DNA from: Cyclobacteriaceae bacterium
GTDB taxonomy: Bacteria; Bacteroidota; Bacteroidia; Cytophagales; Cyclobacteriaceae
Reading direction: 5' to 3'
Assembly (NCBI GenBank): GCA_026129485.1
Contig: JAHCHY010000018.1
Location: 31,996-95,995, forward strand
Length of the DNA stretch: 64,000 nt
In this document: one piece after another, positions 1 through 64,000 of the stretch
How the letters are laid out: each line of letters begins with the position of its first letter
How positions within the stretch are numbered: the stretch's first letter is position 1
The notes under the pieces: model-generated
What the model was told of the DNA's origin: nothing
The model's database searches: none
What the model saw: the letters and a program-made list of their open reading frames with translations, nothing else
Program-made: the position numbers and the translations under genes

Positions 1-346
1 TGCCATTATTGGCTAATGTATTGCATACCTCAATAATGGCTTCGTCAAAAAACTGCGCTTCATCAATACCCACCACATCACAATCGCCTGCCAGCAATAA
101 AATATCAGAAGCAAACTGCACGGGTGTGGAACGAATCTCGCGCTCGCTGTGCGATACAATCTTTTCGATGTGATAGCGCGTATCAACTGCAGGCTTGAAT
201 ATTTCAACTTTTTGCTGCGCAATAAGCGCGCGGTTAAGCCTGCGAATGAGCTCTTCCGTCTTCCCCGAAAACATGCACCCGCAGATCACTTCAATCCAGC
301 CATGCTTACCTGCGGGATTCCTGCCAAGCTGAGGTTCTATAAACAT
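1..346 (-). CDS. tdk: Thymidine kinase, C-terminal part beyond the window edge
   Basis: Phosphorylates thymidine to dTMP with ATP in the pyrimidine salvage pathway (cytosolic). About 115 N-terminal residues are visible, running off the window at base 1. The P-loop is at residues 23-31 (CMFSGKTEE), followed by the family segment [10 protein letters not shown]. The substrate/Mg region around DTRYH and the Walker B-like DEAQFF near residue 103 are both present, as in type II (TK1-like) thymidine kinases. The ATG at 346 gives the usual Bacteroidetes N-terminus beginning MFIEP. It lies 39 bases downstream of the ferredoxin gene on the same strand. The missing half should carry the zinc-binding cysteines and the lasso loop. 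Identification is secure; only the 3' end is unseen. Confidence 0.93.
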
Positions 347-385
347 GCAGGCAATTTAGGGATTAGAAAGGTCTATCCAACCCCG

Positions 386-706
386 TTAGTCCGTGTACGC
401 CTGGTGCGGCAGCTTGTATTCCTCCGGTGCGCGCACATGGCATTCGCCTGTAACTTTTGCCTGGCAGGCCAGCCGCTCCGTACCGGCAAGCTCAGCCGTG
501 GCCCGGTACCGGGTTTCGGCATCGGTAAGCGGCCCAAGCGCATCGGCTCCCCGTACCACAATCATTTTACAGGTAGTACAACGACCCTTACCCCCGCAGG
601 CGTGCATCCAGTCGATATAGTTTTCATGAAACACACGCAAGGCAGAACTTCCGGCTTTGCCGGTAACTTCCTTTCGGGCCATGTTTTCAATCACTATCTT
701 TACCAT
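386..706 (-). CDS. 2Fe-2S ferredoxin (adrenodoxin/plant-type fold)
   Basis: A small electron carrier of 106 residues. Four cysteines at residues 37, 43, 46 and 81 form the pattern C-x5-C-x2-C-x34-C, which binds a 2Fe-2S cluster in the beta-grasp ferredoxin fold. The segment HACGGKGRCTTC is diagnostic. The spacing fits the adrenodoxin/Fdx-like and bacterial 2Fe-2S types; the redox partner cannot be read from the sequence. It precedes tdk on the same strand and is divergent from the hypothetical gene at 748, with only 41 bases between the two starts. An alternative would be a subunit of a larger oxidoreductase, but no partner gene is adjacent. Confidence 0.9.
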   Translation of the reverse strand: MVKIVIENMARKEVTGKAGSSALRVFHENYIDWMHACGGKGRCTTCKMIVVRGADALGPLTDAETRYRATAELAGTERLACQAKVTGECHVRAPEEYKLPHQAYTD

Positions 707-747
707 CTGTATAATGCGGCTAACAAGAATACAAAAATAATCAGGGC

Positions 748-1755
748 ATGGACGAAAAGATAAGCTTAAAAGCCATCGATCAATACGCCATACAGGTGGC
801 CAATCAACTGGGTGAAAGTTTCTTTTCGCAAAAGAGCCTGATTACCGGCCCGGAAATACTGACTTTATGCGAAGTAAAGCAGGTTAATTTTTTTGTAATT
901 CATGATTTGCTGAACGCATGGAAGAAAGAAAGCGAAAAGCTGAAAAGTCCGTATTTCGACTACGAGTCCAAAGCGGTTCAGGATGCTCTCAGCCAGTTTC
1001 AGATCGCACTCAGTAATCACATTGCCATTGGCAAGGTGGATTTTCTTCCGCTGCTGAAACGGGGAATCGGTCAGACCTTGTTCCTGCTTCTTGATCCGTA
1101 TGATTTCTATTCGGAGCTGCTGGATAGCCATGACGAACTACTGTCGTTGAAAGACCTGGAAGACAGGGTGAAGTATGTTAAGCTGAACAAGGCGCCATTG
1201 GAAAACCTGGTGCATCGCCTGAAAGCAAAAAATACAGATGCCGTAAAAGGAAAAGAAGCGTTTGCCCTGCTGGACCAGATTCTGGAAGAAGTAAATTTTA
1301 CACCGGAAGATATTGAACCGCACTTACTGGCGTTTGGCAAAATTGTTCCGGCCGATGTGGCGCGGTTCTATGAACAAAAGCAGGCGCCAATACCCACCCC
1401 GGTTATTGAACCCAAACCGGTGGCTGAAGTCAAGCCGGTTGAACAAAAGCCAACCACCATAGTAATCAATCAAAACCTGTTTGTTTCCGAAACCAAAACC
1501 ACGCTGGCCGATAACCTGGCGAAGCAAAGAGCTACCCGGCTAAAAGAAAGCCTTACCATCAACCAGAAATTCATGTTCACCAAGATTTTGTTTCATGGTG
1601 ATTTTGAAATCTTTACCGAAGCCATTGATAAGTTAGACCGGTTCGATAATCTTTCGCAGGCTATGCGCTTTATTGACGATGGCTACCCGGACTGGGATCG
1701 CGAAAGCGAGGAGTACGAAGAGTTCCTGGAAATTTTGCAGAACCGGTTTCGCTGA
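748..1755 (+). CDS. Conserved hypothetical protein of Bacteroidetes type
   Basis: 335 residues, no signal peptide or membrane segment, so probably cytosolic. The N-terminal about 200 residues are mainly predicted helix. A proline/lysine/valine-rich linker (residues about 210-240, repeats of the PKPVAEVKPVEQKP kind) separates it from a compact C-terminal domain containing SLTINQKFMFTKILFHGDF and ending in an acidic ESEEYEEFLEILQNRF helix. I recall that C-terminal domain as conserved in Bacteroidetes proteins of unknown function; I cannot assign an activity. The ATG at 748 follows the divergent ferredoxin promoter region. Its stop codon abuts the stop of rodA (convergent, no spacer), so there is no room for an independent terminator. 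Confidence 0.8.
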   Translation: MDEKISLKAIDQYAIQVANQLGESFFSQKSLITGPEILTLCEVKQVNFFVIHDLLNAWKKESEKLKSPYFDYESKAVQDALSQFQIALSNHIAIGKVDFLPLLKRGIGQTLFLLLDPYDFYSELLDSHDELLSLKDLEDRVKYVKLNKAPLENLVHRLKAKNTDAVKGKEAFALLDQILEEVNFTPEDIEPHLLAFGKIVPADVARFYEQKQAPIPTPVIEPKPVAEVKPVEQKPTTIVINQNLFVSETKTTLADNLAKQRATRLKESLTINQKFMFTKILFHGDFEIFTEAIDKLDRFDNLSQAMRFIDDGYPDWDRESEEYEEFLEILQNRFR

Positions 1756-3030
1756 TTAAATGCGTTGCAGCACCTGGCTGCGGTGCGCATCCAGCTTAAG
1801 CAGTATAAACAGCAATACGGTAAAGCTCCACAAGGCAGAGCCGCCATAGCTGAAGAACGGGAGCGGAATTCCAATTACCGGGAACAGCCCGATCGTCATG
1901 CCGATGTTCACGGCAAAGTGAAAGAAAAATATGCTGGCCACGGAATAACCATACGCGCGCGCAAACCTGTTTTTCTGACGTTCGGCTATAAAAACAATCC
2001 GCTGAAGAAACACAATAAACAAAGCCACGACCACCAGGCTTCCCATCCAGCCATGCTCTTCGCCAATAGTACAAAAGATAAAGTCTGTACTTTGTTCGGG
2101 CACAAAATCAAACTTGGTTTGCGTTCCCTTTAAAAATCCTTTGCCTGCAAAGCCACCGCTTCCAATGGCAATTTTAGACTGCGTAACGTTCCAGTTGATT
2201 CCCATTGGGTCGAAGTTGGGGTTCACCAATGCTTCCAGCCTTTTCTTGTGCCGTTCGGGCAAGACATTATTAATGACATAATCGAAGCTCTCAATCGTGA
2301 GGATAAGCAGCAGCGCTCCAAACGTAAGCGATGCAATCCGTTTGAAATTCCGTTTTCCGAAAATGATCAGAAGCACAAGCGCCACTCCTATTATGCCATG
2401 TAAATACCATTGATTCTTAACGATGAGGGTAAGGATAGCCAGTGCCGCCATAGAAATACCTACAATCAAAATAAAAGGCGACATGCCCTCGCGGTAGAAT
2501 ACAACCAGGAAAGACAAAAACACAATTGCTGTTCCGAAATCTTTCTGCAGGATGATCAGCGCCAGGGGCGCCAGGATTAATACAAAGAGGATTCCCTGGT
2601 TGCGTACACTATCCATTCTGAAACCAACACTTCCGATAGTCCTGGCAACCGCCAATGCGGTAATAAACTTGGCAAACTCGGAAGGCTGCACCCCGAAAGA
2701 GCCCACACCTATCCAGGACTTGTTTCCACCTACTTCTTTACCGATAAAAGGAATCAGCAGCAGCGCTACTAAAATGATGGCGTAAAAGATATAGGCAAAG
2801 GTTTCGTAAAACCGCATATCCACGATGATGATCGCAAAAATGATTAGCACCGCGGCTGCAATAAACATAAGCTGCCTGCCTGAATTCAGGCTCATATCAA
2901 AAATGGATTGATTGGCTGTTTCATCATATACAGCCGCAAAAATGTTAAGCCACCCCAGGCCCACCATCAGCGCATAGAGCAGCACCGAAACCCAGTCTAA
3001 TTTACCCGATATGTCAACTTCCCTGCTCAT
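1756..3030 (-). CDS. rodA: RodA, SEDS-family peptidoglycan glycosyltransferase
   Basis: Polymerises lipid II into glycan strands at the lateral wall, working with the PBP2 encoded just upstream. 424 residues with about ten membrane segments. SEDS signatures are present: SWIGVGSFGVQPSEF around residue 100, KPD-like loop sequences, and near the C-terminus the segment GIPLPFFSYGGSALW. The ATG overlaps the stop of mrdA by four bases (ATGA), the arrangement of translational coupling. It is last in the run mreB-mreC-mreD-mrdA-rodA and ends back-to-back with a convergent gene. FtsW is the paralogue alternative, but the mre/mrdA context decides for RodA. Confidence 0.95.
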   Translation of the reverse strand: MSREVDISGKLDWVSVLLYALMVGLGWLNIFAAVYDETANQSIFDMSLNSGRQLMFIAAAVLIIFAIIIVDMRFYETFAYIFYAIILVALLLIPFIGKEVGGNKSWIGVGSFGVQPSEFAKFITALAVARTIGSVGFRMDSVRNQGILFVLILAPLALIILQKDFGTAIVFLSFLVVFYREGMSPFILIVGISMAALAILTLIVKNQWYLHGIIGVALVLLIIFGKRNFKRIASLTFGALLLILTIESFDYVINNVLPERHKKRLEALVNPNFDPMGINWNVTQSKIAIGSGGFAGKGFLKGTQTKFDFVPEQSTDFIFCTIGEEHGWMGSLVVVALFIVFLQRIVFIAERQKNRFARAYGYSVASIFFFHFAVNIGMTIGLFPVIGIPLPFFSYGGSALWSFTVLLFILLKLDAHRSQVLQRI

Positions 3031-4841
3031 TCAAACTTGTTGTTAAGCACGTATTGCTCGATGTGCGGACGTTTGGTTCCGCCAAGCAAATATTTCTCAA
3101 TCATTAGGCTGGCAATGGAAGCAGCCGCGCGCGCGCCTTGCCCCGCATCCTCCACGTAAACTGAAATCGCAATTTTAGGATTATCGCGTGGCGCAAACGC
3201 AATAAATACCGAGTGGTCGAACAAAGGCGGAGCATTTTGTACCGTTCCGGTTTTGCCGCACACAACTATATCGGCAAGCTTGGCCCGGTATTGCCCGGTA
3301 CCTTCCCGAACCACTTTTTCCATGGCATCTACCGCTACTATAAAGTAAGATGTATCGATAGAGGTATAGTGCCGTTCGGAATACTGCGGCAATGGCTTTC
3401 CGTCTTCGCCAATCGCTTTTACAAGGTGTGGCGTATAATAAAAGCCACGATTGGCAATGGTAGCTGCAAAGTTTGCCATCTGAATCGGCACCACAAGGTT
3501 TTCGCCTTCGCCAATGGCGATGGAATAGATGTTCGAAAATTTCCACGGGCGATTGCGATAGGCCCTGTCATAATAAGCCGGTGTTGGAATCAATCCGTCT
3601 TTCTCGTTGGGCAGATCGATTCCCAGCCGTTTGCCGAACCCAAAACTTGTAATGTGCTTATTCCATTCTTCCAGCCCGATGCGGGTATCGCCAAACGGAT
3701 CGTTCACCACTCCTTGATTGAGCATACGCCTGAGCACATTATGAAAATACGGGTTACAGGAATTGGCTATTGCTCCCCGCAAATCTTCATTGGTATGTGC
3801 ACCGTGGCAATTGATGACAGAACGATCGCACTTAATGCGGGTATCGGGTGTAATTACTTTTTCCTGCAGGGCCGTCATGGCCTGTGCAATTTTAAAAATT
3901 GAGCCCGGGCGGTATTGCGCCATCAAAGGGCGGTTAAACAACGGCTTTAATGAATCATTGCTGATCAGCTTAAAATTGGAGCTGTAATTTCTTCCCGTAA
4001 GCAAGGCGGGATCGTACGATGGGCCTGAAACCAGGGAGAGAATTTCCCCGGTAGCCGGTTCAATCGCTACAATAGAGCCGGCTTTACCTTTCATTAAAAA
4101 CTCACCGTATTGCTGAAGATCAATATCAATGCCGGTATAAAGATTCGCCCCGGGTGTTGACAGCGTATCGTACTCGCCATTCTTGAATGAGCCCTTTTCT
4201 ATTCCCTTTACATTACGCAGCTTAAAGCGCACACCTCGCTTACCGCGAAGCTGCTCTTCATAGAATGCTTCAATGCCGCTTTGTCCTACATAATCGCCCT
4301 GCCTGTAAATGCCGGATGCATCGCGCGCCAGGTTTTCCTTGCTGATTTCGCTTACATAGCCCAGCGCATTGGCTAATGATGGCGATTGATAAGCCCGTGT
4401 AGTCCGGGCCTGCGCATAAAAGCCGGGAAATTCATCGAGGTAATCCTGGATACGGGCAAAATCAATATTGGAAAGCTGGTTGAGAAGACGTGTGGGCTTG
4501 AACTGCGAATACTCCTTGCGGATCTTCATTTCCCTGAAGCGCATTCGAAGCTCTTCGCGTGTTAATCCGAATACCGTACAAAACCTTGCAGAATCAAAAT
4601 TCTTCACCTCCTTCATCACCACCTGTATGTCGTACTCAGGGGTGTTGTACACGATCAGCTTGTTGTTGCGATCGTAAATCAATCCCCGGAAGGGATATTC
4701 TACTTCGCGCAGAATGGCGTTACCGTCTGCCAGCTCTGCATAGCGGCTATCCAGCACCTGTATAAAAAAAAGCCGGACCAGAAATATTAAGCCCACCAAG
4801 CCAAACACCACCTGTACGATCTCGCGCCTGCCCTCATTCAT
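3027..4841 (-). CDS. mrdA: Penicillin-binding protein 2 (transpeptidase of elongation)
   Basis: Cross-links lateral-wall peptidoglycan; the monofunctional class B partner of RodA. The start is set at 4841 (MNEGRREIV), 604 residues: it overlaps the mreD stop as ATGA and is followed at once by the single membrane anchor (residues about 8-25). The open frame extends upstream, but that part lies inside mreD. The dimerisation/pedestal domain follows the anchor (YPFRGLIYDRN). The transpeptidase domain has all three active-site motifs: SIFK (serine nucleophile), SCN, and the KTG box in CGKTGT. Length is normal for Bacteroidetes PBP2. The rodA start overlaps its stop. Confidence 0.95.
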   Translation of the reverse strand: MNEGRREIVQVVFGLVGLIFLVRLFFIQVLDSRYAELADGNAILREVEYPFRGLIYDRNNKLIVYNTPEYDIQVVMKEVKNFDSARFCTVFGLTREELRMRFREMKIRKEYSQFKPTRLLNQLSNIDFARIQDYLDEFPGFYAQARTTRAYQSPSLANALGYVSEISKENLARDASGIYRQGDYVGQSGIEAFYEEQLRGKRGVRFKLRNVKGIEKGSFKNGEYDTLSTPGANLYTGIDIDLQQYGEFLMKGKAGSIVAIEPATGEILSLVSGPSYDPALLTGRNYSSNFKLISNDSLKPLFNRPLMAQYRPGSIFKIAQAMTALQEKVITPDTRIKCDRSVINCHGAHTNEDLRGAIANSCNPYFHNVLRRMLNQGVVNDPFGDTRIGLEEWNKHITSFGFGKRLGIDLPNEKDGLIPTPAYYDRAYRNRPWKFSNIYSIAIGEGENLVVPIQMANFAATIANRGFYYTPHLVKAIGEDGKPLPQYSERHYTSIDTSYFIVAVDAMEKVVREGTGQYRAKLADIVVCGKTGTVQNAPPLFDHSVFIAFAPRDNPKIAISVYVEDAGQGARAAASIASLMIEKYLLGGTKRPHIEQYVLNNKFE

Positions 4842-5353
4842 ATCCGCCTGCGTTGTGGTGTTAAAAACTGGAGCAGCAGCATAACCGACATGGTAAAGAT
4901 AAGGCTGGCGATAATCTTCAGCATGGTGTACCAGAACAGTGTAAAGCCCGAAGCCTCTACAAAGAATAATACCAGGTGGTGCAAAAACACCAACGGTAAC
5001 GAATACACGAGAAACCATTGCAGCCCGTTGGCCGCAAGCGTTGCCGTGGATCCGCTTTCGTACCCGCCCTGCGGTGTAATAGTACTTAGCCAATAGTTGC
5101 GCAGATAGGCCACCAGAACGGTAGCCAGCGCATGCAAGCCCATGCTGTCATAAAATATATCAACCGAAAAGCCCATCAGGAATCCTGCCAGCATGAGAAT
5201 AAGGGTGTTGGTTTCAATGGGCAGCAACAGCACAAAGGCGATATATAAAAAACAAAAAGCCGTATTGAACAGGACAAGGTTGCGCAAAATCAACACCTGC
5301 ACCAGCAGGTAAACAAAGAATAGCACAAGCTGTACAATACCCAGGCGGTTCAT
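4838..5353 (-). CDS. mreD: Rod shape-determining protein MreD
   Basis: 171 residues, a hydrophobic inner-membrane protein with about five to six membrane segments. It links MreC with the PBP2/RodA enzymes of the elongation complex. MreD proteins are poorly conserved; the assignment rests on size, hydropathy, the segment GFSVDIFYDSMGLHAL (family-typical after the third membrane segment) and position between mreC and mrdA. Its start overlaps the mreC stop and its stop overlaps the mrdA start, both as ATGA, indicating coupled translation. Confidence 0.9.
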   Translation of the reverse strand: MNRLGIVQLVLFFVYLLVQVLILRNLVLFNTAFCFLYIAFVLLLPIETNTLILMLAGFLMGFSVDIFYDSMGLHALATVLVAYLRNYWLSTITPQGGYESGSTATLAANGLQWFLVYSLPLVFLHHLVLFFVEASGFTLFWYTMLKIIASLIFTMSVMLLLQFLTPQRRRI

Positions 5354-6177
5354 TTCGGTTCTCCTATTGTTAGATGCTCCAACGAGTCCTTTTCATTTTT
5401 CAGCTTGCTTTTAATTACCTCTACAAAAACAAGCCGGCCAAAATCCTGCGAAAGCTCTACCCGTATATCCCAGAAGGGAGCTTCCGGCTTCAGGGCAGCC
5501 TCGCGGATGATGCCCACCATAATCCCTTCCGGGAACACGGCATTATACCCGGAAGTTACAACACTATCGCCAACCACCGGCCGTGCATGGCGCGGAATAA
5601 ACTGTAACGTGGTGTATCGCATGTCTGCTCCATCCCAGCGCACCGTACCAAAATGATTAGTTCGTTTTATCATGCCTGAAACCTGCTCATCTACATTCAA
5701 CAGCGAAATCAATACGGCATAGCGGCTGGATACCGATTTGACTTTTCCTACTGCACCGGCATCGCCAATTACAGCCATGCCCGGGGCAAGTCCGTCAACC
5801 ACACCTTTGTTAATGGTTATATAATTTTTATAGAGAGAGGTAGAATTGGCCATAACCTTGGCGCTCACAAAATCAAACTGATTAATACGGGTTGTGTCGG
5901 TTACACTTTCTGAAAGCTGAATGCGCGTGCGCGCCAGGTCTGTTCTCAGCTCGGCATTCTCGCGCGCCAGGTCTTCATTGATAGCCCGTAGCGAAAAATA
6001 CTCCCTCACACCCTGCGAAAAACCCAGTAGCTGTGCCGCTACCCGGTTGGAAGAATTGAAATATTTTGTGCTTTGATATTGGTTGTTTTCAATTACCAGC
6101 CACACGCATACTAACTCCAGAAACAGAAAAGTGAAAAAAGCCCGGTACTCGTAAATAAAATTTAAGAGCCGCTCCAT
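5350..6177 (-). CDS. mreC: Rod shape-determining protein MreC
   Basis: 275 residues. One N-terminal membrane anchor (residues about 12-28) is followed by a coiled coil (residues about 60-95, EDLARENAELRTDLARTRI) and the two beta-barrel subdomains of periplasmic MreC (NYITINKGVVDGLAPGMAV, then VTSGYNAVFPEGIMVG). MreC assembles in the periplasm and activates PBP2. The ATG at 6177 lies five bases downstream of the mreB stop, and the stop overlaps mreD. All features fit the family and nothing is truncated. Confidence 0.95.
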   Translation of the reverse strand: MERLLNFIYEYRAFFTFLFLELVCVWLVIENNQYQSTKYFNSSNRVAAQLLGFSQGVREYFSLRAINEDLARENAELRTDLARTRIQLSESVTDTTRINQFDFVSAKVMANSTSLYKNYITINKGVVDGLAPGMAVIGDAGAVGKVKSVSSRYAVLISLLNVDEQVSGMIKRTNHFGTVRWDGADMRYTTLQFIPRHARPVVGDSVVTSGYNAVFPEGIMVGIIREAALKPEAPFWDIRVELSQDFGRLVFVEVIKSKLKNEKDSLEHLTIGEPK

Positions 6178-6182
6178 TTCTA

Positions 6183-7208
6183 TCAGGTCATCAAAACTTT
6201 GCGGTAATGATCAAGGTTTTTCAGGGCTGCACCGGTGCCTCTTACCACGGCACGCAGCGGATCATCGGCTACATGAATCGGCAGCTTTGTTTTTAATGAA
6301 AGACGTTTATCCAATCCGCGCAACATGGCCCCGCCACCGGTCAGGTAAATACCCTGTTCGTAAATGTCGGCAGACAATTCGGGGGGCGATAGCTCCAGCG
6401 CTTTCAGAACCGCTTCTTCCAGCTTGGAGATGGATTTATCTAATGCAAAGGCTACTTCGGAATATGATATCTTAATGGTTTTAGGGATACCCGTCATCAG
6501 GTCGCGGCCGCGGATCTCATAGTCCTCGGGCCCGTCATCCAATTCGGTAAGCGCAGAACCTACTTCTATCTTAACACGCTCGGCCGAACGCTCACCGATC
6601 AGCAGGTTATGCTGCCTGCGCATGTAATCGAGAATATCGCGATTAAATGTATCGCCCGCTATACGGATAGACTGATCGCACACAATTCCCGAAAGGGCAA
6701 TCACGGCAATATCGGTAGTACCTCCGCCAATATCTACAATCATGTTGCCTACGGGTTGCTCAATATCAATACCGATACCAATCGCTGCGGCAATCGGCTC
6801 GTGAATCATATACACTTCTTTGGCGTTGGCATGCTCAGCCGAATCGCGTACCGCTCTCTTCTCCACCTCGGTAATAGCAGATGGAATGCAGATTACCATG
6901 CGCATAGACGGTGGAAAAAGCTTGCGGCCTGTATCCACCATTTTAATCATGCCCCGAAGCATCATTTCGGCAGCGTGAAAGTCGGCTATTACACCTTCTT
7001 TAAGCGGACGAATGGTTTTAATGTTGTCGTGCGTTTTCTCGTGCATCTGCATGGCCTCGCGGCCAATGGCCAGCACTTTGCCGCTGGCGCGATCAAGCGC
7101 AATGATGGATGGCTCATCTACCACCACTTTGTCTTTATGAATAATCAGGGTATTGGCTGTACCCAGGTCTATGGCAATGTCCTGGGTAAAAAAATCGAAA
7201 AGTCCCAT
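6183..7208 (-). CDS. mreB: Rod shape-determining protein MreB (actin-like)
   Basis: 341 residues, a bacterial actin that positions the elongasome beneath the membrane. The phosphate 1 motif DLGTANTLI (residues about 15-23), phosphate 2 motif VDIGGGTTDIAVI, the MIHEPIAAAIG segment and the adenosine motif LTGGGAMLRGLD are all present. An amphipathic N-terminus (MGLFDFFTQD) suits membrane binding. It heads the mreBCD-mrdA-rodA run. In related Bacteroidetes it follows purH directly; here a PIN toxin-antitoxin pair lies between them, and 82 bases separate the PIN stop from the mreB start, so mreB may now depend on its own promoter. Confidence 0.96.
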   Translation of the reverse strand: MGLFDFFTQDIAIDLGTANTLIIHKDKVVVDEPSIIALDRASGKVLAIGREAMQMHEKTHDNIKTIRPLKEGVIADFHAAEMMLRGMIKMVDTGRKLFPPSMRMVICIPSAITEVEKRAVRDSAEHANAKEVYMIHEPIAAAIGIGIDIEQPVGNMIVDIGGGTTDIAVIALSGIVCDQSIRIAGDTFNRDILDYMRRQHNLLIGERSAERVKIEVGSALTELDDGPEDYEIRGRDLMTGIPKTIKISYSEVAFALDKSISKLEEAVLKALELSPPELSADIYEQGIYLTGGGAMLRGLDKRLSLKTKLPIHVADDPLRAVVRGTGAALKNLDHYRKVLMT

Positions 7209-7290
7209 TCGCTCCGAAGGTTAAAAAAGTTATGAAGCCCGAAATTACAGAAATAATCCTGTGAATTTTATGTGTATTCGGCTGAAAAAC

Positions 7291-7668
7291 TTACAGGGGA
7301 TTTGGCAGGTACTCGATAACATCGAGTGTCGGGATACCCGTGAACGCCTTATCGGCTGTCAGTAAAGGAACTCCTAAAGTTTTGGTCGTTGCTGCAATGA
7401 TTGCATCTGGGGTCTTTAATTTTTTGCCTTTTCTCAATTTGGATGCCTCAAAGCTTATCTTGTCATTACTATGAACAACCGTTACATGGTATAAAAACCT
7501 GTTGATCACCTGCTCTGATTGATGCGTTACCCTTTGGCTGCGAAGCTCTATTTCAGAGATGAAGGAAATAAAGATTTCCTTGTTTTCCAGGAGCACTTCA
7601 AGTGTTAAATCTCCATTAAGGTGATAGATGATTATATTAGTGTCGATCAATATTCTATTCCCACTCAT
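7291..7668 (-). CDS. PIN-domain ribonuclease, toxin of a type II toxin-antitoxin pair
   Basis: 125 residues, a VapC-like PIN domain. The acidic residues expected for metal binding are in place: Asp8 in LIDTNIIIY, the Glu in ISEIELRS (about residue 41), Asp in KTPDAIIAAT and Asp in LLTADKAF. PIN toxins cleave tRNA or rRNA and are held inactive by the upstream antitoxin. The ATG at 7668 overlaps the end of the antitoxin frame by 14 bases, the usual arrangement of such pairs. The pair sits between purH and mreB. The family is secure; the RNA target is unknown. Confidence 0.9.
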   Translation of the reverse strand: MSGNRILIDTNIIIYHLNGDLTLEVLLENKEIFISFISEIELRSQRVTHQSEQVINRFLYHVTVVHSNDKISFEASKLRKGKKLKTPDAIIAATTKTLGVPLLTADKAFTGIPTLDVIEYLPNPL

Positions 7669-7834
7669 CCCTCAGGCTTCGTTGGATTTCTACGGGATTT
7701 CCTTCAAACCTTACTTTACCCGTAAATAAGTGAGCCGGGAATCCTCTCTTTTTACCCGACTGATTCAGCTTTCTAAGTTTATTTTCTATAGATCGCTTAG
7801 AATCTCCCCTTTTTATCTTAACCACTGCCTTCAT
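7655..7834 (-). CDS. Small antitoxin-like protein paired with the PIN toxin
   Basis: A 59-residue frame that starts MKAVVKIKRGDSKRSIENKL, is strongly basic in its first half and ends GNPVEIQRSLRDEWE. Read from the sequence directly upstream of the PIN gene, its last 14 bases overlap the toxin start. Small Bacteroidetes proteins with a GxxxxxEDPLxIQKxxRDEW-type tail commonly precede PIN genes, and I infer it is the cognate antitoxin on that basis and on position. It lies 27 bases downstream of the purH stop. It is not an obvious AbrB, RHH or Phd protein, so its DNA-binding fold is open. Confidence 0.72.
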   Translation of the reverse strand: MKAVVKIKRGDSKRSIENKLRKLNQSGKKRGFPAHLFTGKVRFEGNPVEIQRSLRDEWE

Positions 7835-7861
7835 AGAATCAAATATATCGAAAATCAGTAA

Positions 7862-9388
7862 TTAATGCTTAAAGTGCCTGATACCCGTAAACACCATAGC
7901 CATGTTGTGCTTATTGCAGAAGTCGATTGAGTCCTGATCTTTAATTGAACCTCCCGGTTGAATAACTGCCTCAATACCCTGCCCGTGGGCAATCTCCACA
8001 CAATCCGGGAACGGGAAGAATGCATCCGAAGCCATTACCGCGCCTTTCAGGCTAAACCCGAATGCCCCGGCTTTCTCAATAGCCTGCTTCAGCGCATCCA
8101 CGCGACTGGTTTGCCCTACACCGCTGGCCAGCAACTGGCCATTTACAGCCAGTATAATAGTATTGGATTTGGTATGCTTACAAATTTTGCTGGCAAAGAG
8201 CAACGCCTCCACTTCATCGGCAGTAGCCATGCGCTTGGTTACCGGCTTCAGGTCTTCTTTTGCATCGGTTTTCAGATCAAGGTCTTGTTCTATTACCCCG
8301 TTAAGCAAGCTCTTGAACTGGCGTGTAGCGGTTAGCGGTTGCTTTTGCGTTAAGATGATGCGGTTCTTTTTTGATTTGAGCAGATCAAGCGCAGCGGCAT
8401 CGTAACCCGGTGCAATTAAAATCTCAAAAAACAGCTTGTTGATTTCTTCGGCTGCCGCCAGATCAATAGTTTGGTTGGTGGCCAGCACACCGCCAAAAGC
8501 AGAAATAGTATCAGCCTGGAAGGCTTTGAGGTAAGCGGTTTTTACATCGGTTGCCGTAGCTACTCCGCAGGCATTGGTATGCTTGATAATCACAAATGCA
8601 GCTTCACCTTCAAACTCTTTTACCAAGCTAACAGCGGCATCTACATCCACTAAGTTGTTGTATGAAAGCTCTTTGCCGTTAAGCTGATCGAACAGATCGT
8701 TGAGGTTGCCATAGAATACACCTTGCTGGTGCGGGTTTTCGCCATAGCGTAACACCTTACCTTGCTGAATGCTTGCTTTGAAGCTGGGAAATTTTTGATC
8801 CCGGTTGAAATAGCTGAAGATAGCCGAGTCGTAGTGCGAGGTAACATCAAAGGCTTTGGCAGCAAAACGTTTGCGGTCGGCCAGGTCGGTCGAACCGTTT
8901 TTCGCGGTAAGCAATTCAAGTAATTCTTGGTATTGTGTACGGGCCGAAATGATCAGCACATCGTTGAAGTTTTTGGCTGCCCCGCGTATCAAAGAAATTC
9001 CGCCAATGTCAATCTTCTCGATAATATCTTCTTCGCTGCCGCCTTTGGCCACTGTTTCTTCAAACGGATAGAGGTCAACAATCACCAGGTCAACCGGGCC
9101 GATGTTGTATTCTTTGGCTTGCGCTACATCGCCTGCATTTTCGCGCCTGTAAAGAATGCCTCCGAAGATAGCGGGGTGCAGGGTTTTTACACGTCCCCCG
9201 AAAATAGAAGGGTAGTTGGTCAGCTTTTCAACAGGCACCACGGGGTAGCCCAGCTTTTCAATAAACTCCTGCGTACCCCCGGTAGAAACAAATTCTACTC
9301 CCTGTTTGCCCAGCAAATGAATGATTGGCTCAAGATTATCTTTATAGAAAACGGAAACAAGCGCGCGGGTTATTTTTACAGATGCCAT
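7862..9388 (-). CDS. purH: Bifunctional AICAR transformylase / IMP cyclohydrolase
   Basis: Catalyses the last two steps of de novo IMP synthesis. 508 residues from the ATG at 9388 (MASVKITRALVSVF). The longer open frame has 15 extra residues without family similarity. The N-terminal MGS-like cyclohydrolase domain (STGGTQEFIEKLGYPV) is followed by the transformylase domain with KHTNACGVA and the C-terminal AHGQGIEAVIQPGGSIKD motif. Length is normal. Co-directional with mreB; the purH-mreB neighbourhood is common in this phylum. purN lies 10 kb away on the same strand. Confidence 0.96.
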   Translation of the reverse strand: MASVKITRALVSVFYKDNLEPIIHLLGKQGVEFVSTGGTQEFIEKLGYPVVPVEKLTNYPSIFGGRVKTLHPAIFGGILYRRENAGDVAQAKEYNIGPVDLVIVDLYPFEETVAKGGSEEDIIEKIDIGGISLIRGAAKNFNDVLIISARTQYQELLELLTAKNGSTDLADRKRFAAKAFDVTSHYDSAIFSYFNRDQKFPSFKASIQQGKVLRYGENPHQQGVFYGNLNDLFDQLNGKELSYNNLVDVDAAVSLVKEFEGEAAFVIIKHTNACGVATATDVKTAYLKAFQADTISAFGGVLATNQTIDLAAAEEINKLFFEILIAPGYDAAALDLLKSKKNRIILTQKQPLTATRQFKSLLNGVIEQDLDLKTDAKEDLKPVTKRMATADEVEALLFASKICKHTKSNTIILAVNGQLLASGVGQTSRVDALKQAIEKAGAFGFSLKGAVMASDAFFPFPDCVEIAHGQGIEAVIQPGGSIKDQDSIDFCNKHNMAMVFTGIRHFKH

Positions 9389-9430
9389 GGTATTGAAAAT
9401 GAGGTGCAAAAATGCAGATAATACCGGTGG

Positions 9431-9458
9431 CACGCAAAGGCGCTAAGCACGCAAATAG
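9431..9458. repeat. Left flank repeat of the first GxxExxY gene
   Basis: Short-unit repeat in which CACGCAAA occurs twice (9431 and 9449), separated by GGCGCTAAG. It directly abuts the stop codon of the GxxExxY gene. A degenerate inverted counterpart (CTTAGC...CTTAGCGCC and TTTACGTG) lies on the other side of that gene at about 9915-9960, so the gene is bracketed by inverted copies. Confidence 0.6.
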
Positions 9459-9836
9459 CTATAGATTATTTACTATTCTTTGAATACCATCTTTTATCAA
9501 TGCCTCATTAAAATTAACGAGTAAACCAAGCTTCAGGCCCGTTAGCCTCAGGTAAGTAAGGAGTTGCTTTTGGTGAACAGGTGCAATCGTCTCTATGGAC
9601 TTTATTTCAATAATAGCCTTCCGGTCAACGATGAGGTCGGCTCTAAAACCTAACTCCATCTTATTCGATTTATAAATAACGGGCAACTCCTTTTGACGCT
9701 TAACGGGCAAGCCAGCTTGGACAAGTTCAAAATAAAGGCATTGTTCGTAAACAGATTCAAACAAACCCGGTCCGAGTTCACGGTGTATCTGAAAGCAAGC
9801 ATTTACTATAATTTTTGATAGTTCGTTCTCCGTCAT
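9459..9836 (-). CDS. GxxExxY protein (PD-(D/E)XK nuclease-like), first copy
   Basis: 125 residues. The family-defining GPGLFESVYE (GxxExxY) is at about residues 22-31. It is followed by a PD-(D/E)XK-like core: GFRADLIVD (Asp) and AIIEIKSIE (Glu-x-Lys), then the helix-strand HQKQLLTYLRLTGLKLGLLVNF. The fold suggests a nuclease, but the substrate is not established. No secretion signal. It lies between purH and a conserved hypothetical gene and is flanked by inverted short-unit repeats. A second member occurs at 36421-36828 with similar architecture and a different flanking repeat. It is probably part of a small dispersed genetic unit. Confidence 0.88.
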   Translation of the reverse strand: MTENELSKIIVNACFQIHRELGPGLFESVYEQCLYFELVQAGLPVKRQKELPVIYKSNKMELGFRADLIVDRKAIIEIKSIETIAPVHQKQLLTYLRLTGLKLGLLVNFNEALIKDGIQRIVNNL

Positions 9837-9908
9837 AGCTGTTTTACAAAAAATTTAGATTGTTTTATTATGGAAACCAGCGACTTGAATTTACATAATT
9901 TAAAACTT

Positions 9909-9960
9909 TTATTTCTTAGCGATCTTAGCGCCCCTGCCTACCGGCAGGCAGGTTTACGTG
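9909..9960. repeat. Right flank repeat of the first GxxExxY gene, interrupted by a palindrome
   Basis: Contains CTTAGC at 9915, CTTAGCGCC at 9924-9932 and TTTACGTG at 9953-9960. Read on the other strand this matches the GGCGCTAAG / CACG(C)AAA units of the left flank at 9431-9458. The 20-base palindrome at 9933-9952 splits it between the CGCC and TTT parts, as if inserted later. Confidence 0.5.
9933..9952. repeat. CCTGCC...GGCAGG palindromic repeat
   Basis: Near-perfect palindrome CCTGCCTACCGGCAGGCAGG: 7-base arms around an ACCGGC centre. A relative with the same outer arms but a GTCGCGA centre occurs at about 30175-30193 inside the surface protein gene. Read through, it would encode PAYRQAG on one strand and LPAGRQG on the other, strings I recognise as frequent artefacts in Bacteroidetes gene predictions, so it is probably a dispersed repeat family. 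Confidence 0.6.
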
Positions 9961-9965
9961 AAAAA

Positions 9966-10358
9966 ATGAAACTCTTCCTACAGATTGAATTAAGTAAATG
10001 GCAAGATACCGGTTATGAAAAGCCCTTGTTGAACTATGCCTCCGGCCTTTCGGCCGATGTGATCGGGGCAGAGCTGGATAATCAATCGGATGCGTCCATT
10101 GCCGATTTGGTAATACGCCTGTGCGACCAGGTGCAATCGGTTTTTGTTTTGGTACAGGCACAACCGCAGGAACCGTTAGGCGCCTCTTTAAAACTGATTA
10201 ACCATTTATTGCGATCGGAAAAAAAGATTCACAAAGTAGTGCTGCGCGGAGAGCATGAAGGTGTGCAGAAATTTTTTCAATCGTTAGCCACACGCTTCGT
10301 TAGCGAAACCGACATCGAAAAAATAAAAACAGAAATTAAGCAGTTTGCTTTAGCTTAG
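9966..10358 (+). CDS. Conserved hypothetical protein, 130 residues
   Basis: Start chosen at 9966 (MKLFLQIELSKW) because the upstream extension of the frame runs through the repeat and palindrome at 9909-9960 and has no protein-like character. Soluble, no signal peptide. An N-terminal strand and a central helical part (SIADLVIRLCDQVQSVFVLV) are followed by an alternating strand/helix region (KKIHKVVLRGEHEGVQKFF) and an acidic-basic C-terminal helix. I do not recognise the family. Its last nine bases overlap the 3' end of the convergent nitrilase gene. Confidence 0.7.
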   Translation: MKLFLQIELSKWQDTGYEKPLLNYASGLSADVIGAELDNQSDASIADLVIRLCDQVQSVFVLVQAQPQEPLGASLKLINHLLRSEKKIHKVVLRGEHEGVQKFFQSLATRFVSETDIEKIKTEIKQFALA

Positions 10359-11186
10359 GCCGCTCAGGAAATCACGCTCCTCAAGCGCTTCCGCTTCAAT
10401 GCTGAAATCATCAGCATCCATAAAAGCCGGAAACTTATCGCGGTAAGCCTGTAATGCATGGGCATTCAGCGACATGGTTTTTACTGCCTCCACATCTTCT
10501 ACTGAAAAAAAGGTATCGCCTTTGGGGCCGATAAAAGCCGAATTGCCGTTGTACTCTATACCATTTCCATCTAACCCCACGCGGTTTACACCTACCGTAT
10601 AGCTCAGGTTTTCGATCGCACGCGCTTTCAGCAGCGTTTCCCACGCGCTGATTCTTACTTTAGGCCAGTTGGCCACATACACCAGCAAATCGTACGATGG
10701 TTTTTTTAATGATGCATTCCATCTATTGCGGCTCCACACCGGGAAACGCAGGTCGTAACAAATAAGCGGGCAGATTCTCCAGCCTTTCCAGTGCCCGATC
10801 AGCAAACTCTCACCTTGCGCAAACACCTGTTGTTCTTCGGCCATCCGGAAAAGGTGGCGTTTATCGTATGTTTTAAAATTGCCACCGGGTTCCATCCACA
10901 ACATGCGGTTATAAAACCGGTCGTGTACGTTGGCAATAAAGCTTCCGAGGATCAACGCCCCGGTCTGGTCGGCCATTTGCCGCATCCACCGGGTGGTGCG
11001 CATGTTCATGTGCTCGGCCAGCTTGGGAGCACGCATGGTAAAGCCTGTAGTAAACATCTCAGGCAGTACAATCACATCCGTAGATTCGCCAATCTGCCAG
11101 ATTTTCTCCTCGAACATGGCCAGGTTAGCGCCAATATCTTCCCAGTGAAGATCAGATTGAATAATGGTGATTTTTAAGTCCTGCAT
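10350..11186 (-). CDS. Nitrilase-superfamily amidase, omega-amidase (YafV-like)
   Basis: 278 residues from MQDLKITIIQ. The upstream Met would add ten residues that do not fit. The catalytic triad is visible: Glu in VLPEMFTTGF, Lys in TYDKRHLFR and Cys in LICYDLRFP. The pattern after the lysine and cysteine is that of omega-amidases, which hydrolyse alpha-ketoglutaramate and alpha-ketosuccinamate. A glutamine/methionine-type transaminase gene lies 69 bases upstream on the same strand. Such transaminases release the keto-amides that omega-amidase removes, so the pair probably works together. Another C-N hydrolase specificity remains possible. Confidence 0.86.
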   Translation of the reverse strand: MQDLKITIIQSDLHWEDIGANLAMFEEKIWQIGESTDVIVLPEMFTTGFTMRAPKLAEHMNMRTTRWMRQMADQTGALILGSFIANVHDRFYNRMLWMEPGGNFKTYDKRHLFRMAEEQQVFAQGESLLIGHWKGWRICPLICYDLRFPVWSRNRWNASLKKPSYDLLVYVANWPKVRISAWETLLKARAIENLSYTVGVNRVGLDGNGIEYNGNSAFIGPKGDTFFSVEDVEAVKTMSLNAHALQAYRDKFPAFMDADDFSIEAEALEERDFLSGLS

Positions 11187-11255
11187 GGCCAATAATCGGG
11201 ACTGCAAAGAAAGCAATACGAGGTTAAATTCTGAACCCTTATTTTAACAAAAAGG

Positions 11256-12398
11256 CTAAAGTTTGCGCAAAATGGCTCCTGCCTGTGCGAGTGTTTCTTC
11301 ACCTTTTGCAAAACAAAAGCGTAAAAGCCGGTGATTATCACCATTCTGATAAAAGGCCGATACCGGGATGGGCGCCAGCTTTTTTTCTTTCGTCATCCAT
11401 TCGGCCATTTCTTTTTCCGGCAGCGTACCAACACCCTCATACGAAAGCAATTGAAAATAGCTGCCATAACAAGGCAGTGGCCTGAAAGAAGACCCTTTTA
11501 TTTCGTTCAGAAAATAATCGCGCTTGCGCTGATAGAAATCACCCAACTGTAAATAATGTGCCGGAGTAGCCAGGTATTCGGCCAAAGCCATTTGTACGGG
11601 TGTGTTTACACTGAAGGTAATGAACTGGTGGGCTTTGCGGATTTCCTGTGTGAAGTGTGCAGGCGCTACGGCATACCCTACTTTCCAGCCTGTGGCATGA
11701 AATGTTTTTCCAAATGAGAAAACAGCCACGCTGTGCTGCGCAAGACCCGGATATTTTAAAACGCTCTCGTGGGTTTCACCATCAAAAATAATGCGCTCAT
11801 ACACCTCATCGCTCAGCACAATAATATTATGCGCCTGCACAATTTTTTCCAGTTGCTTCAAATCCGCTTCGCGCAGGATGGAGCCGGTAGGGTTATGCGG
11901 AGTGTTAATAACAATGAGGCGCGTGCAGGGCGTAATAGCGTCTTTTACCTCCTGCCAGTCGATGGCAAAGTGTGGCGGCTTCAAACTAATATGTTTCGGC
12001 ACGCCACCATTCAGGCGAATGGATGGATCGTACGAATCGTAAGCCGGGTCGAACACAATTACCTCATCATCTTTTTGTACCAATGCCGCGATGGTAGAAA
12101 ACAGCGCTTCGGTGCCTCCGGCTGTAATGGTTATTTCCGTCTCAAAGTCAGTGGGTCGTTGATAGGTTTGCTTTACAACCTCGGCAATGGCTTTGCGCAA
12201 GGCCGGGGTACCTGCCATAGGTGCATATTGATTATGGCCTTCTTTCAGATATTTATAGATCAGGTCAACCAACTCCTGCGAAACCGGAAAATCAGGAAAG
12301 CCCTGCGACAGGTTAATAGCTCCATGCTCCAGCGCCATGCGCGACATTACCGTGAAGATGGAAGTGCCTACATCGGGAAGGCGGGAAGTGAGGTTCAA
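11256..12398 (-). CDS. PLP aminotransferase class I, methionine/kynurenine-type (YbdL-like)
   Basis: 380 residues, fold type I. Features: INLSQGFPDFP near the N-terminus, the substrate loop NQYAPMAGTPALR, TAGGTEALFS, NTPHNPTGS, LSDEVYERI, and the PLP-lysine motif SFGKTFHATGWKVGY (Lys at about residue 232). These match the KAT/methionine aminotransferase subgroup. YbdL transaminates the methionine keto-acid; the neighbouring omega-amidase would drain the keto-amide made when glutamine is the donor. The start at 12398 begins inside an AT-rich TTTTGAA-type intergenic repeat. Specificity beyond the subgroup cannot be read from sequence. Confidence 0.86.
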   Translation of the reverse strand: MNLTSRLPDVGTSIFTVMSRMALEHGAINLSQGFPDFPVSQELVDLIYKYLKEGHNQYAPMAGTPALRKAIAEVVKQTYQRPTDFETEITITAGGTEALFSTIAALVQKDDEVIVFDPAYDSYDPSIRLNGGVPKHISLKPPHFAIDWQEVKDAITPCTRLIVINTPHNPTGSILREADLKQLEKIVQAHNIIVLSDEVYERIIFDGETHESVLKYPGLAQHSVAVFSFGKTFHATGWKVGYAVAPAHFTQEIRKAHQFITFSVNTPVQMALAEYLATPAHYLQLGDFYQRKRDYFLNEIKGSSFRPLPCYGSYFQLLSYEGVGTLPEKEMAEWMTKEKKLAPIPVSAFYQNGDNHRLLRFCFAKGEETLAQAGAILRKL

Positions 12399-12428
12399 AA
12401 TTTTAAAATTCGGAATTCAAAATTCATT
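12399..12428. repeat. AT-rich AATTTTGAATT-type intergenic repeat
   Basis: Between def and the aminotransferase start lies a low-complexity run of TTTTAAAATTC / GGAATTCAAAATTC units. A similar run (ATTCAAAATTTAAAATTCAGG) is found at about 17821-17841 between hmgA and the next gene. The resemblance suggests a dispersed AT-rich spacer repeat; the function is unknown. Confidence 0.4.
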
Positions 12429-12983
12429 CTACTTCTTTAACGGTGCTGTAATCCGGTAATCTATATCCACATCGCCCTTGCTGATGTTGGCGAGCTTACC
12501 CTTCAGCAAACGCTTTTTAAGCGGGCTCAGGTAGTCAATAAACAGCTTGCCTTCTATGTGATCGTACTCGTGCTGAATGATGCGTGCTTTCATACCGTTA
12601 AACTCTTCTTCGTGTGCATTCCAGTCTTCGTCAAAATACTTCATGCGAATGGTTCCCTTACGAAAAACTTCTTCGCGGATGTTGGGAATGCTCAGGCAGC
12701 CTTCTTCAAAACCCCACTCCTCACCGGCTTCATCCAGTATAACGGGATTAATAAAAGCCATTTTAAAATCCGCCATGCCAGGCTCATCTTCCAGCGTGGT
12801 GCCATCCACCACAAACAGGCGAATGCTCTTGCCGATTTGCGGAGCAGCCAGGCCAATGCCGTTGGCTTCGTGCATGGTTTCAAACATATCGGCCACCAAC
12901 TGTTTTACGTCTGTTCCTTTTTCAATTTCAGAAGCGCGTTTGCGTAAAACCGCATCGCCATACATTACAATCGGGTAAATCAT
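12429..12983 (-). CDS. def: Peptide deformylase
   Basis: Removes the formyl group from N-terminal formyl-methionine of new proteins. 184 residues with the three metalloenzyme motifs: GIGLAAPQIG (residues about 42-51), EEGCLSIP with the metal-binding cysteine, and QHEYDHIEG with the two histidines and the catalytic glutamate. Length and motif spacing are normal. In Bacteroidetes def is often next to ruvX; here a secreted hypothetical gene on the opposite strand separates them. Confidence 0.97.
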   Translation of the reverse strand: MIYPIVMYGDAVLRKRASEIEKGTDVKQLVADMFETMHEANGIGLAAPQIGKSIRLFVVDGTTLEDEPGMADFKMAFINPVILDEAGEEWGFEEGCLSIPNIREEVFRKGTIRMKYFDEDWNAHEEEFNGMKARIIQHEYDHIEGKLFIDYLSPLKKRLLKGKLANISKGDVDIDYRITAPLKK

Positions 12984-13071
12984 CTGTTCAAACTAAATTG
13001 GAGTGCAAAAATAATGATATTATTTGGGCTATTTCGCCTGTGGTTCAGTCCGTTTGCGTATTTTGGAACCC

Positions 13072-13602
13072 ATGCGAATTACCCTTGTTATCCTGCTGAT
13101 CTTAACCGGCTATGTGGCCTCCGCCCGCCAGGTTGAAAAAGAGTTTATTAAAAACCTGAACGCCTTCTGCGGCAAGTCATTTGCCGGCAAAGCTGTTTTT
13201 CCTGAAGAAGAAAAAAATCCCTTTAAAGGGCAGGCTTTGAAAATAACTTTTTCTACCTGTACGGATAAAGAGGTTCGTATTCCCTTCCAGGTGGGCGAAG
13301 ATAAATCCAGAACGTGGGTGCTTACGCTGGACGAAAAAGGGTTGCTGCTGAAGCACGATCATCGCCACGAAGATGGCACGCCCGATAAGGTTACGATGTA
13401 CGGAGGTTATGCCAAAGCCGGGGGCAGTGCACTTGAACATGCATTTCCTGCCGATGCATACACGGCCGAGTTGATTCCTGCTGCTGCTACCAATGAGTGG
13501 AGCCTGGTTTTAAGCAAGGATAAAAAAACACTCAGCTACATATTGAAACGGGATGGCCAACTGCGCTTTCATGCCGATTTTGATTTGAGCAAGCCGCTAT
13601 AA
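13072..13602 (+). CDS. Secreted hypothetical protein
   Basis: 176 residues from MRITLVILLI (13072); earlier in-frame codons lie in the def/upstream spacer. Residues 1-18 are a signal peptide (hydrophobic LVILLILTGYVAS, cleavage near ASA-RQ). The mature part has two cysteines (NAFCGKSF and FSTCTDK), then a beta-rich domain with ...RTWVLTLDEKGLLLKHDHRHEDG, TMYGGYA and a final strand-rich segment. It is probably periplasmic. I recall similar unnamed secreted proteins in Bacteroidetes but no function. It is convergent with ruvX, 11 bases apart. Confidence 0.75.
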   Translation: MRITLVILLILTGYVASARQVEKEFIKNLNAFCGKSFAGKAVFPEEEKNPFKGQALKITFSTCTDKEVRIPFQVGEDKSRTWVLTLDEKGLLLKHDHRHEDGTPDKVTMYGGYAKAGGSALEHAFPADAYTAELIPAAATNEWSLVLSKDKKTLSYILKRDGQLRFHADFDLSKPL

Positions 13603-13613
13603 GGTTGTCAACC

Positions 13614-14033
13614 CTAACCCGGTTTACGCATCGTTAAAAAATCCTGCAGGATGAGCACCGCGCTTATCTTATCTACATTGCCTTTGGTTTGCCGGTCTTT
13701 CTTTTTCATGCCCCCGGCCAGCATAGCCTGCTGGGCAATAGAGGAGGTAAACCGCTCGTCTATCGTTGAAATGGGAATAGCCGGGAATGTTGCTTTAAAT
13801 TTTTCTACAAAGCTGCGCACAGCCGGAGTGGTTTCAGAATCGGTATTATTGAGCTTTTTGGGCAGGCCAATCACCACCTCCTCTACTTCTTCTTTTTGAA
13901 AATAGTTTTTCAGGTAAGTATGCAGCGTAGATGTTTCAACTGTATCTAATGCAGTGGCTATAATTTTAAGCGGATCGGTTACGGCCAAACCGGTGCGTTT
14001 GGTTCCGTAATCAATGGCCAGAAATCTTCCCAT
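13614..14033 (-). CDS. ruvX: Putative pre-16S rRNA nuclease / Holliday-junction resolvase YqgF (RuvX)
   Basis: 139 residues with an RNase H-like fold. The N-terminal MGRFLAIDYGTKRTGLAVTD holds the first catalytic Asp, EEVVIGLPKKLN the second conserved strand, and STIDERFTSSIAQ the Asp-Glu-Arg motif. The C-terminal KGNVDKISAVLILQDFL carries the final Asp. The family processes the 5' end of 16S rRNA; a junction-resolvase role is the older proposal. The start overlaps by one base (TAATG) the stop of the hemerythrin gene upstream, so the two are probably cotranscribed. Confidence 0.95.
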   Translation of the reverse strand: MGRFLAIDYGTKRTGLAVTDPLKIIATALDTVETSTLHTYLKNYFQKEEVEEVVIGLPKKLNNTDSETTPAVRSFVEKFKATFPAIPISTIDERFTSSIAQQAMLAGGMKKKDRQTKGNVDKISAVLILQDFLTMRKPG

Positions 14034-14788
14034 TAATTGAATTTTACCCGCTCAAAAAATTTCTTTTTCACCTGGTTTTCCAGGGCCATGGCTTTGGGAA
14101 AAAGAATTTCGTTTTCGACCCGTGCATGAACAATCAGGCTTTTTTCGAACTGCTTTAGCTCCGAATAGATAACCTTAACGTGCAACGGGGCATCAGCCGT
14201 AAGGAGATAGTCCTTGGTGATTTTGCGAATACCCTCCATCTCGTCATCATGCGCTTCGTGTTCCATAGCACATTTCTGCAACGAGCTTTTCTCCATCATA
14301 TAATACAACTGCGATGGATTGGCTTTACCCTGAACGGCTTTTTCCAGCAGGCCGATGTATTTGAACAAGGTATCTTCTTCTTCGTAGATGTGGTGAATAA
14401 AATCTTCGAGGAAAAGCGGGAACAAAATCTTCAAATCTTTTTCCACGTGGTCGTACTGCTTGTGGTTAGCTTTAAAGCTCTCAACCAGCCGGCCGATATA
14501 GGGCAGCTTATGCTTAACGAAAATAAAATGCGCATGCTTCAGGTACTCTATGATCAGGTCGAGCGGGTAGCTCATCAGGGGCAATTCCGATTCTGTGAAA
14601 TTTTCACCCGGTCTTTCGAGCTCCCGCACCACGGTATCTAAGCTCAACCCTTTTTCACGGCAAACCTGCTCCAGGGTATGCTCCGAGTATTCGTAAAAAC
14701 GAATGCCAAAATAGTACAGCACGTAGGCGCGCACGTTGTCCTGCTCCACCAATTCTGCTATACTCCGGCTTTTCAACTCAGTTTTCAA
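14033..14788 (-). CDS. Hemerythrin-domain protein related to ScdA/RIC iron-sulfur repair factors
   Basis: 251 residues. Residues about 8-52 resemble the DUF542/ScdA N-terminal domain (SIAELVEQDNVRAYVLYYFGIRFY...LEQVCREKGL), but the CC pair expected after FGI is replaced by YE. Residues about 80-235 form a hemerythrin-like four-helix domain with ligand candidates HAHFIFVKH, FIHHIYEEEDTLF, EHEAHDDEM and HARVENEILFP. RIC proteins repair nitrosatively damaged di-iron and Fe-S centres. With the cysteines missing, the role may instead be di-iron-based sensing or oxygen/NO handling. It is cotranscribed with ruvX. Confidence 0.82.
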   Translation of the reverse strand: MKTELKSRSIAELVEQDNVRAYVLYYFGIRFYEYSEHTLEQVCREKGLSLDTVVRELERPGENFTESELPLMSYPLDLIIEYLKHAHFIFVKHKLPYIGRLVESFKANHKQYDHVEKDLKILFPLFLEDFIHHIYEEEDTLFKYIGLLEKAVQGKANPSQLYYMMEKSSLQKCAMEHEAHDDEMEGIRKITKDYLLTADAPLHVKVIYSELKQFEKSLIVHARVENEILFPKAMALENQVKKKFFERVKFN

Positions 14789-14889
14789 TATTAATCTGTA
14801 AATATAGTAAAGTGGAATAGGTAAAATTTAACCCCTCAACAATTAATTTGCCGCTTCCGTTAAAGTAACTTTCGGGTAGCTAAATTATT

Positions 14890-16519
14890 ATGGAGGAGCA
14901 GAAGAATTCATCGTATCAGGTAAGCTTGCCGCTTATTCTATGTATTGGCCTGGCGGCGGGGGTGTTGATCGGGGCAAGCCTGACGGATAAATCGGGGGGT
15001 GCGGAGATCAACCAGGATGTTCAGAAATTCAGGGAAGTGCTGGGATTGATCAAAAATGAATATGTGGACGAAGCGGAAACCAGTGCGCTGGTAGAGCAGG
15101 CTATCGGCCATATGTTAGGAAAATTAGATCCGCACTCATCTTACCTGTCGGCCCAGGATCAAATAGCCGCCAACGAAGACCTGCAAGGGAATTTTGAGGG
15201 CATTGGCATCGAATTCAATATTTTTCATGACACGCTGGTGGTTGTAGCTGCGCTCAGTGGCGGCCCTTCAGAATCGGTAGGCCTGCAGGCAGGCGATAAA
15301 ATTGTAAAAGTGAACGATAAGAATATTGCCAACATCGGCCTCTCTAACTTAGATGTGCAAAAACACCTGAAAGGTCCTAAAGGCACCGAGGTTAAAATTG
15401 AAGTGATCCGGAAAAGCAACCCTTCTCCCATCACCTTTACCATTGTGCGCGATAAAATTCCGCAGTTTTCGGTTGATGCCGCCTACATGATCGATCATGA
15501 GATAGGCTATATCAAAGTGAATCGTTTTTCGCAGACTACATACCAGGAAGTAAAAGAGGCCATGAGCAAACTGAAACGGGAGGGTATGTCCAAGCTTATT
15601 CTCGATTTACAGGGTAACCCGGGCGGATACATGGATCAGGCCGTGAACATTGCCGATGAGTTCTTGGTTAAAGGCGAAAAAATTGTATTCACAAAAAGTC
15701 ACGACTCCAAGTATGATGAAGAAAGCTTTGCCACTGAACGGGGCGACTTTGAACAAGGCGACCTGATTGTGCTGGTAAATGAAAGCAGCGCTTCCGCATC
15801 CGAAATTGTTGCCGGTGCCTTGCAGGATAACGACCGCGCTTTGATTGTGGGTCGAAGGTCGTATGGAAAAGGTTTGGTGCAACGTCCGTTCCGCCTCAAC
15901 GATGGCTCTGAAGTAAGGCTCACCATTTCACGGTACTATACGCCCAGCGGCAAGCATCCATTCGTGCCATACAATAACCTGAACGAGTACGGAAAAAGAT
16001 ATTACTGAACGATATAAAAAAGGTGAGTTCTTTTCGGCCGACAGCATTCATTTTAACGATTCACTCAGGTTCGAAACAACACGCGGGCGTTCGGTTTATG
16101 GGGGTGGCGGCATAATGCCCGATTACTTTGTGCCGCTGGATACTACACTGGGGGGTAGCCGCTACTTCAATGAATTATTTGCCGCCAATGTACTGCGCGA
16201 ATATGCCTTCAAATATGCCGCACAAAACAAAACCCGGTTGATTGAAAAGGGTTATCCGGATTACCTGCAGCATTTTGAAGTTACAGATGCCATGCTGAAC
16301 CAGGTGGTGGCTATGGGCGTTGAGAACAAGGTTAGAATCAGGCCAAAAGACCTTGAAAAGAACAAACGGTATTTCCAGATTTATTTAAAAGCGGAGATTG
16401 CGCGTAACGTTTGGGATAACCAGAGCTTTTACCCGATCATCAACGAAACCAACGAAGTGCTGCAGCAGGCGATTAAACTTTTCGACCGGATTCCGGAATT
16501 AAGCCGCAGCAAGATGTAG
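14890..16519 (+). pseudogene. S41 carboxy-terminal processing peptidase, broken by a frameshift
   Basis: Periplasmic or membrane-anchored serine protease of the CtpA/Prc type. An N-terminal membrane segment (residues about 12-28) is followed by a PDZ domain (ALSGGPSESVGLQAGDKIVKV) and the peptidase core with the catalytic serine in NESSASASEIVAG and lysine in SYGKGLV. The frame opened at 14890 stops at 16006-16008. The remaining C-terminal part (TERYKKGEFF through SRSKM) continues in the +1 frame to 16519. One extra A in the A5 run at 15993-15997 explains the shift: GGA-AAA-GAT would restore a product of about 542 residues, normal for the family. Just before, the usual SIQ(K/R)PY reads HPFVPY. 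The break lies beyond the catalytic residues. An assembly error is as likely as real decay. Confidence 0.85.
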
Positions 16520-16529
16520 CATCACAGCT

Positions 16530-16554
16530 AACCATGCCGTTGCCCGGCATGGTT
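16530..16554 (+). terminator. Hairpin after the S41 protease gene
   Basis: Perfect 9-base stem AACCATGCC / GGCATGGTT around a 7-base loop, 11 bases after the protease stop. It is followed by GTTTATC rather than a long T run, so intrinsic termination is likely but not ideal. No other feature lies between it and the hmgA start. Confidence 0.6.
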
Positions 16555-16624
16555 GTTTATCACAATATTGTTTTCCGGGCACGTTGATTTTTTTACCTTC
16601 ACTACTCAATAACTTGCTTCACAT

Positions 16625-17818
16625 ATGTACTACCATCGCTTGGGAAAAATTCCGCATAAACGCCACACGCAGTTCCGGCAGCCCGATGGCAGTTTATACA
16701 AGGAAGAGCTGGTAAGCTCAGAAGGTTTTTCGGGCATCTACTCTAACCTGTATCACATCAATCCGCCTACACGCATCAAGGCATTGAAAGACCCGGTAAA
16801 GTACGGGCCAAAAATCATTAAAGATTATGCCTTGCGACAAACCCATTTAAACACTTCAAAGGTTACCACAACGGGGCAGGATTTTCTTTCCGCACGCAAG
16901 GTATTGCTGGCCAACAGCGATTGTTCCATTTCCATCTGCTCGCCTGTGCAGCGCAAAATGGATTACTTCTACAAGAATGCAGAAGGCGATGAAGTAATCT
17001 TTATTCACGATGGCAATGGGGTATTGATTTCGCAGTTCGGAAAACTTGAAATAAAGCAAGGCGATTACGTGGTGATACCGCGTACCGTAATCTACAAATT
17101 GGAATTTGAAGAGGGGCCTTTGCGCTTGCTGATTATTGAAGCAGCCTCACCGGTTGAAACCGTGAAACGCTACCGCAATGATTTAGGCCAATTAGGCGAG
17201 CACGCCCCCTATTGTGAGCGCGATATTCGCCCTCCGCATGAACTCATTACCGATACCAGCAAAGGCGAGTTCCTGGTAAAGATTAAAAAACAAGGTTACC
17301 TGCACCAATATGTGTACGATTACAGTCCGCTTGATCTGGTGGGGTGGGATGGCTTTCTGTGGCCCTATGCATTTTCCATTCACGATTTTGAGCCGATAAC
17401 CGGTCGTATTCACCAGCCACCGCCTGTGCACCAGACTTTCCAGGCGCATAATTTTGTTATCTGCTCGTTTGTGCCCCGGCTGTTTGATTATCATCCGCTG
17501 GCTATTCCGGCACCGTATAATCACAGCAATATTGATAGCGATGAAGTGCTGTATTATGCCGAAGGAAATTTTATGAGCCGCAGGGGTATTGAGCGTGGCT
17601 CGTTTACGTTGCATCCCGGTGGTTTACCTCACGGTCCGCATCCGGGCACGGTAGAAAAAAGCATTGGAGCAAAAGAAACACACGAGCTGGCGGTAATGAT
17701 TGATACGTTTAAGCCTTTATTCCTTACGGAAGATTCATTGGAATTTCTGGATAAGAATTACCCGATGAGCTGGACGGATCATACAGATGGAAGTTTTAAT
17801 GAGATAAATACTCCTTAA
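16625..17818 (+). CDS. hmgA: Homogentisate 1,2-dioxygenase
   Basis: Opens the ring of homogentisate to maleylacetoacetate in tyrosine and phenylalanine degradation, with Fe(II). 397 residues, cupin-fold. Family segments are clear: MYYHRLGKIPHKRHTQFRQ at the N-terminus, DEVIFIHDGNG and KQGDYVVIPRTVIY in the first barrel, and in the catalytic barrel GGLPHGPHPGTVEKSIGAKE, which offers the His and Glu iron ligands. This is the shorter Bacteroidetes form. No other gene of tyrosine degradation is next to it; the downstream genes are a secreted protein and a thioesterase in the same direction. Confidence 0.9.
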   Translation: MYYHRLGKIPHKRHTQFRQPDGSLYKEELVSSEGFSGIYSNLYHINPPTRIKALKDPVKYGPKIIKDYALRQTHLNTSKVTTTGQDFLSARKVLLANSDCSISICSPVQRKMDYFYKNAEGDEVIFIHDGNGVLISQFGKLEIKQGDYVVIPRTVIYKLEFEEGPLRLLIIEAASPVETVKRYRNDLGQLGEHAPYCERDIRPPHELITDTSKGEFLVKIKKQGYLHQYVYDYSPLDLVGWDGFLWPYAFSIHDFEPITGRIHQPPPVHQTFQAHNFVICSFVPRLFDYHPLAIPAPYNHSNIDSDEVLYYAEGNFMSRRGIERGSFTLHPGGLPHGPHPGTVEKSIGAKETHELAVMIDTFKPLFLTEDSLEFLDKNYPMSWTDHTDGSFNEINTP

Positions 17819-17848
17819 GTAATTCAAAATTTAAAATTCAGGATTGAT

Positions 17849-18562
17849 ATGAAAACAATGTTCACGCTTTTTTTGCTATGGCTTGGTATTACCTGCATGG
17901 CTCAACCCAACATTACAGGCGCCTGGCAAGCCGGTACGGATGAGAACCGCATGGTCATGGTTGTAGCGGATAAATTTTATTCGGTTGCGGTTTACAGCCT
18001 GAAAGACAAAAGCTACACCGGCACGTATGGCGGAACGTTTCGCATCGAAAAAGGCGAGTTCGTTTTTGTAAACGAGTTCAACACTTTAAACAAAGATGAC
18101 ATTGGTGTTGAGGGCCGGGTTGCCATACAATTATCAGGCAACAGCCTTAAACTCGGTTCCGGTAAAATTGTTTGGGATTTTAAAAAGCTTGACGATGGCA
18201 AGCCGGGCGCATTAGCCGGTGCCTGGCTGATTACCGGCCGTATGGGCGATGACGGAAAAATCCAGACCCGTACACCCGGTGCACGCAAAACCATGAAAAT
18301 ACTTTCGGGCACGCGCTTTCAGTGGATTGCCTACAACAGCGAAACGAAAGAATTTTTCGGAACCGGTGGCGGAACCTATACTTCTGAAAACGGCAAGTAC
18401 ACCGAAACCATTGAAGTATTTTCGCGCGATAACAGTCGCGTAGGCGCCAAACTGGAGTTTGATTTTTCTTTTGTGGATGGTAACTGGCGCCATAGCGGCA
18501 AGAGCAGTGCCGGCCAGCCCATTGACGAAATCTGGACGCAACGTCAGAAATTAGGAATTTAA
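17849..18562 (+). CDS. Secreted protein with two lipocalin-like repeats
   Basis: 237 residues. Signal peptide residues 1-18 (MFTLFLLWLGITCMA, cleavage before QPN). The mature part has two related halves of about 105 residues, each opening with a G-A-W motif (NITGAWQAG and LAGAWLITG) followed by a strand-rich barrel-like stretch (RTPGARKTMKILSGTRFQWI). This pattern resembles the 'membrane or secreted protein' family of Bacteroidetes, possibly lipocalin-like ligand binding. The ligand is unknown. It starts 30 bases after hmgA, separated by an AT-rich repeat, and is followed 11 bases later by the thioesterase gene. Confidence 0.78.
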   Translation: MKTMFTLFLLWLGITCMAQPNITGAWQAGTDENRMVMVVADKFYSVAVYSLKDKSYTGTYGGTFRIEKGEFVFVNEFNTLNKDDIGVEGRVAIQLSGNSLKLGSGKIVWDFKKLDDGKPGALAGAWLITGRMGDDGKIQTRTPGARKTMKILSGTRFQWIAYNSETKEFFGTGGGTYTSENGKYTETIEVFSRDNSRVGAKLEFDFSFVDGNWRHSGKSSAGQPIDEIWTQRQKLGI

Positions 18563-18573
18563 AAATTTATTGC

Positions 18574-19023
18574 ATGTCTGTTTTCTCTGTTCCCCTTTCC
18601 ATCCGCTGGTCGGATATTGATGCCAACCGCCATCTGCGTCATTCCGTGTATTACGATTTTGCGGCAGCAGCACGTATGCAATTGCTGAGTGAGCGCGGAC
18701 TTACCACGCAAAAATTTGAAGAATTTGCCATTGGCCCTATTCTTTTCAGGGAAGAAGCTGTGTTCAGAAGAGAAATCCGGCTGGAAGATAAAATCATGTT
18801 AACGGTAGAGTTATATAAAAGCACGCCTGACTTCAGCCGATGGAGCCTGCGACATACTTTTTTAAAGGAAGATGACGCGCTGGCCACCACGCTGAGCATT
18901 GACGGATCGTGGATTGATCTGAACCTGCGTAAGCTGGCTCAGCCCAACGAGTTTATCAAAAACGTATTTGCCGCGTTCCCCAAGTCAACCGACTTCCAGT
19001 GGATTGAGCTTACGAAAAAGTAG
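18574..19023 (+). CDS. Hotdog-fold acyl-CoA thioesterase (4HBT type)
   Basis: 149 residues. The hotdog signature at the N-terminus is SIRWSDIDANRHLRHSVYYDF, where the Asp in the DIDANRHLRH segment corresponds to the catalytic position of 4-hydroxybenzoyl-CoA thioesterases. Strands RREIRLEDKIMLTVELYK and SRWSLRHTFLK follow. The acyl-CoA substrate cannot be deduced. Its 3' end overlaps the convergent purN by 14 bases. Confidence 0.85.
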   Translation: MSVFSVPLSIRWSDIDANRHLRHSVYYDFAAAARMQLLSERGLTTQKFEEFAIGPILFREEAVFRREIRLEDKIMLTVELYKSTPDFSRWSLRHTFLKEDDALATTLSIDGSWIDLNLRKLAQPNEFIKNVFAAFPKSTDFQWIELTKK

Positions 19024-19588
19024 CTACCCACCTTTCAATAGTTGCCGGGTAATGCCGGTGCTCCAGCTGCTGCACTTTTTGAGCAATCTGCCCCGGTGTG
19101 TCTGAATTTTCAACACGACATTTTTGCTGAAAGAGAATTTTGCCTTCATCGTAGTGCGCATTTACTTCATGAATGGTAATGCCGGTTTCCGTTTCGCCTG
19201 CTGCTTTTACTGCTTCGTGCACACGCATACCATACATACCCCTGCCTCCAAACTTCGGCAGCAGGGCGGGATGAATATTGATAATACGATGCGGGAATGC
19301 CTCGATCAGGTTTTGCGGAATAAGCCATAAAAAACCGGCCAGCACAAGGTGTGTTACACCCGCAGCCTTTAGCACGCTTACAATTTCATCGCTTTCGCGG
19401 AATTGAGTTTTATTAAAAACCAAAGTAGGGATATGGTAACGGGCGGCACGCTGCAAGCCATAGGCTTCTGCATGGTTACTTAAAAGCAGCGCCACCTTTA
19501 TCGACTCATGGTTTTGAAAGTGGGCTATGATCTTTTCTGCATTCGATCCGCTACCGGAAATAAAAATTGCAAGACGTGCCGGGTTCAT
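19010..19588 (-). CDS. purN: Phosphoribosylglycinamide formyltransferase (GART)
   Basis: Transfers a formyl group from 10-formyltetrahydrofolate to GAR, the third step of purine synthesis. 192 residues. ISGSGSNAEKII binds the ribose phosphate. The catalytic Asn-His-Asp triad is visible as IINIHPALLPKFGG (Asn, His) and NAHYDEGKILFQ (Asp). Normal length. It is followed upstream by a UbiA-family gene with a 17-base gap and ends overlapping the thioesterase gene on the other strand. Confidence 0.96.
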   Translation of the reverse strand: MNPARLAIFISGSGSNAEKIIAHFQNHESIKVALLLSNHAEAYGLQRAARYHIPTLVFNKTQFRESDEIVSVLKAAGVTHLVLAGFLWLIPQNLIEAFPHRIINIHPALLPKFGGRGMYGMRVHEAVKAAGETETGITIHEVNAHYDEGKILFQQKCRVENSDTPGQIAQKVQQLEHRHYPATIERWVATFS

Positions 19589-19605
19589 ATTAAAAAATCA
19601 AGTCG

Positions 19606-20460
19606 CTAAATAAAAATCATACTTAAAATGCCCAGCAGCATAATGATTTTACACCACTGGCTCAGCCAGTAAAAATCCTTGCGGGTATCGGCCTGAATCA
19701 ATCGCGCTACAAATAATCCAAGCGGTAAAAAGAGAAACACAAGAAAGTAATATTCAGGCAGGCGGGTGTACGCATAATTCAGGTACATGACCAACGAAGC
19801 AAACAAGATCAGCAGCAGGTAAATTACCCATTTTGTTTTGCGCAAGCCCCATACAATGGGCAGTGTGCGGCAACCGAATGTGTTGTCGCCTTTCAGGTCT
19901 TCCATGTCTTTCACAATTTCGCGCACCAGCGTAATAAAAAAAGCAAACAGCGCGTAAATGGAAACCAGCGCATAGCTTTCGTAATACAGCACATTCACCA
20001 GCCAGACTGAAAGCCCGGTAAGCAAGGCCACTGCTACATTCCCGATAAAGGGTTGCCGCTTCAGGCTATTGGAATACCACCACAGCAGGAAAGCCGAAAC
20101 AAAATGAATAGCGGCTACACGCAAGCCCAGCAAAAGCCCAAGCGCTATACCCGTAACGGAAAGTGCCGTATGAAAGAACAACGCATACCTGCGGGTAATT
20201 CCCTTGCCGATCACCACGCGATCGGGCTTGTTGATCAAATCTATCTTAATGTCATAATAGTCATTAATGATGTACCCTGCTGCCGCGATGATGGCCGTAG
20301 AAACGGCAAGCACCAGCAATCGCCAATCCGAGATCAAAGCCTTGTCAATCAGGAAACAGGCTGTGAAGTATTGGGCCATGCCAATAATTACCAGGTTCCA
20401 GAACCGGGTGAGGCGTACAAGCGCCTGCAAACTGAAAGGCTGACGATTAGCTTGGGCCAT
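19606..20460 (-). CDS. UbiA-family prenyltransferase, geranylgeranylglycerol-phosphate type
   Basis: 284 residues, about eight or nine membrane segments. The first Asp-rich motif is NDYYDIKIDLINKPDR (residues about 65-80). The second conserved region, REIVKDMEDLKGD, is in the cytosolic loop and provides the second Asp cluster. In Bacteroidetes this subgroup is annotated as geranylgeranylglycerol-phosphate geranylgeranyltransferase (digeranylgeranylglyceryl phosphate synthase). Other UbiA members make menaquinone or heme O; the loop sequences here fit the first subgroup best, but this is a subfamily call from memory. Confidence 0.82.
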   Translation of the reverse strand: MAQANRQPFSLQALVRLTRFWNLVIIGMAQYFTACFLIDKALISDWRLLVLAVSTAIIAAAGYIINDYYDIKIDLINKPDRVVIGKGITRRYALFFHTALSVTGIALGLLLGLRVAAIHFVSAFLLWWYSNSLKRQPFIGNVAVALLTGLSVWLVNVLYYESYALVSIYALFAFFITLVREIVKDMEDLKGDNTFGCRTLPIVWGLRKTKWVIYLLLILFASLVMYLNYAYTRLPEYYFLVFLFLPLGLFVARLIQADTRKDFYWLSQWCKIIMLLGILSMIFI

Positions 20461-20510
20461 GCCCGCAAAGGTAACCGTATTTTACCTTTGCGGACAGGCG
20501 CAGCTCGCAA

Positions 20511-22952
20511 TTAAAATCTGAGGGCCAGCATCAGCATAAAGTTTCTGCCGGCCTGCGGATAATAGAAATTCTGCCGGTATTCAACAGAGCCACCGAAGTA
20601 ACCATAGGTATAACCATTAGATGAATATTTCACATCAAAAATATTATTCACCAATCCGCTCAGCGAAATTTCGCGCATACCTTTCGGCTTCCACGAATAG
20701 CCCACACGCAAATCATTGACGAAATAAGCATCAATTACACGCGAGGTGTTGGATGTGTTATCCAGAAACTGCTGCCCTACATACTTGCTCAATAGCGTAA
20801 CTTCAAGGTTATCAACAGGTGTAACCATTAGACCCGACCCGGCAATTACCGAAGGAGAAAAAGCAATATCCGTATTGTTGTACGTGTTGGTTACTTCCAT
20901 GTAATCGTCAAAGTTCTCGCCATAATCGTATATCACTTCGTTAAACGCTGCAATCTTATTGCTGCTCAGGGTAAGATTGGCTGTCCATGAAACTACCGGG
21001 CTTATTCGCCACAAGGCTTCTGCCTCCATTCCTGTACGATAGCTGTCTGCTACATTGGTCCGGATTAAAGCGCCCACATCGTTTACCTTTCCGGTAGGAA
21101 CCAGCTGGTTTTTATACTTCATGTAATAGTAATTTACATTCAGGTTCAGGTTGCGTTTGCGCCAACGCCAGCCGGCTTCCAAATCACCCAGCGTTTCATG
21201 CTTGGGTATAGTTCCGGCAAGCGCATCAATAAAATCATCGCGCACCGGCTCGCGGTTGCCCACTGCATAAGAGGCATACACCTGGTGGTATTGATCCGGG
21301 GCATACGTCAGGCCCAGCTTGGGATTAAAGAAATTAAATTGCTTATCTACAACAAAATCAAACTGCCTGTTTTCCTTACCCGATGCGCTGTAATCTATTC
21401 TGCGATACTGCAAGTCCACAAAACCTTCCAGCTTTTCTATAAATGCGTACGTGTTCTTCCAGTAAACCGTAAAATCTTTCTTTACACCCCTGTTAAAATA
21501 GTATTGATAATCTTTAGGCACTGCCGAAACCTGCGCCCATATAATCTGCCCAAAGTGGTCGCCATCGTATTTATTCCATGCTCCGCCCAAAACTGAATTG
21601 AGCTTTTCATCTTCGTAATTGAGCGAATAGGTAACTCCATAAAAATCATTATCGAGCCAACGCCTGCGGATCAAATCGGTTGAAGAAATGGTTTCGCCAC
21701 CGATTATTACTTCGGGCAAACCATAGTCTTCAAAATCATTATCAATACGAAACTCTTCGTAATAACCTTTACCCTTTGTATAGTGCAAAGCGCCCTGCAA
21801 CGTTAGCTTATCGCTGGCCCGGTGCGAAGCATGAAACTGGTAGTGATCCTGCTGGTAATTATCCACCTGATTTTCGTAGGTATAAAGGTTAAATGTACGG
21901 CCCGATGATAGAAGGTTATCAGTTTGCTGCTGATTCCAGCCTTCGCTGGCTGCCGTTTCCTGCATGGCAACTACATCGTTATTCAACCGCGATTCGGGCA
22001 CGCCATACCAACTTTGATACGTTATCTCTTTTCCTCCGAATACAATGGCTTTGAGCATGGTCTTATCGCCATAATATCCACCCGACAAATAATATGATTT
22101 CAGATCAGAGCTTGCACGATCAATATAGCCATCGGAAATTATTTTAGACAACCGGCCGTCAAACACAAACTTGCTGTTCAGCAAACCCGTACCAAAAGCA
22201 ACTGTATTGCGGAGTGTGTTAAATGAACCAACTGAATTGATTACATCGGCATAAGCGGCATCGTTACGGGTGTTGGTTTGCAGGTTTACACTGGCGCCAA
22301 ACGCACCTGCGCCATTGGTAGATGTACCCACACCCCGTTGCACTTGCACACTTTGCACCGATGTGGTAAGATCAGGTGTATTTACCCAAAACACGCCCTG
22401 GCTTTCGCTATCGTTAACCGGAATGCCATTGATGGTAACGTTTATTCGTGTGGCATCGCTTCCGCGGATACGCAAGCCGGTATAACCCACCCCGGCACCG
22501 GCATCGGACGTGCTCACCAGCGAAGGCGACCAGTTGAGCACAAAAGGCAAATCCTGCCCGAAGTTTTGCTTTTGCAGGGCTGCTTTGCTTATGGTTGTGG
22601 CTACCGTAGGGCCGTTCTCGCTTGCACGTGTAGCCGTTACAATTACCTGGTCCGTCATGCGCACTTCTTCCTGCAAGGTTATCAACACATTTTTTTCATC
22701 AGTGGATAAAGTAACGGTAAGTGTCTGGTAACCTACAAACCTCACTTCAGCTTCATACGAACCTGCACTCAGGTTATTAAAACTAAAATAGCCCAGGTCA
22801 TCCGTTACCGTAATGCGTGCTGGCGATTTTAGTTGAACGGTGGCCCCCGGAAGCGGAACAGCCTGGCGGTCTGACACCCGCCCGTGAATGGATTGCGCAC
22901 TTAATATGCCCGGCAATGCCAGCAGCAGTAGTGCATAAAATGATTTTAACAT
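20511..22952 (-). CDS. TonB-dependent outer-membrane receptor under TPP control (putative thiamin transporter)
   Basis: 813 residues from MLKSFYALLL (22952). Signal peptide to about residue 20 (LSA-QS), then a carboxypeptidase-regulatory-like domain (residues about 20-105, HGRVSDRQAVPLPGATVQL). The plug follows (VTATRASENGPTVATTISK through GIPVNDSESQGVFWVN) and then a 22-strand type barrel ending ...NFMLMLALRF with a terminal Phe. A TPP riboswitch occupies the leader, so the cargo is probably thiamin or a thiamin precursor, matching the thiamin-regulated outer membrane receptors reported for Bacteroidetes by comparative genomics. No pnuT-like inner membrane transporter or thiamin kinase gene is adjacent. 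Family identity is certain; substrate is inferred from the riboswitch. Confidence 0.9.
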   Translation of the reverse strand: MLKSFYALLLLALPGILSAQSIHGRVSDRQAVPLPGATVQLKSPARITVTDDLGYFSFNNLSAGSYEAEVRFVGYQTLTVTLSTDEKNVLITLQEEVRMTDQVIVTATRASENGPTVATTISKAALQKQNFGQDLPFVLNWSPSLVSTSDAGAGVGYTGLRIRGSDATRINVTINGIPVNDSESQGVFWVNTPDLTTSVQSVQVQRGVGTSTNGAGAFGASVNLQTNTRNDAAYADVINSVGSFNTLRNTVAFGTGLLNSKFVFDGRLSKIISDGYIDRASSDLKSYYLSGGYYGDKTMLKAIVFGGKEITYQSWYGVPESRLNNDVVAMQETAASEGWNQQQTDNLLSSGRTFNLYTYENQVDNYQQDHYQFHASHRASDKLTLQGALHYTKGKGYYEEFRIDNDFEDYGLPEVIIGGETISSTDLIRRRWLDNDFYGVTYSLNYEDEKLNSVLGGAWNKYDGDHFGQIIWAQVSAVPKDYQYYFNRGVKKDFTVYWKNTYAFIEKLEGFVDLQYRRIDYSASGKENRQFDFVVDKQFNFFNPKLGLTYAPDQYHQVYASYAVGNREPVRDDFIDALAGTIPKHETLGDLEAGWRWRKRNLNLNVNYYYMKYKNQLVPTGKVNDVGALIRTNVADSYRTGMEAEALWRISPVVSWTANLTLSSNKIAAFNEVIYDYGENFDDYMEVTNTYNNTDIAFSPSVIAGSGLMVTPVDNLEVTLLSKYVGQQFLDNTSNTSRVIDAYFVNDLRVGYSWKPKGMREISLSGLVNNIFDVKYSSNGYTYGYFGGSVEYRQNFYYPQAGRNFMLMLALRF

Positions 22953-23005
22953 ATTTAATAAGTTTAAAGTCAGGCGCATAGGGGAACACGCCCTTTAACT
23001 TATTT

Positions 23006-23025
23006 ATCTGATGCAATGATCAGAT
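23006..23025 (-). promoter_or_regulatory. Hairpin at the 3' side of the TPP aptamer
   Basis: Perfect 7-base stem ATCTGAT / ATCAGAT around a six-base loop, directly after the aptamer and before the receptor gene. There is no T run behind it, so it may be part of the expression platform acting on translation or on an alternative fold rather than an intrinsic terminator. Confidence 0.45.
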
Positions 23026-23110
23026 TGCCTCCCTTCGGCCGCATTACCGGCATCAGGTTCTGTGGGTATAATCTCAGCCCGATATATTTAAGGCACCCCT
23101 TTGTCGTTTG
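23024..23110 (-). promoter_or_regulatory. TPP (thiamin pyrophosphate) riboswitch
   Basis: Read on the minus strand, the leader contains the aptamer signatures in order: AAAGGGGTGCC, GGGCTGAGATTATACCC, GAACCTGATGCCGGTAATGC and CGAAGGGAGG. These match the THI-element consensus GGGGTGCC / CTGAGA...ACCC / ACCTGATCTGG-TAATGCCAGCG-AGGGA. It lies about 70-160 bases upstream of the TonB receptor start. TPP binding normally lowers expression of the gene below. Boundaries are approximate because the P1 stem could not be folded by hand with confidence. Confidence 0.93.
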
Positions 23111-23116
23111 ACAGGG

Positions 23117-23124
23117 CAAATGTA
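23117..23124 (-). promoter_or_regulatory. Bacteroidetes-type -7 promoter element upstream of the TPP riboswitch
   Basis: TACATTTG matches the phylum's -7 consensus TAnnTTTG exactly and lies about 7 bases before the start of the aptamer region, as expected for the transcription start of the riboswitch leader. A -33 TTTG is not evident. Assigned by consensus and position only. Confidence 0.4.
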
Positions 23125-23258
23125 AACAGGAATTTTTATTAATTACAGTACAGCTTCTGTTTTTACAGCATGTATAAAGCTACCGTTAACAACAAATCAA
23201 AAGCAAAAAAGATGATCGTACAGAGAAGAGACAGGTGTTAATTGAGTTTTAAAGCCTG

Positions 23259-23864
23259 CTACCGCTTAAACCCCGGCAACGCCAGCTTAAATTTCACCGC
23301 CAGCAATCGAACAACAATAATCACCACGCTCGATATCACCAGGTTAAGGTTGCGACTGATATCGAGATTTAATAATACCAGGTAAAGGATTGCTCCCGCC
23401 AGGCAAGCCGTAGCGTAAATTTCCTTGCGAAAGAGTACCGGTGTTTCGTTGGTTAGCACATCGCGTATTACTCCTCCCATAATGGCTGTAAACATACCCA
23501 TGATGGCCGCTATCTCCGGCCGCACACCGAGGCTCAGCGCTTTCTCCACACCCAGGATGGTGAAGAATGAGATGCCCAGCGTATCGAACAGCAAAAAAGT
23601 TTTACGCAGGCCCATCAAAAATCTGAAAAAGAAATAAGCCGTCAGCGCACCGGCCAGTATGGCATAGAGAAAGTGAATATCGCCAATCCACACCAGCGGG
23701 TAGCTGCCCAGCATCATATCGCGCAGGGTACCGCCACCAATGGCTGTAACAAACCCGGTAAAGGTGGCGCCAAATAAATCGTTGTGATGATCGCGTATGG
23801 CGAGCGCTCCGGATATAGCAAAGAAAAATGTGCCGAGTAGTTCAAATGTGTATTGAAGTGTCAT
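23259..23864 (-). CDS. Trimeric intracellular cation channel family protein (UPF0126/YicG)
   Basis: 201 residues from [10 protein letters not shown] (23864). The frame's upstream extension lies in a CATCAGGCA-type repeat. Seven hydrophobic segments, and two copies of the family motif: [11 protein letters not shown] in the first half and [13 protein letters not shown] in the second, reflecting the duplicated three-helix bundles of bacterial TRIC channels. They conduct monovalent cations, notably K+; some members may have other solutes. It is divergent from pyrH. Confidence 0.88.
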
Positions 23865-23883
23865 CTGGCAAAAGTAGGCAATA

Positions 23884-23914
23884 GACATCAGGCATTGGGC
23901 AATGGGCATCAGGC
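23884..23914. repeat. CATCAGGC / ATTGGGCAATGGG spacer repeat
   Basis: Two direct copies of CATCAGGC (23886 and 23907) flank ATTGGGCAATGGG in the spacer between the divergent TRIC and pyrH genes. It has the look of a short dispersed spacer repeat; no second copy was found in this window. Confidence 0.4.
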
Positions 23915-23984
23915 AAATAAAAACAGGTTAAAAATCTTTCAAATCGTAATATATTTGCGGGGTTCTATTCTGATCTTTCCTTAC

Positions 23985-24689
23985 ATGAAATACAAGCGCA
24001 TACTCCTCAAACTCAGTGGCGAAGCCCTGATGGGTTCCAAAAACAGCAATATCGATCCGGCCGTGCTGGAACAGTATTCGGAAGAAATAAAAGCCGTTAA
24101 GGAACAGGGAGTTGAAGTCGCGATTGTAATCGGGGGCGGGAATATTTTCAGGGGCGGGCAGGCCGAAGCTTTGGGCATAGACCGCGTGCAGGGCGACTAC
24201 ATGGGCATGCTGGCTACGGTAATTAATGCTATGGCTTTGCAAAGCGCACTCGAACGCCACGGTATGTACACCCGGCTGATGGCCGGTATAAAAATGGAAC
24301 AGGTTTGCGAACCGTTTATCAGGCGCAGGGCGATCCGCCACCTCGAAAAAGGGCGGATCGTTATTTTTGGTGCCGGTATTGGCAATCCTTATTTTACAAC
24401 CGACTCAACGGCCAGCCTTCGGGCAATCGAAATTCAGGCCGGTGTAGTGTTAAAAGGCACGCGTGTAGATGGCGTGTATGATAAAGACCCGGAGAAATTT
24501 CCGGATGCTGTGCGTTACAACCAGCTTACCTTCCAGGAGGCTTACCAGAAAAAGCTCAATATTATGGACATGACAGCTTTTACACTATGCCAGGAAAACA
24601 AGCTGCCCATAATCGTATTTGATATGAATAAAAAAGGCAACCTGCTGAAGATTGCCAAAGGCGAAGAGGCCGGAACGCTTATTAGTTAA
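23985..24689 (+). CDS. pyrH: UMP kinase
   Basis: Phosphorylates UMP to UDP with ATP; hexameric amino acid kinase fold. 234 residues from [17 protein letters not shown] (23985); 44 upstream codons of the open frame belong to the spacer. Motifs: [34 protein letters not shown] (UMP binding), [20 protein letters not shown], and [14 protein letters not shown] (ATP binding). Followed by frr, the common bacterial order, with a 73-base spacer holding an inverted repeat. Confidence 0.97.
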
Positions 24690-24691
24690 GC

Positions 24692-24736
24692 GTTATTAGT
24701 TGTTAGTTGATAGCAATACCAACAACAACGAATAAC
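24692..24736. repeat. GTTATTAGTTGTTAGTTG inverted repeat between pyrH and frr
   Basis: The left arm at 24692-24709 is near-complementary to CAACAACAACGAATAAC at 24720-24736, with further CAAC units to 24750. It sits wholly in the pyrH-frr spacer and could fold into a hairpin in the shared transcript. This type of GTT/AAC-rich spacer looks like a dispersed repeat rather than a terminator (no T run). Confidence 0.45.
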
Positions 24737-24762
24737 CAACAACCAACAACGAAAAACTAACT

Positions 24763-25317
24763 ATGGAAGAACTGGAATTATACCTCGAAGAAGCCAAAGA
24801 GCAAATGGGCAAATCGCTTGCTCATGTGGGTAACGAGCTGGCCAAAATCAGGGCGGGTAAAGCCAATCCTAATATGCTGGATGGTATCCAGGTTTCTTAT
24901 TATGGTGTAATGAGTCCGCTAAACCAGGTGGCTTCTGTAACCGCACCGGAAGCACGCACTTTGTTCATCAAACCCTGGGAAAAAAGTCTTATCCAGGAAA
25001 TTGAGAAAGCCATTATGGTGGCCAACCTCGGCTTAACTCCGCAAAACGATGGCCAGCAGGTTATCATTAACATACCCATGCTTACCGAAGAACGCAGAAA
25101 GCAATTGGTACGCCAGGCATCGCAGGAATGCGAGCAAGGCAAAGTAAGCATTCGCAGCATCCGCAAAGACACCAATGAGCAACTGAAAAAAATTAAAGGT
25201 GTTTCGGAAGATGATGTAAAGAATGCGGAAGAAACGGTTCAAAAGCTAACCAACGAGCACATTGAAAAGATTGATGCCCTGATGAAAAAGAAAGAGGCGG
25301 AGATTATGACGGTTTAA
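24763..25317 (+). CDS. frr: Ribosome recycling factor
   Basis: Releases ribosomes from mRNA after termination together with EF-G. 184 residues, normal length. It has the L-shaped RRF's two-domain signature: helix KSLAHVGNELAKIRAGKANPNML, the domain II strands around PLNQVASVTAPEARTLFIKPW, and the C-terminal helix region LTEERRKQLVRQASQECEQGKVSIRSIRKD. Downstream of pyrH in the same direction. Confidence 0.97.
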   Translation: MEELELYLEEAKEQMGKSLAHVGNELAKIRAGKANPNMLDGIQVSYYGVMSPLNQVASVTAPEARTLFIKPWEKSLIQEIEKAIMVANLGLTPQNDGQQVIINIPMLTEERRKQLVRQASQECEQGKVSIRSIRKDTNEQLKKIKGVSEDDVKNAEETVQKLTNEHIEKIDALMKKKEAEIMTV

Positions 25318-25331
25318 TTTGATAATGAGAC

Positions 25332-25394
25332 AATTTGAAGATTTGAAAATCAGATTGTGATGTGTGATACTATTTCATTTTCAAATCATCAAAT
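25332..25394. repeat. AATTTGAAGATTTGAAAAT inverted repeat between frr and lgt
   Basis: The arm at 25332-25350 pairs with ATTTTCAAATCATCAAAT at 25377-25394 with about one mismatch. A further CTTCAAAT copy follows to 25410. It fills the spacer between frr and lgt and would form a long AT-rich hairpin in the transcript. It is distinct from the family in the pyrH-frr spacer. Confidence 0.5.
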
Positions 25395-25415
25395 CAACTA
25401 ATCTTCAAATTAGCT

Positions 25416-26192
25416 ATGCATCCTGTTCTGTTTAAAGTCGGATCGTTTACGGTTTACACATACGGGTTCTGCATTGCAGTGGGGGCATTACTTGGGTTTG
25501 TCTATATGTACCGGCAGGGCAAAAAGCAATACGGAGTTACGTTCGACCAAAGCAATAATCTCTTTATTTTATTAGTATTAGCAGGAGTGATTGGCGGAAA
25601 GCTGTTCATGATTTTTGAAGACCCGGCCTTGTACTTTAGTCAGCCTAAAAAACTATTCTCCAGCAGCGGGTTTGTGTTTTACGGGTCGCTGCTCACCGCC
25701 ATACCGGTTATGCTGTGGTACTTCAAAAAAATAAAAGTACCGGTACTGGGTATGTTAGATGTGATGGCTGCCGTAACCTGTATTGTCCACGGCCTGGGTC
25801 GCATCGGCTGCTTTATGGCGGGTTGCTGTTATGGTTTACCCACTGATAGTTTCCTGAGCGTAGTGTTCACTAACCCCGTCTGCCAGGCCGAACCGCTTCA
25901 TACCCCGCTCTACCCTACCCAGTTGTTTGAGGCTATATTCATTTTTACAATCCTGACTGCGCTGCTTATTCTCAAAAAAAGGAAACAATTTGACGGTCAG
26001 CTTTTTCTCATTTACCTGATGGTGTATGCGGCTGGTCGTGCGGTGCTGGAAATATTCCGGGGAGATATTGAACGCGGATTTCTGATTAAAAACGTGCTCT
26101 CCAACTCGCAGTTCATTTCACTCATTGTCATTTCTGTGGCGCTTTATTTCTATATTCGTCTTAACAGAACAAAAAGAATAACCACCAGATAG
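25416..26192 (+). CDS. lgt: Prolipoprotein diacylglyceryl transferase
   Basis: Moves diacylglycerol from phosphatidylglycerol to the lipobox cysteine of prolipoproteins in the inner membrane. 258 residues, about seven membrane segments. The Lgt signature HGLGRIGCFMAGCCYG (residues about 126-141) holds the essential Arg. YTYGFCIAVGALLG near the N-terminus and LYPTQLFEAI and a late RAVLEIFRGD are also family-typical. Start as in relatives (MHPVLFKVGSF). Confidence 0.95.
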   Translation: MHPVLFKVGSFTVYTYGFCIAVGALLGFVYMYRQGKKQYGVTFDQSNNLFILLVLAGVIGGKLFMIFEDPALYFSQPKKLFSSSGFVFYGSLLTAIPVMLWYFKKIKVPVLGMLDVMAAVTCIVHGLGRIGCFMAGCCYGLPTDSFLSVVFTNPVCQAEPLHTPLYPTQLFEAIFIFTILTALLILKKRKQFDGQLFLIYLMVYAAGRAVLEIFRGDIERGFLIKNVLSNSQFISLIVISVALYFYIRLNRTKRITTR

Positions 26193-26194
26193 AT

Positions 26195-26617
26195 ATGGAA
26201 CAGGAAGGCTTTGTAAAGAAAACCATACGTTCTACCGTTAAGTGGGTGAAGCGTATATTAATTATAGCGATAATTTTAGGAATAGGCGCATTGGCTTTTA
26301 TGTATTGGGGCGTGTTTGAACGGGGGGCTATGGCCGGCAAAGTTTTACGGATAACCGAAAAAGGCGTTCTGTTCAAAACCTACGAAGGTAAAATCAGCCT
26401 TGAATCGTTTGGCGCACTAAAGGGAGTAAGCCCGGTAGCCGAAACATTCGATTTTTCGGTTGAAGGTGATCAGGCAGAAGTAATTAAACAACTACAGGAA
26501 GTGGCCCTGACTGGCGAACGCGTAAACCTGCATTTTGTAAAACGCTACATGCGATTTCCCTGGCGTGGCGATACCAAGTATTTCGTAGAACGGGTAGAGC
26601 GGGCACGGGGAGATTAG
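26195..26617 (+). CDS. Membrane-anchored hypothetical protein downstream of lgt
   Basis: 140 residues. A basic N-terminus (KKTIRSTVKWVKR) and one membrane segment (residues about 21-42, ILIIAIILGIGALAFMYW) precede a beta-rich domain (GKVLRITEKGVLFKTYEGKISL...) that is probably periplasmic. The segment RVNLHFVKRYMRFPWRGDTKYFVERV resembles a conserved C-terminus of unnamed Bacteroidetes proteins; some databases wrongly label relatives as 6-phosphogluconate dehydrogenase, and I see no such domain. Its start is two bases after lgt, so the genes are coupled. Confidence 0.75.
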   Translation: MEQEGFVKKTIRSTVKWVKRILIIAIILGIGALAFMYWGVFERGAMAGKVLRITEKGVLFKTYEGKISLESFGALKGVSPVAETFDFSVEGDQAEVIKQLQEVALTGERVNLHFVKRYMRFPWRGDTKYFVERVERARGD

Positions 26618-26656
26618 TTACCGGTTTCCAGATACCGGTTACTGGAAACCGGTAAC
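26617..26656. terminator. Strong hairpin between convergent genes
   Basis: Perfect 15-base stem GTTACCGGTTTCCAG / CTGGAAACCGGTAAC around a 10-base loop that itself reads ATACCGGTTA. It begins at the last base of the stop codon of the gene before. Between convergent transcription units it may terminate on both strands, though no T run follows on either. The repeated CCGGTT words also suggest a dispersed repeat origin. Confidence 0.5.
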
Positions 26657-26681
26657 CTTTACTCCGCGCCTTAGCTTGCCC

Positions 26682-29600
26682 TTATCTCTTTAACAGGATA
26701 AACCCCGTCATACGCTGGCTCCTGTTATTTTTATCGAGCACATAATAATAAGTCCCTTCTGCCAGTTCCTTTCCTGAATCGCTGATGCCTGTAAAGATTC
26801 CGGTTACATTATCATAGCTGTCTTTTTCAAATACTTTGTTACCCCACCTGTCGTAAATGCTTACACGGTTGTTGGGAAACAACGTAATGTTGCGAATGTT
26901 CAGGAAATCGTGCTTACCATTGGTGTTGGTGGTAACTACATTATAAACTTCCGGTTCGGCATCGCCTTCCCCGAAAAGATTCAGGGTGAACACAGGAATA
27001 TCGCCATTGCTGAGAATGGTAATGGTGCTGGTACGTTGTCCTAAACCGGTTGGCGCAAAGCGAATGGAAAGAATTTCTGAGTTCCCCGGATCAATAGGCG
27101 GAGGCAGTGCGCTGGCCAAGCTAAAATCTCCTGTAATTTCTATATCGGTTACTACAAGTGTAGCTGTACCGGCATTGATAATCTCCAATTCTTTTAGCTG
27201 ATCAACTCCCACACCGGTTGAAGAAAACTGAACATTGCTGCCAGTGGGAGTACCTGTGCCTTCGGAGATTATTTCAATGGCTGGTGTTGGTTCGATCCCT
27301 TCACCCGAAAGGTTAAGCACAAATACAGGTACAGATGCATTGCTGTTAATGGTAAACGTTCCGGTTCGCAATCCTGATATAGAAGGTGAAAACCGCACCC
27401 CGATGGAAAAACTGCTTCCCAAACCTATCGTTGTCGGTGAGGTTCCGGTTAGCGCAAAATCTCCCGTGGTGGTAATACCGGAAATACTGATTGGCGCACT
27501 GCCCGTATTGCTTATGACAAAGCTCAGATCGGTTGAGCTTCCTACCGATGTTGCATTATATGCTACTGTGCTGCCGTTGGGCCGGTTAGCAGCATTTACA
27601 GCTACCTGCACTATACCCTGCGGACACGACAACGCATCCCCGGTGATCGTCCAGTTGTTAGTTACACCCGTAAGAATGTTACGGGCTGATACGGCATTGC
27701 AGTACGTGCGGCCTGCTGCACCAAGCATTACATTAGGCTGTACGGTTTGTGTCGCCCATCCAATAAGCGTGGCATCGTAATTGGCGGTAGAGAGGCCGGA
27801 GTTGGAGAGCATACCGGACATAAGCGTTACGTTGCTTACATCCCAATCACCAATATTCTGGTTGAAGGATGTGGCGTTCCAGAACATTTCGTTCATATTC
27901 GTCACATTGCCCACGTTCCATCCGCCAATGTTCCGGTTGAAAGACGTGGCGTTCCGGAACATAAAATCCATATATATTATACTACTTACGTTCCATGCGC
28001 TAATATCCTGATTGAAGGAAGTGGCGCCATCGAACATAGCTGACATACTCATCACGCTACTCACATCCCACCCGCCAATGTCCTGATTGAAGGAGGTGGC
28101 ATTCTGAAACATACTTTGCATATTCATTACATTGTTCACATTCCACCCGCTAATGTCTTGATTAAAGGAGGTGGCGCCAGTGAACATAAATAGCATATTC
28201 GTCACATTGCTCACATCCCAAGCGCCAATATCCTGATTGAAGGAGGTGGCATCCCAGAACATAAACCCCATATACGTCACATTGCTCAAGTCGGGGACAT
28301 CCGTGGCCGGAACGGTCAAGTGAGTGCAACCGTTAAAGGCATGCCCCATAGATGTCCAGGTAATACTCCCCCACTGCTCTATGGTGAGTATTTTTTGCCG
28401 GTCGCCCGAGTTATTAAAATATACCCTCGGGAAATTTCCACTAATCTCCACCCGATAAGTACCCACGGAAGGAAATGTTATGGTGGCGTTACCCGTTTGG
28501 TTAGTAAGCGTTCCGTTGATCGCAGAATTTCCAACCCGTTCCCAGTAAATGTTGTAGTTATAACCTATGCCTGTAGTGGGAATGATGATCTGGTTATTTG
28601 CAGAAACTCCGGGGTTATCGGTTTTCCACGTGGTGATGAAGGGCTGGGTCGCACCTGTACCCATAAGATTAAGCGTGAACACCGGCACAGATGCATTGCT
28701 GTTAATGGTAAACGTTCCTGTTCGCGATCCTGCTACGGAAGGTGAAAACCGTACCCCGATAGTGAAACTGCCTCCCACTCCGATGGCTGTTGGTGGGGTT
28801 CCGGTTAGCACAAAATCTCCCGTGGCGGTAATACTGGAAATAATAATTGGCGCGCTGCCCGTGTTGCTTACAACAAAGCTCAGATCGGTTGAGCTTCCTA
28901 CCGATGTTGTATTGTATGTTACTGTGCTGCCGTTGGGCCGGTTGGCGGCATTTACGGCTACCTGCACTATACCCTGCGGGCACGACAACGCATCTCCGAT
29001 GATTGTCCAGTTGTTAGTTGCACCTGTAAGAATGTTACGGGCTGACACGGCATTGCAGTACGTGCGGCCATTTGCTCCAAGCGTTACATTAGGCTGCACG
29101 GTTTGTGCCGCCCATCCCATAAGTGTGGCATCGTAATTGGCGGTGGATAGACCAGAGTTGTTCAGCATGTCGGTCATGTCTGTTACATTGCTTATATCCC
29201 ATCCGCCAATGGGTTGATTAAAAGACGTAGCACCGCGGAGCATCTGACGCATACCTGTCACATTACTTACATCCCAACCTTCAAGAGGCTGGTTAAACCC
29301 CGTGGAAAATTGGAACAAGTAACCCATGTTTGTTACATTACTTACGTTCCAGTTTTCGATGGGCTGGTTGAAAGCGGTAGTCTCTCCAAACATACCAAAC
29401 ATATTGGTTACATTACTTACGTTCCAACCACTAATGTCTTGATTGAATGAAACAGCACGAATAAATAACTGAGTCATATTAGTTACATTGCTTACATCCC
29501 ACAAACCAATGTCCTGATTAAAAGAAGTGGCAATGGCAAACATCAATGACATATCTGTAACGTTTCGAACATCCCAGTTGTTTATGGGTTGATCAAAGGA

Positions 29601-30230
29601 TGATGCACCTTGGAACAAACCTGACATATTTGTTACGTTACCTACATCCCAATGGCCAATCGACTGATTAAATGAAGTACAATTAAGGAACATCCATTGC
29701 ATACTTGTTACTGCTGACAGGTCGGGAGCATCGGTCGCAGGAATAGTAAGGTTAGTACAACCATCAAATGCACGATACATTGAAGAACCCCAAGAAATTT
29801 CACCCCATTGATCTATAGTAAGAATTTTTTGTCGGTCGCTGAGGAAAAAATCATTATGAAAATATATTCTGGGAAAACTGCCACTGATTTCTACCCGATA
29901 AGTACCAACAGCAGGAAATGTTATGGTGGCGTTACCCGTTTGGTTAGTAAGCGTTCCATTGATAGCAGGACTTCCAACCCGTTCCCAATAAATGTTGTAG
30001 TTATAGCCTGTGCCTGTAGTGGGAATGGTGATCTGGTTATTAGCAGATACCCCGGGGTTGTCGGTTTTCCAGGTGGTGATGAAGGGCTGGGCGTGTGCGG
30101 CTATGCACAGCAGGAGCAGCACCAAACTGAGGCTTAGGCGTCTGACACCTCTAAGGTGTCTTGACGCCTGCACACCCTGCCTGTCGCGAGCAGGCTCTAA
30201 GGTAACTTGTGCCTGTAGAGTTGTTTTCAT
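26682..30230 (-). CDS. Large secreted BspA/DUF285-type repeat protein with T9SS type B C-terminus
   Basis: 1182 residues. Signal peptide with an unusually long basic leader: the hydrophobic core [16 protein letters not shown] ends near residue 47, and residues about 10-32 come from an inserted palindromic repeat. The mature protein is an internal duplication: each half has a '[12 protein letters not shown]' domain, a run of 25-residue DUF285/BspA units of the type [21 protein letters not shown] (seven in half one, six in half two), and an ASH-like choice-of-anchor domain ([20 protein letters not shown]). A third ASH-like domain follows. Residues about 1090-1182 are the gliding-motility-associated (CHU_C) domain, containing [19 protein letters not shown] and ending GFILLKR, the type B sorting signal of type IX secretion. 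It lies three bases after ORF6N and near porP/sprF, the usual partner of type B cargo. Probably a cell-surface binding or adhesion protein; the ligand is unknown. Confidence 0.9.
27780..28280 (-). repeat. Tandem 75-base coding repeats, second block of the surface protein
   Basis: Six tandem units of about 75 bases, each encoding one 25-residue DUF285 unit ([17 protein letters not shown]...). Unit-to-unit identity is high enough to see by eye in the DNA (for instance the recurring CAATATCCTGATTGAAGGA words). Confidence 0.75.
29160..29720 (-). repeat. Tandem 75-base coding repeats, first block of the surface protein
   Basis: Seven tandem units of about 75 bases encoding DUF285 units ([17 protein letters not shown] to [17 protein letters not shown]). 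One unit more than the second block, which largely accounts for the different offsets of the duplicated flanks (1443 versus 1356 bases). Confidence 0.75.
30131..30200. repeat. Palindromic repeat inside the signal-peptide region of the surface protein
   Basis: Two hairpin motifs in tandem. The first pairs AGGCGTCTGACACCT with AGGTGTCTTGACGCCT (about 30136-30168, a few mismatches). The second is CCTGC-CTGTCGCGA-GCAGG at about 30175-30193, sharing the outer CCTGCC/AGG arms with the palindrome at 9933-9952. Together they encode the odd basic stretch [18 protein letters not shown] between the initiator Met and the hydrophobic core. It is in frame, so the gene stays open. Confidence 0.55.
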
Positions 30231-30233
30231 TGT

Positions 30234-30758
30234 TTAATCTTCTTCTTTTCGTTTAAAGCCAATTTTCTTTCGGACTTTATACTCTATTACTTCTTTATCT
30301 TTTTGCAGCAGGTAGTTGATAGCTTCGTACACATCTTTAAACTGTTTGTTGTATTTCTTTTCAAGTTCGTGGAGCTTGTCGGTAAGTTCTTTGTGCGATA
30401 AAGCGTACTGTCGTATGAAAACAAAAGCCCTGACGATTTGAATGTTTACCTGTATAGCTTTCGGGCTATTCAGAATACTGGCTAACATAGCCACACCCTG
30501 CTCAGTAAATGCAAAAGGAAGGTATTTTGAATGTTGTCCTTTCCCTTTCTGTAAGGTCACAATTTGTGATCTTACAGAATTGTATTCCTCGCGCGAAACT
30601 TCAAACATAAAATCGGATGGAAAGCGATCCCTGTTGCGCCTCACGGCCTGTTTTAAAATTCTCGTTTCAGTTTCGTATAATTCAGCAAGGTCAAAGTCTA
30701 ACATTATTTTGTGTTCTCTGATTTCGTAAATCTTATTTTGGATAGTTTGCAGTTTCAT
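30234..30758 (-). CDS. ORF6N-domain DNA-binding protein
   Basis: 174 residues. The N-terminal about 100 residues match the ORF6N domain of phage-type regulators: YEIREHKIMLDFDLAELYETETRILKQAVRRNRDRFPSDFMF, then PFAFTEQGVAML and the hydrophobic helix region IQIVRAFVFIRQY. The C-terminus is a coiled coil (ELTDKLHELEKKYNKQFKDVYEAI) with a lysine-rich tail. ORF6N proteins bind DNA; their cellular role is unknown. It stands alone without other phage genes, squeezed between porP (10 bases upstream) and the surface protein (3 bases downstream), probably in one transcript. Confidence 0.9.
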   Translation of the reverse strand: MKLQTIQNKIYEIREHKIMLDFDLAELYETETRILKQAVRRNRDRFPSDFMFEVSREEYNSVRSQIVTLQKGKGQHSKYLPFAFTEQGVAMLASILNSPKAIQVNIQIVRAFVFIRQYALSHKELTDKLHELEKKYNKQFKDVYEAINYLLQKDKEVIEYKVRKKIGFKRKEED

Positions 30759-30768
30759 GATGTTGTCT

Positions 30769-31698
30769 TTAAAAATACCGCACCACTTTTTGCTGCATAC
30801 CCAACGGACTAAACGCTAACAACAATGAAATTTCATGCGACCCAAAATTCCGGCTCAACAATGAGTTAGTCGGCAATTCAAAGCTATACGCCACACGCAA
30901 CCGCTGGCTTACCTGGAACTGGCCGTTAGCGCCCATCGCATCAAAGTTGCGTACGGTAATCCCCGCCCAGATTGTTTCCAGAAACAAGGCGTGCAGGCTT
31001 ACATCTAATGCCTGCTGACCATCGGGAATCATGCGCAACAAAAAAGAAGGTTTTAGCCTAATTAAGCTGTTGAACGTGTTATTGATGAGGAATCCACCGC
31101 TTATATAGTAATGGCGCAGGTAGCGGGTGCTGGCTGCCATGCCATCATTAATTTGTACATTCAAAATACGCGGTACCGAAACACCGAGATAAAATCTTTC
31201 GGTACGAAAAAATATACCGGTGCCTACATTCGATCGGCTAAACTGGGTACGATTAAAGTCAAGGTCTTCATCATCGAGGTATTGCAGGTTTAATTTGCTG
31301 TAATCGTACCGGTAATTGATCAGCCCGCCCTGCACACCCAGCGCCAGCACGGTTTCTTCTTTGGCTATTACCTTAAAGGAAAACGCAAGCTGGCCTTCCT
31401 GCGAAGTGTTGATGCCCAGACGATCATCCACCACCATAGCGCCTACACCAAAGCGTTTCCCTACGGAGGATGTAAAGGAAAAGAAATTAGTCAAAGGCGA
31501 GCCTTCAATACCTACCCACTGCTTGCGCGAGATAAGGTTAAGCGTAACGTCTTTGTACAGTCCCGCATACGCAGGGTTTATCATCATCTGGTTATAATAA
31601 TACAAGTTGTAGAGCGGGTCTTGCTGGGCGTTGGCTTTGGTTAATGTCAATGCAATAAGAAATAGCCTCAACAGGGCTCTTCGGTAAAAAAAGATCAT
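30769..31698 (-). CDS. PorP/SprF-family type IX secretion outer-membrane protein
   Basis: 309 residues from MIFFYRRALLRLFLI (31698), with a signal peptide ending at ANA-QQ; the longer frame adds a poor N-terminus. The mature part starts QQDPLYNLYYYNQMMINPAYAG, the hallmark of the family, followed by strand-rich barrel sequence (SRKQWVGIEGSPLTNFFSFTS). SprF-type proteins sit beside and help localise CHU_C-type secreted proteins on the cell surface; the large cargo gene lies one gene downstream, interrupted only by ORF6N. Confidence 0.92.
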   Translation of the reverse strand: MIFFYRRALLRLFLIALTLTKANAQQDPLYNLYYYNQMMINPAYAGLYKDVTLNLISRKQWVGIEGSPLTNFFSFTSSVGKRFGVGAMVVDDRLGINTSQEGQLAFSFKVIAKEETVLALGVQGGLINYRYDYSKLNLQYLDDEDLDFNRTQFSRSNVGTGIFFRTERFYLGVSVPRILNVQINDGMAASTRYLRHYYISGGFLINNTFNSLIRLKPSFLLRMIPDGQQALDVSLHALFLETIWAGITVRNFDAMGANGQFQVSQRLRVAYSFELPTNSLLSRNFGSHEISLLLAFSPLGMQQKVVRYF

Positions 31699-31795
31699 AG
31701 GCCAGACTATTAGAAAAATGAAATTTAAGAAATTGCTTTCATAAAAATCTAATCTGGCCTTCAACCTACCTAAAAATATTAAGAAGGTGGGTAAG

Positions 31796-32356
31796 CTACT
31801 CCGACCCCGAAACCAGCAGGTTATCCAACTCTTCTTTTTCTTTCATGGACACGCCTTTCTCATTTTTGTTTTCCGGTAAATGATTCTGTGTGGTTAGTAC
31901 CACAGGACGGTCGCGGTAAATAATCTGTTCCTGAAAGACGGTATCCGGCTTTGCTGTAAGGTAAACCGTATCACGCAAAAGCACCTGCTCAATTTTTGTT
32001 ATGGGCTCTGCAACCGGTTTGGATTGTCCTATCCACCAGCCCAGCACACCAAAAATCAAAGCAGACAAAGCATAACCCCAAATTGGCCTTAGCTGTGCAT
32101 CGCTCACGTTTTGCAGGTGTTGAACCTGCAAGCCCTTTTTCAATTCACGCAGCAACTCATCATTTGACATAATAACAGGATTTGATGTAAACCACGAAGC
32201 AACTTGCTGGCCGGATACACGCAATGCTTCATACTCCTGCTCCGAATTTACCCACTGGCTCACATTCTGCAATTCCTGTGAAGTAAGCTCTTTGTACGAT
32301 TTCGTTTGAAGCAATGTTTCAAGCTTTTCAAAATCGTTCTCCTTCATTTCGTTCAT
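31796..32356 (-). CDS. Putative anti-sigma factor, single-pass membrane protein
   Basis: 186 residues. A helical N-terminus (residues 1-90) with FEKLETLLQTKSYKELTSQELQNVSQWV resembles the cytosolic anti-sigma domain of other Bacteroidetes regulators. One membrane segment at about residues 92-108 (IWGYALSALIFGVLGWWIG) follows, then a periplasmic part rich in short beta segments (DTVFQEQIIYRDRPVVLTT). Its start overlaps the stop of the sigma gene upstream as ATGA, the usual sigma/anti-sigma coupling. No zinc-binding motif. Function inferred mainly from position. Confidence 0.72.
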   Translation of the reverse strand: MNEMKENDFEKLETLLQTKSYKELTSQELQNVSQWVNSEQEYEALRVSGQQVASWFTSNPVIMSNDELLRELKKGLQVQHLQNVSDAQLRPIWGYALSALIFGVLGWWIGQSKPVAEPITKIEQVLLRDTVYLTAKPDTVFQEQIIYRDRPVVLTTQNHLPENKNEKGVSMKEKEELDNLLVSGSE

Positions 32357-32934
32357 ACTGATTTTTCTTTAAGTACAATCCTATACTGGTTTAATTCCGT
32401 TGCCAGTTGTTTACGCAAATAAAACAACCGCGACTTCACCGTGCCCTCCGGCATAAATACAACCTGGCTTATTTCCTGAATGCTTAGTTCGTCCTCATAT
32501 CGTAACAGGAAAATTGTTTTATCTTCTTCGTTTAGTGTTTCAAGTAATAAAGTGATTCTGTTGTTCGCAGAGGTCAAATCCATTTCCCTGTCCAGATCAT
32601 AATTATGATATGGCGTTTCGTCTTTCGCTAACAATATCCTGTTCTCGTTTTTCCGGTATTCATTTTTACACATATTATGCGCTACCGAATAGACCCATGT
32701 TGAAAATTTTCGTGCCGTATCGAACTGGTGCGGGTTATGAATGATCTTTAAAAACAAATCGTGCAGGAAATCCTCAGCCATAGCCCGGTTGCTCCAGAGC
32801 ATACGGGTAAAATAGCGCAGCAGGGAAGCGCTGTAGCGCTGGTATAATTCCGTTAGCGCTGCCTCGCTTCCCCGGCCGATCTTCTGCATCAGCTCCTCGT
32901 CTGTTAAACGAGCAAGCTTAGGTTTAAAAAGCAT
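32353..32934 (-). CDS. ECF-type RNA polymerase sigma factor
   Basis: 193 residues with sigma regions 2 and 4 only. Region 2: ALTELYQRYSASLLRYFTRML, AEDFLHDLFLKI (-10 recognition helix FSTWVYSVAHNMCKNEYRK). Region 4: NEEDKTIFLLRYEDELSIQEISQVVFMPEGTVKSRL helix-turn-helix. Paired with the putative anti-sigma downstream by an ATGA overlap. It starts five bases after the FGE-like gene, so all three may form one unit. Target promoters unknown. Confidence 0.93.
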   Translation of the reverse strand: MLFKPKLARLTDEELMQKIGRGSEAALTELYQRYSASLLRYFTRMLWSNRAMAEDFLHDLFLKIIHNPHQFDTARKFSTWVYSVAHNMCKNEYRKNENRILLAKDETPYHNYDLDREMDLTSANNRITLLLETLNEEDKTIFLLRYEDELSIQEISQVVFMPEGTVKSRLFYLRKQLATELNQYRIVLKEKSV

Positions 32935-32939
32935 CCGAA

Positions 32940-34934
32940 CTATTTTTCTATAATCTCCATAAAAACCCGGAACCCCACTGCTGCTTCCGGATTGGTATAG
33001 GCATTTACACTCCGAATGGTCGATTCCGCAGGCGAATGGTTCCAGCTTCCGCCACAGGCTTTTCCTTTTTCATTAATCATCTCGGCTACATTACCCACTA
33101 CATCATACAAGCCAATATCGTTGGGGAAATAGGATTTGGCAGGGGCCATCATGGCAAAGCCATCGTAATGTGTGGGCTTATTGCCTTTATACCCGGGACA
33201 ATCGCACGGGTCTGCCTTAAAGTTTCCGAGATAACATTTTTTATGATTAATGGCCGAGTTTCTCAATCCAAAATATTTAAACCAGGGGTACAGGATCTCC
33301 GGATCAGCCAATGATACTTTCCTGACTTCTGCCTTCATATCAAACTCGGAACCATTCGGTGTAATTTTCACTTCTACTTCCTGCTCATTTAATTTCCAGC
33401 CTGTCGGGTTTTTTATTCCGGCTGCGGCAATCTGCCATTCATCCAGCGTGGGCAATCTGAATTTTACTTTTTTATACTTGCGATCTGCCGCATTATTATA
33501 TTGCTGTGTAAGCCATTCGCAATACGCATTGGCCGCTTCATACGAAATATTCACGGCAGGATAGTGATTGAAGTATTTGTTTTTCTTCGATTCTGTTCGC
33601 GGCAAAGCATAATTGGTCATAAATGCAAGTGCCGGCTCATCATACCTGCTGAAGTCAAATTTATATTTTTCATGGAGATCGGGGAGCTTGTTTGCTTCGA
33701 GGTATTCCAAAAACCGATTGTACTGCGCATTGGTTACTTCGGTGTTAGCTGCATAGATCGGGCCCGACACGGGCTTGAAGTCATCTTCCCACGATTTAAC
33801 ATCGATAGCAAACGGAAAGTATGGAATCGTTTCAGCCGGGACACCGAGGTAATGTTCGATCATTTCCTTCTTACCCGTATCAACTGCAATCTTCTCCATA
33901 ACAGCACGCAGGCCTTTCGCTTTTTCAGCCTGTCCTTCTTTCCGGTACGATTCATAAAGCAGGATCATAGGCAACAGGTAGTTGGAGCTGAATGCACGGC
34001 CTGCATCACTATCCGGTTCACCATTGAAGTTCACCTGTAAATAATCCATCAAAAATTTCTTCTCCAGATTATCCCTGATCAGGGAAACATTATCGAGGCT
34101 GTTTGCACTGTGCACGGAAGCAAGCCCTACTACATATAAATATTCTTTAATGGATTGAATGTTGTCTTTACTTACTGTAAGGGCATAATAGAATTTTTTG
34201 TCCTGGTTAGCTTTAGGCAACTGTGCGCATATCCACGCGCTTTTGTTCGGGATGTTGCCCCCAATTTCTACCGAATTTAATCCCGCTTGCTCAAACTTAC
34301 GTTGAACATATTCCGTATTGTTTAACATTTCGAGGTTCAGGATCACTACATCGTTGCGAACGTTCAACGCATCCTGCAATACAAACAGCGGTGTGGTGGT
34401 ACTTTCTCCTTCCGTTATCAAAACCGCACCCGGCTCCAAGCTCATCAATACATTGTAGCTGTAATTCAGCAGGGCGGGCGAAACCTGCGCTTTTGCATAT
34501 AGGTTCTTACTGAATTGCACCCGGCTTGCTTCATCCAATGTAAACTCTGCATACAACTGCATCAGTCCGTATGCTTCGGGTTGCTCCGGCTTAAGCGTGT
34601 AGGCTTTCTTTAACGCCTGGTAAGCATCAGCATGAAAAGCATCGTACCAGCCTTTGGCCAGCCAGTATTCGTATGTTCCGGGTATGGCAGTAGTCATGCC
34701 GGTAATCACGCCTGAAAGCTCTTCGCGCGATGACTGCGCGAACACGGACGAGGCATAATAGTTAAACCATGCCTGCGGATTATTATTCTGCTTTACTTCC
34801 GCTGCCCACGCCTGCTTTTGCGAAGCATACCACGCCACCGGTTTTATAACCAATGTTTTGGGCAAAATACGTTCAGGCGAAACTGCAAAAACAAACGAGG
34901 GAATAAAAGCCAGGAAAAGAAAAAGACGCTTCAT
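32940..34934 (-). CDS. Secreted FGE/SUMF1-domain protein with a helical N-terminal region
   Basis: 664 residues from MKRLFLFLAFIPSFVFA (34934), whose first 17 residues are a signal peptide; the longer frame starts in the upstream gene. Residues about 60-330 are helical-repeat-like and include GAVLITEGESTTTPLF and NVRNDVVILNLEMLNN, reminiscent of a motif in DUF2723-type Bacteroidetes proteins. The C-terminal about 230 residues are an FGE-sulfatase domain: YAANTEVTNAQYNRFLEYL, YPAVNISYEAANAYCEWL, FRLPTLDEWQIAA and GNVAEMI...GGSWNH. The formylglycine-type cysteine pair is not obvious, so it is probably non-catalytic, like GldJ/GldK of the gliding machinery. Role unknown; it lies next to a sigma factor pair. 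Confidence 0.85.
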   Translation of the reverse strand: MKRLFLFLAFIPSFVFAVSPERILPKTLVIKPVAWYASQKQAWAAEVKQNNNPQAWFNYYASSVFAQSSREELSGVITGMTTAIPGTYEYWLAKGWYDAFHADAYQALKKAYTLKPEQPEAYGLMQLYAEFTLDEASRVQFSKNLYAKAQVSPALLNYSYNVLMSLEPGAVLITEGESTTTPLFVLQDALNVRNDVVILNLEMLNNTEYVQRKFEQAGLNSVEIGGNIPNKSAWICAQLPKANQDKKFYYALTVSKDNIQSIKEYLYVVGLASVHSANSLDNVSLIRDNLEKKFLMDYLQVNFNGEPDSDAGRAFSSNYLLPMILLYESYRKEGQAEKAKGLRAVMEKIAVDTGKKEMIEHYLGVPAETIPYFPFAIDVKSWEDDFKPVSGPIYAANTEVTNAQYNRFLEYLEANKLPDLHEKYKFDFSRYDEPALAFMTNYALPRTESKKNKYFNHYPAVNISYEAANAYCEWLTQQYNNAADRKYKKVKFRLPTLDEWQIAAAGIKNPTGWKLNEQEVEVKITPNGSEFDMKAEVRKVSLADPEILYPWFKYFGLRNSAINHKKCYLGNFKADPCDCPGYKGNKPTHYDGFAMMAPAKSYFPNDIGLYDVVGNVAEMINEKGKACGGSWNHSPAESTIRSVNAYTNPEAAVGFRVFMEIIEK

Positions 34935-35007
34935 AGATTCGGGTTTTAATACGCTGTACACCCGAACCTTTAAAACGTTCAAACTCTGACAGAAAATATT
35001 TTGCGGT

Positions 35008-35319
35008 TTAAACATGAAATACCCAATCTTTATACTGGCCGTCATGCGGATTGAAATCCGCACGTTTTTGAAAATGATCGTCTAATATTTCCAACTCGAT
35101 AATACGATCCAGTTGCAGGTTGCGGTAGCCTTCCTTACCACCAGCTTTCGTAAACCCGAATGTCTGCCAGCAAACCAGCACAATATGATTACGCGAAGTA
35201 GTGCAAACGCCATACGGACAAATGGTACGGGGCAAGGGTTCGCCCTCCAAAGAAATGCGGCATTGGTTCTTGCCTTCTGCCGCCAGCCAGAGCTGTTGCG
35301 TTAATTCTTCCAGGCTCAT
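35008..35319 (-). CDS. Small hypothetical protein coupled to selD (possibly WYL-like)
   Basis: 103 residues. Its ATG overlaps the selD stop by four bases (ATGA), so it is translated with selD. Sequence: a short N-terminal helix (MSLEELTQQLWLAAEGK), then strand-rich core ISLEGEPLPRTICPYGVC, NHIVLVCWQTFGF, GYRNLQLDRIIELEILDDHF. The R-N-L-x-L-D-R-I-x-E-L-E-I-L pattern resembles the WYL fold of ligand-sensing regulators, without a DNA-binding domain. The link with selenium metabolism is by position only. Confidence 0.7.
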   Translation of the reverse strand: MSLEELTQQLWLAAEGKNQCRISLEGEPLPRTICPYGVCTTSRNHIVLVCWQTFGFTKAGGKEGYRNLQLDRIIELEILDDHFQKRADFNPHDGQYKDWVFHV

Positions 35320-36350
35320 ACAATGTTTATCACGTAATCCGTTTTGGACTCACTTAGCTTGCCTATTGGCTTGAGTACAAAACCAAATGAAGTCATTGCA
35401 TACTCAAACTCCTGTTGCGATGCCGCCTCCACACCAATCAGCAAGCCGCCATTAGTTTGCGGATCGCATAAAGTTAATAATGATTCCGCCCCAATGCCAT
35501 TTACTTTCTTATCATAGCTCTGCCAGTTACGCATGGTGTTATCCGGATAGATCATTCTAGAAGTATAATAGCTTAGGTTTTCAATAAGCGGAACCGCACT
35601 GTAACTAATTTCAGCCGAAACACCACTACCTTCACACACCTCAACAAGATGGCCCAGCAAACCGAAGCCGGTTATATCGGTCATGGCTGTAACAAATTTA
35701 TACTTACTGATCTCCGCGCCAACTGAATTTAACTGCGACATGGTTTGAATGGCCCGCTCCACATCATCGGCCAAAGCGAGGCCGCGCTTTTGTGCCGTTG
35801 TAATAATACCAACGCCTATCGGCTTGGTCAGGTACAACAAATTACCTGGCCTGGCTGTGTTATTCTTTTTCAGGTTTTCTTTGGTAACCGTTCCGGTAAC
35901 GGCAAGACCGAAAATCGGCTCCGGGCTATCAATGCTATGCCCGCCCGCTAACGGAATGTTAGCTTCATTACAAGCTTCGCGTGCACCATCCAGCACACGT
36001 TGAGCCAGGTCAGCAGGTAATTTATCAACCGGCCAGCCTAATATAGCCAATGCCATTACCGGGCTTCCGCCCATAGCATATACATCGCTGATGGCATTCA
36101 CCGAAGCTATTTTTCCAAAGGTGAAGGCATCATCTACAACGGGCATAAAAAAATCTGTTGTGCTGATGATGCAGGTGCCGTTATCCAGCTCATACACCGC
36201 AGCATCATCTTTCGATTCATTGCCGACTAATAATTTTGGAAATGCTTCAGCCTTAAAATCGGAATGCAAAATTTTATCCAGAACAGCAGGAGCGATTTTG
36301 CAGCCACAACCGGCACCGTGGGAATATTGTGTGAGCTTTATTTCGTTCAT
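35316..36350 (-). CDS. selD: Selenide, water dikinase (selenophosphate synthetase)
   Basis: Makes monoselenophosphate, the selenium donor, from selenide and ATP. 344 residues. The active-site loop SHGAGCGCKIAP holds Cys15 and Cys17 with Lys18 (Cys in place of the selenocysteine found in some species). ATP-binding and Mg motifs DDAAVYELDNG, STTDFFMPVVDD, ITDVYAMGG-type SDVYAMGGSPVMAL, and TDITGFGLLGHL are present. The usual partner mnmH lies upstream on the same strand but is separated by a GxxExxY gene and repeats. No selA or selB was seen, so the selenium is likely used for tRNA modification. Confidence 0.96.
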   Translation of the reverse strand: MNEIKLTQYSHGAGCGCKIAPAVLDKILHSDFKAEAFPKLLVGNESKDDAAVYELDNGTCIISTTDFFMPVVDDAFTFGKIASVNAISDVYAMGGSPVMALAILGWPVDKLPADLAQRVLDGAREACNEANIPLAGGHSIDSPEPIFGLAVTGTVTKENLKKNNTARPGNLLYLTKPIGVGIITTAQKRGLALADDVERAIQTMSQLNSVGAEISKYKFVTAMTDITGFGLLGHLVEVCEGSGVSAEISYSAVPLIENLSYYTSRMIYPDNTMRNWQSYDKKVNGIGAESLLTLCDPQTNGGLLIGVEAASQQEFEYAMTSFGFVLKPIGKLSESKTDYVINIV

Positions 36351-36359
36351 GATATTTTT

Positions 36360-36412
36360 AACAACATAGACACATAGAGCACATAGATAAATCTAATAAG
36401 ACCTATGTGGTT
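36360..36412. repeat. ACATAG-unit repeat between selD and the second GxxExxY gene
   Basis: Three direct ACATAG units (36364, 36372, 36381) are followed after a spacer by the inverted CCTATGTGGTT at 36402-36412. It has the same word set as the longer inverted repeat on the other side of the gene, 36843-36924. The block can fold into a hairpin. Confidence 0.6.
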
Positions 36413-36420
36413 TTTATTTT

Positions 36421-36828
36421 CTATTTGTCAGGCAACAAACGAAAGTACTCATTCACGTACGTTCGCTGGCCTTCTTTAAACAAATTTGCGCAATTAAAAT
36501 TGATCAGAATTCCTTTCGGCTTCCCCAGCAATTTCATGTAAGTTAATAACTGTGCCTCAAAAACAGGAGCTATGATATCCACTGCCTTAAGCTCAACCAC
36601 TATAGAATTTTCTACGAGGAAATCACACCTCAAATCTGTTTCGACATGAATGCCCTTGTATTCAACGGGAACAAACTCTGACCCAAAATTCAAATTTCGG
36701 ATCATAAGCTCTTGCTTCAGACATTTGTGATAAACGCTCTCCAACAAGCCCGGGCCAAGGCTTTTATGAACTTCTATTGCTGCACCAACAATCTCGTAAG
36801 TAAGTTCATCAAGATATTTCTTTGTCAT
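36421..36828 (-). CDS. GxxExxY protein (PD-(D/E)XK nuclease-like), second copy
   Basis: 135 residues. Signature SLGPGLLESVYHKCL (GxxExxY) at about residues 24-38, nuclease-like core VETDLRCDFLVENSIVVELKAVD (Asp ... Glu-x-Lys), then QLLTYMKLLGKPKGILINFNC. Only about 40 percent similar to the copy at 9459 by eye, so it is an old paralogue or separate arrival. It lies between selD and mnmH, genes that normally adjoin, and is bracketed by hairpin-forming ACATAG repeats on both sides. It is oriented with the operon, and the operon may still be read through. Confidence 0.88.
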   Translation of the reverse strand: MTKKYLDELTYEIVGAAIEVHKSLGPGLLESVYHKCLKQELMIRNLNFGSEFVPVEYKGIHVETDLRCDFLVENSIVVELKAVDIIAPVFEAQLLTYMKLLGKPKGILINFNCANLFKEGQRTYVNEYFRLLPDK

Positions 36829-36842
36829 CAGGTATTATTTTA

Positions 36843-36924
36843 AACCACATAGGCACATAGAATACATAGCTTATGATTTTTGATTACTTAGATTTGTCTA
36901 TGTTTCCTATGTGCCTATGTGGTT
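36843..36924. repeat. Long inverted repeat upstream of the second GxxExxY gene, reaching into mnmH
   Basis: Left arm 36843-36869 (AACCACATAGGCACATAG... ) and right arm 36898-36924 are inverted copies with about 25 of 27 bases matching, around a 28-base loop. The right arm runs into the mnmH 3' end, and the mnmH stop (TAG at 36915-36917) and last codons are made of the repeat. Same words as the block at 36360-36412. Confidence 0.75.
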
Positions 36925-37919
36925 AATTCTTTAACAACACGCTCCACACTACCTCCGTCCCACTCCACAACTTTCTTAATCCGGTCTTTACGCTTATCAA
37001 TGCCATGAAGGTAAGCCTTATCGTAATAGGTAAGCAACACCTGTATTACGGCAGGCATGTCGCCTTGCTGTAGTTTTTCTTTGGCGAGGTTAAAATGCTG
37101 GCCGCCCAGGCGTTTTACAATCTTATGCATGATGGCGAGGAATTCATCTTTATCAGCTTTGCCATATTCTTCCACCAATCGTTTTATGCGAACTTCTTTA
37201 TCAACCTGCAACTGAATCAGCGGGCTTCTGTTCATTTGCAGCCAGAACTCACGCGGCAAAAAAATCTGCCCGATGGCAATGGACTCATCTTCCACCCAAA
37301 CGGGTTGCTGCGGATCAAGCGGAAGTATTTTTTCAAAGAGATCATTCTGAAATTGCTCCGTAGTGGGTTGCGGCTTCATGAACAATCCGCCAAACGCAGA
37401 GCCTTTATGGCTGGCCAATGTTTCCAGGTCAATAACCTGCTGTCCGCTTGCTTTCAATGCCCGAAGGATTTCGCTCTTGCCGCTACCGGTGCAGCCTGTT
37501 AGTAAAATAAGATTAAGCGGTCTGGCAAAAGATTCAAGCGCTTTGTGGCGATACGCTTTATATCCGCCTTTCAGCGCGTGTGTTTTAATGCCGGCCATAC
37601 CCACAAACTGGCAGAAGTTGTTCGAGCGCATGCCTCCGCGCCAGCAATGCACCAGCAGCTCCTTTGCCGGTGTAATTTTTTCCGCTTCGTTAATGATATC
37701 CAGCAAACGCGGGCCCACCAACCGGAAGCCGGTCTTGATCGCCTCAAGCTGGCCTTTCTGCTTGTAGTCGGTGCCTACCTGCACACGCTCCTCGTTGTTG
37801 AGCAGGGGAATATTAATTGCATGTTGTATATGACCGGATTGATACTCGCCTTCGGAGCGAACATCCACCACCGGCAAGCTTTTCCGTAATGTTAAAAAGT
37901 CATCAATGGAAACAGCCAT
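36915..37919 (-). CDS. mnmH: tRNA 2-selenouridine synthase
   Basis: Converts 2-thiouridine at the wobble position of some tRNAs to 2-selenouridine through a geranylated intermediate. 334 residues: rhodanese domain with active-site Cys92 in HCWRGGMRS, then a P-loop domain with GCTGSGKS (residues 142-149) and LETLASHKGSAFGG typical of the family. The last residues (ELTT, stop) are encoded by the invading inverted repeat, so a short native C-terminus may have been replaced. Works with selenophosphate from selD nearby. Confidence 0.95.
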   Translation of the reverse strand: MAVSIDDFLTLRKSLPVVDVRSEGEYQSGHIQHAINIPLLNNEERVQVGTDYKQKGQLEAIKTGFRLVGPRLLDIINEAEKITPAKELLVHCWRGGMRSNNFCQFVGMAGIKTHALKGGYKAYRHKALESFARPLNLILLTGCTGSGKSEILRALKASGQQVIDLETLASHKGSAFGGLFMKPQPTTEQFQNDLFEKILPLDPQQPVWVEDESIAIGQIFLPREFWLQMNRSPLIQLQVDKEVRIKRLVEEYGKADKDEFLAIMHKIVKRLGGQHFNLAKEKLQQGDMPAVIQVLLTYYDKAYLHGIDKRKDRIKKVVEWDGGSVERVVKELTT

Positions 37920-37965
37920 CGCTCAAAGGTCGCGAACGCAGCCAGTTTAGCAAACCTGTAAGTCT

Positions 37966-40596
37966 TTAATCGTTAAAATTAATCGTTACGCTGGTGGCTA
38001 TACCCACCCTGAACCCATTGCTTTGGTACTGACCATCGCGGAAAGCGGCCGCAGCCTCAAGCCGGAATATGCGCAGAATGCCTTCGATACCATAACCCAC
38101 TTCGGTATAGTTGCGCGAAGTTGGCGTAGCGAGGTAATTCACAAATACATTTTCGGTAATGCCTACCATACGCACTTTGGCAACCCGTGTTAGCAATAGC
38201 TTTCTGAAATGGTAATGCGCATTGGCTGTAAAGTATTGATCGGCTGTGCTGTATTTGTAGTAATCCATAAGCCGGTAACTGCCCACCGGGTCGGTTGTAA
38301 CAAAAGGCGTTTGGTTACCCAGAAAATGTTTGTAATCCATAAAATACATATTCTGTGTATCGAAAAACTTACCGGCTTGCAGGGCAATGTCCAGCTCTCC
38401 CCGGATGCCGAATCGTATCCCATGCTTTAAGCCGAGCTCCAGTTGATTGAACGAAACCTCGCTGCCGGCTACTCCATCAAAACCTTTTCTGAAGCTTAGC
38501 GAAAGCAAAGGCGAAGAATTATCTACACGTTGTTTGTTCCCGTTCCTGATCCTGTACTTCTGCCACGGCCTGGCATTAACTGAAACCGTTCCGATAAAGG
38601 CACGGTTCGGCTCAAAACCCGTATCGGGAAGCTCGAAACTTACAGGTGCATTGGGTGTATATTGTTCTTTGTTCCGCTTAAAAAAAGTATAGTCTGTTGT
38701 GTTGAACAGCTCCAAGCGCCTGCTCCAGGTCCAGTTGGTTCTAATGGTGTATCGATCATCAATACGCTGCGTATAGTTAAGAGAGGCGAAATTATGCTCG
38801 TAAATCTTCATCAGGTTATCGCCTAACAATAATGATGTAAATGTGTTTACAAACGGATGTATCGGCTCTGCCTGGTTGAACTGCTCTACATACCGGCCGC
38901 CTTCCAGCGTAAGCCGTTTGTTCTTAAACCGGTAATCTATTCTGAGCTTACCTGAAATTTTTTCGCGCGCGAATGCATAACGTGCAATCGGGCTTATTTC
39001 CAGTCTTGATGTTTGCGGTCGCTTGTCTTTGTTTAGAGAATCGCGTTTTACCCAACGTTTATAAAAGCTCAGGCGATAGATCAGGTTAGATCCTTCTACC
39101 GAATTGAAGCCACCATAAGGAGCATGGATTCTGAAATCAGAAGTTTTACCCATCGCGTATGAATCGCCCGTTAGCAAATCCCACGGCTGAAATCCTTTAC
39201 CCCGGTTTTTATTATTACGCAGTGTATCACCTTCATCGCGCTTGCGTTGCACTTCTGTTAAGCTATCATTCAAATGATAGCCGCGCTCTTCCTCTTTGGT
39301 CAGCGGAGTGGGCCTTATCTCCACCCAGAATGTCGAATCCTTTTTATATGCCAGCGAATCGACCGAGTATTTGGTTTCTGAAATAACTTCAGGCTCTTTC
39401 TGCTCTTTGGCTTCCTGCTTTTCATATTCTTTCACCAACTGTCTTAATTCTTTGCCGGTTACTTCCTTGCCTGCTGTTAACCGCTCGTTAATCTCCTGTC
39501 CTTTTTTACTGAATTTCTGCTCAATGGCTTTTGCTTCTTCCTTATAGATCTTTTCATCGATTACGGTCAGCTCTACCTGCAGCTCCGGGTTAAGCGTGAT
39601 CCTGTAATCCTTCATGGTAGCCAGGTACTGGCCTTCAAACTCAAAGCCGAACACTTTACCCTTTACCTGAAACTGCTGCGATACCGGAAGCCAGGCTTTG
39701 TCTTCTATCGGGTTATATAATTGCTTGATGTGAAAGCTTATTCCCAGCTTAATGGCGTTCAGTTCAAGACTATGGATGCTCCACCAGTCCTCCACAATGT
39801 GGATCAACCCTTCAAACACATTATCGCCACGCGAACGCGGTGTTACTTTTATTTTACTAACCTCGTAGCCCTGATCTTTAAACGACCCCAGGTATTCAAA
39901 CCGGTAATACGAAAATGCTTTGGGCGAAAGCGGGGAAACTGTTTCAGCAATCTCGGGCTGGTAAAAGCTTCCGAAGATGTAGGAGTTGGGCGAGGTGTTT
40001 TTGTTATCGCCATTGGTATATACGGCTATCACCTTTTCTTCAAACTTGTTGGGCCGTGTGTATTTTATTTCGCTTACCGATTCGGAGATAAACACACGGT
40101 CTTTTGTAATGCCCTCTTTCTCCAAAGCTTTTTTGGCCAGCCACGGGTAATCGGTTAGCTGCCCTTTGCCCTTGATATAAACCGTTGCGGAATAGGCATC
40201 GATCTGTTGGGTATGAAATTTTGCCTTGGCGATCGCCTTGCGCATAATGGTATAAGCCGGGTCTTCTTTACCGGCCTTAACCGTTACCGTCTGCAACACA
40301 ACCACCTGTGTTTTGAGCGTAAGGTTGATCTCCACAAAATCATCTCCCACTTCCACTACCCGGTTAACGGATTCGTAGCCGAGGTACTGAAACACTACAT
40401 CATAACGGCCGGGCTTTAGATGCACTTCGTACCGGCCTTCCATATCGGTAGCGCTGCCCGTTCCGGTTTGCTTCACGAAAATAGACGCAAAAGCCAGGGG
40501 GCCAACATCATCCCCTTTAATTACACCTCGAATCCCTCCGGCATAAGCCTGAATTAACACACCAGCAAACAGAATTGTAAAAATATATCTCATCAT
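37966..40596 (-). CDS. DUF5686 outer-membrane protein with carboxypeptidase-regulatory-like domain
   Basis: 876 residues from MMRYIFTILFAGVL (40596), signal peptide to about residue 20 (AYA-GG). Residues about 22-105 form a carboxypeptidase D regulatory-like domain (IRGVIKGDDVGPLAFASIFVKQTGTG). The rest matches the DUF5686 family: AYTIMRKAIAKAKFHTQQIDAYSA, VFISESVSEIKY, VEDWWSIHSLELN, a central coiled lysine/glutamate-rich region, and a strand-rich C-terminal barrel. An outer-membrane barrel with an assembly or surface role is likely; the exact function is unknown. Stands alone between mnmH and nadD. Confidence 0.88.
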   Translation of the reverse strand: MMRYIFTILFAGVLIQAYAGGIRGVIKGDDVGPLAFASIFVKQTGTGSATDMEGRYEVHLKPGRYDVVFQYLGYESVNRVVEVGDDFVEINLTLKTQVVVLQTVTVKAGKEDPAYTIMRKAIAKAKFHTQQIDAYSATVYIKGKGQLTDYPWLAKKALEKEGITKDRVFISESVSEIKYTRPNKFEEKVIAVYTNGDNKNTSPNSYIFGSFYQPEIAETVSPLSPKAFSYYRFEYLGSFKDQGYEVSKIKVTPRSRGDNVFEGLIHIVEDWWSIHSLELNAIKLGISFHIKQLYNPIEDKAWLPVSQQFQVKGKVFGFEFEGQYLATMKDYRITLNPELQVELTVIDEKIYKEEAKAIEQKFSKKGQEINERLTAGKEVTGKELRQLVKEYEKQEAKEQKEPEVISETKYSVDSLAYKKDSTFWVEIRPTPLTKEEERGYHLNDSLTEVQRKRDEGDTLRNNKNRGKGFQPWDLLTGDSYAMGKTSDFRIHAPYGGFNSVEGSNLIYRLSFYKRWVKRDSLNKDKRPQTSRLEISPIARYAFAREKISGKLRIDYRFKNKRLTLEGGRYVEQFNQAEPIHPFVNTFTSLLLGDNLMKIYEHNFASLNYTQRIDDRYTIRTNWTWSRRLELFNTTDYTFFKRNKEQYTPNAPVSFELPDTGFEPNRAFIGTVSVNARPWQKYRIRNGNKQRVDNSSPLLSLSFRKGFDGVAGSEVSFNQLELGLKHGIRFGIRGELDIALQAGKFFDTQNMYFMDYKHFLGNQTPFVTTDPVGSYRLMDYYKYSTADQYFTANAHYHFRKLLLTRVAKVRMVGITENVFVNYLATPTSRNYTEVGYGIEGILRIFRLEAAAAFRDGQYQSNGFRVGIATSVTINFND

Positions 40597-40643
40597 TCTT
40601 GGCAGATGCATGATTCAACGTAAGAGTTGTATGCGGGTAGCAG

Positions 40644-41228
40644 CTATTGATAAAAATTTTTTAACCGGATAAGCTGTTCCACCGGCTCAGGAACGAGGTA
40701 GCGAATGGACTTATTGTGCTTAATACAATTGCGGATATACGTTGCTGAAATATCCAGCAACGGGGCATCAATCAGTTGAACGTTGGGATGACGCTCCAGC
40801 TCGCTATTTGTTACACCCGGCCTGCGATATACATACAAACCATGTTGATTGAGAATTTCTTCATGGTTCTTCCACTTCGAGAAATTCTCGAGGTTATCGC
40901 CACCCACAATTACCTTAAACTCTTTTGCGGGATGCTTTTCAGTAAGGTAAGCCAGCGTATGAATGGTGTAGCTGGGTTTAGGCAGGTGAAACTCGGCATC
41001 ACTTACTTCCAGCTTATAGTTATCGGCAATGGCGGCCTTCACCAAATCATAGCGGTCAAACTCGTGCAATAATCCTTTGCTGGGCTTTAACGGATTTTGA
41101 GGAGAAACCACAAACCAGACTTTATCCAGGTCAGTGTTTTCGGCCATGATATTGGCAATAATCAGGTGGCCTGTATGGATGGGGTTAAATGAACCGAAGA
41201 AGAGGCCGATTTTCTGAGGTTTGTCCAT
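40644..41228 (-). CDS. nadD: Nicotinate-nucleotide adenylyltransferase
   Basis: Makes deamido-NAD from nicotinate mononucleotide and ATP. 194 residues, Rossmann-type nucleotidyl transferase: GLFFGSFNPIHTGHLIIAN (HxGH motif as HTGH) at residues 8-26, WFVVSPQNPLKP, and the C-terminal ISATYIRNCIKHNKSIRYLVP that carries the ISxTxIR motif. Its start codon shares one base with the gmk stop. Ordered sigma - anti-sigma - gmk - nadD on the minus strand. Confidence 0.96.
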   Translation of the reverse strand: MDKPQKIGLFFGSFNPIHTGHLIIANIMAENTDLDKVWFVVSPQNPLKPSKGLLHEFDRYDLVKAAIADNYKLEVSDAEFHLPKPSYTIHTLAYLTEKHPAKEFKVIVGGDNLENFSKWKNHEEILNQHGLYVYRRPGVTNSELERHPNVQLIDAPLLDISATYIRNCIKHNKSIRYLVPEPVEQLIRLKNFYQ

Positions 41229-41800
41229 TAAGGTTTTGCCTTAAATTCATCATAAAGCCGTTGCGCTTCCTGTAGGGATTTATCAAGATCTTCATTTACC
41301 AGCACTACATCAAACTTATCCTGAAAGGTTAGCTCGAATTTGGCCTTGAATATCCTTCGTGAAAGGCTTTCTTCTGTTTCCGTGCCCCGTTCGGTAAGGC
41401 GTTCTTTCAATACTTCAAGGGACGGAACTTTCACAAATACGGCTAATGCCTTAGCGCCAAAATATTTTTTCAGGTTAATGCCGCCTTTTACATCCACATC
41501 AAAAATAACATTGCGGCCTTCCTGCCAGATGCGTTCAATTTCAGCCTTAAGTGTGCCGTAAAAATTTCCGGCATATACTTCTTCCCATTCAATAAACTCG
41601 TTATTGTCTATTCTTCTTTTGAAGTCTTCAGGGGTAAGAAAGTAGTAGTCTTTACCGTGTTCTTCTGTTCGGCCACGCTTATCGCGTGTAGAAGCAGAAA
41701 TAGAAAACCCCAGGTCGGGGTTGTTTTTGAGCAGGTGTTTTACAATGGTTGTTTTACCGGAACCTGAGGGGGCTGAAAAAATAAGCGCTTTGCCCGCCAT
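41228..41800 (-). CDS. gmk: Guanylate kinase
   Basis: GMP to GDP phosphorylation. 190 residues. P-loop [15 protein letters not shown] (residues about 10-24), the GMP-binding [21 protein letters not shown], and [20 protein letters not shown]. Mg/ATP-lid region around [20 protein letters not shown]. Normal length. Start overlaps the stop of the zinc anti-sigma gene by one base; followed by nadD. Confidence 0.97.
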
Positions 41801-42069
41801 TAGCCTGCCGTATTTTGGCCGATCTGCAACTTGATTTGCTCAACCAGGTCGGCAGGAGCATCGCCACCGCAGCACCTGGATTTAAGCAGCCTTTTTATGG
41901 CCATATCCAGGTCGTACGATTTAAAGCAAGGCAGGCAGCGATCCATGTGACTTTTAAAATACTCCTGCTGCTCATCGGTAGCTTCTCCATCAATAATTAC
42001 CTGTAGCATTTCCATGCATGTGGGTTTCTTGCCATCAGCCTGTGCAAACGGATTGTGAGGTAAATTCAT
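41800..42069 (-). CDS. Small zinc-binding anti-sigma factor (ZAS type)
   Basis: 89 residues, no membrane segment. The ZAS pattern H-x3-C-x2-C is visible as HMDRCLPCF, with an upstream Cys in TCMEML and a CC pair near the C-terminus (SRCCGGD), as in RsrA-like redox-responsive anti-sigma factors that let go of their sigma when a disulfide forms. Its ATG overlaps the sigma gene stop (ATGA). That context and the Cys pattern support the call; redox sensing is inferred. Confidence 0.82.
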
Positions 42070-42668
42070 GACTCAGTGTTTTTATAACCCATCGATTTGG
42101 CGTATTCGCTCAGTTTTTCTTTCAGCAGGTTGCGCGCACGATGCAGGCGGCTGCGCACGGTGCCGATCGGTATGTCCAGAATTTTTGCCATCTCTTCATA
42201 TTTAAAACCTTCCAGGTCGCACAAAATAATTACCGTGCGAAAATCCACATCTAATGAATTAAGCGCGTTCGATATTTCGTCACCGATCATATCCTTAAGC
42301 GATTCCACTCGCAGGTCGGGTGTGATCTGGCGGTTTACATCTTCCGAGTTATAATACGTTTCAACCTCCTGGTAATCTACCTTGGAAGGCTCTTTGGTCT
42401 TCTTGCGGTAGTCGTTGATGAAGCTGTTTTTTAAAATTCGGAACAGCCATGCCTTGGCATTAGTTCCTTTCTGGAATGATTCTATAAAGCGGTACGCCTT
42501 CAGGTAGGTATCCTGAACCAGGTCTTTGGCATCGTCCCTGTCCAGGGTAAGCCTGAACCCGAAATTATACATGGAGTTAATATGGGGCAGGAACTCGTTG
42601 TTGAAGATATCGTTCTTCTCCTTTTCGGAATAATTCTGTCGGGTTACAATTTCCTCCATAAGGAGCAA
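42066..42668 (-). CDS. ECF sigma factor paired with a ZAS anti-sigma factor
   Basis: 200 residues. Region 2 with FLPHINSMYNFGFRLTLDRDDAKDLVQDTYLKAYRF and the -10 element helix AWLFRILKNSFINDYRKK. Region 4 with SLDVDFRTVIILCDLEGFKYEEMAKILDIPIGTVRSRLHRARNLLK. This matches the SigR-like group commonly encoded with a small ZAS partner, which follows here by an ATGA overlap, then gmk and nadD. Probably governs an oxidative or thiol-stress response; targets unknown. Confidence 0.93.
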   Translation of the reverse strand: MLLMEEIVTRQNYSEKEKNDIFNNEFLPHINSMYNFGFRLTLDRDDAKDLVQDTYLKAYRFIESFQKGTNAKAWLFRILKNSFINDYRKKTKEPSKVDYQEVETYYNSEDVNRQITPDLRVESLKDMIGDEISNALNSLDVDFRTVIILCDLEGFKYEEMAKILDIPIGTVRSRLHRARNLLKEKLSEYAKSMGYKNTES

Positions 42669-42752
42669 AAATAATAAAGAATAACCTGAGATTTTTGGTA
42701 AGTCGGGGCTTTTTGCTTTTACGCCAAAAAAAGACTTTTCCCATTTACCAGA

Positions 42753-43520
42753 TCACATTCTTTTAATGCTAAAGCGTGAAAGGTTATAATAACTAATCAA
42801 CCGGCCCGGCAGGGTGTTCCACCATGAACGAATTTCCTTGATTTTAAATTTAAAGAGATCATGAACTGCACGAACAGCATCCTCTTCCGTTTTTGCAGGC
42901 TGGTCCAGCTTACCGTACAGTTCACCTTTTCCCACAGGTTTACTGTGCCTGACCTGGATAATGTCCAGCACCACAATTTTCTTTTCACCAAAATATGCAG
43001 GCACTTGCTTACCCCATAGCAAATCCACCCCCCAACCTGATTTTGTTAGCTTAAATGTAGGCAGTAGTTTTTCAAGCACAGATCGCTTCATTATGGGACA
43101 CATTAGTTCCACCGTTGTAACATAACGCAAACCGGAAAGCCTTTTATGCTGCAGCGCTTTCCAGCTCATATACGAGTCAGGCGTAAGCGAAGGTTGTGCA
43201 AGCTGAACCGGTAAATAATTGAAACACTCAAAGAGATTGTTAATTTGCTCTTTCGTTATTTCGATATCATCATCCAGAAAAAAGAAAGAGGCATAGTTTT
43301 TTAAATAATCAGGATGTTGATTAAAAAAATCCTGAATCATCCACCATTTGTAGTCGTAATAGTGAAATACCTCTACACCCGGACTGACTAAAATGTTCTG
43401 ATCGGTTACAGGATGATACCCCAGCAGCACTACATCAAAGTTTCTATGCAATGATTCGGTAATCCACTTACTGCGAATAGAATTAGTCCCAAAAGGCATT
43501 AGCACCAGGTTGTTTTTCAT
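42753..43520 (-). CDS. DUF707-like protein, glycosyltransferase-like
   Basis: 255 residues, cytosolic. It has the DUF707 pattern: FFFLDDDIEITKEQINNLFE (a DxD-like acidic motif), LAQPSLTPDSYMSWKALQHK, LRYVTTVELMCPIMKRSVL, SGWGVDLLWGK and a late VRHSKPVGKGELYGK. Its shape suggests a GT-A-like enzyme, but no activity has been established for the family as far as I know. It is 10 bases downstream of the three-domain glycosyltransferase and in the same direction, so the two probably act in one pathway. Confidence 0.78.
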   Translation of the reverse strand: MKNNLVLMPFGTNSIRSKWITESLHRNFDVVLLGYHPVTDQNILVSPGVEVFHYYDYKWWMIQDFFNQHPDYLKNYASFFFLDDDIEITKEQINNLFECFNYLPVQLAQPSLTPDSYMSWKALQHKRLSGLRYVTTVELMCPIMKRSVLEKLLPTFKLTKSGWGVDLLWGKQVPAYFGEKKIVVLDIIQVRHSKPVGKGELYGKLDQPAKTEEDAVRAVHDLFKFKIKEIRSWWNTLPGRLISYYNLSRFSIKRM

Positions 43521-43530
43521 TCAACTCATT

Positions 43531-46146
43531 TTAAGCCACCAAATGTTTATGTTTATCTAATCCATTCACACATCTTTTTGTGCCATTGGCAATTGCATCA
43601 TCCAGGATTTTCTGATTGGCCGGCAGCAGGGCTTTTGAGCTTTCCGGGTGATAGAGATGATAACCAAAGCCTTCCAGCTTTACTTTTAAACAATGCTTGC
43701 CACTGTTTAACATGCGCACCATAAACTCTGTGTCCTCACGTCCCCAACCCACAAAGTCCTCATTAAATCCATTCACTTCCTCCAGGTCTTTTTTCCAGAA
43801 AGATTGATTGCATCCACGCGTACGGCTCAGGTCGGTAATCTTACGCGAGAGCAATGGCGACAGCACCGGCAAATACAAAGCATTGAACCTGCTCCTGATT
43901 CCATCCCGGAAGAATCCGAAATCCAACAACCCTTTATCTAAGGCTTCCTTTGTAAGCTCAGCCTGCAGCAGCACCCGCGAGCCTTGTAAGAAACGGTTTG
44001 GTGCGGCATACCGCAGGTGCGATTTGACAAAATGCTGGTGTAATATCATGTCGCCATCCACCATAATTACATAATCTCCTGCCGCCTGCGAGATGGCCAG
44101 GTTCCGGACAGCAGCAAGACGAAAACCAATATCTTCCTGCCAGCAATGCAGTACTGGCACAAGGGCATGCTTTTGGTAACGTTGCACCAACTCAGCAGTG
44201 TCCTCACGCGATCCGTCATCTGCCACAATTATTTCAAATGGCGGTACAGATTGCCTGAGCGCGCTTTTAAGCACAAGCTCCAGGGCATCTTTGCGGTTGT
44301 AGGTAGTTATGATAAGCGTAACCCGGGGCGGCCGCTGCGTCAGGGCTGCTGAAGCTCCCTTTACAGGATGAGCTACCGCAGTATTATTCTGTTGCCATGG
44401 ACGAACCGACTGGACCAGCTCAAGCAGCCTGTCCCTTACTGTTTCGGCCTGGAGGCTGGCCAGGCAAGAGCACGGTTGATTATTCTCGCAATTTTTACAC
44501 GACTGACCAACTAACATGTAGCTGGCCTTTGAGCCTATCGGCCTTCTTCGGGAAGGATGCTGCGGACGCCTGTAGGCATATAAGCCCAGGGCCAACCTGC
44601 CCAATACCGCACCGAGATGCAACGCTTCGCTATGACCGGATACGATACCATCAGCCTGGCTGATAAAAGAAATGGTTTCGGTAAGCGTAAGCCTTCCTGT
44701 AAGATCTGTTACCTGCGGGTGTGCGCATAGTTCAGGCAGCTCATTTTTCATTCGGCCGCCTTCTTCTGCAGTTCCCGTAATAAATATTTTAAATGATTCG
44801 GCCGGCAGCAGGTCAGCTAATTTCAGATAGTTGGCAAGCGGCCATGCCCGGTTACTATCCGATGACAGCGGGTTTAGCACGAGGTTAAACCTGTTTCCAT
44901 CAAGCTGATCAAAAGCAAGAGATCCGGGTTTTAGTCCAAACAAGGGTATAAGCTCGTTTGTAGCCAGGTCGCGGTTAATATAAAACGGGCGCAGTAACTG
45001 AAAATTCAACTGGCTCTCGTGCTGATTGGAATTGAAGCGGCTAAAGTCGACCAGGTGGTTACAATACAGCCAATTCGACAAACGATGTGCCGTAGCAACG
45101 CGGTTACGAACGCCTGATTTTTTGGCCATCCTGGCCAGCTGCGTATCCGAGCTTACAAAAAGGATTGAATCCAGCTTTTGATTCGTCAGCAGGTCGGCAT
45201 CGCTCAAAACATGTTCGTAAGGCAGGAAATGATCAACATAAATACAGCGCTCAGCAACAGGTTGATGAGCGCCTTGCGCGATAAGTGTAATCTTTATATT
45301 CGGAATAGTTTTCTTTAAAAATCCCACCAGCGGTAAAGTAAGCACAACATCAGCCAGGCCATCCGTTCTTAAAATTGCAACATGTGTACCCAACATGGCT
45401 CTTCTGTTTGCTTCAAATAGCTTGGCGTATTTGTAAAAGACATGGTTAGACACCGTCATGGCAACCATCAATCCCTCGAAGCCATCCAGGAAGCCGCGCT
45501 TAAGAATATAGCTCTTAAAAAAAGCAAAGCCTGAGCGAAGGATTATTTTAAAGACCGAGCTGGATTTTCTCGTTTCATTAACGTGGGCAAAAATCTCCGA
45601 ATAGCTTTGCACTTTTGCCAGCGCTTCGCCCGAAGTATTGTAAGCACGATGAAGAATGTCGCCATCCAGGTGCAGGGTTTTCACACCGGGATTAAGCAAT
45701 ACCTTGTCATGCGGATTTTCTCCTCCCCAAAATCCAACTCTGCGGTTCCATAATCTTATCTTCTTGTCCGGGTACCAGTTTCCGTGTCGTATCCATTTGC
45801 CTCCGTAATTCGATAATCTGTTCATCGAATACGCTTCGCGCGGCCAGCTTTTTTTTATATCCAGAATGCTGGTAACAAGTTCTTCCGACAAATATTCATC
45901 GGCATCAAGGGAAAGAACCCGATCGTATAATGCCTGGCTTACGGCAAAGTTTTTCTGATCAATATGGTTTTCAAACGGGTGATCAATAACCCGCACACCC
46001 ATTGACTCACAAATGGCTTTCGTGCCATCTGTTGAATAAGAATCAATAACCAGGATTTCGTCTGCCACAGGTTGTACCGATTCAATACAGCGAACAATAT
46101 TATTAGCTTCATTAAAAGCGATGATTACAACACTTATTTCAGACAT
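43531..46146 (-). CDS. Three-domain glycosyltransferase: GT2 + GT9 + GT2
   Basis: 871 residues, no membrane segment or signal peptide. Residues 1-250: WaaE/KdtX-like GT2 (VVIIAFNEANNIVRCIESV, VIDSYSTDGT, LSLDADEYLSEEL). Residues 251-580: GT9 heptosyltransferase-like (VAILRTDGLADVVLTLPL, NPLSSDSNRAWPLANYLKLAD, GHSEALHLGAVLGRLALGLY) with a Cys-rich end (GQSCKNCENNQPCSC). Residues about 607-865: second GT2 with a galactosyltransferase-type end (LIITTYNRKDALELVLKSAL, IVADDGSRED, MVDGDMI, GWGREDTEFMVRML). All three cores look complete. It would add up to three sugars of a surface glycan, probably LPS core or O-antigen. Length is about the sum of three single proteins. Confidence 0.9.
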   Translation of the reverse strand: MSEISVVIIAFNEANNIVRCIESVQPVADEILVIDSYSTDGTKAICESMGVRVIDHPFENHIDQKNFAVSQALYDRVLSLDADEYLSEELVTSILDIKKSWPREAYSMNRLSNYGGKWIRHGNWYPDKKIRLWNRRVGFWGGENPHDKVLLNPGVKTLHLDGDILHRAYNTSGEALAKVQSYSEIFAHVNETRKSSSVFKIILRSGFAFFKSYILKRGFLDGFEGLMVAMTVSNHVFYKYAKLFEANRRAMLGTHVAILRTDGLADVVLTLPLVGFLKKTIPNIKITLIAQGAHQPVAERCIYVDHFLPYEHVLSDADLLTNQKLDSILFVSSDTQLARMAKKSGVRNRVATAHRLSNWLYCNHLVDFSRFNSNQHESQLNFQLLRPFYINRDLATNELIPLFGLKPGSLAFDQLDGNRFNLVLNPLSSDSNRAWPLANYLKLADLLPAESFKIFITGTAEEGGRMKNELPELCAHPQVTDLTGRLTLTETISFISQADGIVSGHSEALHLGAVLGRLALGLYAYRRPQHPSRRRPIGSKASYMLVGQSCKNCENNQPCSCLASLQAETVRDRLLELVQSVRPWQQNNTAVAHPVKGASAALTQRPPRVTLIITTYNRKDALELVLKSALRQSVPPFEIIVADDGSREDTAELVQRYQKHALVPVLHCWQEDIGFRLAAVRNLAISQAAGDYVIMVDGDMILHQHFVKSHLRYAAPNRFLQGSRVLLQAELTKEALDKGLLDFGFFRDGIRSRFNALYLPVLSPLLSRKITDLSRTRGCNQSFWKKDLEEVNGFNEDFVGWGREDTEFMVRMLNSGKHCLKVKLEGFGYHLYHPESSKALLPANQKILDDAIANGTKRCVNGLDKHKHLVA

Positions 46147-46251
46147 GAATATAATAGGTTGAGATTCGGTGATTCTGAGATATGTATTGTGATTAACCCT
46201 AAAACGTAAGCCAATGGCAAATCTACTATTAAATGTTCTTATTTCTATATA

Positions 46252-46305
46252 TCAGAAAAGGGCGGACATCAAGATCAGCAACAGGCTTATTGTAATCCTT
46301 TTCAT
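46252..46305 (-). CDS. Tiny frame encoding a signal-peptide-like 17-residue peptide
   Basis: ATG at 46303-46305 (minus) to a TGA at 46252-46254 reads MKRITISLLLILMSALF, a basic start and hydrophobic core. It could be the remnant of a secreted protein's start, a leader peptide, or chance. No clear ribosome-binding site and no known counterpart. The spacer 46147-46417 has no other gene-like content. Confidence 0.2.
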   Translation of the reverse strand: MKRITISLLLILMSALF

Positions 46306-46329
46306 GTGTTTATAATTTTTTGATTACGG

Positions 46330-46353
46330 TCATCCCGCACTTGCGGGAGAATG
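46330..46353. repeat. CATCCCGCACTTGCGGGA-type spacer repeat
   Basis: A stem TCCCGCA/TGCGGGA with a two-base loop, in the spacer before the sigma gene, with the shape of a dispersed GTCATCCCGC...GCGGGA repeat I recognise from Bacteroidetes spacers. One copy only in this window. Confidence 0.45.
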
Positions 46354-46417
46354 GCCATTTCATACGATTTAAATTTTAGTTCAACCTTAAGATTCGGCTA
46401 CAGGTGGTTTCCATAAA

Positions 46418-46996
46418 ATGAGTAAAAGATTATCTTCAAGCCCCGAAGACCTGACTGTTTTGACTGACGCGGTACTGCTGAATCTTTATAAATCAACTGG
46501 TGAATTAACGCACCTGGGAGAATTATTTACCCGTTACCGGGCGTTGGTTTACGGTGTATGTCTGAAATACCTGAAAGACCGCGATAATGCCCACGATGCC
46601 GTTATGCAGGTTTTTGAAAAGCTGGTGCAATCGCTGCACCAGCACGATGTTGAAAATTTCAAAAGCTGGCTGTACGTAACCACCCGAAATCATTGCCTGA
46701 TGCAGTTACGGGCCAAAAAAGGTAAATTCACAGAAGAATTTTCGCCCGACCTTATGGAAAACCAGCTGCTGCTGCATCCGGAACACGAGCCTGAGCTGGA
46801 AACCAACCTGGCTAAACTTGAGCAATGTATTGAAACCCTGGTTTCGGAGCAGCAACAATGCGTGCGCCTCTTTTACCTGCAAGAGCGATGCTATAAGGAA
46901 GTGGCCGAAGCCACAGGTTTTACCCTTAACCAGGTAAAGAGCTATATTCAAAATGGCAAGCGGAACCTAAAACTGTGCATGGAGCGTAATGACTAA
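46418..46996 (+). CDS. ECF-type RNA polymerase sigma factor
   Basis: 192 residues. Region 2: HLGELFTRYRALVYGVCLKYLKDRDNAHDAVMQVFEKL and the -10 helix FKSWLYVTTRNHCLMQLR. Region 4: LVSEQQQCVRLFYLQERCYKEVAEATGFTLNQVKSYIQNGKRNLK. A member of the Bacteroidetes sigma-70 group that regulates outer membrane and surface functions. Its stop overlaps the start of a membrane anti-sigma-like gene with TonB-related domains. The ATG at 46418 is in a stretch with no strong Shine-Dalgarno site. Confidence 0.93.
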   Translation: MSKRLSSSPEDLTVLTDAVLLNLYKSTGELTHLGELFTRYRALVYGVCLKYLKDRDNAHDAVMQVFEKLVQSLHQHDVENFKSWLYVTTRNHCLMQLRAKKGKFTEEFSPDLMENQLLLHPEHEPELETNLAKLEQCIETLVSEQQQCVRLFYLQERCYKEVAEATGFTLNQVKSYIQNGKRNLKLCMERND

Positions 46997-48344
46997 CCAC
47001 GAAAAAGACATACAGCGATACCTGCACGGAGAAATGACTCCTGCCGAACAGCATGCATTTGAAAAAGCAGCATTGAGCGATCCTTTTCTGGCCGAAGCGT
47101 TGGAAGGATTAAGCAGCCTGGCACCCGCTGAGCTGGAGGCCGATCTGATCGACATTACGCTTGACATTGAAAGCCAAACGGAACACACCTGGCAGGTACC
47201 TGCTGCGGCTGCCCCGGCCAAAAAAGCAGTGGCATCATTTGATACCCGTGAAATGGCTGCAAGCGCCCCCGCTCCTGCAAACAAACCGGCAACCAGCTGG
47301 GCCTGGCCTTTGCGAATAGCAGCGTTGTTGGTTCTGCTGATTGGTGGCTATTTATTCGTTCCCTTGCTTTTTGAACAGAAAAAATCGGACCTGGCTCTCC
47401 AGGAAGAAACGGAAGCATCAGGGCAAACTGATGAGCCCCTGGCGGCACTTCCTGATACAGTACATAATGCCGAGCCTCCTAAACAAGATGAACAGCAGGC
47501 AAAACCCGTAACAGGATCGAAGACAAAACAAACCGACAAGCCAACCCTTGCACAAGCCGATAAAGATAGTGCCGATCATACCCACGCACGGGTGCAGTCT
47601 GAGTTAGCCGAAACGGAGAAGCTGGCCCGCGTTGCTGAAACCCCGGTGGCTGTGCAACAACCAGATGAAGAATTGAAAGAGTCCATTAATCTTAAGAAGG
47701 AAGCCAGGCCGGATGTGCGGTCAGCTCTTGTTGCATCTGCAAAAGTTATTCAGGGCCGCGTAGTGGCAGAGGAGGATGGCACACCGCTTCCGGGTGTAAA
47801 TATCGTGGTAAAGGGCACCACCACCGGTGCAGTTACGGACATAAATGGCCACTATCAGCTTGTAAGCAACCTAACTTCGCCCATACTGGTGTATTCGTTT
47901 ATCGGGCTGCAGACTGAAGAAGTAATTGTAAAAGATGCTGGTGAAGTTAATGTAGAAATGAAAACCGATGTATCGCAGCTTAGTGAAGTAGTGATTACAG
48001 GCTATAGTCCGCACGGAGCAGACCCCAACCGCGAACCGGTGATTAAGCTGGCGCAGCCAACAGGTGGTTTGCGTGCTTATGATAAATACCTGAAGAACAG
48101 CTTGCGTTATCCGCAGCAGGCGCTGGAGAATAATGTTAAGGGAAGAGTAACGGTTTCCTTTACCGTAAGCACGGACGGAACCGTGCATGAATTTAATGTA
48201 ATGAGGGGCCTGGGCTTTGGCTGCGATGAAGAGGTAATACGCCTTGTAAAAGACGGGCCCAAATGGTTGCCCACCACACAAGATGGCGAGCCCGTAGAAA
48301 GTGAAGTGCGGGTACGGGTAAAATTTGCCCCGCCTTCCCGCTAA
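46989..48344 (+). CDS. Anti-sigma-like membrane protein with carboxypeptidase-regulatory and TonB C-terminal domains
   Basis: 451 residues. N-terminus (1-60) resembles cytosolic anti-sigma domains (YLHGEMTPAEQHAFEKAALSDPFLAEALEGL). Residues about 104-128 are one membrane segment (WPLRIAALLVLLIGGYLF). A charged Q/K/E-rich linker follows to about 250. Residues 253-330: carboxypeptidase-regulatory-like domain (IQGRVVAEEDGTPLPGVNIV, then LSEVVITGY, as in the start of SusC-type receptors). Residues about 370-448: TonB C-terminal domain (LRYPQQALENNVKGRVTVSF, FGCDEEVIRLVKDGPKW). Overlaps the sigma gene by eight bases. This suggests a sigma regulator that senses or energises an outer-membrane partner. 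Confidence 0.88.
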   Translation: MTNHEKDIQRYLHGEMTPAEQHAFEKAALSDPFLAEALEGLSSLAPAELEADLIDITLDIESQTEHTWQVPAAAAPAKKAVASFDTREMAASAPAPANKPATSWAWPLRIAALLVLLIGGYLFVPLLFEQKKSDLALQEETEASGQTDEPLAALPDTVHNAEPPKQDEQQAKPVTGSKTKQTDKPTLAQADKDSADHTHARVQSELAETEKLARVAETPVAVQQPDEELKESINLKKEARPDVRSALVASAKVIQGRVVAEEDGTPLPGVNIVVKGTTTGAVTDINGHYQLVSNLTSPILVYSFIGLQTEEVIVKDAGEVNVEMKTDVSQLSEVVITGYSPHGADPNREPVIKLAQPTGGLRAYDKYLKNSLRYPQQALENNVKGRVTVSFTVSTDGTVHEFNVMRGLGFGCDEEVIRLVKDGPKWLPTTQDGEPVESEVRVRVKFAPPSR

Positions 48345-48447
48345 CTGGCAAAACTACCGCGTCAAAATTATCCGAGCGGTTGCTTCCGGCTGTTTCGTAA
48401 TTCATTATTCTTTTTACTTTTAGGTTTTCGAACTAACCCCTCAAAGC

Positions 48448-49908
48448 ATGAGCTTGTTCATTAAAAAGCCATTAGAGCAATTATTAGTACAAAGCGGAGA
48501 TTCAGATAAAGGACTAAAACGCACGTTGGGTGCAGGTAACCTGATCGCACTGGGTATTGGTGCAATTATCGGGGCCGGATTATTTGTACGAACAGCAGAA
48601 GCAGCCGCAGAAGCAGCCGGCCCTGCAGTGGTTGTATCCTTCATAATTGCTGCTATCGGGTGTGCCTTTGCGGGCTTGTGCTATGCCGAGTTTGCCTCTA
48701 TGATTCCTATTGCCGGAAGCGCGTATGCTTACGCTTACGTAACGATGGGTGAGTTTACCGCCTGGATTATTGGTTGGGCTTTGGTGCTGGAATATGCGCT
48801 TGCTTCAGCAACAGTATCCATCGCGTGGAGCGAATACCTGAACAACCTGCTCGTCAGTGTGGGGGGGAGCCCCATACCTTACCAATGGAGCCACTCGCCA
48901 TTTGAAAGCTCTCCGGAAGGAATTAACGGTATCGTTAACTTTCCAGCCCTGTTTATCCTGGTGGCACTTACCCTTATCTTGATTAAAGGAACAAAAGAAT
49001 CGGCTACGTTAAATGCCATTATCGTGTTTGTAAAAGTAGCCATTGTGTTAGTGTTCATTGCATTAGGCTGGGGTTTTATAAATGAAGCCAATCATGTGCC
49101 TTTTACCATTCCTGAAGGAACACCCGGCCATGATAACTGGCGTGAGTTTGGATGGGGCGGTGTTTTAGGCGGATCGGCCATCGTGTTCTTTGCCTTCATT
49201 GGTTTTGATGCTGTTTCTACCGCTGCGCAGGAAGCTAAAAACCCCAAGCGCGATATGCCGATCGGTATTCTTGGTTCGCTTGTCATCTGTACCATTCTCT
49301 ATGTATTGTTTTCGCACGTATTAACCGGCATTGCCAACTGGCAGGAATTTAAAACCGCTGGAAAAGAGGCTTCTGTTGCTTACGCTATTCAGCACTACAT
49401 GCCGGGCTACGATTGGTTAGCTACCCTGATCACGATAGCCATTCTTGCCGGGTTTTCTTCTGTAATCCTGGTGATGCTGATGGGCCAGTCGCGCGTGTTT
49501 TACTCCATGTCTAAAGATGGATTGGTACCCAAGGTATTTTCAGAGCTTCATCCTAAATACCGTACACCTTTCAAATCGAACTGGTTGTTGCTCGTTTTTG
49601 TAGGCTTGTTTGCCGGGTTTGTGCCGGGCAGCATTGCCGGAGATTTAACCAGCTTTGGTACGCTGTTCGCCTTTGTGCTGGTGTGTGTAGGCATCTGGGT
49701 AATGCGTGTTAAAAATCCGGATGCGCCCCGGCCGTTTAAAACACCATTGGTTCCTTTAGTTCCGATCCTGGGCATCCTCGTGTGTTCGGCTATGATTTTC
49801 TCGTTAGGGGTAGAAACGCTTGTGTCGGCCATTGCCTGGATGGTGGCAGGGCTTATCATTTATTTCGCCTACAGCAAAAACAACAGCCACCTGCGCAAGG
49901 AAGCATAG
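48448..49908 (+). CDS. Amino acid permease (APC family, CAT/YfnA-like)
   Basis: 486 residues with about 12 membrane segments. Signatures: GAGNLIALGIGAIIGAGLFVRT (segment 1 glycine-rich region), AIGCAFAGLCYAEFASMIPIAGSAYAYAY, FFAFIGFDAVSTAAQEAKNPKRDMPIGI, LMGQSRVFYSMSKDGL. The overall match is with bacterial cationic amino acid transporter-like permeases; substrate cannot be inferred. The TAG stop (49906-49908) lies inside the terminal repeat of the following element. Confidence 0.93.
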   Translation: MSLFIKKPLEQLLVQSGDSDKGLKRTLGAGNLIALGIGAIIGAGLFVRTAEAAAEAAGPAVVVSFIIAAIGCAFAGLCYAEFASMIPIAGSAYAYAYVTMGEFTAWIIGWALVLEYALASATVSIAWSEYLNNLLVSVGGSPIPYQWSHSPFESSPEGINGIVNFPALFILVALTLILIKGTKESATLNAIIVFVKVAIVLVFIALGWGFINEANHVPFTIPEGTPGHDNWREFGWGGVLGGSAIVFFAFIGFDAVSTAAQEAKNPKRDMPIGILGSLVICTILYVLFSHVLTGIANWQEFKTAGKEASVAYAIQHYMPGYDWLATLITIAILAGFSSVILVMLMGQSRVFYSMSKDGLVPKVFSELHPKYRTPFKSNWLLLVFVGLFAGFVPGSIAGDLTSFGTLFAFVLVCVGIWVMRVKNPDAPRPFKTPLVPLVPILGILVCSAMIFSLGVETLVSAIAWMVAGLIIYFAYSKNNSHLRKEA

Positions 49909-50027
49909 AAGCCATCTCAAAAAATATAGAAGTGCCATGTTGAGCCTGTCGAAACCAGTTTTTCTGTGCGGAAGTAGCCTTCGACAAGCTCAGGCTGACA
50001 TGAGAACTGATTTTGAGATGGCTTCTA
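49906..50027. mobile_element. 122-bp MITE-like element with 17-bp terminal inverted repeats
   Basis: The ends at 49906-49922 and 50011-50027 are perfect inverted 17-mers TAGAAGCCATCTCAAAA. Between them lies an inner inverted pair: CATGTTGAGCCTGTCGAA (about 49936-49954) and TTCGACAAGCTCAGGCTGACATG (about 49980-50002), the latter a word I recognise as a common Bacteroidetes spacer repeat. No open frame. It lies between two convergent genes, and the stop codons of both (permease TAG at 49906; lipoprotein gene TAG at 50027-50025) are formed by the repeat ends. It may also serve as a two-way terminator hairpin. Confidence 0.7.
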
Positions 50028-50465
50028 ATTAATTACCTCGCTGGTAATAGTAAGGGTAACACCCGATAGCTGGGTGCGGTAGCGGTTGAGTGGCCGCCAC
50101 GCGGGGCCACCCGTTGGGTTGCCATCTGTAAAGCTGAAGCTGGAGTTACAACAGGCATCAAGCATGAACAAGCCCGAAGTGTGCACATCCACCGTGGCGC
50201 AGGCTTCGTTTGGCCTGAAGGAACAGTTGCGCTCATAAGCCATGTAGGTAGAAGAATTTACCCGGTACACGATAATTCCCCGTACCCCGCCTGAACTTAA
50301 CTGGCGGTAACCTCCATCTACCTGCAGGCTGTTATTTTCAGGCAGCGAGAGATTGAGTATAATATCCGGAAAGGAAACGATTGGAATAAAATCATCTGTC
50401 AGCTCACGACCGCAACCCGATAACATGACCAGTAAAACCCAGACGCTATTTTTGAGCATACGCAT
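50025..50465 (-). CDS. Rieske-like lipoprotein without the iron-sulfur ligands
   Basis: 146 residues from MRMLKNSVWVLLVM (50465; a second Met two codons on is equally possible). Lipoprotein signal with lipobox LSGC (Cys at about residue 18). The mature part matches the small Bacteroidetes lipoproteins related to Rieske folds (YERNCSFRPNEACATVDVH, MLDACCNSSFSFTDGNPTGG, RPLNRYRTQLSGVTL), but the C-x-H and C-x2-H cluster ligands are not there: C-S-F and C-C-N-S instead. The stop codon is donated by the MITE-like element. The start overlaps the end of the dehydrogenase gene by 20 bases. Function unknown. Confidence 0.72.
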   Translation of the reverse strand: MRMLKNSVWVLLVMLSGCGRELTDDFIPIVSFPDIILNLSLPENNSLQVDGGYRQLSSGGVRGIIVYRVNSSTYMAYERNCSFRPNEACATVDVHTSGLFMLDACCNSSFSFTDGNPTGGPAWRPLNRYRTQLSGVTLTITSEVIN

Positions 50466-51303
50466 AAAACCCTTTTCCGCTTTTACGACCCAATTCACCT
50501 TTATCAATTTTTTCTTTCTGTACCGGGCTTGGTTTAAACTTAGGCGCTTTATTAAAACCGAGGTATACAGATTCTGTTACGGCATAATTCACATCAATCC
50601 CAATCAGATCCATTAGCTCAAATGGCCCCATTTTAAATCCCGATGCGCGCATAAGCGAATCTATCACTTCCGGTGATGCTCCCTTTTCAACTGCCAGCAA
50701 CGATTCCACATAAAAATGCCGGGCTACCCGGTTAACGATAAAACCCGGGGAATCTTTTGCGTACACGCTTACTTTACCGATTGATTCCGCAAAAGTTTTC
50801 AATACGCTCAACACATCCGGGGTGGTATTGGCTCCCGCAACTATTTCCACCAGCTTCATAATATGTGCCGGGTTGAAAAAATGCAACCCGGCACACTGCC
50901 CGGGGTTATTCAAAGCAGAGGCAATATTGCTTACTGATAGTGAAGACGTATTGGTAGCCAGGATAGCCTTTCCTTCGTTCAGCGCCTCAACCTGCTTAAA
51001 CAGGTTTTGTTTCAATTCGAGATTCTCGGCAATGGCTTCAATTACAAGATCGGCTTTCAGCTGTTCAGGGGCGGTTGCGATAGAAATTCTTTTTACTGCT
51101 TCGGCAGAAGCATTGTATGTGATACGCCCTTTCTCCGTTAGCTGCAGCAAGGTTTTCCTGATTAAAGAAAAAGCGCGTTCGCAAGCCGCATCATTTACAT
51201 CAAATAACCGGGTCTCATACCCGGCTAATGCACAGGAGACAGCTATCCCCTGGCCCATCGTACCGGCCCCGGCAATGCCAATGGTTTTTACTTCAAAAGC
51301 CAT
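50446..51303 (-). CDS. 3-hydroxybutyryl-CoA dehydrogenase
   Basis: 285 residues, NAD(P)-dependent oxidation of 3-hydroxyacyl-CoA. The Rossmann motif IGIAGAGTMGQGIAVSCALAG is at residues about 7-26. The conserved ATNTSSLSVSNIA, the catalytic histidine region GLHFFNPAHIMKLVEIV, and the C-terminal DSPGFIVNRVARHFYVE and FELMDLIGIDVN follow. Normal length for the short form without a hydratase domain. Oriented with the DegT gene upstream, overlapping it by 11 bases, though the two are not obviously related in function. Confidence 0.93.
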   Translation of the reverse strand: MAFEVKTIGIAGAGTMGQGIAVSCALAGYETRLFDVNDAACERAFSLIRKTLLQLTEKGRITYNASAEAVKRISIATAPEQLKADLVIEAIAENLELKQNLFKQVEALNEGKAILATNTSSLSVSNIASALNNPGQCAGLHFFNPAHIMKLVEIVAGANTTPDVLSVLKTFAESIGKVSVYAKDSPGFIVNRVARHFYVESLLAVEKGASPEVIDSLMRASGFKMGPFELMDLIGIDVNYAVTESVYLGFNKAPKFKPSPVQKEKIDKGELGRKSGKGFYAYAQK

Positions 51304-52399
51304 AAAACGATTTTATTTCCTGGCACACGTATTCAACCTGCTGGCGCGAAAGAAACGGATGCAACGGCAGGGAAACAACTTCATGCTGAAGCCGGGCTGC
51401 AACCGGAAAATCACTTTCATGATGATTCAGCCAGGCGTATGCAGGCTCGAACGGAAGCGCTTTGGGATAATGAATTAAGGTTTGTATGCCCTGCTGCGCG
51501 AGGTATGCCCGCAGCTCATCCCGTTGCCTAGCACGAATAACAAAGAGGTGAAACACATGCGTATTTGCTCCCGCTGTTTGCGGTAAAACAAGCTCACTTA
51601 CCGGCTTCAGATTTTGAATGTATACTTCAGCCAACGCCTTGCGTTTCTCCGTCCACGCAGAAACGTATTTCAGATTAACCGTAAGGATGGCCGCCTGCAT
51701 GGAATCGAGCCTGCTGTTTGTTCCTTCAAAAAGATGCTCGTCTTTTGTAAGGCCGCCATGGTTGGCCAGCCTTCTTACTTTCGCAGCCAGCCATTCGCTA
51801 TTCGTAACCAAGCAGCCGGCATCACCAAACGCCCCCAGGTTTTTGGTTGGGTAAAAGCTGAATACCCCGCAATCGCCAAGGGTACCGGCTTTACCCGCAG
51901 CCGATTCAGCAAAATGTGCCTGTGAGCAATCTTCAATAAGGCTGAGCTTATATCGTTCGCACAAATCTTTGATTGATTTAACATCAGCCATTTGTCCGTA
52001 CAAGTGCACGGCAATCACTGCCTTTGTTCTGGACGTAATTTTTTTTTCGATTGCTTTTGCAGAAACCGTAAAAGTACCCGGTTCTACATCTGCAAATACA
52101 ACCTTCGCTCCGCAAAGTGTAATCACCTCGGCTGACGAAATCCAGCTCCAGGCAGGCGTTATCACTTCATCACCGGGCTTTATATCCAGCGCTTTCAGGG
52201 CCAGGAACAATCCATCGGTGGCATTACCCAGGCCCACCGCATGCGAAATACCGCAGCGGACTGCAAATGCAACTTCAAACCCGCTAACATGGCTGCTTCC
52301 AATAAACCAGCCACCTTGTAAAACCTGTTGAATAGCTTCATCAATCTCTGGTCGAATTGCCTGGTACCTGGCAGCAAGGTCATTAAACAGAACCTGCAT
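51293..52399 (-). CDS. DegT/DnrJ/EryC1/StrS-family sugar aminotransferase
   Basis: 368 residues. PLP lysine in FYPTKNLGAFGDAG (Lys at about residue 186). The N-terminal GGWFIGSSHVSGFEVAFAV, GNATDGLFLALKAL, TPAWSWISSAEVI and LIEDCSQAHFA are all as in dTDP-ketohexose aminotransferases (FdtB/QdtB-like), which make amino sugars for O-antigen. Substrate is unknown; no dTDP-ketosugar isomerase is adjacent. It is at the edge of the polysaccharide cluster but separated from the rest by pheS. Confidence 0.9.
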   Translation of the reverse strand: MQVLFNDLAARYQAIRPEIDEAIQQVLQGGWFIGSSHVSGFEVAFAVRCGISHAVGLGNATDGLFLALKALDIKPGDEVITPAWSWISSAEVITLCGAKVVFADVEPGTFTVSAKAIEKKITSRTKAVIAVHLYGQMADVKSIKDLCERYKLSLIEDCSQAHFAESAAGKAGTLGDCGVFSFYPTKNLGAFGDAGCLVTNSEWLAAKVRRLANHGGLTKDEHLFEGTNSRLDSMQAAILTVNLKYVSAWTEKRKALAEVYIQNLKPVSELVLPQTAGANTHVFHLFVIRARQRDELRAYLAQQGIQTLIHYPKALPFEPAYAWLNHHESDFPVAARLQHEVVSLPLHPFLSRQQVEYVCQEIKSFYGF

Positions 52400-52407
52400 G
52401 GCTTGGT

Positions 52408-53430
52408 TTACATTACAGGTTTGAATTGTTTTAAAAAACGGATGTCGTTTTCGGAGAACAGGCGCAGATCGTTTATGCCATAACGCAACATGGTAATACG
52501 CTCAATGCCCATACCAAATGCAAACCCTGTGTACATTTCCGGGTCAACACCACAATTACGAAGTACATTAGGATGTACCATACCCGAACCGGCAATTTCT
52601 ACCCAGCCGGAATATTTGCATACGTTGCAACCTTTACCGTGACAGATCAAACAGGAAATGTCAATTTCGGCACTTGGTTCTGTAAACGGGAAGAAAGAAG
52701 GGCGCAACCTGATTTTTGTTTCCTTACCAAACATTTCTTTGGCAAAGTGATACAGCGTTTGCTTCAGGTCGGCAAAGCCAACATTCGTATCCACATACAA
52801 GCCTTCTACCTGGTGAAAAAAGCAATGCGCCCGTGCTGAAATGGCTTCGTTGCGATACACGCGGCCTGGCATGATAGCACGGAAAGGCGGCTTGCGGTTT
52901 TTCATTAACCTGATCTGTACGTTTGACGTGTGTGTACGCAGCAACACATCAGGGTTCTTTTCAACAAAGAAGGTATCCTGCATTTCACGTGCAGGGTGAT
53001 TTTCAGGAAAATTAAGTGCCGTAAAATTATGCCAGTCGTCTTCCACCTCGGGGCCATCTTCCACGTTAAAGCCAAGTCGCTCAAAAATCTCGATAATGCG
53101 ATAGCGGGTTAATGAAAGGGGGTGCTGGCTGCCGGTTTTATTGGGAATAACGGGCAACGTAAGGTCGCCTTGAAAGGTTTGGTTTGCAGCAACACTATCC
53201 AGTTGTTCCTGGCCCAGCCTGAATTTTTCTTCCGATCGTTTTTTCAGATCGTTCAGCGCTTTGCCCAGTAATTTTTTTTGCTCAGCCGAAGCGGATTTCA
53301 ATTCATCAAACAAGGCTGTCAGCTCTCCTTTTTTGCTGATGAACTGTAATCTAAACTGCTCTAAGTTCTCGCGGGTTTGAATCGCAAATGCGCTTATCCG
53401 TGCTTCTATCGATTTAATCTTGTCTTCCAT
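52408..53430 (-). CDS. pheS: Phenylalanine-tRNA ligase alpha subunit
   Basis: 340 residues from MEDKIKSIEARISAF (53430; the longer frame adds seven residues and overlaps the next gene more). N-terminal coiled coil (residues about 1-85), then the class II catalytic core: motif 2 PPFRAIMPGRVYRNEAISARAHCFFHQVEG, and motif 3 GFAFGMGIERITMLRYGIND. The cysteine cluster ISCLICHGKGCNVCKYSGW is the zinc-like loop usual in these subunits. The start lies 17 bases inside the end of the WecA-like gene on the same strand. pheT is not in the window. Confidence 0.96.
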   Translation of the reverse strand: MEDKIKSIEARISAFAIQTRENLEQFRLQFISKKGELTALFDELKSASAEQKKLLGKALNDLKKRSEEKFRLGQEQLDSVAANQTFQGDLTLPVIPNKTGSQHPLSLTRYRIIEIFERLGFNVEDGPEVEDDWHNFTALNFPENHPAREMQDTFFVEKNPDVLLRTHTSNVQIRLMKNRKPPFRAIMPGRVYRNEAISARAHCFFHQVEGLYVDTNVGFADLKQTLYHFAKEMFGKETKIRLRPSFFPFTEPSAEIDISCLICHGKGCNVCKYSGWVEIAGSGMVHPNVLRNCGVDPEMYTGFAFGMGIERITMLRYGINDLRLFSENDIRFLKQFKPVM

Positions 53431-54481
53431 GGGCCATCCTGGCTTGCGCAAATTTTAATAAAAAGTTTATACCCAAACAGGCTACCAGCGCTATTCCTGA
53501 AATTAACCAATTGCCCTGGTTGCGCAAAAGTAACGCTAACACCAGAAATAATAAATTAATTACCGCAATAGAAACTACCGATTTACGATGTGAAAACCCA
53601 AGGTTAATAAACTGGTGGTGCAGGTGGTTGCGGTCGGCTTTAAATGGCGACTGGAGCTTACGCAATCGCAAAATAATAACGCGCAAGGTATCGAATACCG
53701 GGATAATTAAAACACAAATGGCGGTAGCTACTGGTGCCGGAAACCGGTAAGGCTGGTTCAACGGCAGGTGATAGCTTGTATCAATAAATTTGATGGATAA
53801 GTATGAGATCAGCAAGCCAATTGTAAGGGCACCGGTATCGCCCATAAAAATGCGGGAGGGCTGCCAGTTAAAATACAGAAACGCTATTAAACCACCTGCA
53901 AAACAACAGGCAATGTAGCTTAACGATGTTTCGCCTATTATAAAAAACCAGGTGCCATAAAAAGCCAGGATAATCAGGCCGATTGTTCCGGCAAGGCCGT
54001 CTAACCCGTCAATCAGGTTATAGGCATTGGTAAGAATCAAAATCACAAAAATGGTGATGGCCATTCCTATCCATTCCGCAAATTGATAGTCTCCAATAAA
54101 ACCGTATGTTGAGGTTAAAAAAGTTCGATCCAGGAAAACCAGCACAAGCACAGGCAAGAACTGGCTATACAATTTTTGCCTGGGAGATAAGGCAAGAATA
54201 TCATCGCGCATACCTACCGTAAACATGAGCGTTAAGGCAATAAAAAAATACCTGTAGGTCGCCCATTCTGCAAGGGAGAAGCTCAATAGCAAAGAAACAA
54301 TCACACCAAGATAAATGGAAAGCCCTCCCATAGAGGGTGTAAATGAAGTGTGTATCTTATGTGCTCCATGAGCATCAAAGATTTTCCATTGCCTCAATAC
54401 CTTGATAAAAACAGGAAAAAAAAGGAAAGAGACTAAAAAAGAAATGGCTGTATAGAAAGCAAGCTTTGTAATAAGGTTCAA
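53414..54481 (-). CDS. WecA/TagO-like undecaprenyl-phosphate sugar-1-phosphate transferase
   Basis: 355 residues, about ten membrane segments. Starts polysaccharide or O-antigen assembly by moving a HexNAc-1-phosphate (or similar) to undecaprenyl phosphate. Mg-binding DD in VGMRDDILALS, NAYNLIDGLDGLAG (catalytic Asp loop), QPSRIFMGDTGALTIG, and the HLHHQ motif in RNHLHHQFINLGFSHRKSV. MraY is the paralogue for peptidoglycan; HxHH loops and the cluster setting fit WecA-type. The start overlaps the WcaJ-like gene stop by four bases. Confidence 0.9.
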   Translation of the reverse strand: MNLITKLAFYTAISFLVSFLFFPVFIKVLRQWKIFDAHGAHKIHTSFTPSMGGLSIYLGVIVSLLLSFSLAEWATYRYFFIALTLMFTVGMRDDILALSPRQKLYSQFLPVLVLVFLDRTFLTSTYGFIGDYQFAEWIGMAITIFVILILTNAYNLIDGLDGLAGTIGLIILAFYGTWFFIIGETSLSYIACCFAGGLIAFLYFNWQPSRIFMGDTGALTIGLLISYLSIKFIDTSYHLPLNQPYRFPAPVATAICVLIIPVFDTLRVIILRLRKLQSPFKADRNHLHHQFINLGFSHRKSVVSIAVINLLFLVLALLLRNQGNWLISGIALVACLGINFLLKFAQARMAHGRQD

Positions 54482-55821
54482 TAAGCTTTATCGCTGCCCC
54501 GGATTAAGCTAATTATGGTCAAAAATATAATTTTTATGTCCAACCAAAAAGTCCAGTTTTCTATGTAGTAGCGATCAAGACGAACCCGGTTTTCCATGTC
54601 GGCTAATGTCTGCGTTTCGCCTCTGTAGCCCAGGCATTGTGCTAAGCCAGTAATACCTGGTTTTACGTAATGTCTACCCATGAATTTTTCTATCAACTTA
54701 CTGTACTCTTCGGTATGACTTAACATATGAGGACGCGGTCCTATGACAGACATATTGCCAATAAATACATTAAAGAACTGTGGCAATTCGTCAATACTGG
54801 TTTTACGAAGAAATGCACCAAGTTTGGTAATACGCGGATCATTTTTTGTGGCCTGCTTAGAGTTTGCATCAATGCTTGATCTCATTGAACGAAACTTAAA
54901 ACAATTAAAAGGTTTATTAAATTTTCCGCTTCTTGGTTGAACAAAAAATACAGCGCCTCTGGAATCGAACTTAATGATAATGGCTATAATCGGTAAGAGC
55001 CAGGACATCACCGTTAAAATAAAAACAGTCGAAAAAACCAAATCGAAGATACGTTTGATGATCTGATTTGAGGCTTCATCAAGGTTTATAACGGAACGAT
55101 TTTGTTTTATTTCCTGATCATAGCGATCCAGTTGTATGGTTTGTGTGGTTGACGCTGCCGTGTTAAAAACAACTCTTACTTTGATAAGTGAATCGAGGCC
55201 TAAATCAATGAGTGGCTTAAGTGCCTTATCCGTTAATTCATTTGAACAACAGAATACTTCGTGAACATCGATGTTTTTAGTTACATCTCTTATTTGTTGA
55301 ACCAGCTTTTCACCATCACCGTCAAAATCAATGTAACCTACAAAGCGATAGCCCAAGTCTGCATTGGACAGGTAGTACTTTCTTACCTCTGCTGAGGTCT
55401 CATTCTTACCAATTAGTACATAATTTTTAATAGTCAGTTCGGCCGTGAAAATTTTGCGTAAGTAGTAAGTAATAATTCTCCATAAAAAAAAGCCGGGAAT
55501 AAAAACGAGATAAATAAGCCCTGTTTGATAAACTGAATAGGTCTTTCGCAGAAAAAAAATCAAAGACACAACAACAAGTAAGTGGATAAATAAAAAAGCC
55601 AATTGTGTTTTTGCTACTTTCGAAACAGTCCAGGCTTTATCAAGATTATAGGGACTGGATACCAGGGTTAAGTATAGCCAAGCCAAATTACTAAAGATAA
55701 AAAGATAAACCTTGTTGCTAAGATCAGTCGGCTCTGTTTGTACCAAAAACGATACTGCTATAGCTAAATTGAGTAACAACAAGTCACCTAGAAAAAAAAT
55801 CAGCCTGAGTATGGTAGACAT
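54478..55821 (-). CDS. WcaJ-like undecaprenyl-phosphate glucose phosphotransferase
   Basis: 447 residues. Four or five N-terminal membrane segments, a CoA-binding-like/Rossmann-type middle (residues about 140-240), and the bacterial sugar transferase domain (from about residue 255): [71 protein letters not shown] and [16 protein letters not shown]. It transfers the first sugar, usually glucose or galactose phosphate, to undecaprenyl phosphate. Together with the WecA-like gene there are two possible initiating enzymes in one cluster. Coupled to WecA-like downstream by ATGA overlap. Confidence 0.92.
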
Positions 55822-55854
55822 CTAAATAATACTTGTTAACAAGATTAGTGAAAT

Positions 55855-57039
55855 TTAGGGATCTTTCAAGGCAGAGATTTCTGATTTAAGAGAGAGGTAA
55901 TAAGAAACAAAAACTTGGTGTAGCAAGGCAAAAAAAACCACGCCTTGGTAACGCCCCAAGAACACCTCAGTCATACCATAAAGCAAAAAAGGAAAAAACA
56001 CCAATACACCAAGAACATGATGATGTTTTACCGCCAAAAAAATCGGACGGCAAATCAGAATCAAGACTGCAACCAGGCCAAATATTCCGTTAGTAAGAAG
56101 TATCTGAATAAACTGATTGTGTGAATTGTAACTTTCTTTGGCAAAGAAGGTTAGATTATGTGTAATATAATATGCATTCATTGTTTCCCGGTAATCACCT
56201 GTACCCACCCCAAAAACTATATCGGGCACTGCCTGTAGAGCCGATTCCCAGAGAACGTAACGCTCCCAAGAATCATCCAATATAACATTGCGGCCCTCTT
56301 GCTCTATTCCGTTTACAATAAACAGGCATAAAAGCATTAGAATAACTACCACAAATGTTCGTTTTGCAAACGAATTTTTATAATCAACCAAAAATTTGAG
56401 AATAAAGAAGGCAAAAACAAAGGATGCACTTATAAAAGCTGTACGCCCGCCTGTGAGCATCAGAACAATAAAAAAGAAAAATATAAGAGAAATGATAATA
56501 CCATGTTTGAATGTAGTCAGGTTATAATATAAAATGCATAACCCATAGGTGATTGCAAAAATCAAATAATACGCCAGATAAGTAGGGTGTGAATTTAAAA
56601 CATCTGTTAACTGATAAAAGAAAAAATTTGAAACTCCTCCCAGTAAAAAATAATTAACAGTCGCATGTACAAGTACAATAACGCATGCTACAAATAATCC
56701 GGCAACAAACGAATAAATTAATTCATTCAGTCCATTATCAGTGGTACTATTAAATCCAACTATTATAAGTGGTATTGCAACGAAACTAAAATTAGTTTCC
56801 AAAACCCGCAGGCCGGTTTGCCATTCCGCAGAGTAAAAGACTCCACAAATCAGCACAATAAGATAGACTAAAATGTCACTAAAAAGTGACAACTTCAGTC
56901 TTGAGATGTTCAAATTCAATAAGGCCAAGACTAAGCATACAACCAGTATCCTGGCATTCAGAAATGATGAAATAGGAATTGAGAAAGCTAACAATAAAGT
57001 TGCCGCCTTAAGGTATCTTTTTTTATTATAAAGCATCAT
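55855..57039 (-). CDS. O-antigen ligase/polymerase family membrane protein (Wzy or WaaL type)
   Basis: 394 residues, about 11 membrane segments. The Wzy_C-type central loop has GTGDYRETMNAYYITHNLTFFAKESYNSHNQFIQILLTNGIFG, with the SHNQF motif typical of O-antigen ligases and polymerases. The DNA is AT-rich compared with the housekeeping genes. Either polymerises glycan repeats or ligates them to a lipid or protein. Its reading direction matches the WcaJ-like gene, 33 bases apart. Confidence 0.88.
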   Translation of the reverse strand: MMLYNKKRYLKAATLLLAFSIPISSFLNARILVVCLVLALLNLNISRLKLSLFSDILVYLIVLICGVFYSAEWQTGLRVLETNFSFVAIPLIIVGFNSTTDNGLNELIYSFVAGLFVACVIVLVHATVNYFLLGGVSNFFFYQLTDVLNSHPTYLAYYLIFAITYGLCILYYNLTTFKHGIIISLIFFFFIVLMLTGGRTAFISASFVFAFFILKFLVDYKNSFAKRTFVVVILMLLCLFIVNGIEQEGRNVILDDSWERYVLWESALQAVPDIVFGVGTGDYRETMNAYYITHNLTFFAKESYNSHNQFIQILLTNGIFGLVAVLILICRPIFLAVKHHHVLGVLVFFPFLLYGMTEVFLGRYQGVVFFALLHQVFVSYYLSLKSEISALKDP

Positions 57040-57068
57040 AACGTTAAACCGATACGCTCACAACTTGT

Positions 57069-58034
57069 TTAAAAATCAGAGCTACTCAAGTTCTTCCAAT
57101 GAAGAAGTGAATCCCTAAAGTTATATTTGAATACAAAACCCTTTTTTATTAATACATTCGGCAAAATATGGGTTGGTCTTGCAACCTTCTTTACCCGGTC
57201 GGGATGTATTCCATTAAATCTAGGACTTATCCTATAAATAATTGAAGCCGTTAAGTGTAAGATCCAAAAGGGGATTCTGATTGTCCTTCCATTATATTTT
57301 AAGGTTTCGTTTACTATTTTAATCATCTCCCCAATGGGTTCTGTCTCTTTCTCGACATAATTGTAAATAATTATCTTTTCCTTCTCATTCATCATAAACC
57401 AGATGCTTTCCAAAAGGCCATAAATGTATCCGTATGATTTATGGATAGAGGGGCTTGTAGGCAAAAAAAAGTATCCCCTTTTTATGGCCTTGATCATACG
57501 CAATATATTACCGGGATCATTAGGGCCATAGATAACCCCGGGGCGAACACTCACCAGCCGCCTTTGATTGCCATTTAATGCCCACATTTGATGAGTTGAC
57601 TCGGCTATCAATTTCGAAATTCCATAGGGAGTATTAGGGGTTGTCATTGAATCTTCGGCCGTTGGAGTTAAGGTAGGCCCGTAAACAGAAATACTTGCCG
57701 TAAAAAAAATATTATTGCATAAAATTTTTTCAGCAAAATCACAAACGTTTTTTGCTCCACAGATATTAGTCTCATAGTACTCCATCGGTTTATGACCCGG
57801 CTCTCTATGTACCGCTGCGAAATTAAAAATCCAATCAACTGTCCCAGCTTCATATGGTAAATTGATTGATTTCCTTACATCAGTAAGTGTTGTACGTATT
57901 CCTTTGTGGCCATTGAGCGAAGACTCTCGAATATCAGCAATATGAACTGTCGAAAAAATATTCTTATCAAGTAGAAAATTAGCAAGATGAGTTCCTATGT
58001 ATCCGGCCCCACCAAAAATAATACAAGTTGACAT
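57069..58034 (-). CDS. NAD-dependent sugar epimerase/dehydratase (SDR)
   Basis: 321 residues. N-terminal Rossmann motif IIFGGAGYIGTHLANFLL, the catalytic Ser/Tyr/Lys in TASISVYGPT and TPYGISKLIAE (YxxxK), and VRPGVIYGPNDPGNILRMI in the sugar-binding part. A UDP- or dTDP-sugar modifying enzyme, probably for the cluster's glycan; specificity cannot be read. Located between the O-antigen ligase and a GT2 gene in one direction. Confidence 0.88.
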   Translation of the reverse strand: MSTCIIFGGAGYIGTHLANFLLDKNIFSTVHIADIRESSLNGHKGIRTTLTDVRKSINLPYEAGTVDWIFNFAAVHREPGHKPMEYYETNICGAKNVCDFAEKILCNNIFFTASISVYGPTLTPTAEDSMTTPNTPYGISKLIAESTHQMWALNGNQRRLVSVRPGVIYGPNDPGNILRMIKAIKRGYFFLPTSPSIHKSYGYIYGLLESIWFMMNEKEKIIIYNYVEKETEPIGEMIKIVNETLKYNGRTIRIPFWILHLTASIIYRISPRFNGIHPDRVKKVARPTHILPNVLIKKGFVFKYNFRDSLLHWKNLSSSDF

Positions 58035-58053
58035 TTTTAATCTCCTTAAAAAT

Positions 58054-58977
58054 TTATGAATCCTTCTTCTTCCAATAATAGGAATGCATACTTATAATCG
58101 GCTTTAACCTGTCAGGCAAAAATTTTGAGTATTTACCTAAGTTATATCCTACGTACTTTACTGTGGTGCGAATTAGAAATTCAGGAAGCAAAAGCCACTT
58201 TTTTTTAGTGTTTAAGTATTTAATTTCATTTCTAATAAATTTTAGCCCCTCTGCTTCTGCCTTACTAAAATTTTCGAGAATCCAGTATTCACTATTGTAA
58301 AAATAGCCTATATCAAAATACCTGGTAAATTCCTCTACTATAGAGTAGTTATGAGAGTGAAAAACTTTTGCCTCTGCCACATAAGCAATTTTATATCCTT
58401 TCAATATGGCCTTTGCTCCAACAAATACATCCTCACACATAATAAGGTTAGATGGAAACCCCCCAATAGAATTCAAAATACTCTTTTTGTAGGCAGCAAA
58501 GGAGTTAGATATCCAGGGCGTCTTTATTCCAAGTTCTTTTACGCTCGACAACGATTTTATAAAACTCTTCTCAGGATAATTATTCAATCTTGCAAATTCA
58601 CTTAACACAGAAGCTCCTTGCTTTGGTAGTTGTCGACCAAAAGACATCGCCACATCAGCCAATTGCAATGGCTTGATCAAAAATTCTACTGAATCATTAT
58701 TATCAAGTATGACATCTTGGGTAAGAAAAACAACTAACTCATTCTGAGCAAGACTCAAGCCCAAATTTCTAGTACCGCCATGATCAAATTGTTCTTTTTG
58801 AATAGACGTATAAGGAATATTTTGCGAATCCAGATATTCACATGTTCCATCAGAAGAACTGGAATCAATAACAATAAGATCTGCTTGAATTGTCTGTTTT
58901 GCTAAAGTAGGTAATAATTTCTTTACGTGGTCTAAACCATTATAGGTTAAGACCACAACTGATACTGTCTCTTTCAT
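58054..58977 (-). CDS. GT2 glycosyltransferase (rhamnosyltransferase-like)
   Basis: 307 residues. GT-A motifs: VVVLTYNGLDHVKKLLPTL, VIDSSSSDGTCEYL, FDHGGTRNLGLSLAQNELVVFLTQD, and the later NSFAAYKKSILNSIGGFPSNLIMCEDVFVGAKAILKGYKI (acceptor-side ED). HGGTRNLG is common to rhamnosyl- and related transferases; the sugar is unknown. First gene on the minus strand side of the cluster's divergent promoter region. Confidence 0.9.
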   Translation of the reverse strand: MKETVSVVVLTYNGLDHVKKLLPTLAKQTIQADLIVIDSSSSDGTCEYLDSQNIPYTSIQKEQFDHGGTRNLGLSLAQNELVVFLTQDVILDNNDSVEFLIKPLQLADVAMSFGRQLPKQGASVLSEFARLNNYPEKSFIKSLSSVKELGIKTPWISNSFAAYKKSILNSIGGFPSNLIMCEDVFVGAKAILKGYKIAYVAEAKVFHSHNYSIVEEFTRYFDIGYFYNSEYWILENFSKAEAEGLKFIRNEIKYLNTKKKWLLLPEFLIRTTVKYVGYNLGKYSKFLPDRLKPIISMHSYYWKKKDS

Positions 58978-59365
58978 TTTTAAGTAACTATATAGCCCGT
59001 TGTCTATCAGTGATATACAACAATAAAATAATGCGTACTTTGATAAGTGCTCCTAACTAAAAACACACCTTATTATTACACGATAAAATTACAGAAATCC
59101 TTGTAAAAAAGCGGAGCAAATCAGTCATTTCATCAATGTATAACGATCTGTTATTGTTTCTCCCTTAAAAATCTTCCGCCTAAAAAACCAACCTTTGACC
59201 AGAAATTAGACTTTAATCTTTTCTCCCAAGACATCTTGTTGGAGAACAACAAGGTGCTCTCCAAAACCCAAATTTAAGTATGGGTTTTGATCATCACTGA
59301 TAGATTTTTTTTGTATAATTGAATTTACCAGTAATTAAAAAGACTTACATATTTGATTTAGACGC
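58978..59365. other. 388-base AT-rich divergent intergenic region of the polysaccharide cluster
   Basis: Lies between the minus-strand GT2 and the plus-strand GT4 genes. No coding frame of note. Two hairpins: CTTGTTGGAGAACAACAAG at about 59233-59251, and CAAAACCC/GGGTTTTG at about 59264-59288 around a 13-base loop. A TATAATTG at 59314-59321 resembles both -10 and the phylum's -7 element, but no well-spaced upstream TTTG was found. Promoters for both directions are expected here. Confidence 0.5.
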
Positions 59366-60358
59366 GTGGAGATTTTGATTGATTCTAGATGGGATGGAGA
59401 CTCGGGTATTGGCCGGGTATATCGTGAGGTTATTAAACACACGCCTTCAAATATAAATATCAGTAAGGTAAACAAGTCTTTTTCGCTGGGAAGTCCTTTG
59501 TCTCCGCTTTACTTAGCCTGGCAAATTGTTAATCAGCCAGCAAATGTGTTTTGGTCACCTTCGTTCATGCCTCCGCTTTATTCCAAAATCCCATATATCA
59601 TTACTGTTCATGACTTAATGCATCTGTATTATTATTCCAAATTTCACGCTTACTACATGCGCTACGTATTAGCGCCTCTTTTTAAAAAATCACAAATTAT
59701 TACCGTATCAGAATTTACAAAACAACTTTTGATAACTGAGCTTGGCTTGAGTGGTGATTCAATCAATTTAGTATATAACGGGGTTGATAACTCATTCTTT
59801 ACAAACAAAGACATTTATATTCTAAACAGACCCTACATAGTCTATGTAGGGAATAGAAGGGCTTATAAAAATATCGAAAGAATGATTGTGGCATTTTCAC
59901 GGGCCAACATTTCTAAAGACATGGTGTTCGCGCTATCGGGAAAATCAAGCCCAGAGCTAGATAAAATTATCAGTAAAAATAATGTGGAAGGCAGAGTTTG
60001 CTTTTTAGGTTATATTGATGAAGAAAAGTTACCAAGCATATACAAAGGGGCCAGTGCTTTATTTTATATGTCGTTGATGGAGGGTTTTGGATTACCCATT
60101 ATTGAAGCAATGGCATCGGGCACCCCGGTGATAACTTCCAATACATCTTCAATGGTCGAGATTTCAAATAGAGCTGCTGCAATATGCAATCCCTTAAATG
60201 TTAGAGAGATGACTGAACAATTAGAGTTAGTATTAAATAACCCAAGATATAAAAGTGAGCTCCAAATAAAAGGATTAGAGAATGCCAAAAGATTTACATG
60301 GGATAAAACCGCAAAGCAAACATGGGAAATCATAACTTCAATGCCAATCAGCGCCTGA
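59366..60358 (+). CDS. GT4 glycosyltransferase with a GTG start
   Basis: 330 residues. GT-B fold: N-terminal domain without strong motifs apart from HDLMHLYYYSK; C-terminal domain from about residue 165 with YIVYVGNRRAYKNIERM, GYIDEEKLPSIYKGASALFYMSLMEGFGLPIIEAMASGTPVITSN (E-x7-E motif of GT4). The frame begins with GTG at 59366, since no ATG precedes the conserved ILIDSRWDGDSGIGRVYRE. Probably adds mannose, glucose or similar to the repeat unit. Confidence 0.9.
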   Translation: MEILIDSRWDGDSGIGRVYREVIKHTPSNINISKVNKSFSLGSPLSPLYLAWQIVNQPANVFWSPSFMPPLYSKIPYIITVHDLMHLYYYSKFHAYYMRYVLAPLFKKSQIITVSEFTKQLLITELGLSGDSINLVYNGVDNSFFTNKDIYILNRPYIVYVGNRRAYKNIERMIVAFSRANISKDMVFALSGKSSPELDKIISKNNVEGRVCFLGYIDEEKLPSIYKGASALFYMSLMEGFGLPIIEAMASGTPVITSNTSSMVEISNRAAAICNPLNVREMTEQLELVLNNPRYKSELQIKGLENAKRFTWDKTAKQTWEIITSMPISA

Positions 60359-60456
60359 TAAACAACAAGCATTGGATTGCGCATAAAACCGAAGGAACAA
60401 ATTTTACCAGCTGGCAACTCTTCCTTTAATAAAGGAATTACCATTTCAATAGTTTT

Positions 60457-61695
60457 ATGATACGATCTAATCTTCAAAAGGTAACTCGTAATATATATAT
60501 AGCCTGCTTGTGTGGGATAGCTATTACGATGCCTCTTAATCTAAAGCTAAATGGCTTCATGATTATACTGACAGGAGTAAGTGCCATTTTGCAATTCGTA
60601 TCTCACAAAAACAAGCCTGTGTTTAATAAGCAAATTTTACTTTTCTGGTGTCTATACCTTGGGGCGGTTGTAGGTGTACTTAATTCCACAAATTTGGAAA
60701 TCGCATATTTCGACCTTGAAAAAAAATTGCCATGGCTATCACTTCCTCTTATTTTTTTTATTGGCAATAAAATAACCAAAGAAGAATTTCTCTTTATCCT
60801 TAAAGGGTTCCTCATCTGCCTATGCTGTTTAAACGCCTATGCTTTAACAACACCCGAGTCATTCATAAACCAATTAACCATGACCTGGCATACATGGAAC
60901 GAGTCTCTTCCAATTAATAGGATTTACCTTGGGATGTACAATGTATTTGGCCTGGTAATTGCTGCCTACTTTTTTAACTTCTCTTCGCGCGTTATTGAAA
61001 AAATAATTTACGCAACCATCTTCTTTCTTTTGGTTGTCTCACTTGTCAACACATTTGCAAAAACAGCTATGGTTGCTTTTATCGCTATAAGCCTACTCGA
61101 GCTAAGCTATGTATTATATAAGAAGGGAAAAAGTTGGTTCTATGCGGGTGCAGGTTCACTCGTAGTAATTACAATCTTTGCTTTTATTGTTATCACTCCA
61201 CTGCAAGAAGTAACCAAGAAAATACTGAGCAAGGAAACATTTGCTTTTTCCAACAACCCACTTCTTTTTGAGAGTATAAATTTTCGCTATGTTCACTGGA
61301 GCAGTTCCTGGAGTGCACTAAAACAAGATAATAATTGGATTACCGGTGTAGGCACAGGAGACTCACAAAAATTATTAGATGAATTTTACGCTCTTAAATT
61401 GAATGATCACGAACGCAATTACCTTATTTTGGGGTACAATTCACACAATCAATATTTTACCACTTGGCTAAATTTTGGACTAGTATTTCTTTTACTGTTG
61501 GTCTATCAATTTTTCTGCTCAATACAAAGCTACTATAAGAAGGGTTTAAGAATTGGAGTATACTTTATTCTTATTATTATGTTCTCGTGTATAACGGAAT
61601 CAATGTTTGAGAGACAACAAGGCATTGTGTTTTACACGTTCTTTTCACTATTATTTTTTTCCAGGCTTGATCATAAAAGGGTCGCTGTGGATTAA
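60457..61695 (+). CDS. O-antigen ligase/polymerase family membrane protein
   Basis: 412 residues, about 11-12 membrane segments. Same family as 55855-57039 with the central loop around VGTGDSQKLLDEFYALKLNDHERNYLILGYNSHNQYFTTWLNFG (SHNQ motif). A large hydrophilic loop holds the probable catalytic residues. A weak match in gene order: the first one is on the minus strand. Why two are needed is not clear: one may polymerise and the other ligate. Confidence 0.87.
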   Translation: MIRSNLQKVTRNIYIACLCGIAITMPLNLKLNGFMIILTGVSAILQFVSHKNKPVFNKQILLFWCLYLGAVVGVLNSTNLEIAYFDLEKKLPWLSLPLIFFIGNKITKEEFLFILKGFLICLCCLNAYALTTPESFINQLTMTWHTWNESLPINRIYLGMYNVFGLVIAAYFFNFSSRVIEKIIYATIFFLLVVSLVNTFAKTAMVAFIAISLLELSYVLYKKGKSWFYAGAGSLVVITIFAFIVITPLQEVTKKILSKETFAFSNNPLLFESINFRYVHWSSSWSALKQDNNWITGVGTGDSQKLLDEFYALKLNDHERNYLILGYNSHNQYFTTWLNFGLVFLLLLVYQFFCSIQSYYKKGLRIGVYFILIIMFSCITESMFERQQGIVFYTFFSLLFFSRLDHKRVAVD

Positions 61696-61879
61696 TTTTT
61701 CACAATCCACCCAAACTCTTTTATCAAATCGGACTTTACCAGCCATTTTTAAATTATCAAAGTATTTTCACAAAAGCAGCACTTTCAAATACCCTGATTT
61801 TAGTTTCCGATTAGATAATGCGGATTTAAAATGCGTTATTTTTCCCCCAACTCGAATAGTAATGCTGAGTTTATCACTT
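61696..61879. other. 184-base spacer between convergent genes
   Basis: Between the convergent ligase and polymerase genes. No reliable ORF, no strong terminator hairpin, no repeat shared with other spacers. An in-frame stretch passes through it only as an overlap of the flanking genes. Confidence 0.4.
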
Positions 61880-63085
61880 TTAGGTTTTTACGTACATTTT
61901 TCCGCTAAATATCGCGGCAATCAAAACAAATAATAAAGTCACAATTAGATGAGGAATTAGTAAATATCCGGCTCCTAAGTTCAATAAAGGAACACCAGCA
62001 AAAAACATCAACATAATGAAATCGGAAGAACTTTTATATTTAACAGCCCTGTTCACAAAAATCTTTGTTAACATTCCGATGCATATTGAGATAAATAACA
62101 TAACAATTAGTGAACCCTCTCTAAAATCGGCAAAATATGTTCCTACACCAAATGCAGGAGAACCTGTATCTCCATAAAACCATTCGGGGAAATAATATTT
62201 AGACAAATAAAACGAACCGAAATCCTTTGGCTTTTGCGGATAAATCGCACGAGGTATTAAGGAAATCACGTTATCTTCAAATAGTAGCTTTCCATACTGA
62301 ACATCCGGAGGATCATCGACAACCATGACCGCATGCCGTGTGTAATCTGAATAGTTAACCATACTTTTAAAAAAATCGACTTTCATGGTTTCAGGAAGTG
62401 TGAAATAAAACAATGAAACCATCAACACAGAAAAAACTAAAACATAGTAAAAAGTCTTACTCAATGATTGATCGATATTTTTAATATAAGCCAAATACAT
62501 TAGGTAAATAAAAAAAATTGTTACGAACGCACCCTTCGAGCCATGCATACCTAACACAAAAAAGAGAATCACAAAAAATAAAATCTTGAAAAAGAAGCTC
62601 ATTCTCCTTGAAAATAAGAAAACAAGGAAAGAGAGATTGGCAAAAAATAATGATCCAAAGTAATTAAGACCATAACCGGTTCTTGTTCTTACATAAATTT
62701 CCCGGGGAGAAATAAGGTATTGGGAAAATTTCAACAGCACCGGTAGGTAAATAGCAAATGAAACGAGCAAGATCATCCATGCAAAAATAGAAGGCAGTGA
62801 AGTTGTTTTGACTAATTTTATAGTCGTGCTCCTTTTAATAACCAAATATCCTACTACGAAACCGGCAAATTCAATCGTATACAACAAAAAGACAATTAAA
62901 TATCCGTAGTCTGAGCCTTCTTGTTGGTTCATGTATAGATAGACTAACTCGAAAAGATATCTGGAGGGGATGGTAATGATAAAAATGGGAGTTAAAATAT
63001 TTATCCAAAGCCCCGTCTTCAGGCTAAAATATAAGTAGATCAATAATGCCAATATTAGGCCGACTATTATAATTAGAATTGACAT
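61880..63085 (-). CDS. Oligosaccharide repeat unit polymerase-like membrane protein (Wzy type)
   Basis: 401 residues, about 12 membrane segments. Belongs to the O-antigen polymerase group that differs from the ligase-like Wzy_C family: MHGSKGAFVTIFFIYLMYLAYI, VQYGKLLFEDNVISLIPRAIYPQKPKDFGSFYL, GSPAFGVGTYFADFREGSL. The IPRAIYPQKP stretch is the clearest signature. Probably the genuine Wzy of the cluster, with the two SHNQ-type proteins as ligases or second-pathway polymerases. Strongly AT-rich. Confidence 0.82.
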   Translation of the reverse strand: MSILIIIVGLILALLIYLYFSLKTGLWINILTPIFIITIPSRYLFELVYLYMNQQEGSDYGYLIVFLLYTIEFAGFVVGYLVIKRSTTIKLVKTTSLPSIFAWMILLVSFAIYLPVLLKFSQYLISPREIYVRTRTGYGLNYFGSLFFANLSFLVFLFSRRMSFFFKILFFVILFFVLGMHGSKGAFVTIFFIYLMYLAYIKNIDQSLSKTFYYVLVFSVLMVSLFYFTLPETMKVDFFKSMVNYSDYTRHAVMVVDDPPDVQYGKLLFEDNVISLIPRAIYPQKPKDFGSFYLSKYYFPEWFYGDTGSPAFGVGTYFADFREGSLIVMLFISICIGMLTKIFVNRAVKYKSSSDFIMLMFFAGVPLLNLGAGYLLIPHLIVTLLFVLIAAIFSGKMYVKT

Positions 63086-63217
63086 ACTCTGGACAAGTCA
63101 ATATAACTACAGAAGATAGGCATTGCAAACATAGTAATCAAAGTTGTATGTAAAAGATTTGCCCCGGTGTAGATTGGATCAAATCAAAAAAATGTTCGAA
63201 CTCTGTAATGGCGATAG

Positions 63218-64000
63218 CTATACATAGGCACTTAGCTTTTTCTTAGAATTAATTAATGGGTATAAAAGAAATCTCAATTTATAAAACTCTCCTTTTCTTA
63301 GTTTATTAAGTATGCTTAATATCAAAATTGGATACAGAGTTATAATGACATTTGGAAAATACTTCTTTGTGATCAGAATTCTATTTCTTAAAAAATAAAA
63401 ATCAGCCAATAACGATCGTTTATTTTGGGCGTTTATGGATGCCCCTACCTTGTGAAAAACCTTGGATGCTGAACAAAAACCCATTTTAAAACCAAGCTTT
63501 TTAGCTCTAATCGACCAATCCAATTCTTCAAAATAAATAAAAAGGTCTTCATCCATTAAACCTACGGAATCAATAAATTTTTTTCTTACGAACATTGAAG
63601 CCCCAACCACGTAATCAAAATTAATTGGTTTGTTATCAAATTGGCCTAAGTCTCTTTCACCAAGACCAATTTCTTTAACTCTACCGAGCCAAGGGTTATA
63701 TTTACCTCCTACAGCCTGAATAAACAGCGGATTATTATAAAATAATAGCTTTGAACCAACTATACCAATGTCGTCATTGGCTTTATTAGTAAAATTTATC
63801 AAATGAGTTAACGATGTATTATCAACTATTGTGTCATTGTTGAGAAGCCATAGATAATCAAAATGGATTTTATTATCATACAAAAATTTAACTGCTACAT
63901 TGTTTGCAGCTGCGAAACCTCTATTTTGACTTTTTCTTATAAAGACGATTTCTTGTTTTGTGAAAGTCTTTTCAACATTTAAGTTAGTCTCATAAAATAA
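63218..64000 (-). CDS. GT2 glycosyltransferase, N-terminus beyond the window edge
   Basis: At least 260 residues. The predicted internal Met at 63883 is not the start: the frame continues open to base 64000 and reads QNRGFAAANNVAVKFLYDNK, the family's NxGFxxxxN motif. Then WLLNNDTIVDNTSLTHLI (the DxD-like NNDT), VGASMFVRKKFIDSVGLMDEDLFIYFEELDWSIRAKKLGFKMG (EEx-DW of acceptor binding), as in rhamnosyltransferase-like GT2. The upstream gene and start are outside the window. Confidence 0.88.
   Translation of the reverse strand, partial: LFYETNLNVEKTFTKQEIVFIRKSQNRGFAAANNVAVKFLYDNKIHFDYLWLLNNDTIVDNTSLTHLINFTNKANDDIGIVGSKLLFYNNPLFIQAVGGKYNPWLGRVKEIGLGERDLGQFDNKPINFDYVVGASMFVRKKFIDSVGLMDEDLFIYFEELDWSIRAKKLGFKMGFCSASKVFHKVGASINAQNKRSLLADFYFLRNRILITKKYFPNVIITLYPILILSILNKLRKGEFYKLRFLLYPLINSKKKLSAYV

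Follow-up and report, generated by a model that had tools for sequence, protein, structure and literature searches.

The window analyzed here, a 64-kb stretch of DNA, contains a small nuclease-like gene placed between mnmH and selD and enclosed by short repeats. Along the minus strand, mnmH is followed by a strong ACATAG hairpin, then by the GxxExxY gene, a degenerate pair of ACATAG arms, and finally selD. The neighbor mnmH encodes tRNA 2-selenouridine synthase (36915..37919, minus strand; NCBIfam MnmH NF008750, 355 bits), and selD encodes selenide, water dikinase (35316..36350, minus strand; SelD NF002098, 491 bits). The gene between them (36421..36828, minus strand) encodes a GxxExxY/PDDEXK_3 nuclease-like protein of 135 amino acids, which in profile searches matched TIGR04256 (GxxExxY) with 130.6 bits (cut-off 35) and PF13366 (PDDEXK_3) with 125.9 bits (cut-off 22).

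On the upstream side of the gene, an inner arm at 36843-36869 (plus strand) and a second arm at 36898-36924 form a 27-nt inverted repeat that is 93% complementary with 28 nt between the arms, just as a sequence-only reading of this DNA had described it. Folded as single-stranded DNA, this hairpin reaches -21.4 kcal/mol, compared with a mean of -4.6 for shuffled sequences (z -8.5). The left side (36358-36413) has ACATAG in three units together with a short inverted CCTATGTGG, and by itself forms only a weak hairpin (z -2.3); the short inverted piece CCTATGTGGTTT at 36402..36413 (plus strand) is what is left of a second downstream arm. Pairing also extends across the gene: 36358-36399 aligns with 36884-36926 with 36 of 43 columns identical and a score of 49, whereas displaced-window controls gave a median of 15 and a maximum of 26. 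Because the outermost arms pair across the gene, the block has terminal inverted repeats, one on the upstream side (36884..36926, minus strand, read on that strand as TTAACCACATAGGCACATAGGAAACATAG...) and one on the downstream side (36358..36399, plus strand, TTAACAACATAGACACATAGAGCACATAG...). Profile matches and arm pairing thus confirm the earlier claim that ACATAG inverted repeats bracket a GxxExxY gene between mnmH and selD. The observation that mnmH takes its final codons and its stop from the repeat also holds, since the outer arm overwrites the 3ʹ end of that gene and reads GAA TTA ACC ACA TAG, or ELTT*. Counts of the core repeat restricted to the 64-kb window stand out only weakly (4 matches at up to 3 mismatches, where 1.3 are expected and 5 of 100 shuffles reach 4); its significance comes from the arm pairing and from other genomes.

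The window protein has G27, E30, Y33, D69, E79 and K81, which constitute the GxxExxY motif and the PD-(D/E)XK active site. Of the 156 distinct loci compared, 152 have a gene without internal stops, and G25, G27, E30, D69, E79, K81, N110 and F111 are kept in all 152 of these intact copies, Y33 in 151, Y97 in 149 and Q93 in 144; conservation of the G..E..Y residues is partly built in, since a pattern centered on them served to find about half of the loci, but this does not apply to D69, E79 or K81. In the four of nine pairs for which dS was computable, dN/dS was 0.02-0.09, with one pair near saturation. These comparisons show a protein under purifying selection, with an intact nuclease site. A predicted model (pLDDT 92, pTM 0.85) suggests a Cas4/lambda-exonuclease fold. 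The nearest PDB folds found by Foldseek were SSO0001 (4ic1; probability 1.00, E 6.5e-3, TM 0.52), which we take to be a Cas4, LHK-Exo, and lambda exonuclease; no PDB match to the model had E < 0.001, and no solved relative was found by sequence at E <= 1. QxxxY is typical of RecB/Cas4 nucleases, and the GxxExxY protein resembles the Cas4 and lambda-exonuclease enzymes in its predicted fold and its D...ExK...QxxxY arrangement. Unlike them, it is a protein of 135 amino acids encoded by a lone gene within its own repeats.

Paired short-word inverted repeats recur beside GxxExxY genes elsewhere, as a survey proposed from the single locus found. In this survey, 120 nt were taken from each side of a gene and one flank was aligned with the reverse complement of the other, with displaced windows serving as controls. 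The source genome and its relatives yielded 73 loci, of which 20 were dropped as broken or at a contig edge; 51 of the 53 kept had full 120-nt flanks, and 33 of these 51 intact genes scored at least 24, compared with 4 of 252 displaced windows. Among the best 80 of 577 confirmed loci from named genomes, 76 had full flanks, and 48 of the 76 reached the same score (2 of 314 displaced windows). The titles of the named-genome records include Bacteroidota, Planctomycetota, Acidobacteria, Chloroflexota, Proteobacteria, archaea and others, although single taxon assignments can be wrong because many of the records are metagenome bins. Chance as the source of the flanking repeats is ruled out by the displaced windows and by the permutations described below. 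Phage or plasmid cargo was likewise rejected: with the window protein as sole query, matches at E <= 1e-5 were found in 0 of 50,697 phage and 8 of 72,556 plasmid records.

The source genome has GxxExxY sequences at four positions, one of which is a fragment, and the words in the flanks differ among them: ACATAG, CGCAAAG/CGCTAAG, TATGATT and CACGGAG. One of these, a second intact GxxExxY gene, lies within the window at 9471-9821 (L001, 147 bits), and its CGCAAAG/CGCTAAG flank words form a weak inverted repeat with a score of 19.

Comparison of copies at unrelated positions delimits what belongs together. For 428 pairs of genes that lie in unrelated surroundings and encode proteins 65-95% identical, 259 of 856 comparisons of near flanks showed likeness, versus 3 of 856 for windows 400 bp away; likeness between non-orthologous copies is confined to the gene and its repeats. 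Above 85% protein identity, nearly all pairs share their surroundings and are orthologous, which indicates that turnover is slow. Exceptions are L130/L131 (92% protein identity, unrelated far flanks) and L248/L253 (88%). In several lineages, some members of GxxExxY clades are vertical genes with one-sided or missing arms.

The word from which the arms are built was compared among 158 loci, in which L026/L132 and L038/L174 are each counted twice (156 distinct). Arms scored at least 26 in 88 of the 158 loci and fell below this cut in the other 70. The more similar two proteins are, the more alike are the arms of their loci, the mean likeness being 10.6 below 35% protein identity and 33.9 above 80%; for pairs below 70% identity the Mantel rho was 0.444, a value reached by none of 999 permutations. 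Paralogues of less than 55% identity within one genome had a mean arm likeness of 10.8 (16 pairs), GxxExxY genes of less than 55% identity in different genomes 11.6 (497 pairs), and those 55-90% identical in different genomes 22.0 (73 pairs). Since paralogues sharing a genome are as unlike as genes from separate genomes, the host does not explain the word; by these alignments, the repeat word tracks the GxxExxY clade. The two arms of one locus also fit each other better than they fit the arms of relatives of at least 60% identity (30.5 versus 20.2), but only 15 of 76 loci have a pair of their own that outscores the arms of every such relative.

The site between mnmH and selD was followed in relatives. 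The mnmH gene was sought in 39 genomes, the source genome included, and found in 31, and the stretch to selD was read in 22 loci. Nine of the 22 lack the block (G001, G002, G005, G006, G007, G010, G012, G017 and G022); in eight of them the selD motif follows after 10-155 bp, and G006 was read as far as the contig end. Four loci have arms and gene whole (G000, G009, G011 and G020) and three hold remnants, namely a 3ʹ part of the gene in G023 and G013, and arms with a likeness of the first codons only in G019. Of the remaining six, three showed no selD next to mnmH (G008, G021 and G024), and in three the selD motif search gave no clear reading (G004, G016 and G018). The gap in G011 (L219) contains, beside the full copy, an apparent second copy with an internal deletion, in which the first codons are followed by an arm. 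In a genome of another genus (G043, L236), the simplest form, arm-gene-arm, stands behind mnmH. The mnmH endings supplied by the arm vary, reading ..LTT*, ..LINHIGT* or ..LIIT*.

At this one site, then, relatives may have the unit whole, lack it or keep an internally deleted form, which shows that the block is a unit and that solo hairpins can arise by internal deletion. The empty gaps in 9 of 22 loci, together with the likeness of non-orthologous copies in gene and repeats only, uphold the earlier proposal of a discrete genetic unit, and relatives do not all carry the gene without repeats. The proposal that this unit had inserted into the selD-mnmH pair stands insofar as the unit is discrete and empty gaps exist; what changes is that the insertion is old, since it also occurs in another genus, and that the pattern extends far beyond this locus. 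The block at mnmH-selD is decaying in several relatives and is not a recent arrival, a recent insertion being ruled out by the site states in relatives and by L236. No target-site duplication was found at the two sites compared: the mnmH-selD relatives are too distant, and the site of one solo hairpin (L005) holds other hairpins.

Copies of the repeat also occur without the gene. With up to one mismatch, ACATAGGCACATAG occurs at 21 sites genome-wide in the source genome versus 1 for a reversed control, and 13 of 15 examined sites lie outside open reading frames of at least 90 amino acids. Among 17 of these loci that were compared, likeness is limited to the hairpin save in three pairs: L009/L011, which have paralogous upstream genes; L007/L020, which are the same locus; and L014/L019. 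In this last pair, two ACATAG hairpins share a 123-bp stretch with the MITE-like ends GCTGACGCATCT and AGATGCGTCAGC.

Several solo hairpins sit just 3ʹ of genes, a position expected if the hairpins were ordinary 3ʹ-end signals (terminators or mRNA stabilizers) and the nuclease a settled host gene bounded by them by chance. The L005 site (around 1495-1570) provided no clean empty site in the relatives L317, L318, L319 and L321; the same two genes there enclose a different hairpin in each of the four relatives and an ACATAG hairpin in the source genome, which suits this explanation, as do the vertical clade members with one-sided or missing arms. Terminators need no shared word, yet the words are conserved with the clade and pair across the gene, and by eye T-runs precede the stem and A-runs follow it, the reverse of an intrinsic terminator. 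We therefore regard 3ʹ-end signals as a very unlikely account of the hairpins.

Across genomes, the number of repeats goes with the presence of the cognate gene. Among 390 genomes of the order, the source genome included, an ACATAG-clade gene was present in 18 of 23 genomes with at least 3 copies of CCACATAGGCACATAG versus 24 of 367 others (Fisher p = 2e-15), a count that treats genomes as independent, which relatedness violates, and whose cut for clade genes, E about 4e-38 or better, was chosen once the list was known. With at least 6 copies, which discounts the gene's own arms, the figures are 12 of 14 versus 30 of 376. Of the 30 ACATAG-clade loci, 4 were left out for want of a motif hit and one as a duplicate of the window locus. 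Repeat-rich genomes thus usually carry the cognate gene. Exceptions run in both directions: five of the 23 genomes with at least 3 repeats have no clade gene (G076, G105, G179, G341 and G406), the relative G001 has 11 copies of the ACATAG repeat with no clade gene seen, and 24 of the 42 genomes carrying a clade gene have fewer than 3 repeats. The earlier idea of a connection between gene and repeat would have fallen had the repeat been genome-wide with no link to GxxExxY genes; the repeat does occur elsewhere, but in numbers that follow the gene.

Two further words were counted. The word GTCTGAATCAGGATT reaches at least 4 copies in 4 of 39 genomes (26 in G012, 6 in G011, 5 in G025 and 4 in G009), all of which carry a gene of the matching clade (L046, with the word CAGGATT, L074, L067 and L066); outside G012, the copies are mostly at the gene itself. 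In a fifth genome with a matching-clade gene, G006 (L081), the word is a variant and GTCTGAATCAGGATT has no match. For the third word, TCACGCAAAGRCGCWAAG, G026 ranks top with 36 copies of a TCTCGC variant, as found around its own two genes (L047 and L078). Sixteen of 20 solo copies read in G026 carry the ends of one ordinary MITE; in these (L285-L295, L297, L298 and L302-L304), a TCTCGCAAAG hairpin is trapped between the MITE ends GAGTCCACTCTAAAAAGT and ACTTTTTAGAGTGGACTC and has been multiplied by the MITE. G026 was accordingly rejected as proof of hairpin spread, its copy number reflecting another transposase.

Hairpins within MITEs, both in G026 and in the L014/L019 pair, raise the question of whether the repeats in general are spread by another enzyme, be it a RAYT, an insertion-sequence transposase or the machinery of a MITE, with the GxxExxY genes as passengers or as settlers in the repeats. 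REP and TIR families with tyrosine transposases (REPtrons and TIRtrons) are indeed known (PMC3733652). Against such an enzyme, each GxxExxY clade has words of its own across phyla, paralogues of one genome differ in their words, and repeat copy number tracks the GxxExxY gene; spread by another enzyme is, in our judgment, decidedly improbable.

The gene and its repeats form one unit, and on balance we think it somewhat probable that this unit is a compact selfish element, analogous to REP/RAYT systems, whose nuclease recognizes its own palindrome. Such an element would consist of terminal inverted repeats of a short word (here ACATAG), a PD-(D/E)XK nuclease gene and solo hairpin derivatives in intergenic gaps. 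We infer recognition, cutting and movement, that is, an action of the protein on the repeat, from the clade-specific matching and the intact nuclease site. The nuclease might recognize its word-built palindrome extruded as a hairpin or cruciform, or single-stranded at replication, and the word spacing of about 8-10 nt could let repeated protein units bind along one helix face. It would then cut the palindrome and leave host repair or replication to copy the element or hairpin into other intergenic gaps, as is thought for RAYT transposases and REPs. Solo hairpins would result from internal deletion and perhaps also arise in trans. Against this model stand the slow turnover of copies, the failure to find a target duplication, the repeat-rich genomes without the gene, the gene-bearing genomes without repeats, and the vertical lineages whose arms are one-sided or missing.

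REP/RAYT systems, as described in PMC3733652, share several features with the unit: palindromes or terminal inverted repeats on both sides of a gene, a specific pairing of gene and repeat family, scattered extragenic short palindromes without the gene (seen here in the source genome), and old, decaying copies. Unlike those systems, the GxxExxY enzyme is a PD-(D/E)XK nuclease and no HUH (Y1) tyrosine transposase lies between the repeats; in addition, the arms are 6-10 nt words repeated several times, and no GTAG or CGTC tag was seen in them. MITEs and insertion sequences share with the unit the terminal inverted repeats with a gene between them and the internally deleted derivatives (G011, G019 and G023). 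However, the unit has no DDE, HUH or other known transposase, no target duplication was found for it, and its repeats vary in number and decay.

A second family of small genes has the same architecture. Genes of the four-helix-bundle family TIGR02436, which we take to contain the S23p of 23S intervening sequences and to be akin to the Avd of diversity-generating retroelements, occur in 32 of 39 genomes. Fifty loci from the source genome and relatives (L095-L124 and L265-L284) were collected and 44 kept, of which 27 scored at least 24 in the flank test, compared with 0 of 220 controls. Their repeat words, TTTGAGA, AGTTGTT, AGAATTT and AAGCTGAAAGC, differ from the GxxExxY words. A link of word to clade is suggestive only in this family, with a rho of 0.135 that was reached by 68 of 999 permutations (n = 28).

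The 23S intervening sequence of Coxiella, as described in PMC4990558, is 428 nt long and has a 28-bp stem of terminal inverted repeats, an open reading frame in the loop and cleavage by RNase III. GxxExxY units resemble it in placing one small open reading frame between terminal inverted repeats of about 28-43 nt, over a total of about 430-500 bp, and in existing also in forms without a complete open reading frame. They differ in that the unit lies between protein genes (mnmH and selD) and not in 23S rRNA, and in that the open reading frame encodes a nuclease and not a four-helix bundle, the TIGR02436 genes being a separate, parallel set. A location inside 23S was ruled out, as the exact 23S motif is absent from 264 loci (GxxExxY and other loci).

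The shared plan raises the alternative that the unit acts at the level of RNA, like an intervening sequence: the arms would pair in the transcript with the open reading frame in the loop, RNase III would trim the stem, and the protein would bind or process RNA and not DNA. Besides the Coxiella plan, the S23p-type genes with this architecture outside rRNA argue in its favor. Yet the conserved fold, as predicted, resembles DNA nucleases, the 23S motif is missing as stated, and solo hairpins and empty sites call for a DNA-level process, so that we consider an RNA-level element unlikely.

Returning to the selfish-element reading, a broader version of it can be put forward tentatively, and with more doubt than confidence. 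GxxExxY proteins could be the enzymes of new, very widespread minimal mobile elements of about 500 bp, composed of a word-built terminal repeat, a Cas4-like PD-(D/E)XK nuclease and a second terminal repeat, in which the nuclease alone, with host repair, would drive homing or hairpin transfer. The S23p-type four-helix-bundle genes could then form a second class alongside, built to the same plan from other words, and this class, if real, would explain the source of 23S intervening sequences. The question bears on a matter open in print, as PMC4990558 calls the origin of the 23S intervening sequence and of the S23p open reading frame unclear.

GxxExxY genes are widespread, yet no described function was found for them in the open-access literature. 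That literature, with most subscription journals outside its scope, also provided no description of an element of GxxExxY gene and repeats; the available portions of the articles naming GxxExxY or PF13366 say nothing on repeats, and the repeat words searched as text gave an unrelated match only. If each GxxExxY clade reads its own palindrome, these proteins would be another kind of repeat-associated enzyme beside RAYT transposases, and the many natural word specificities of so small a nuclease would also interest enzymologists. A candidate substrate adjoins most of the intact GxxExxY genes tested, so the idea is directly testable.

Elsewhere in the window, at 27832-28288, lies a tandem array with a 75-bp unit in about 6 copies, also scored as 2.6 copies of 150 bp.
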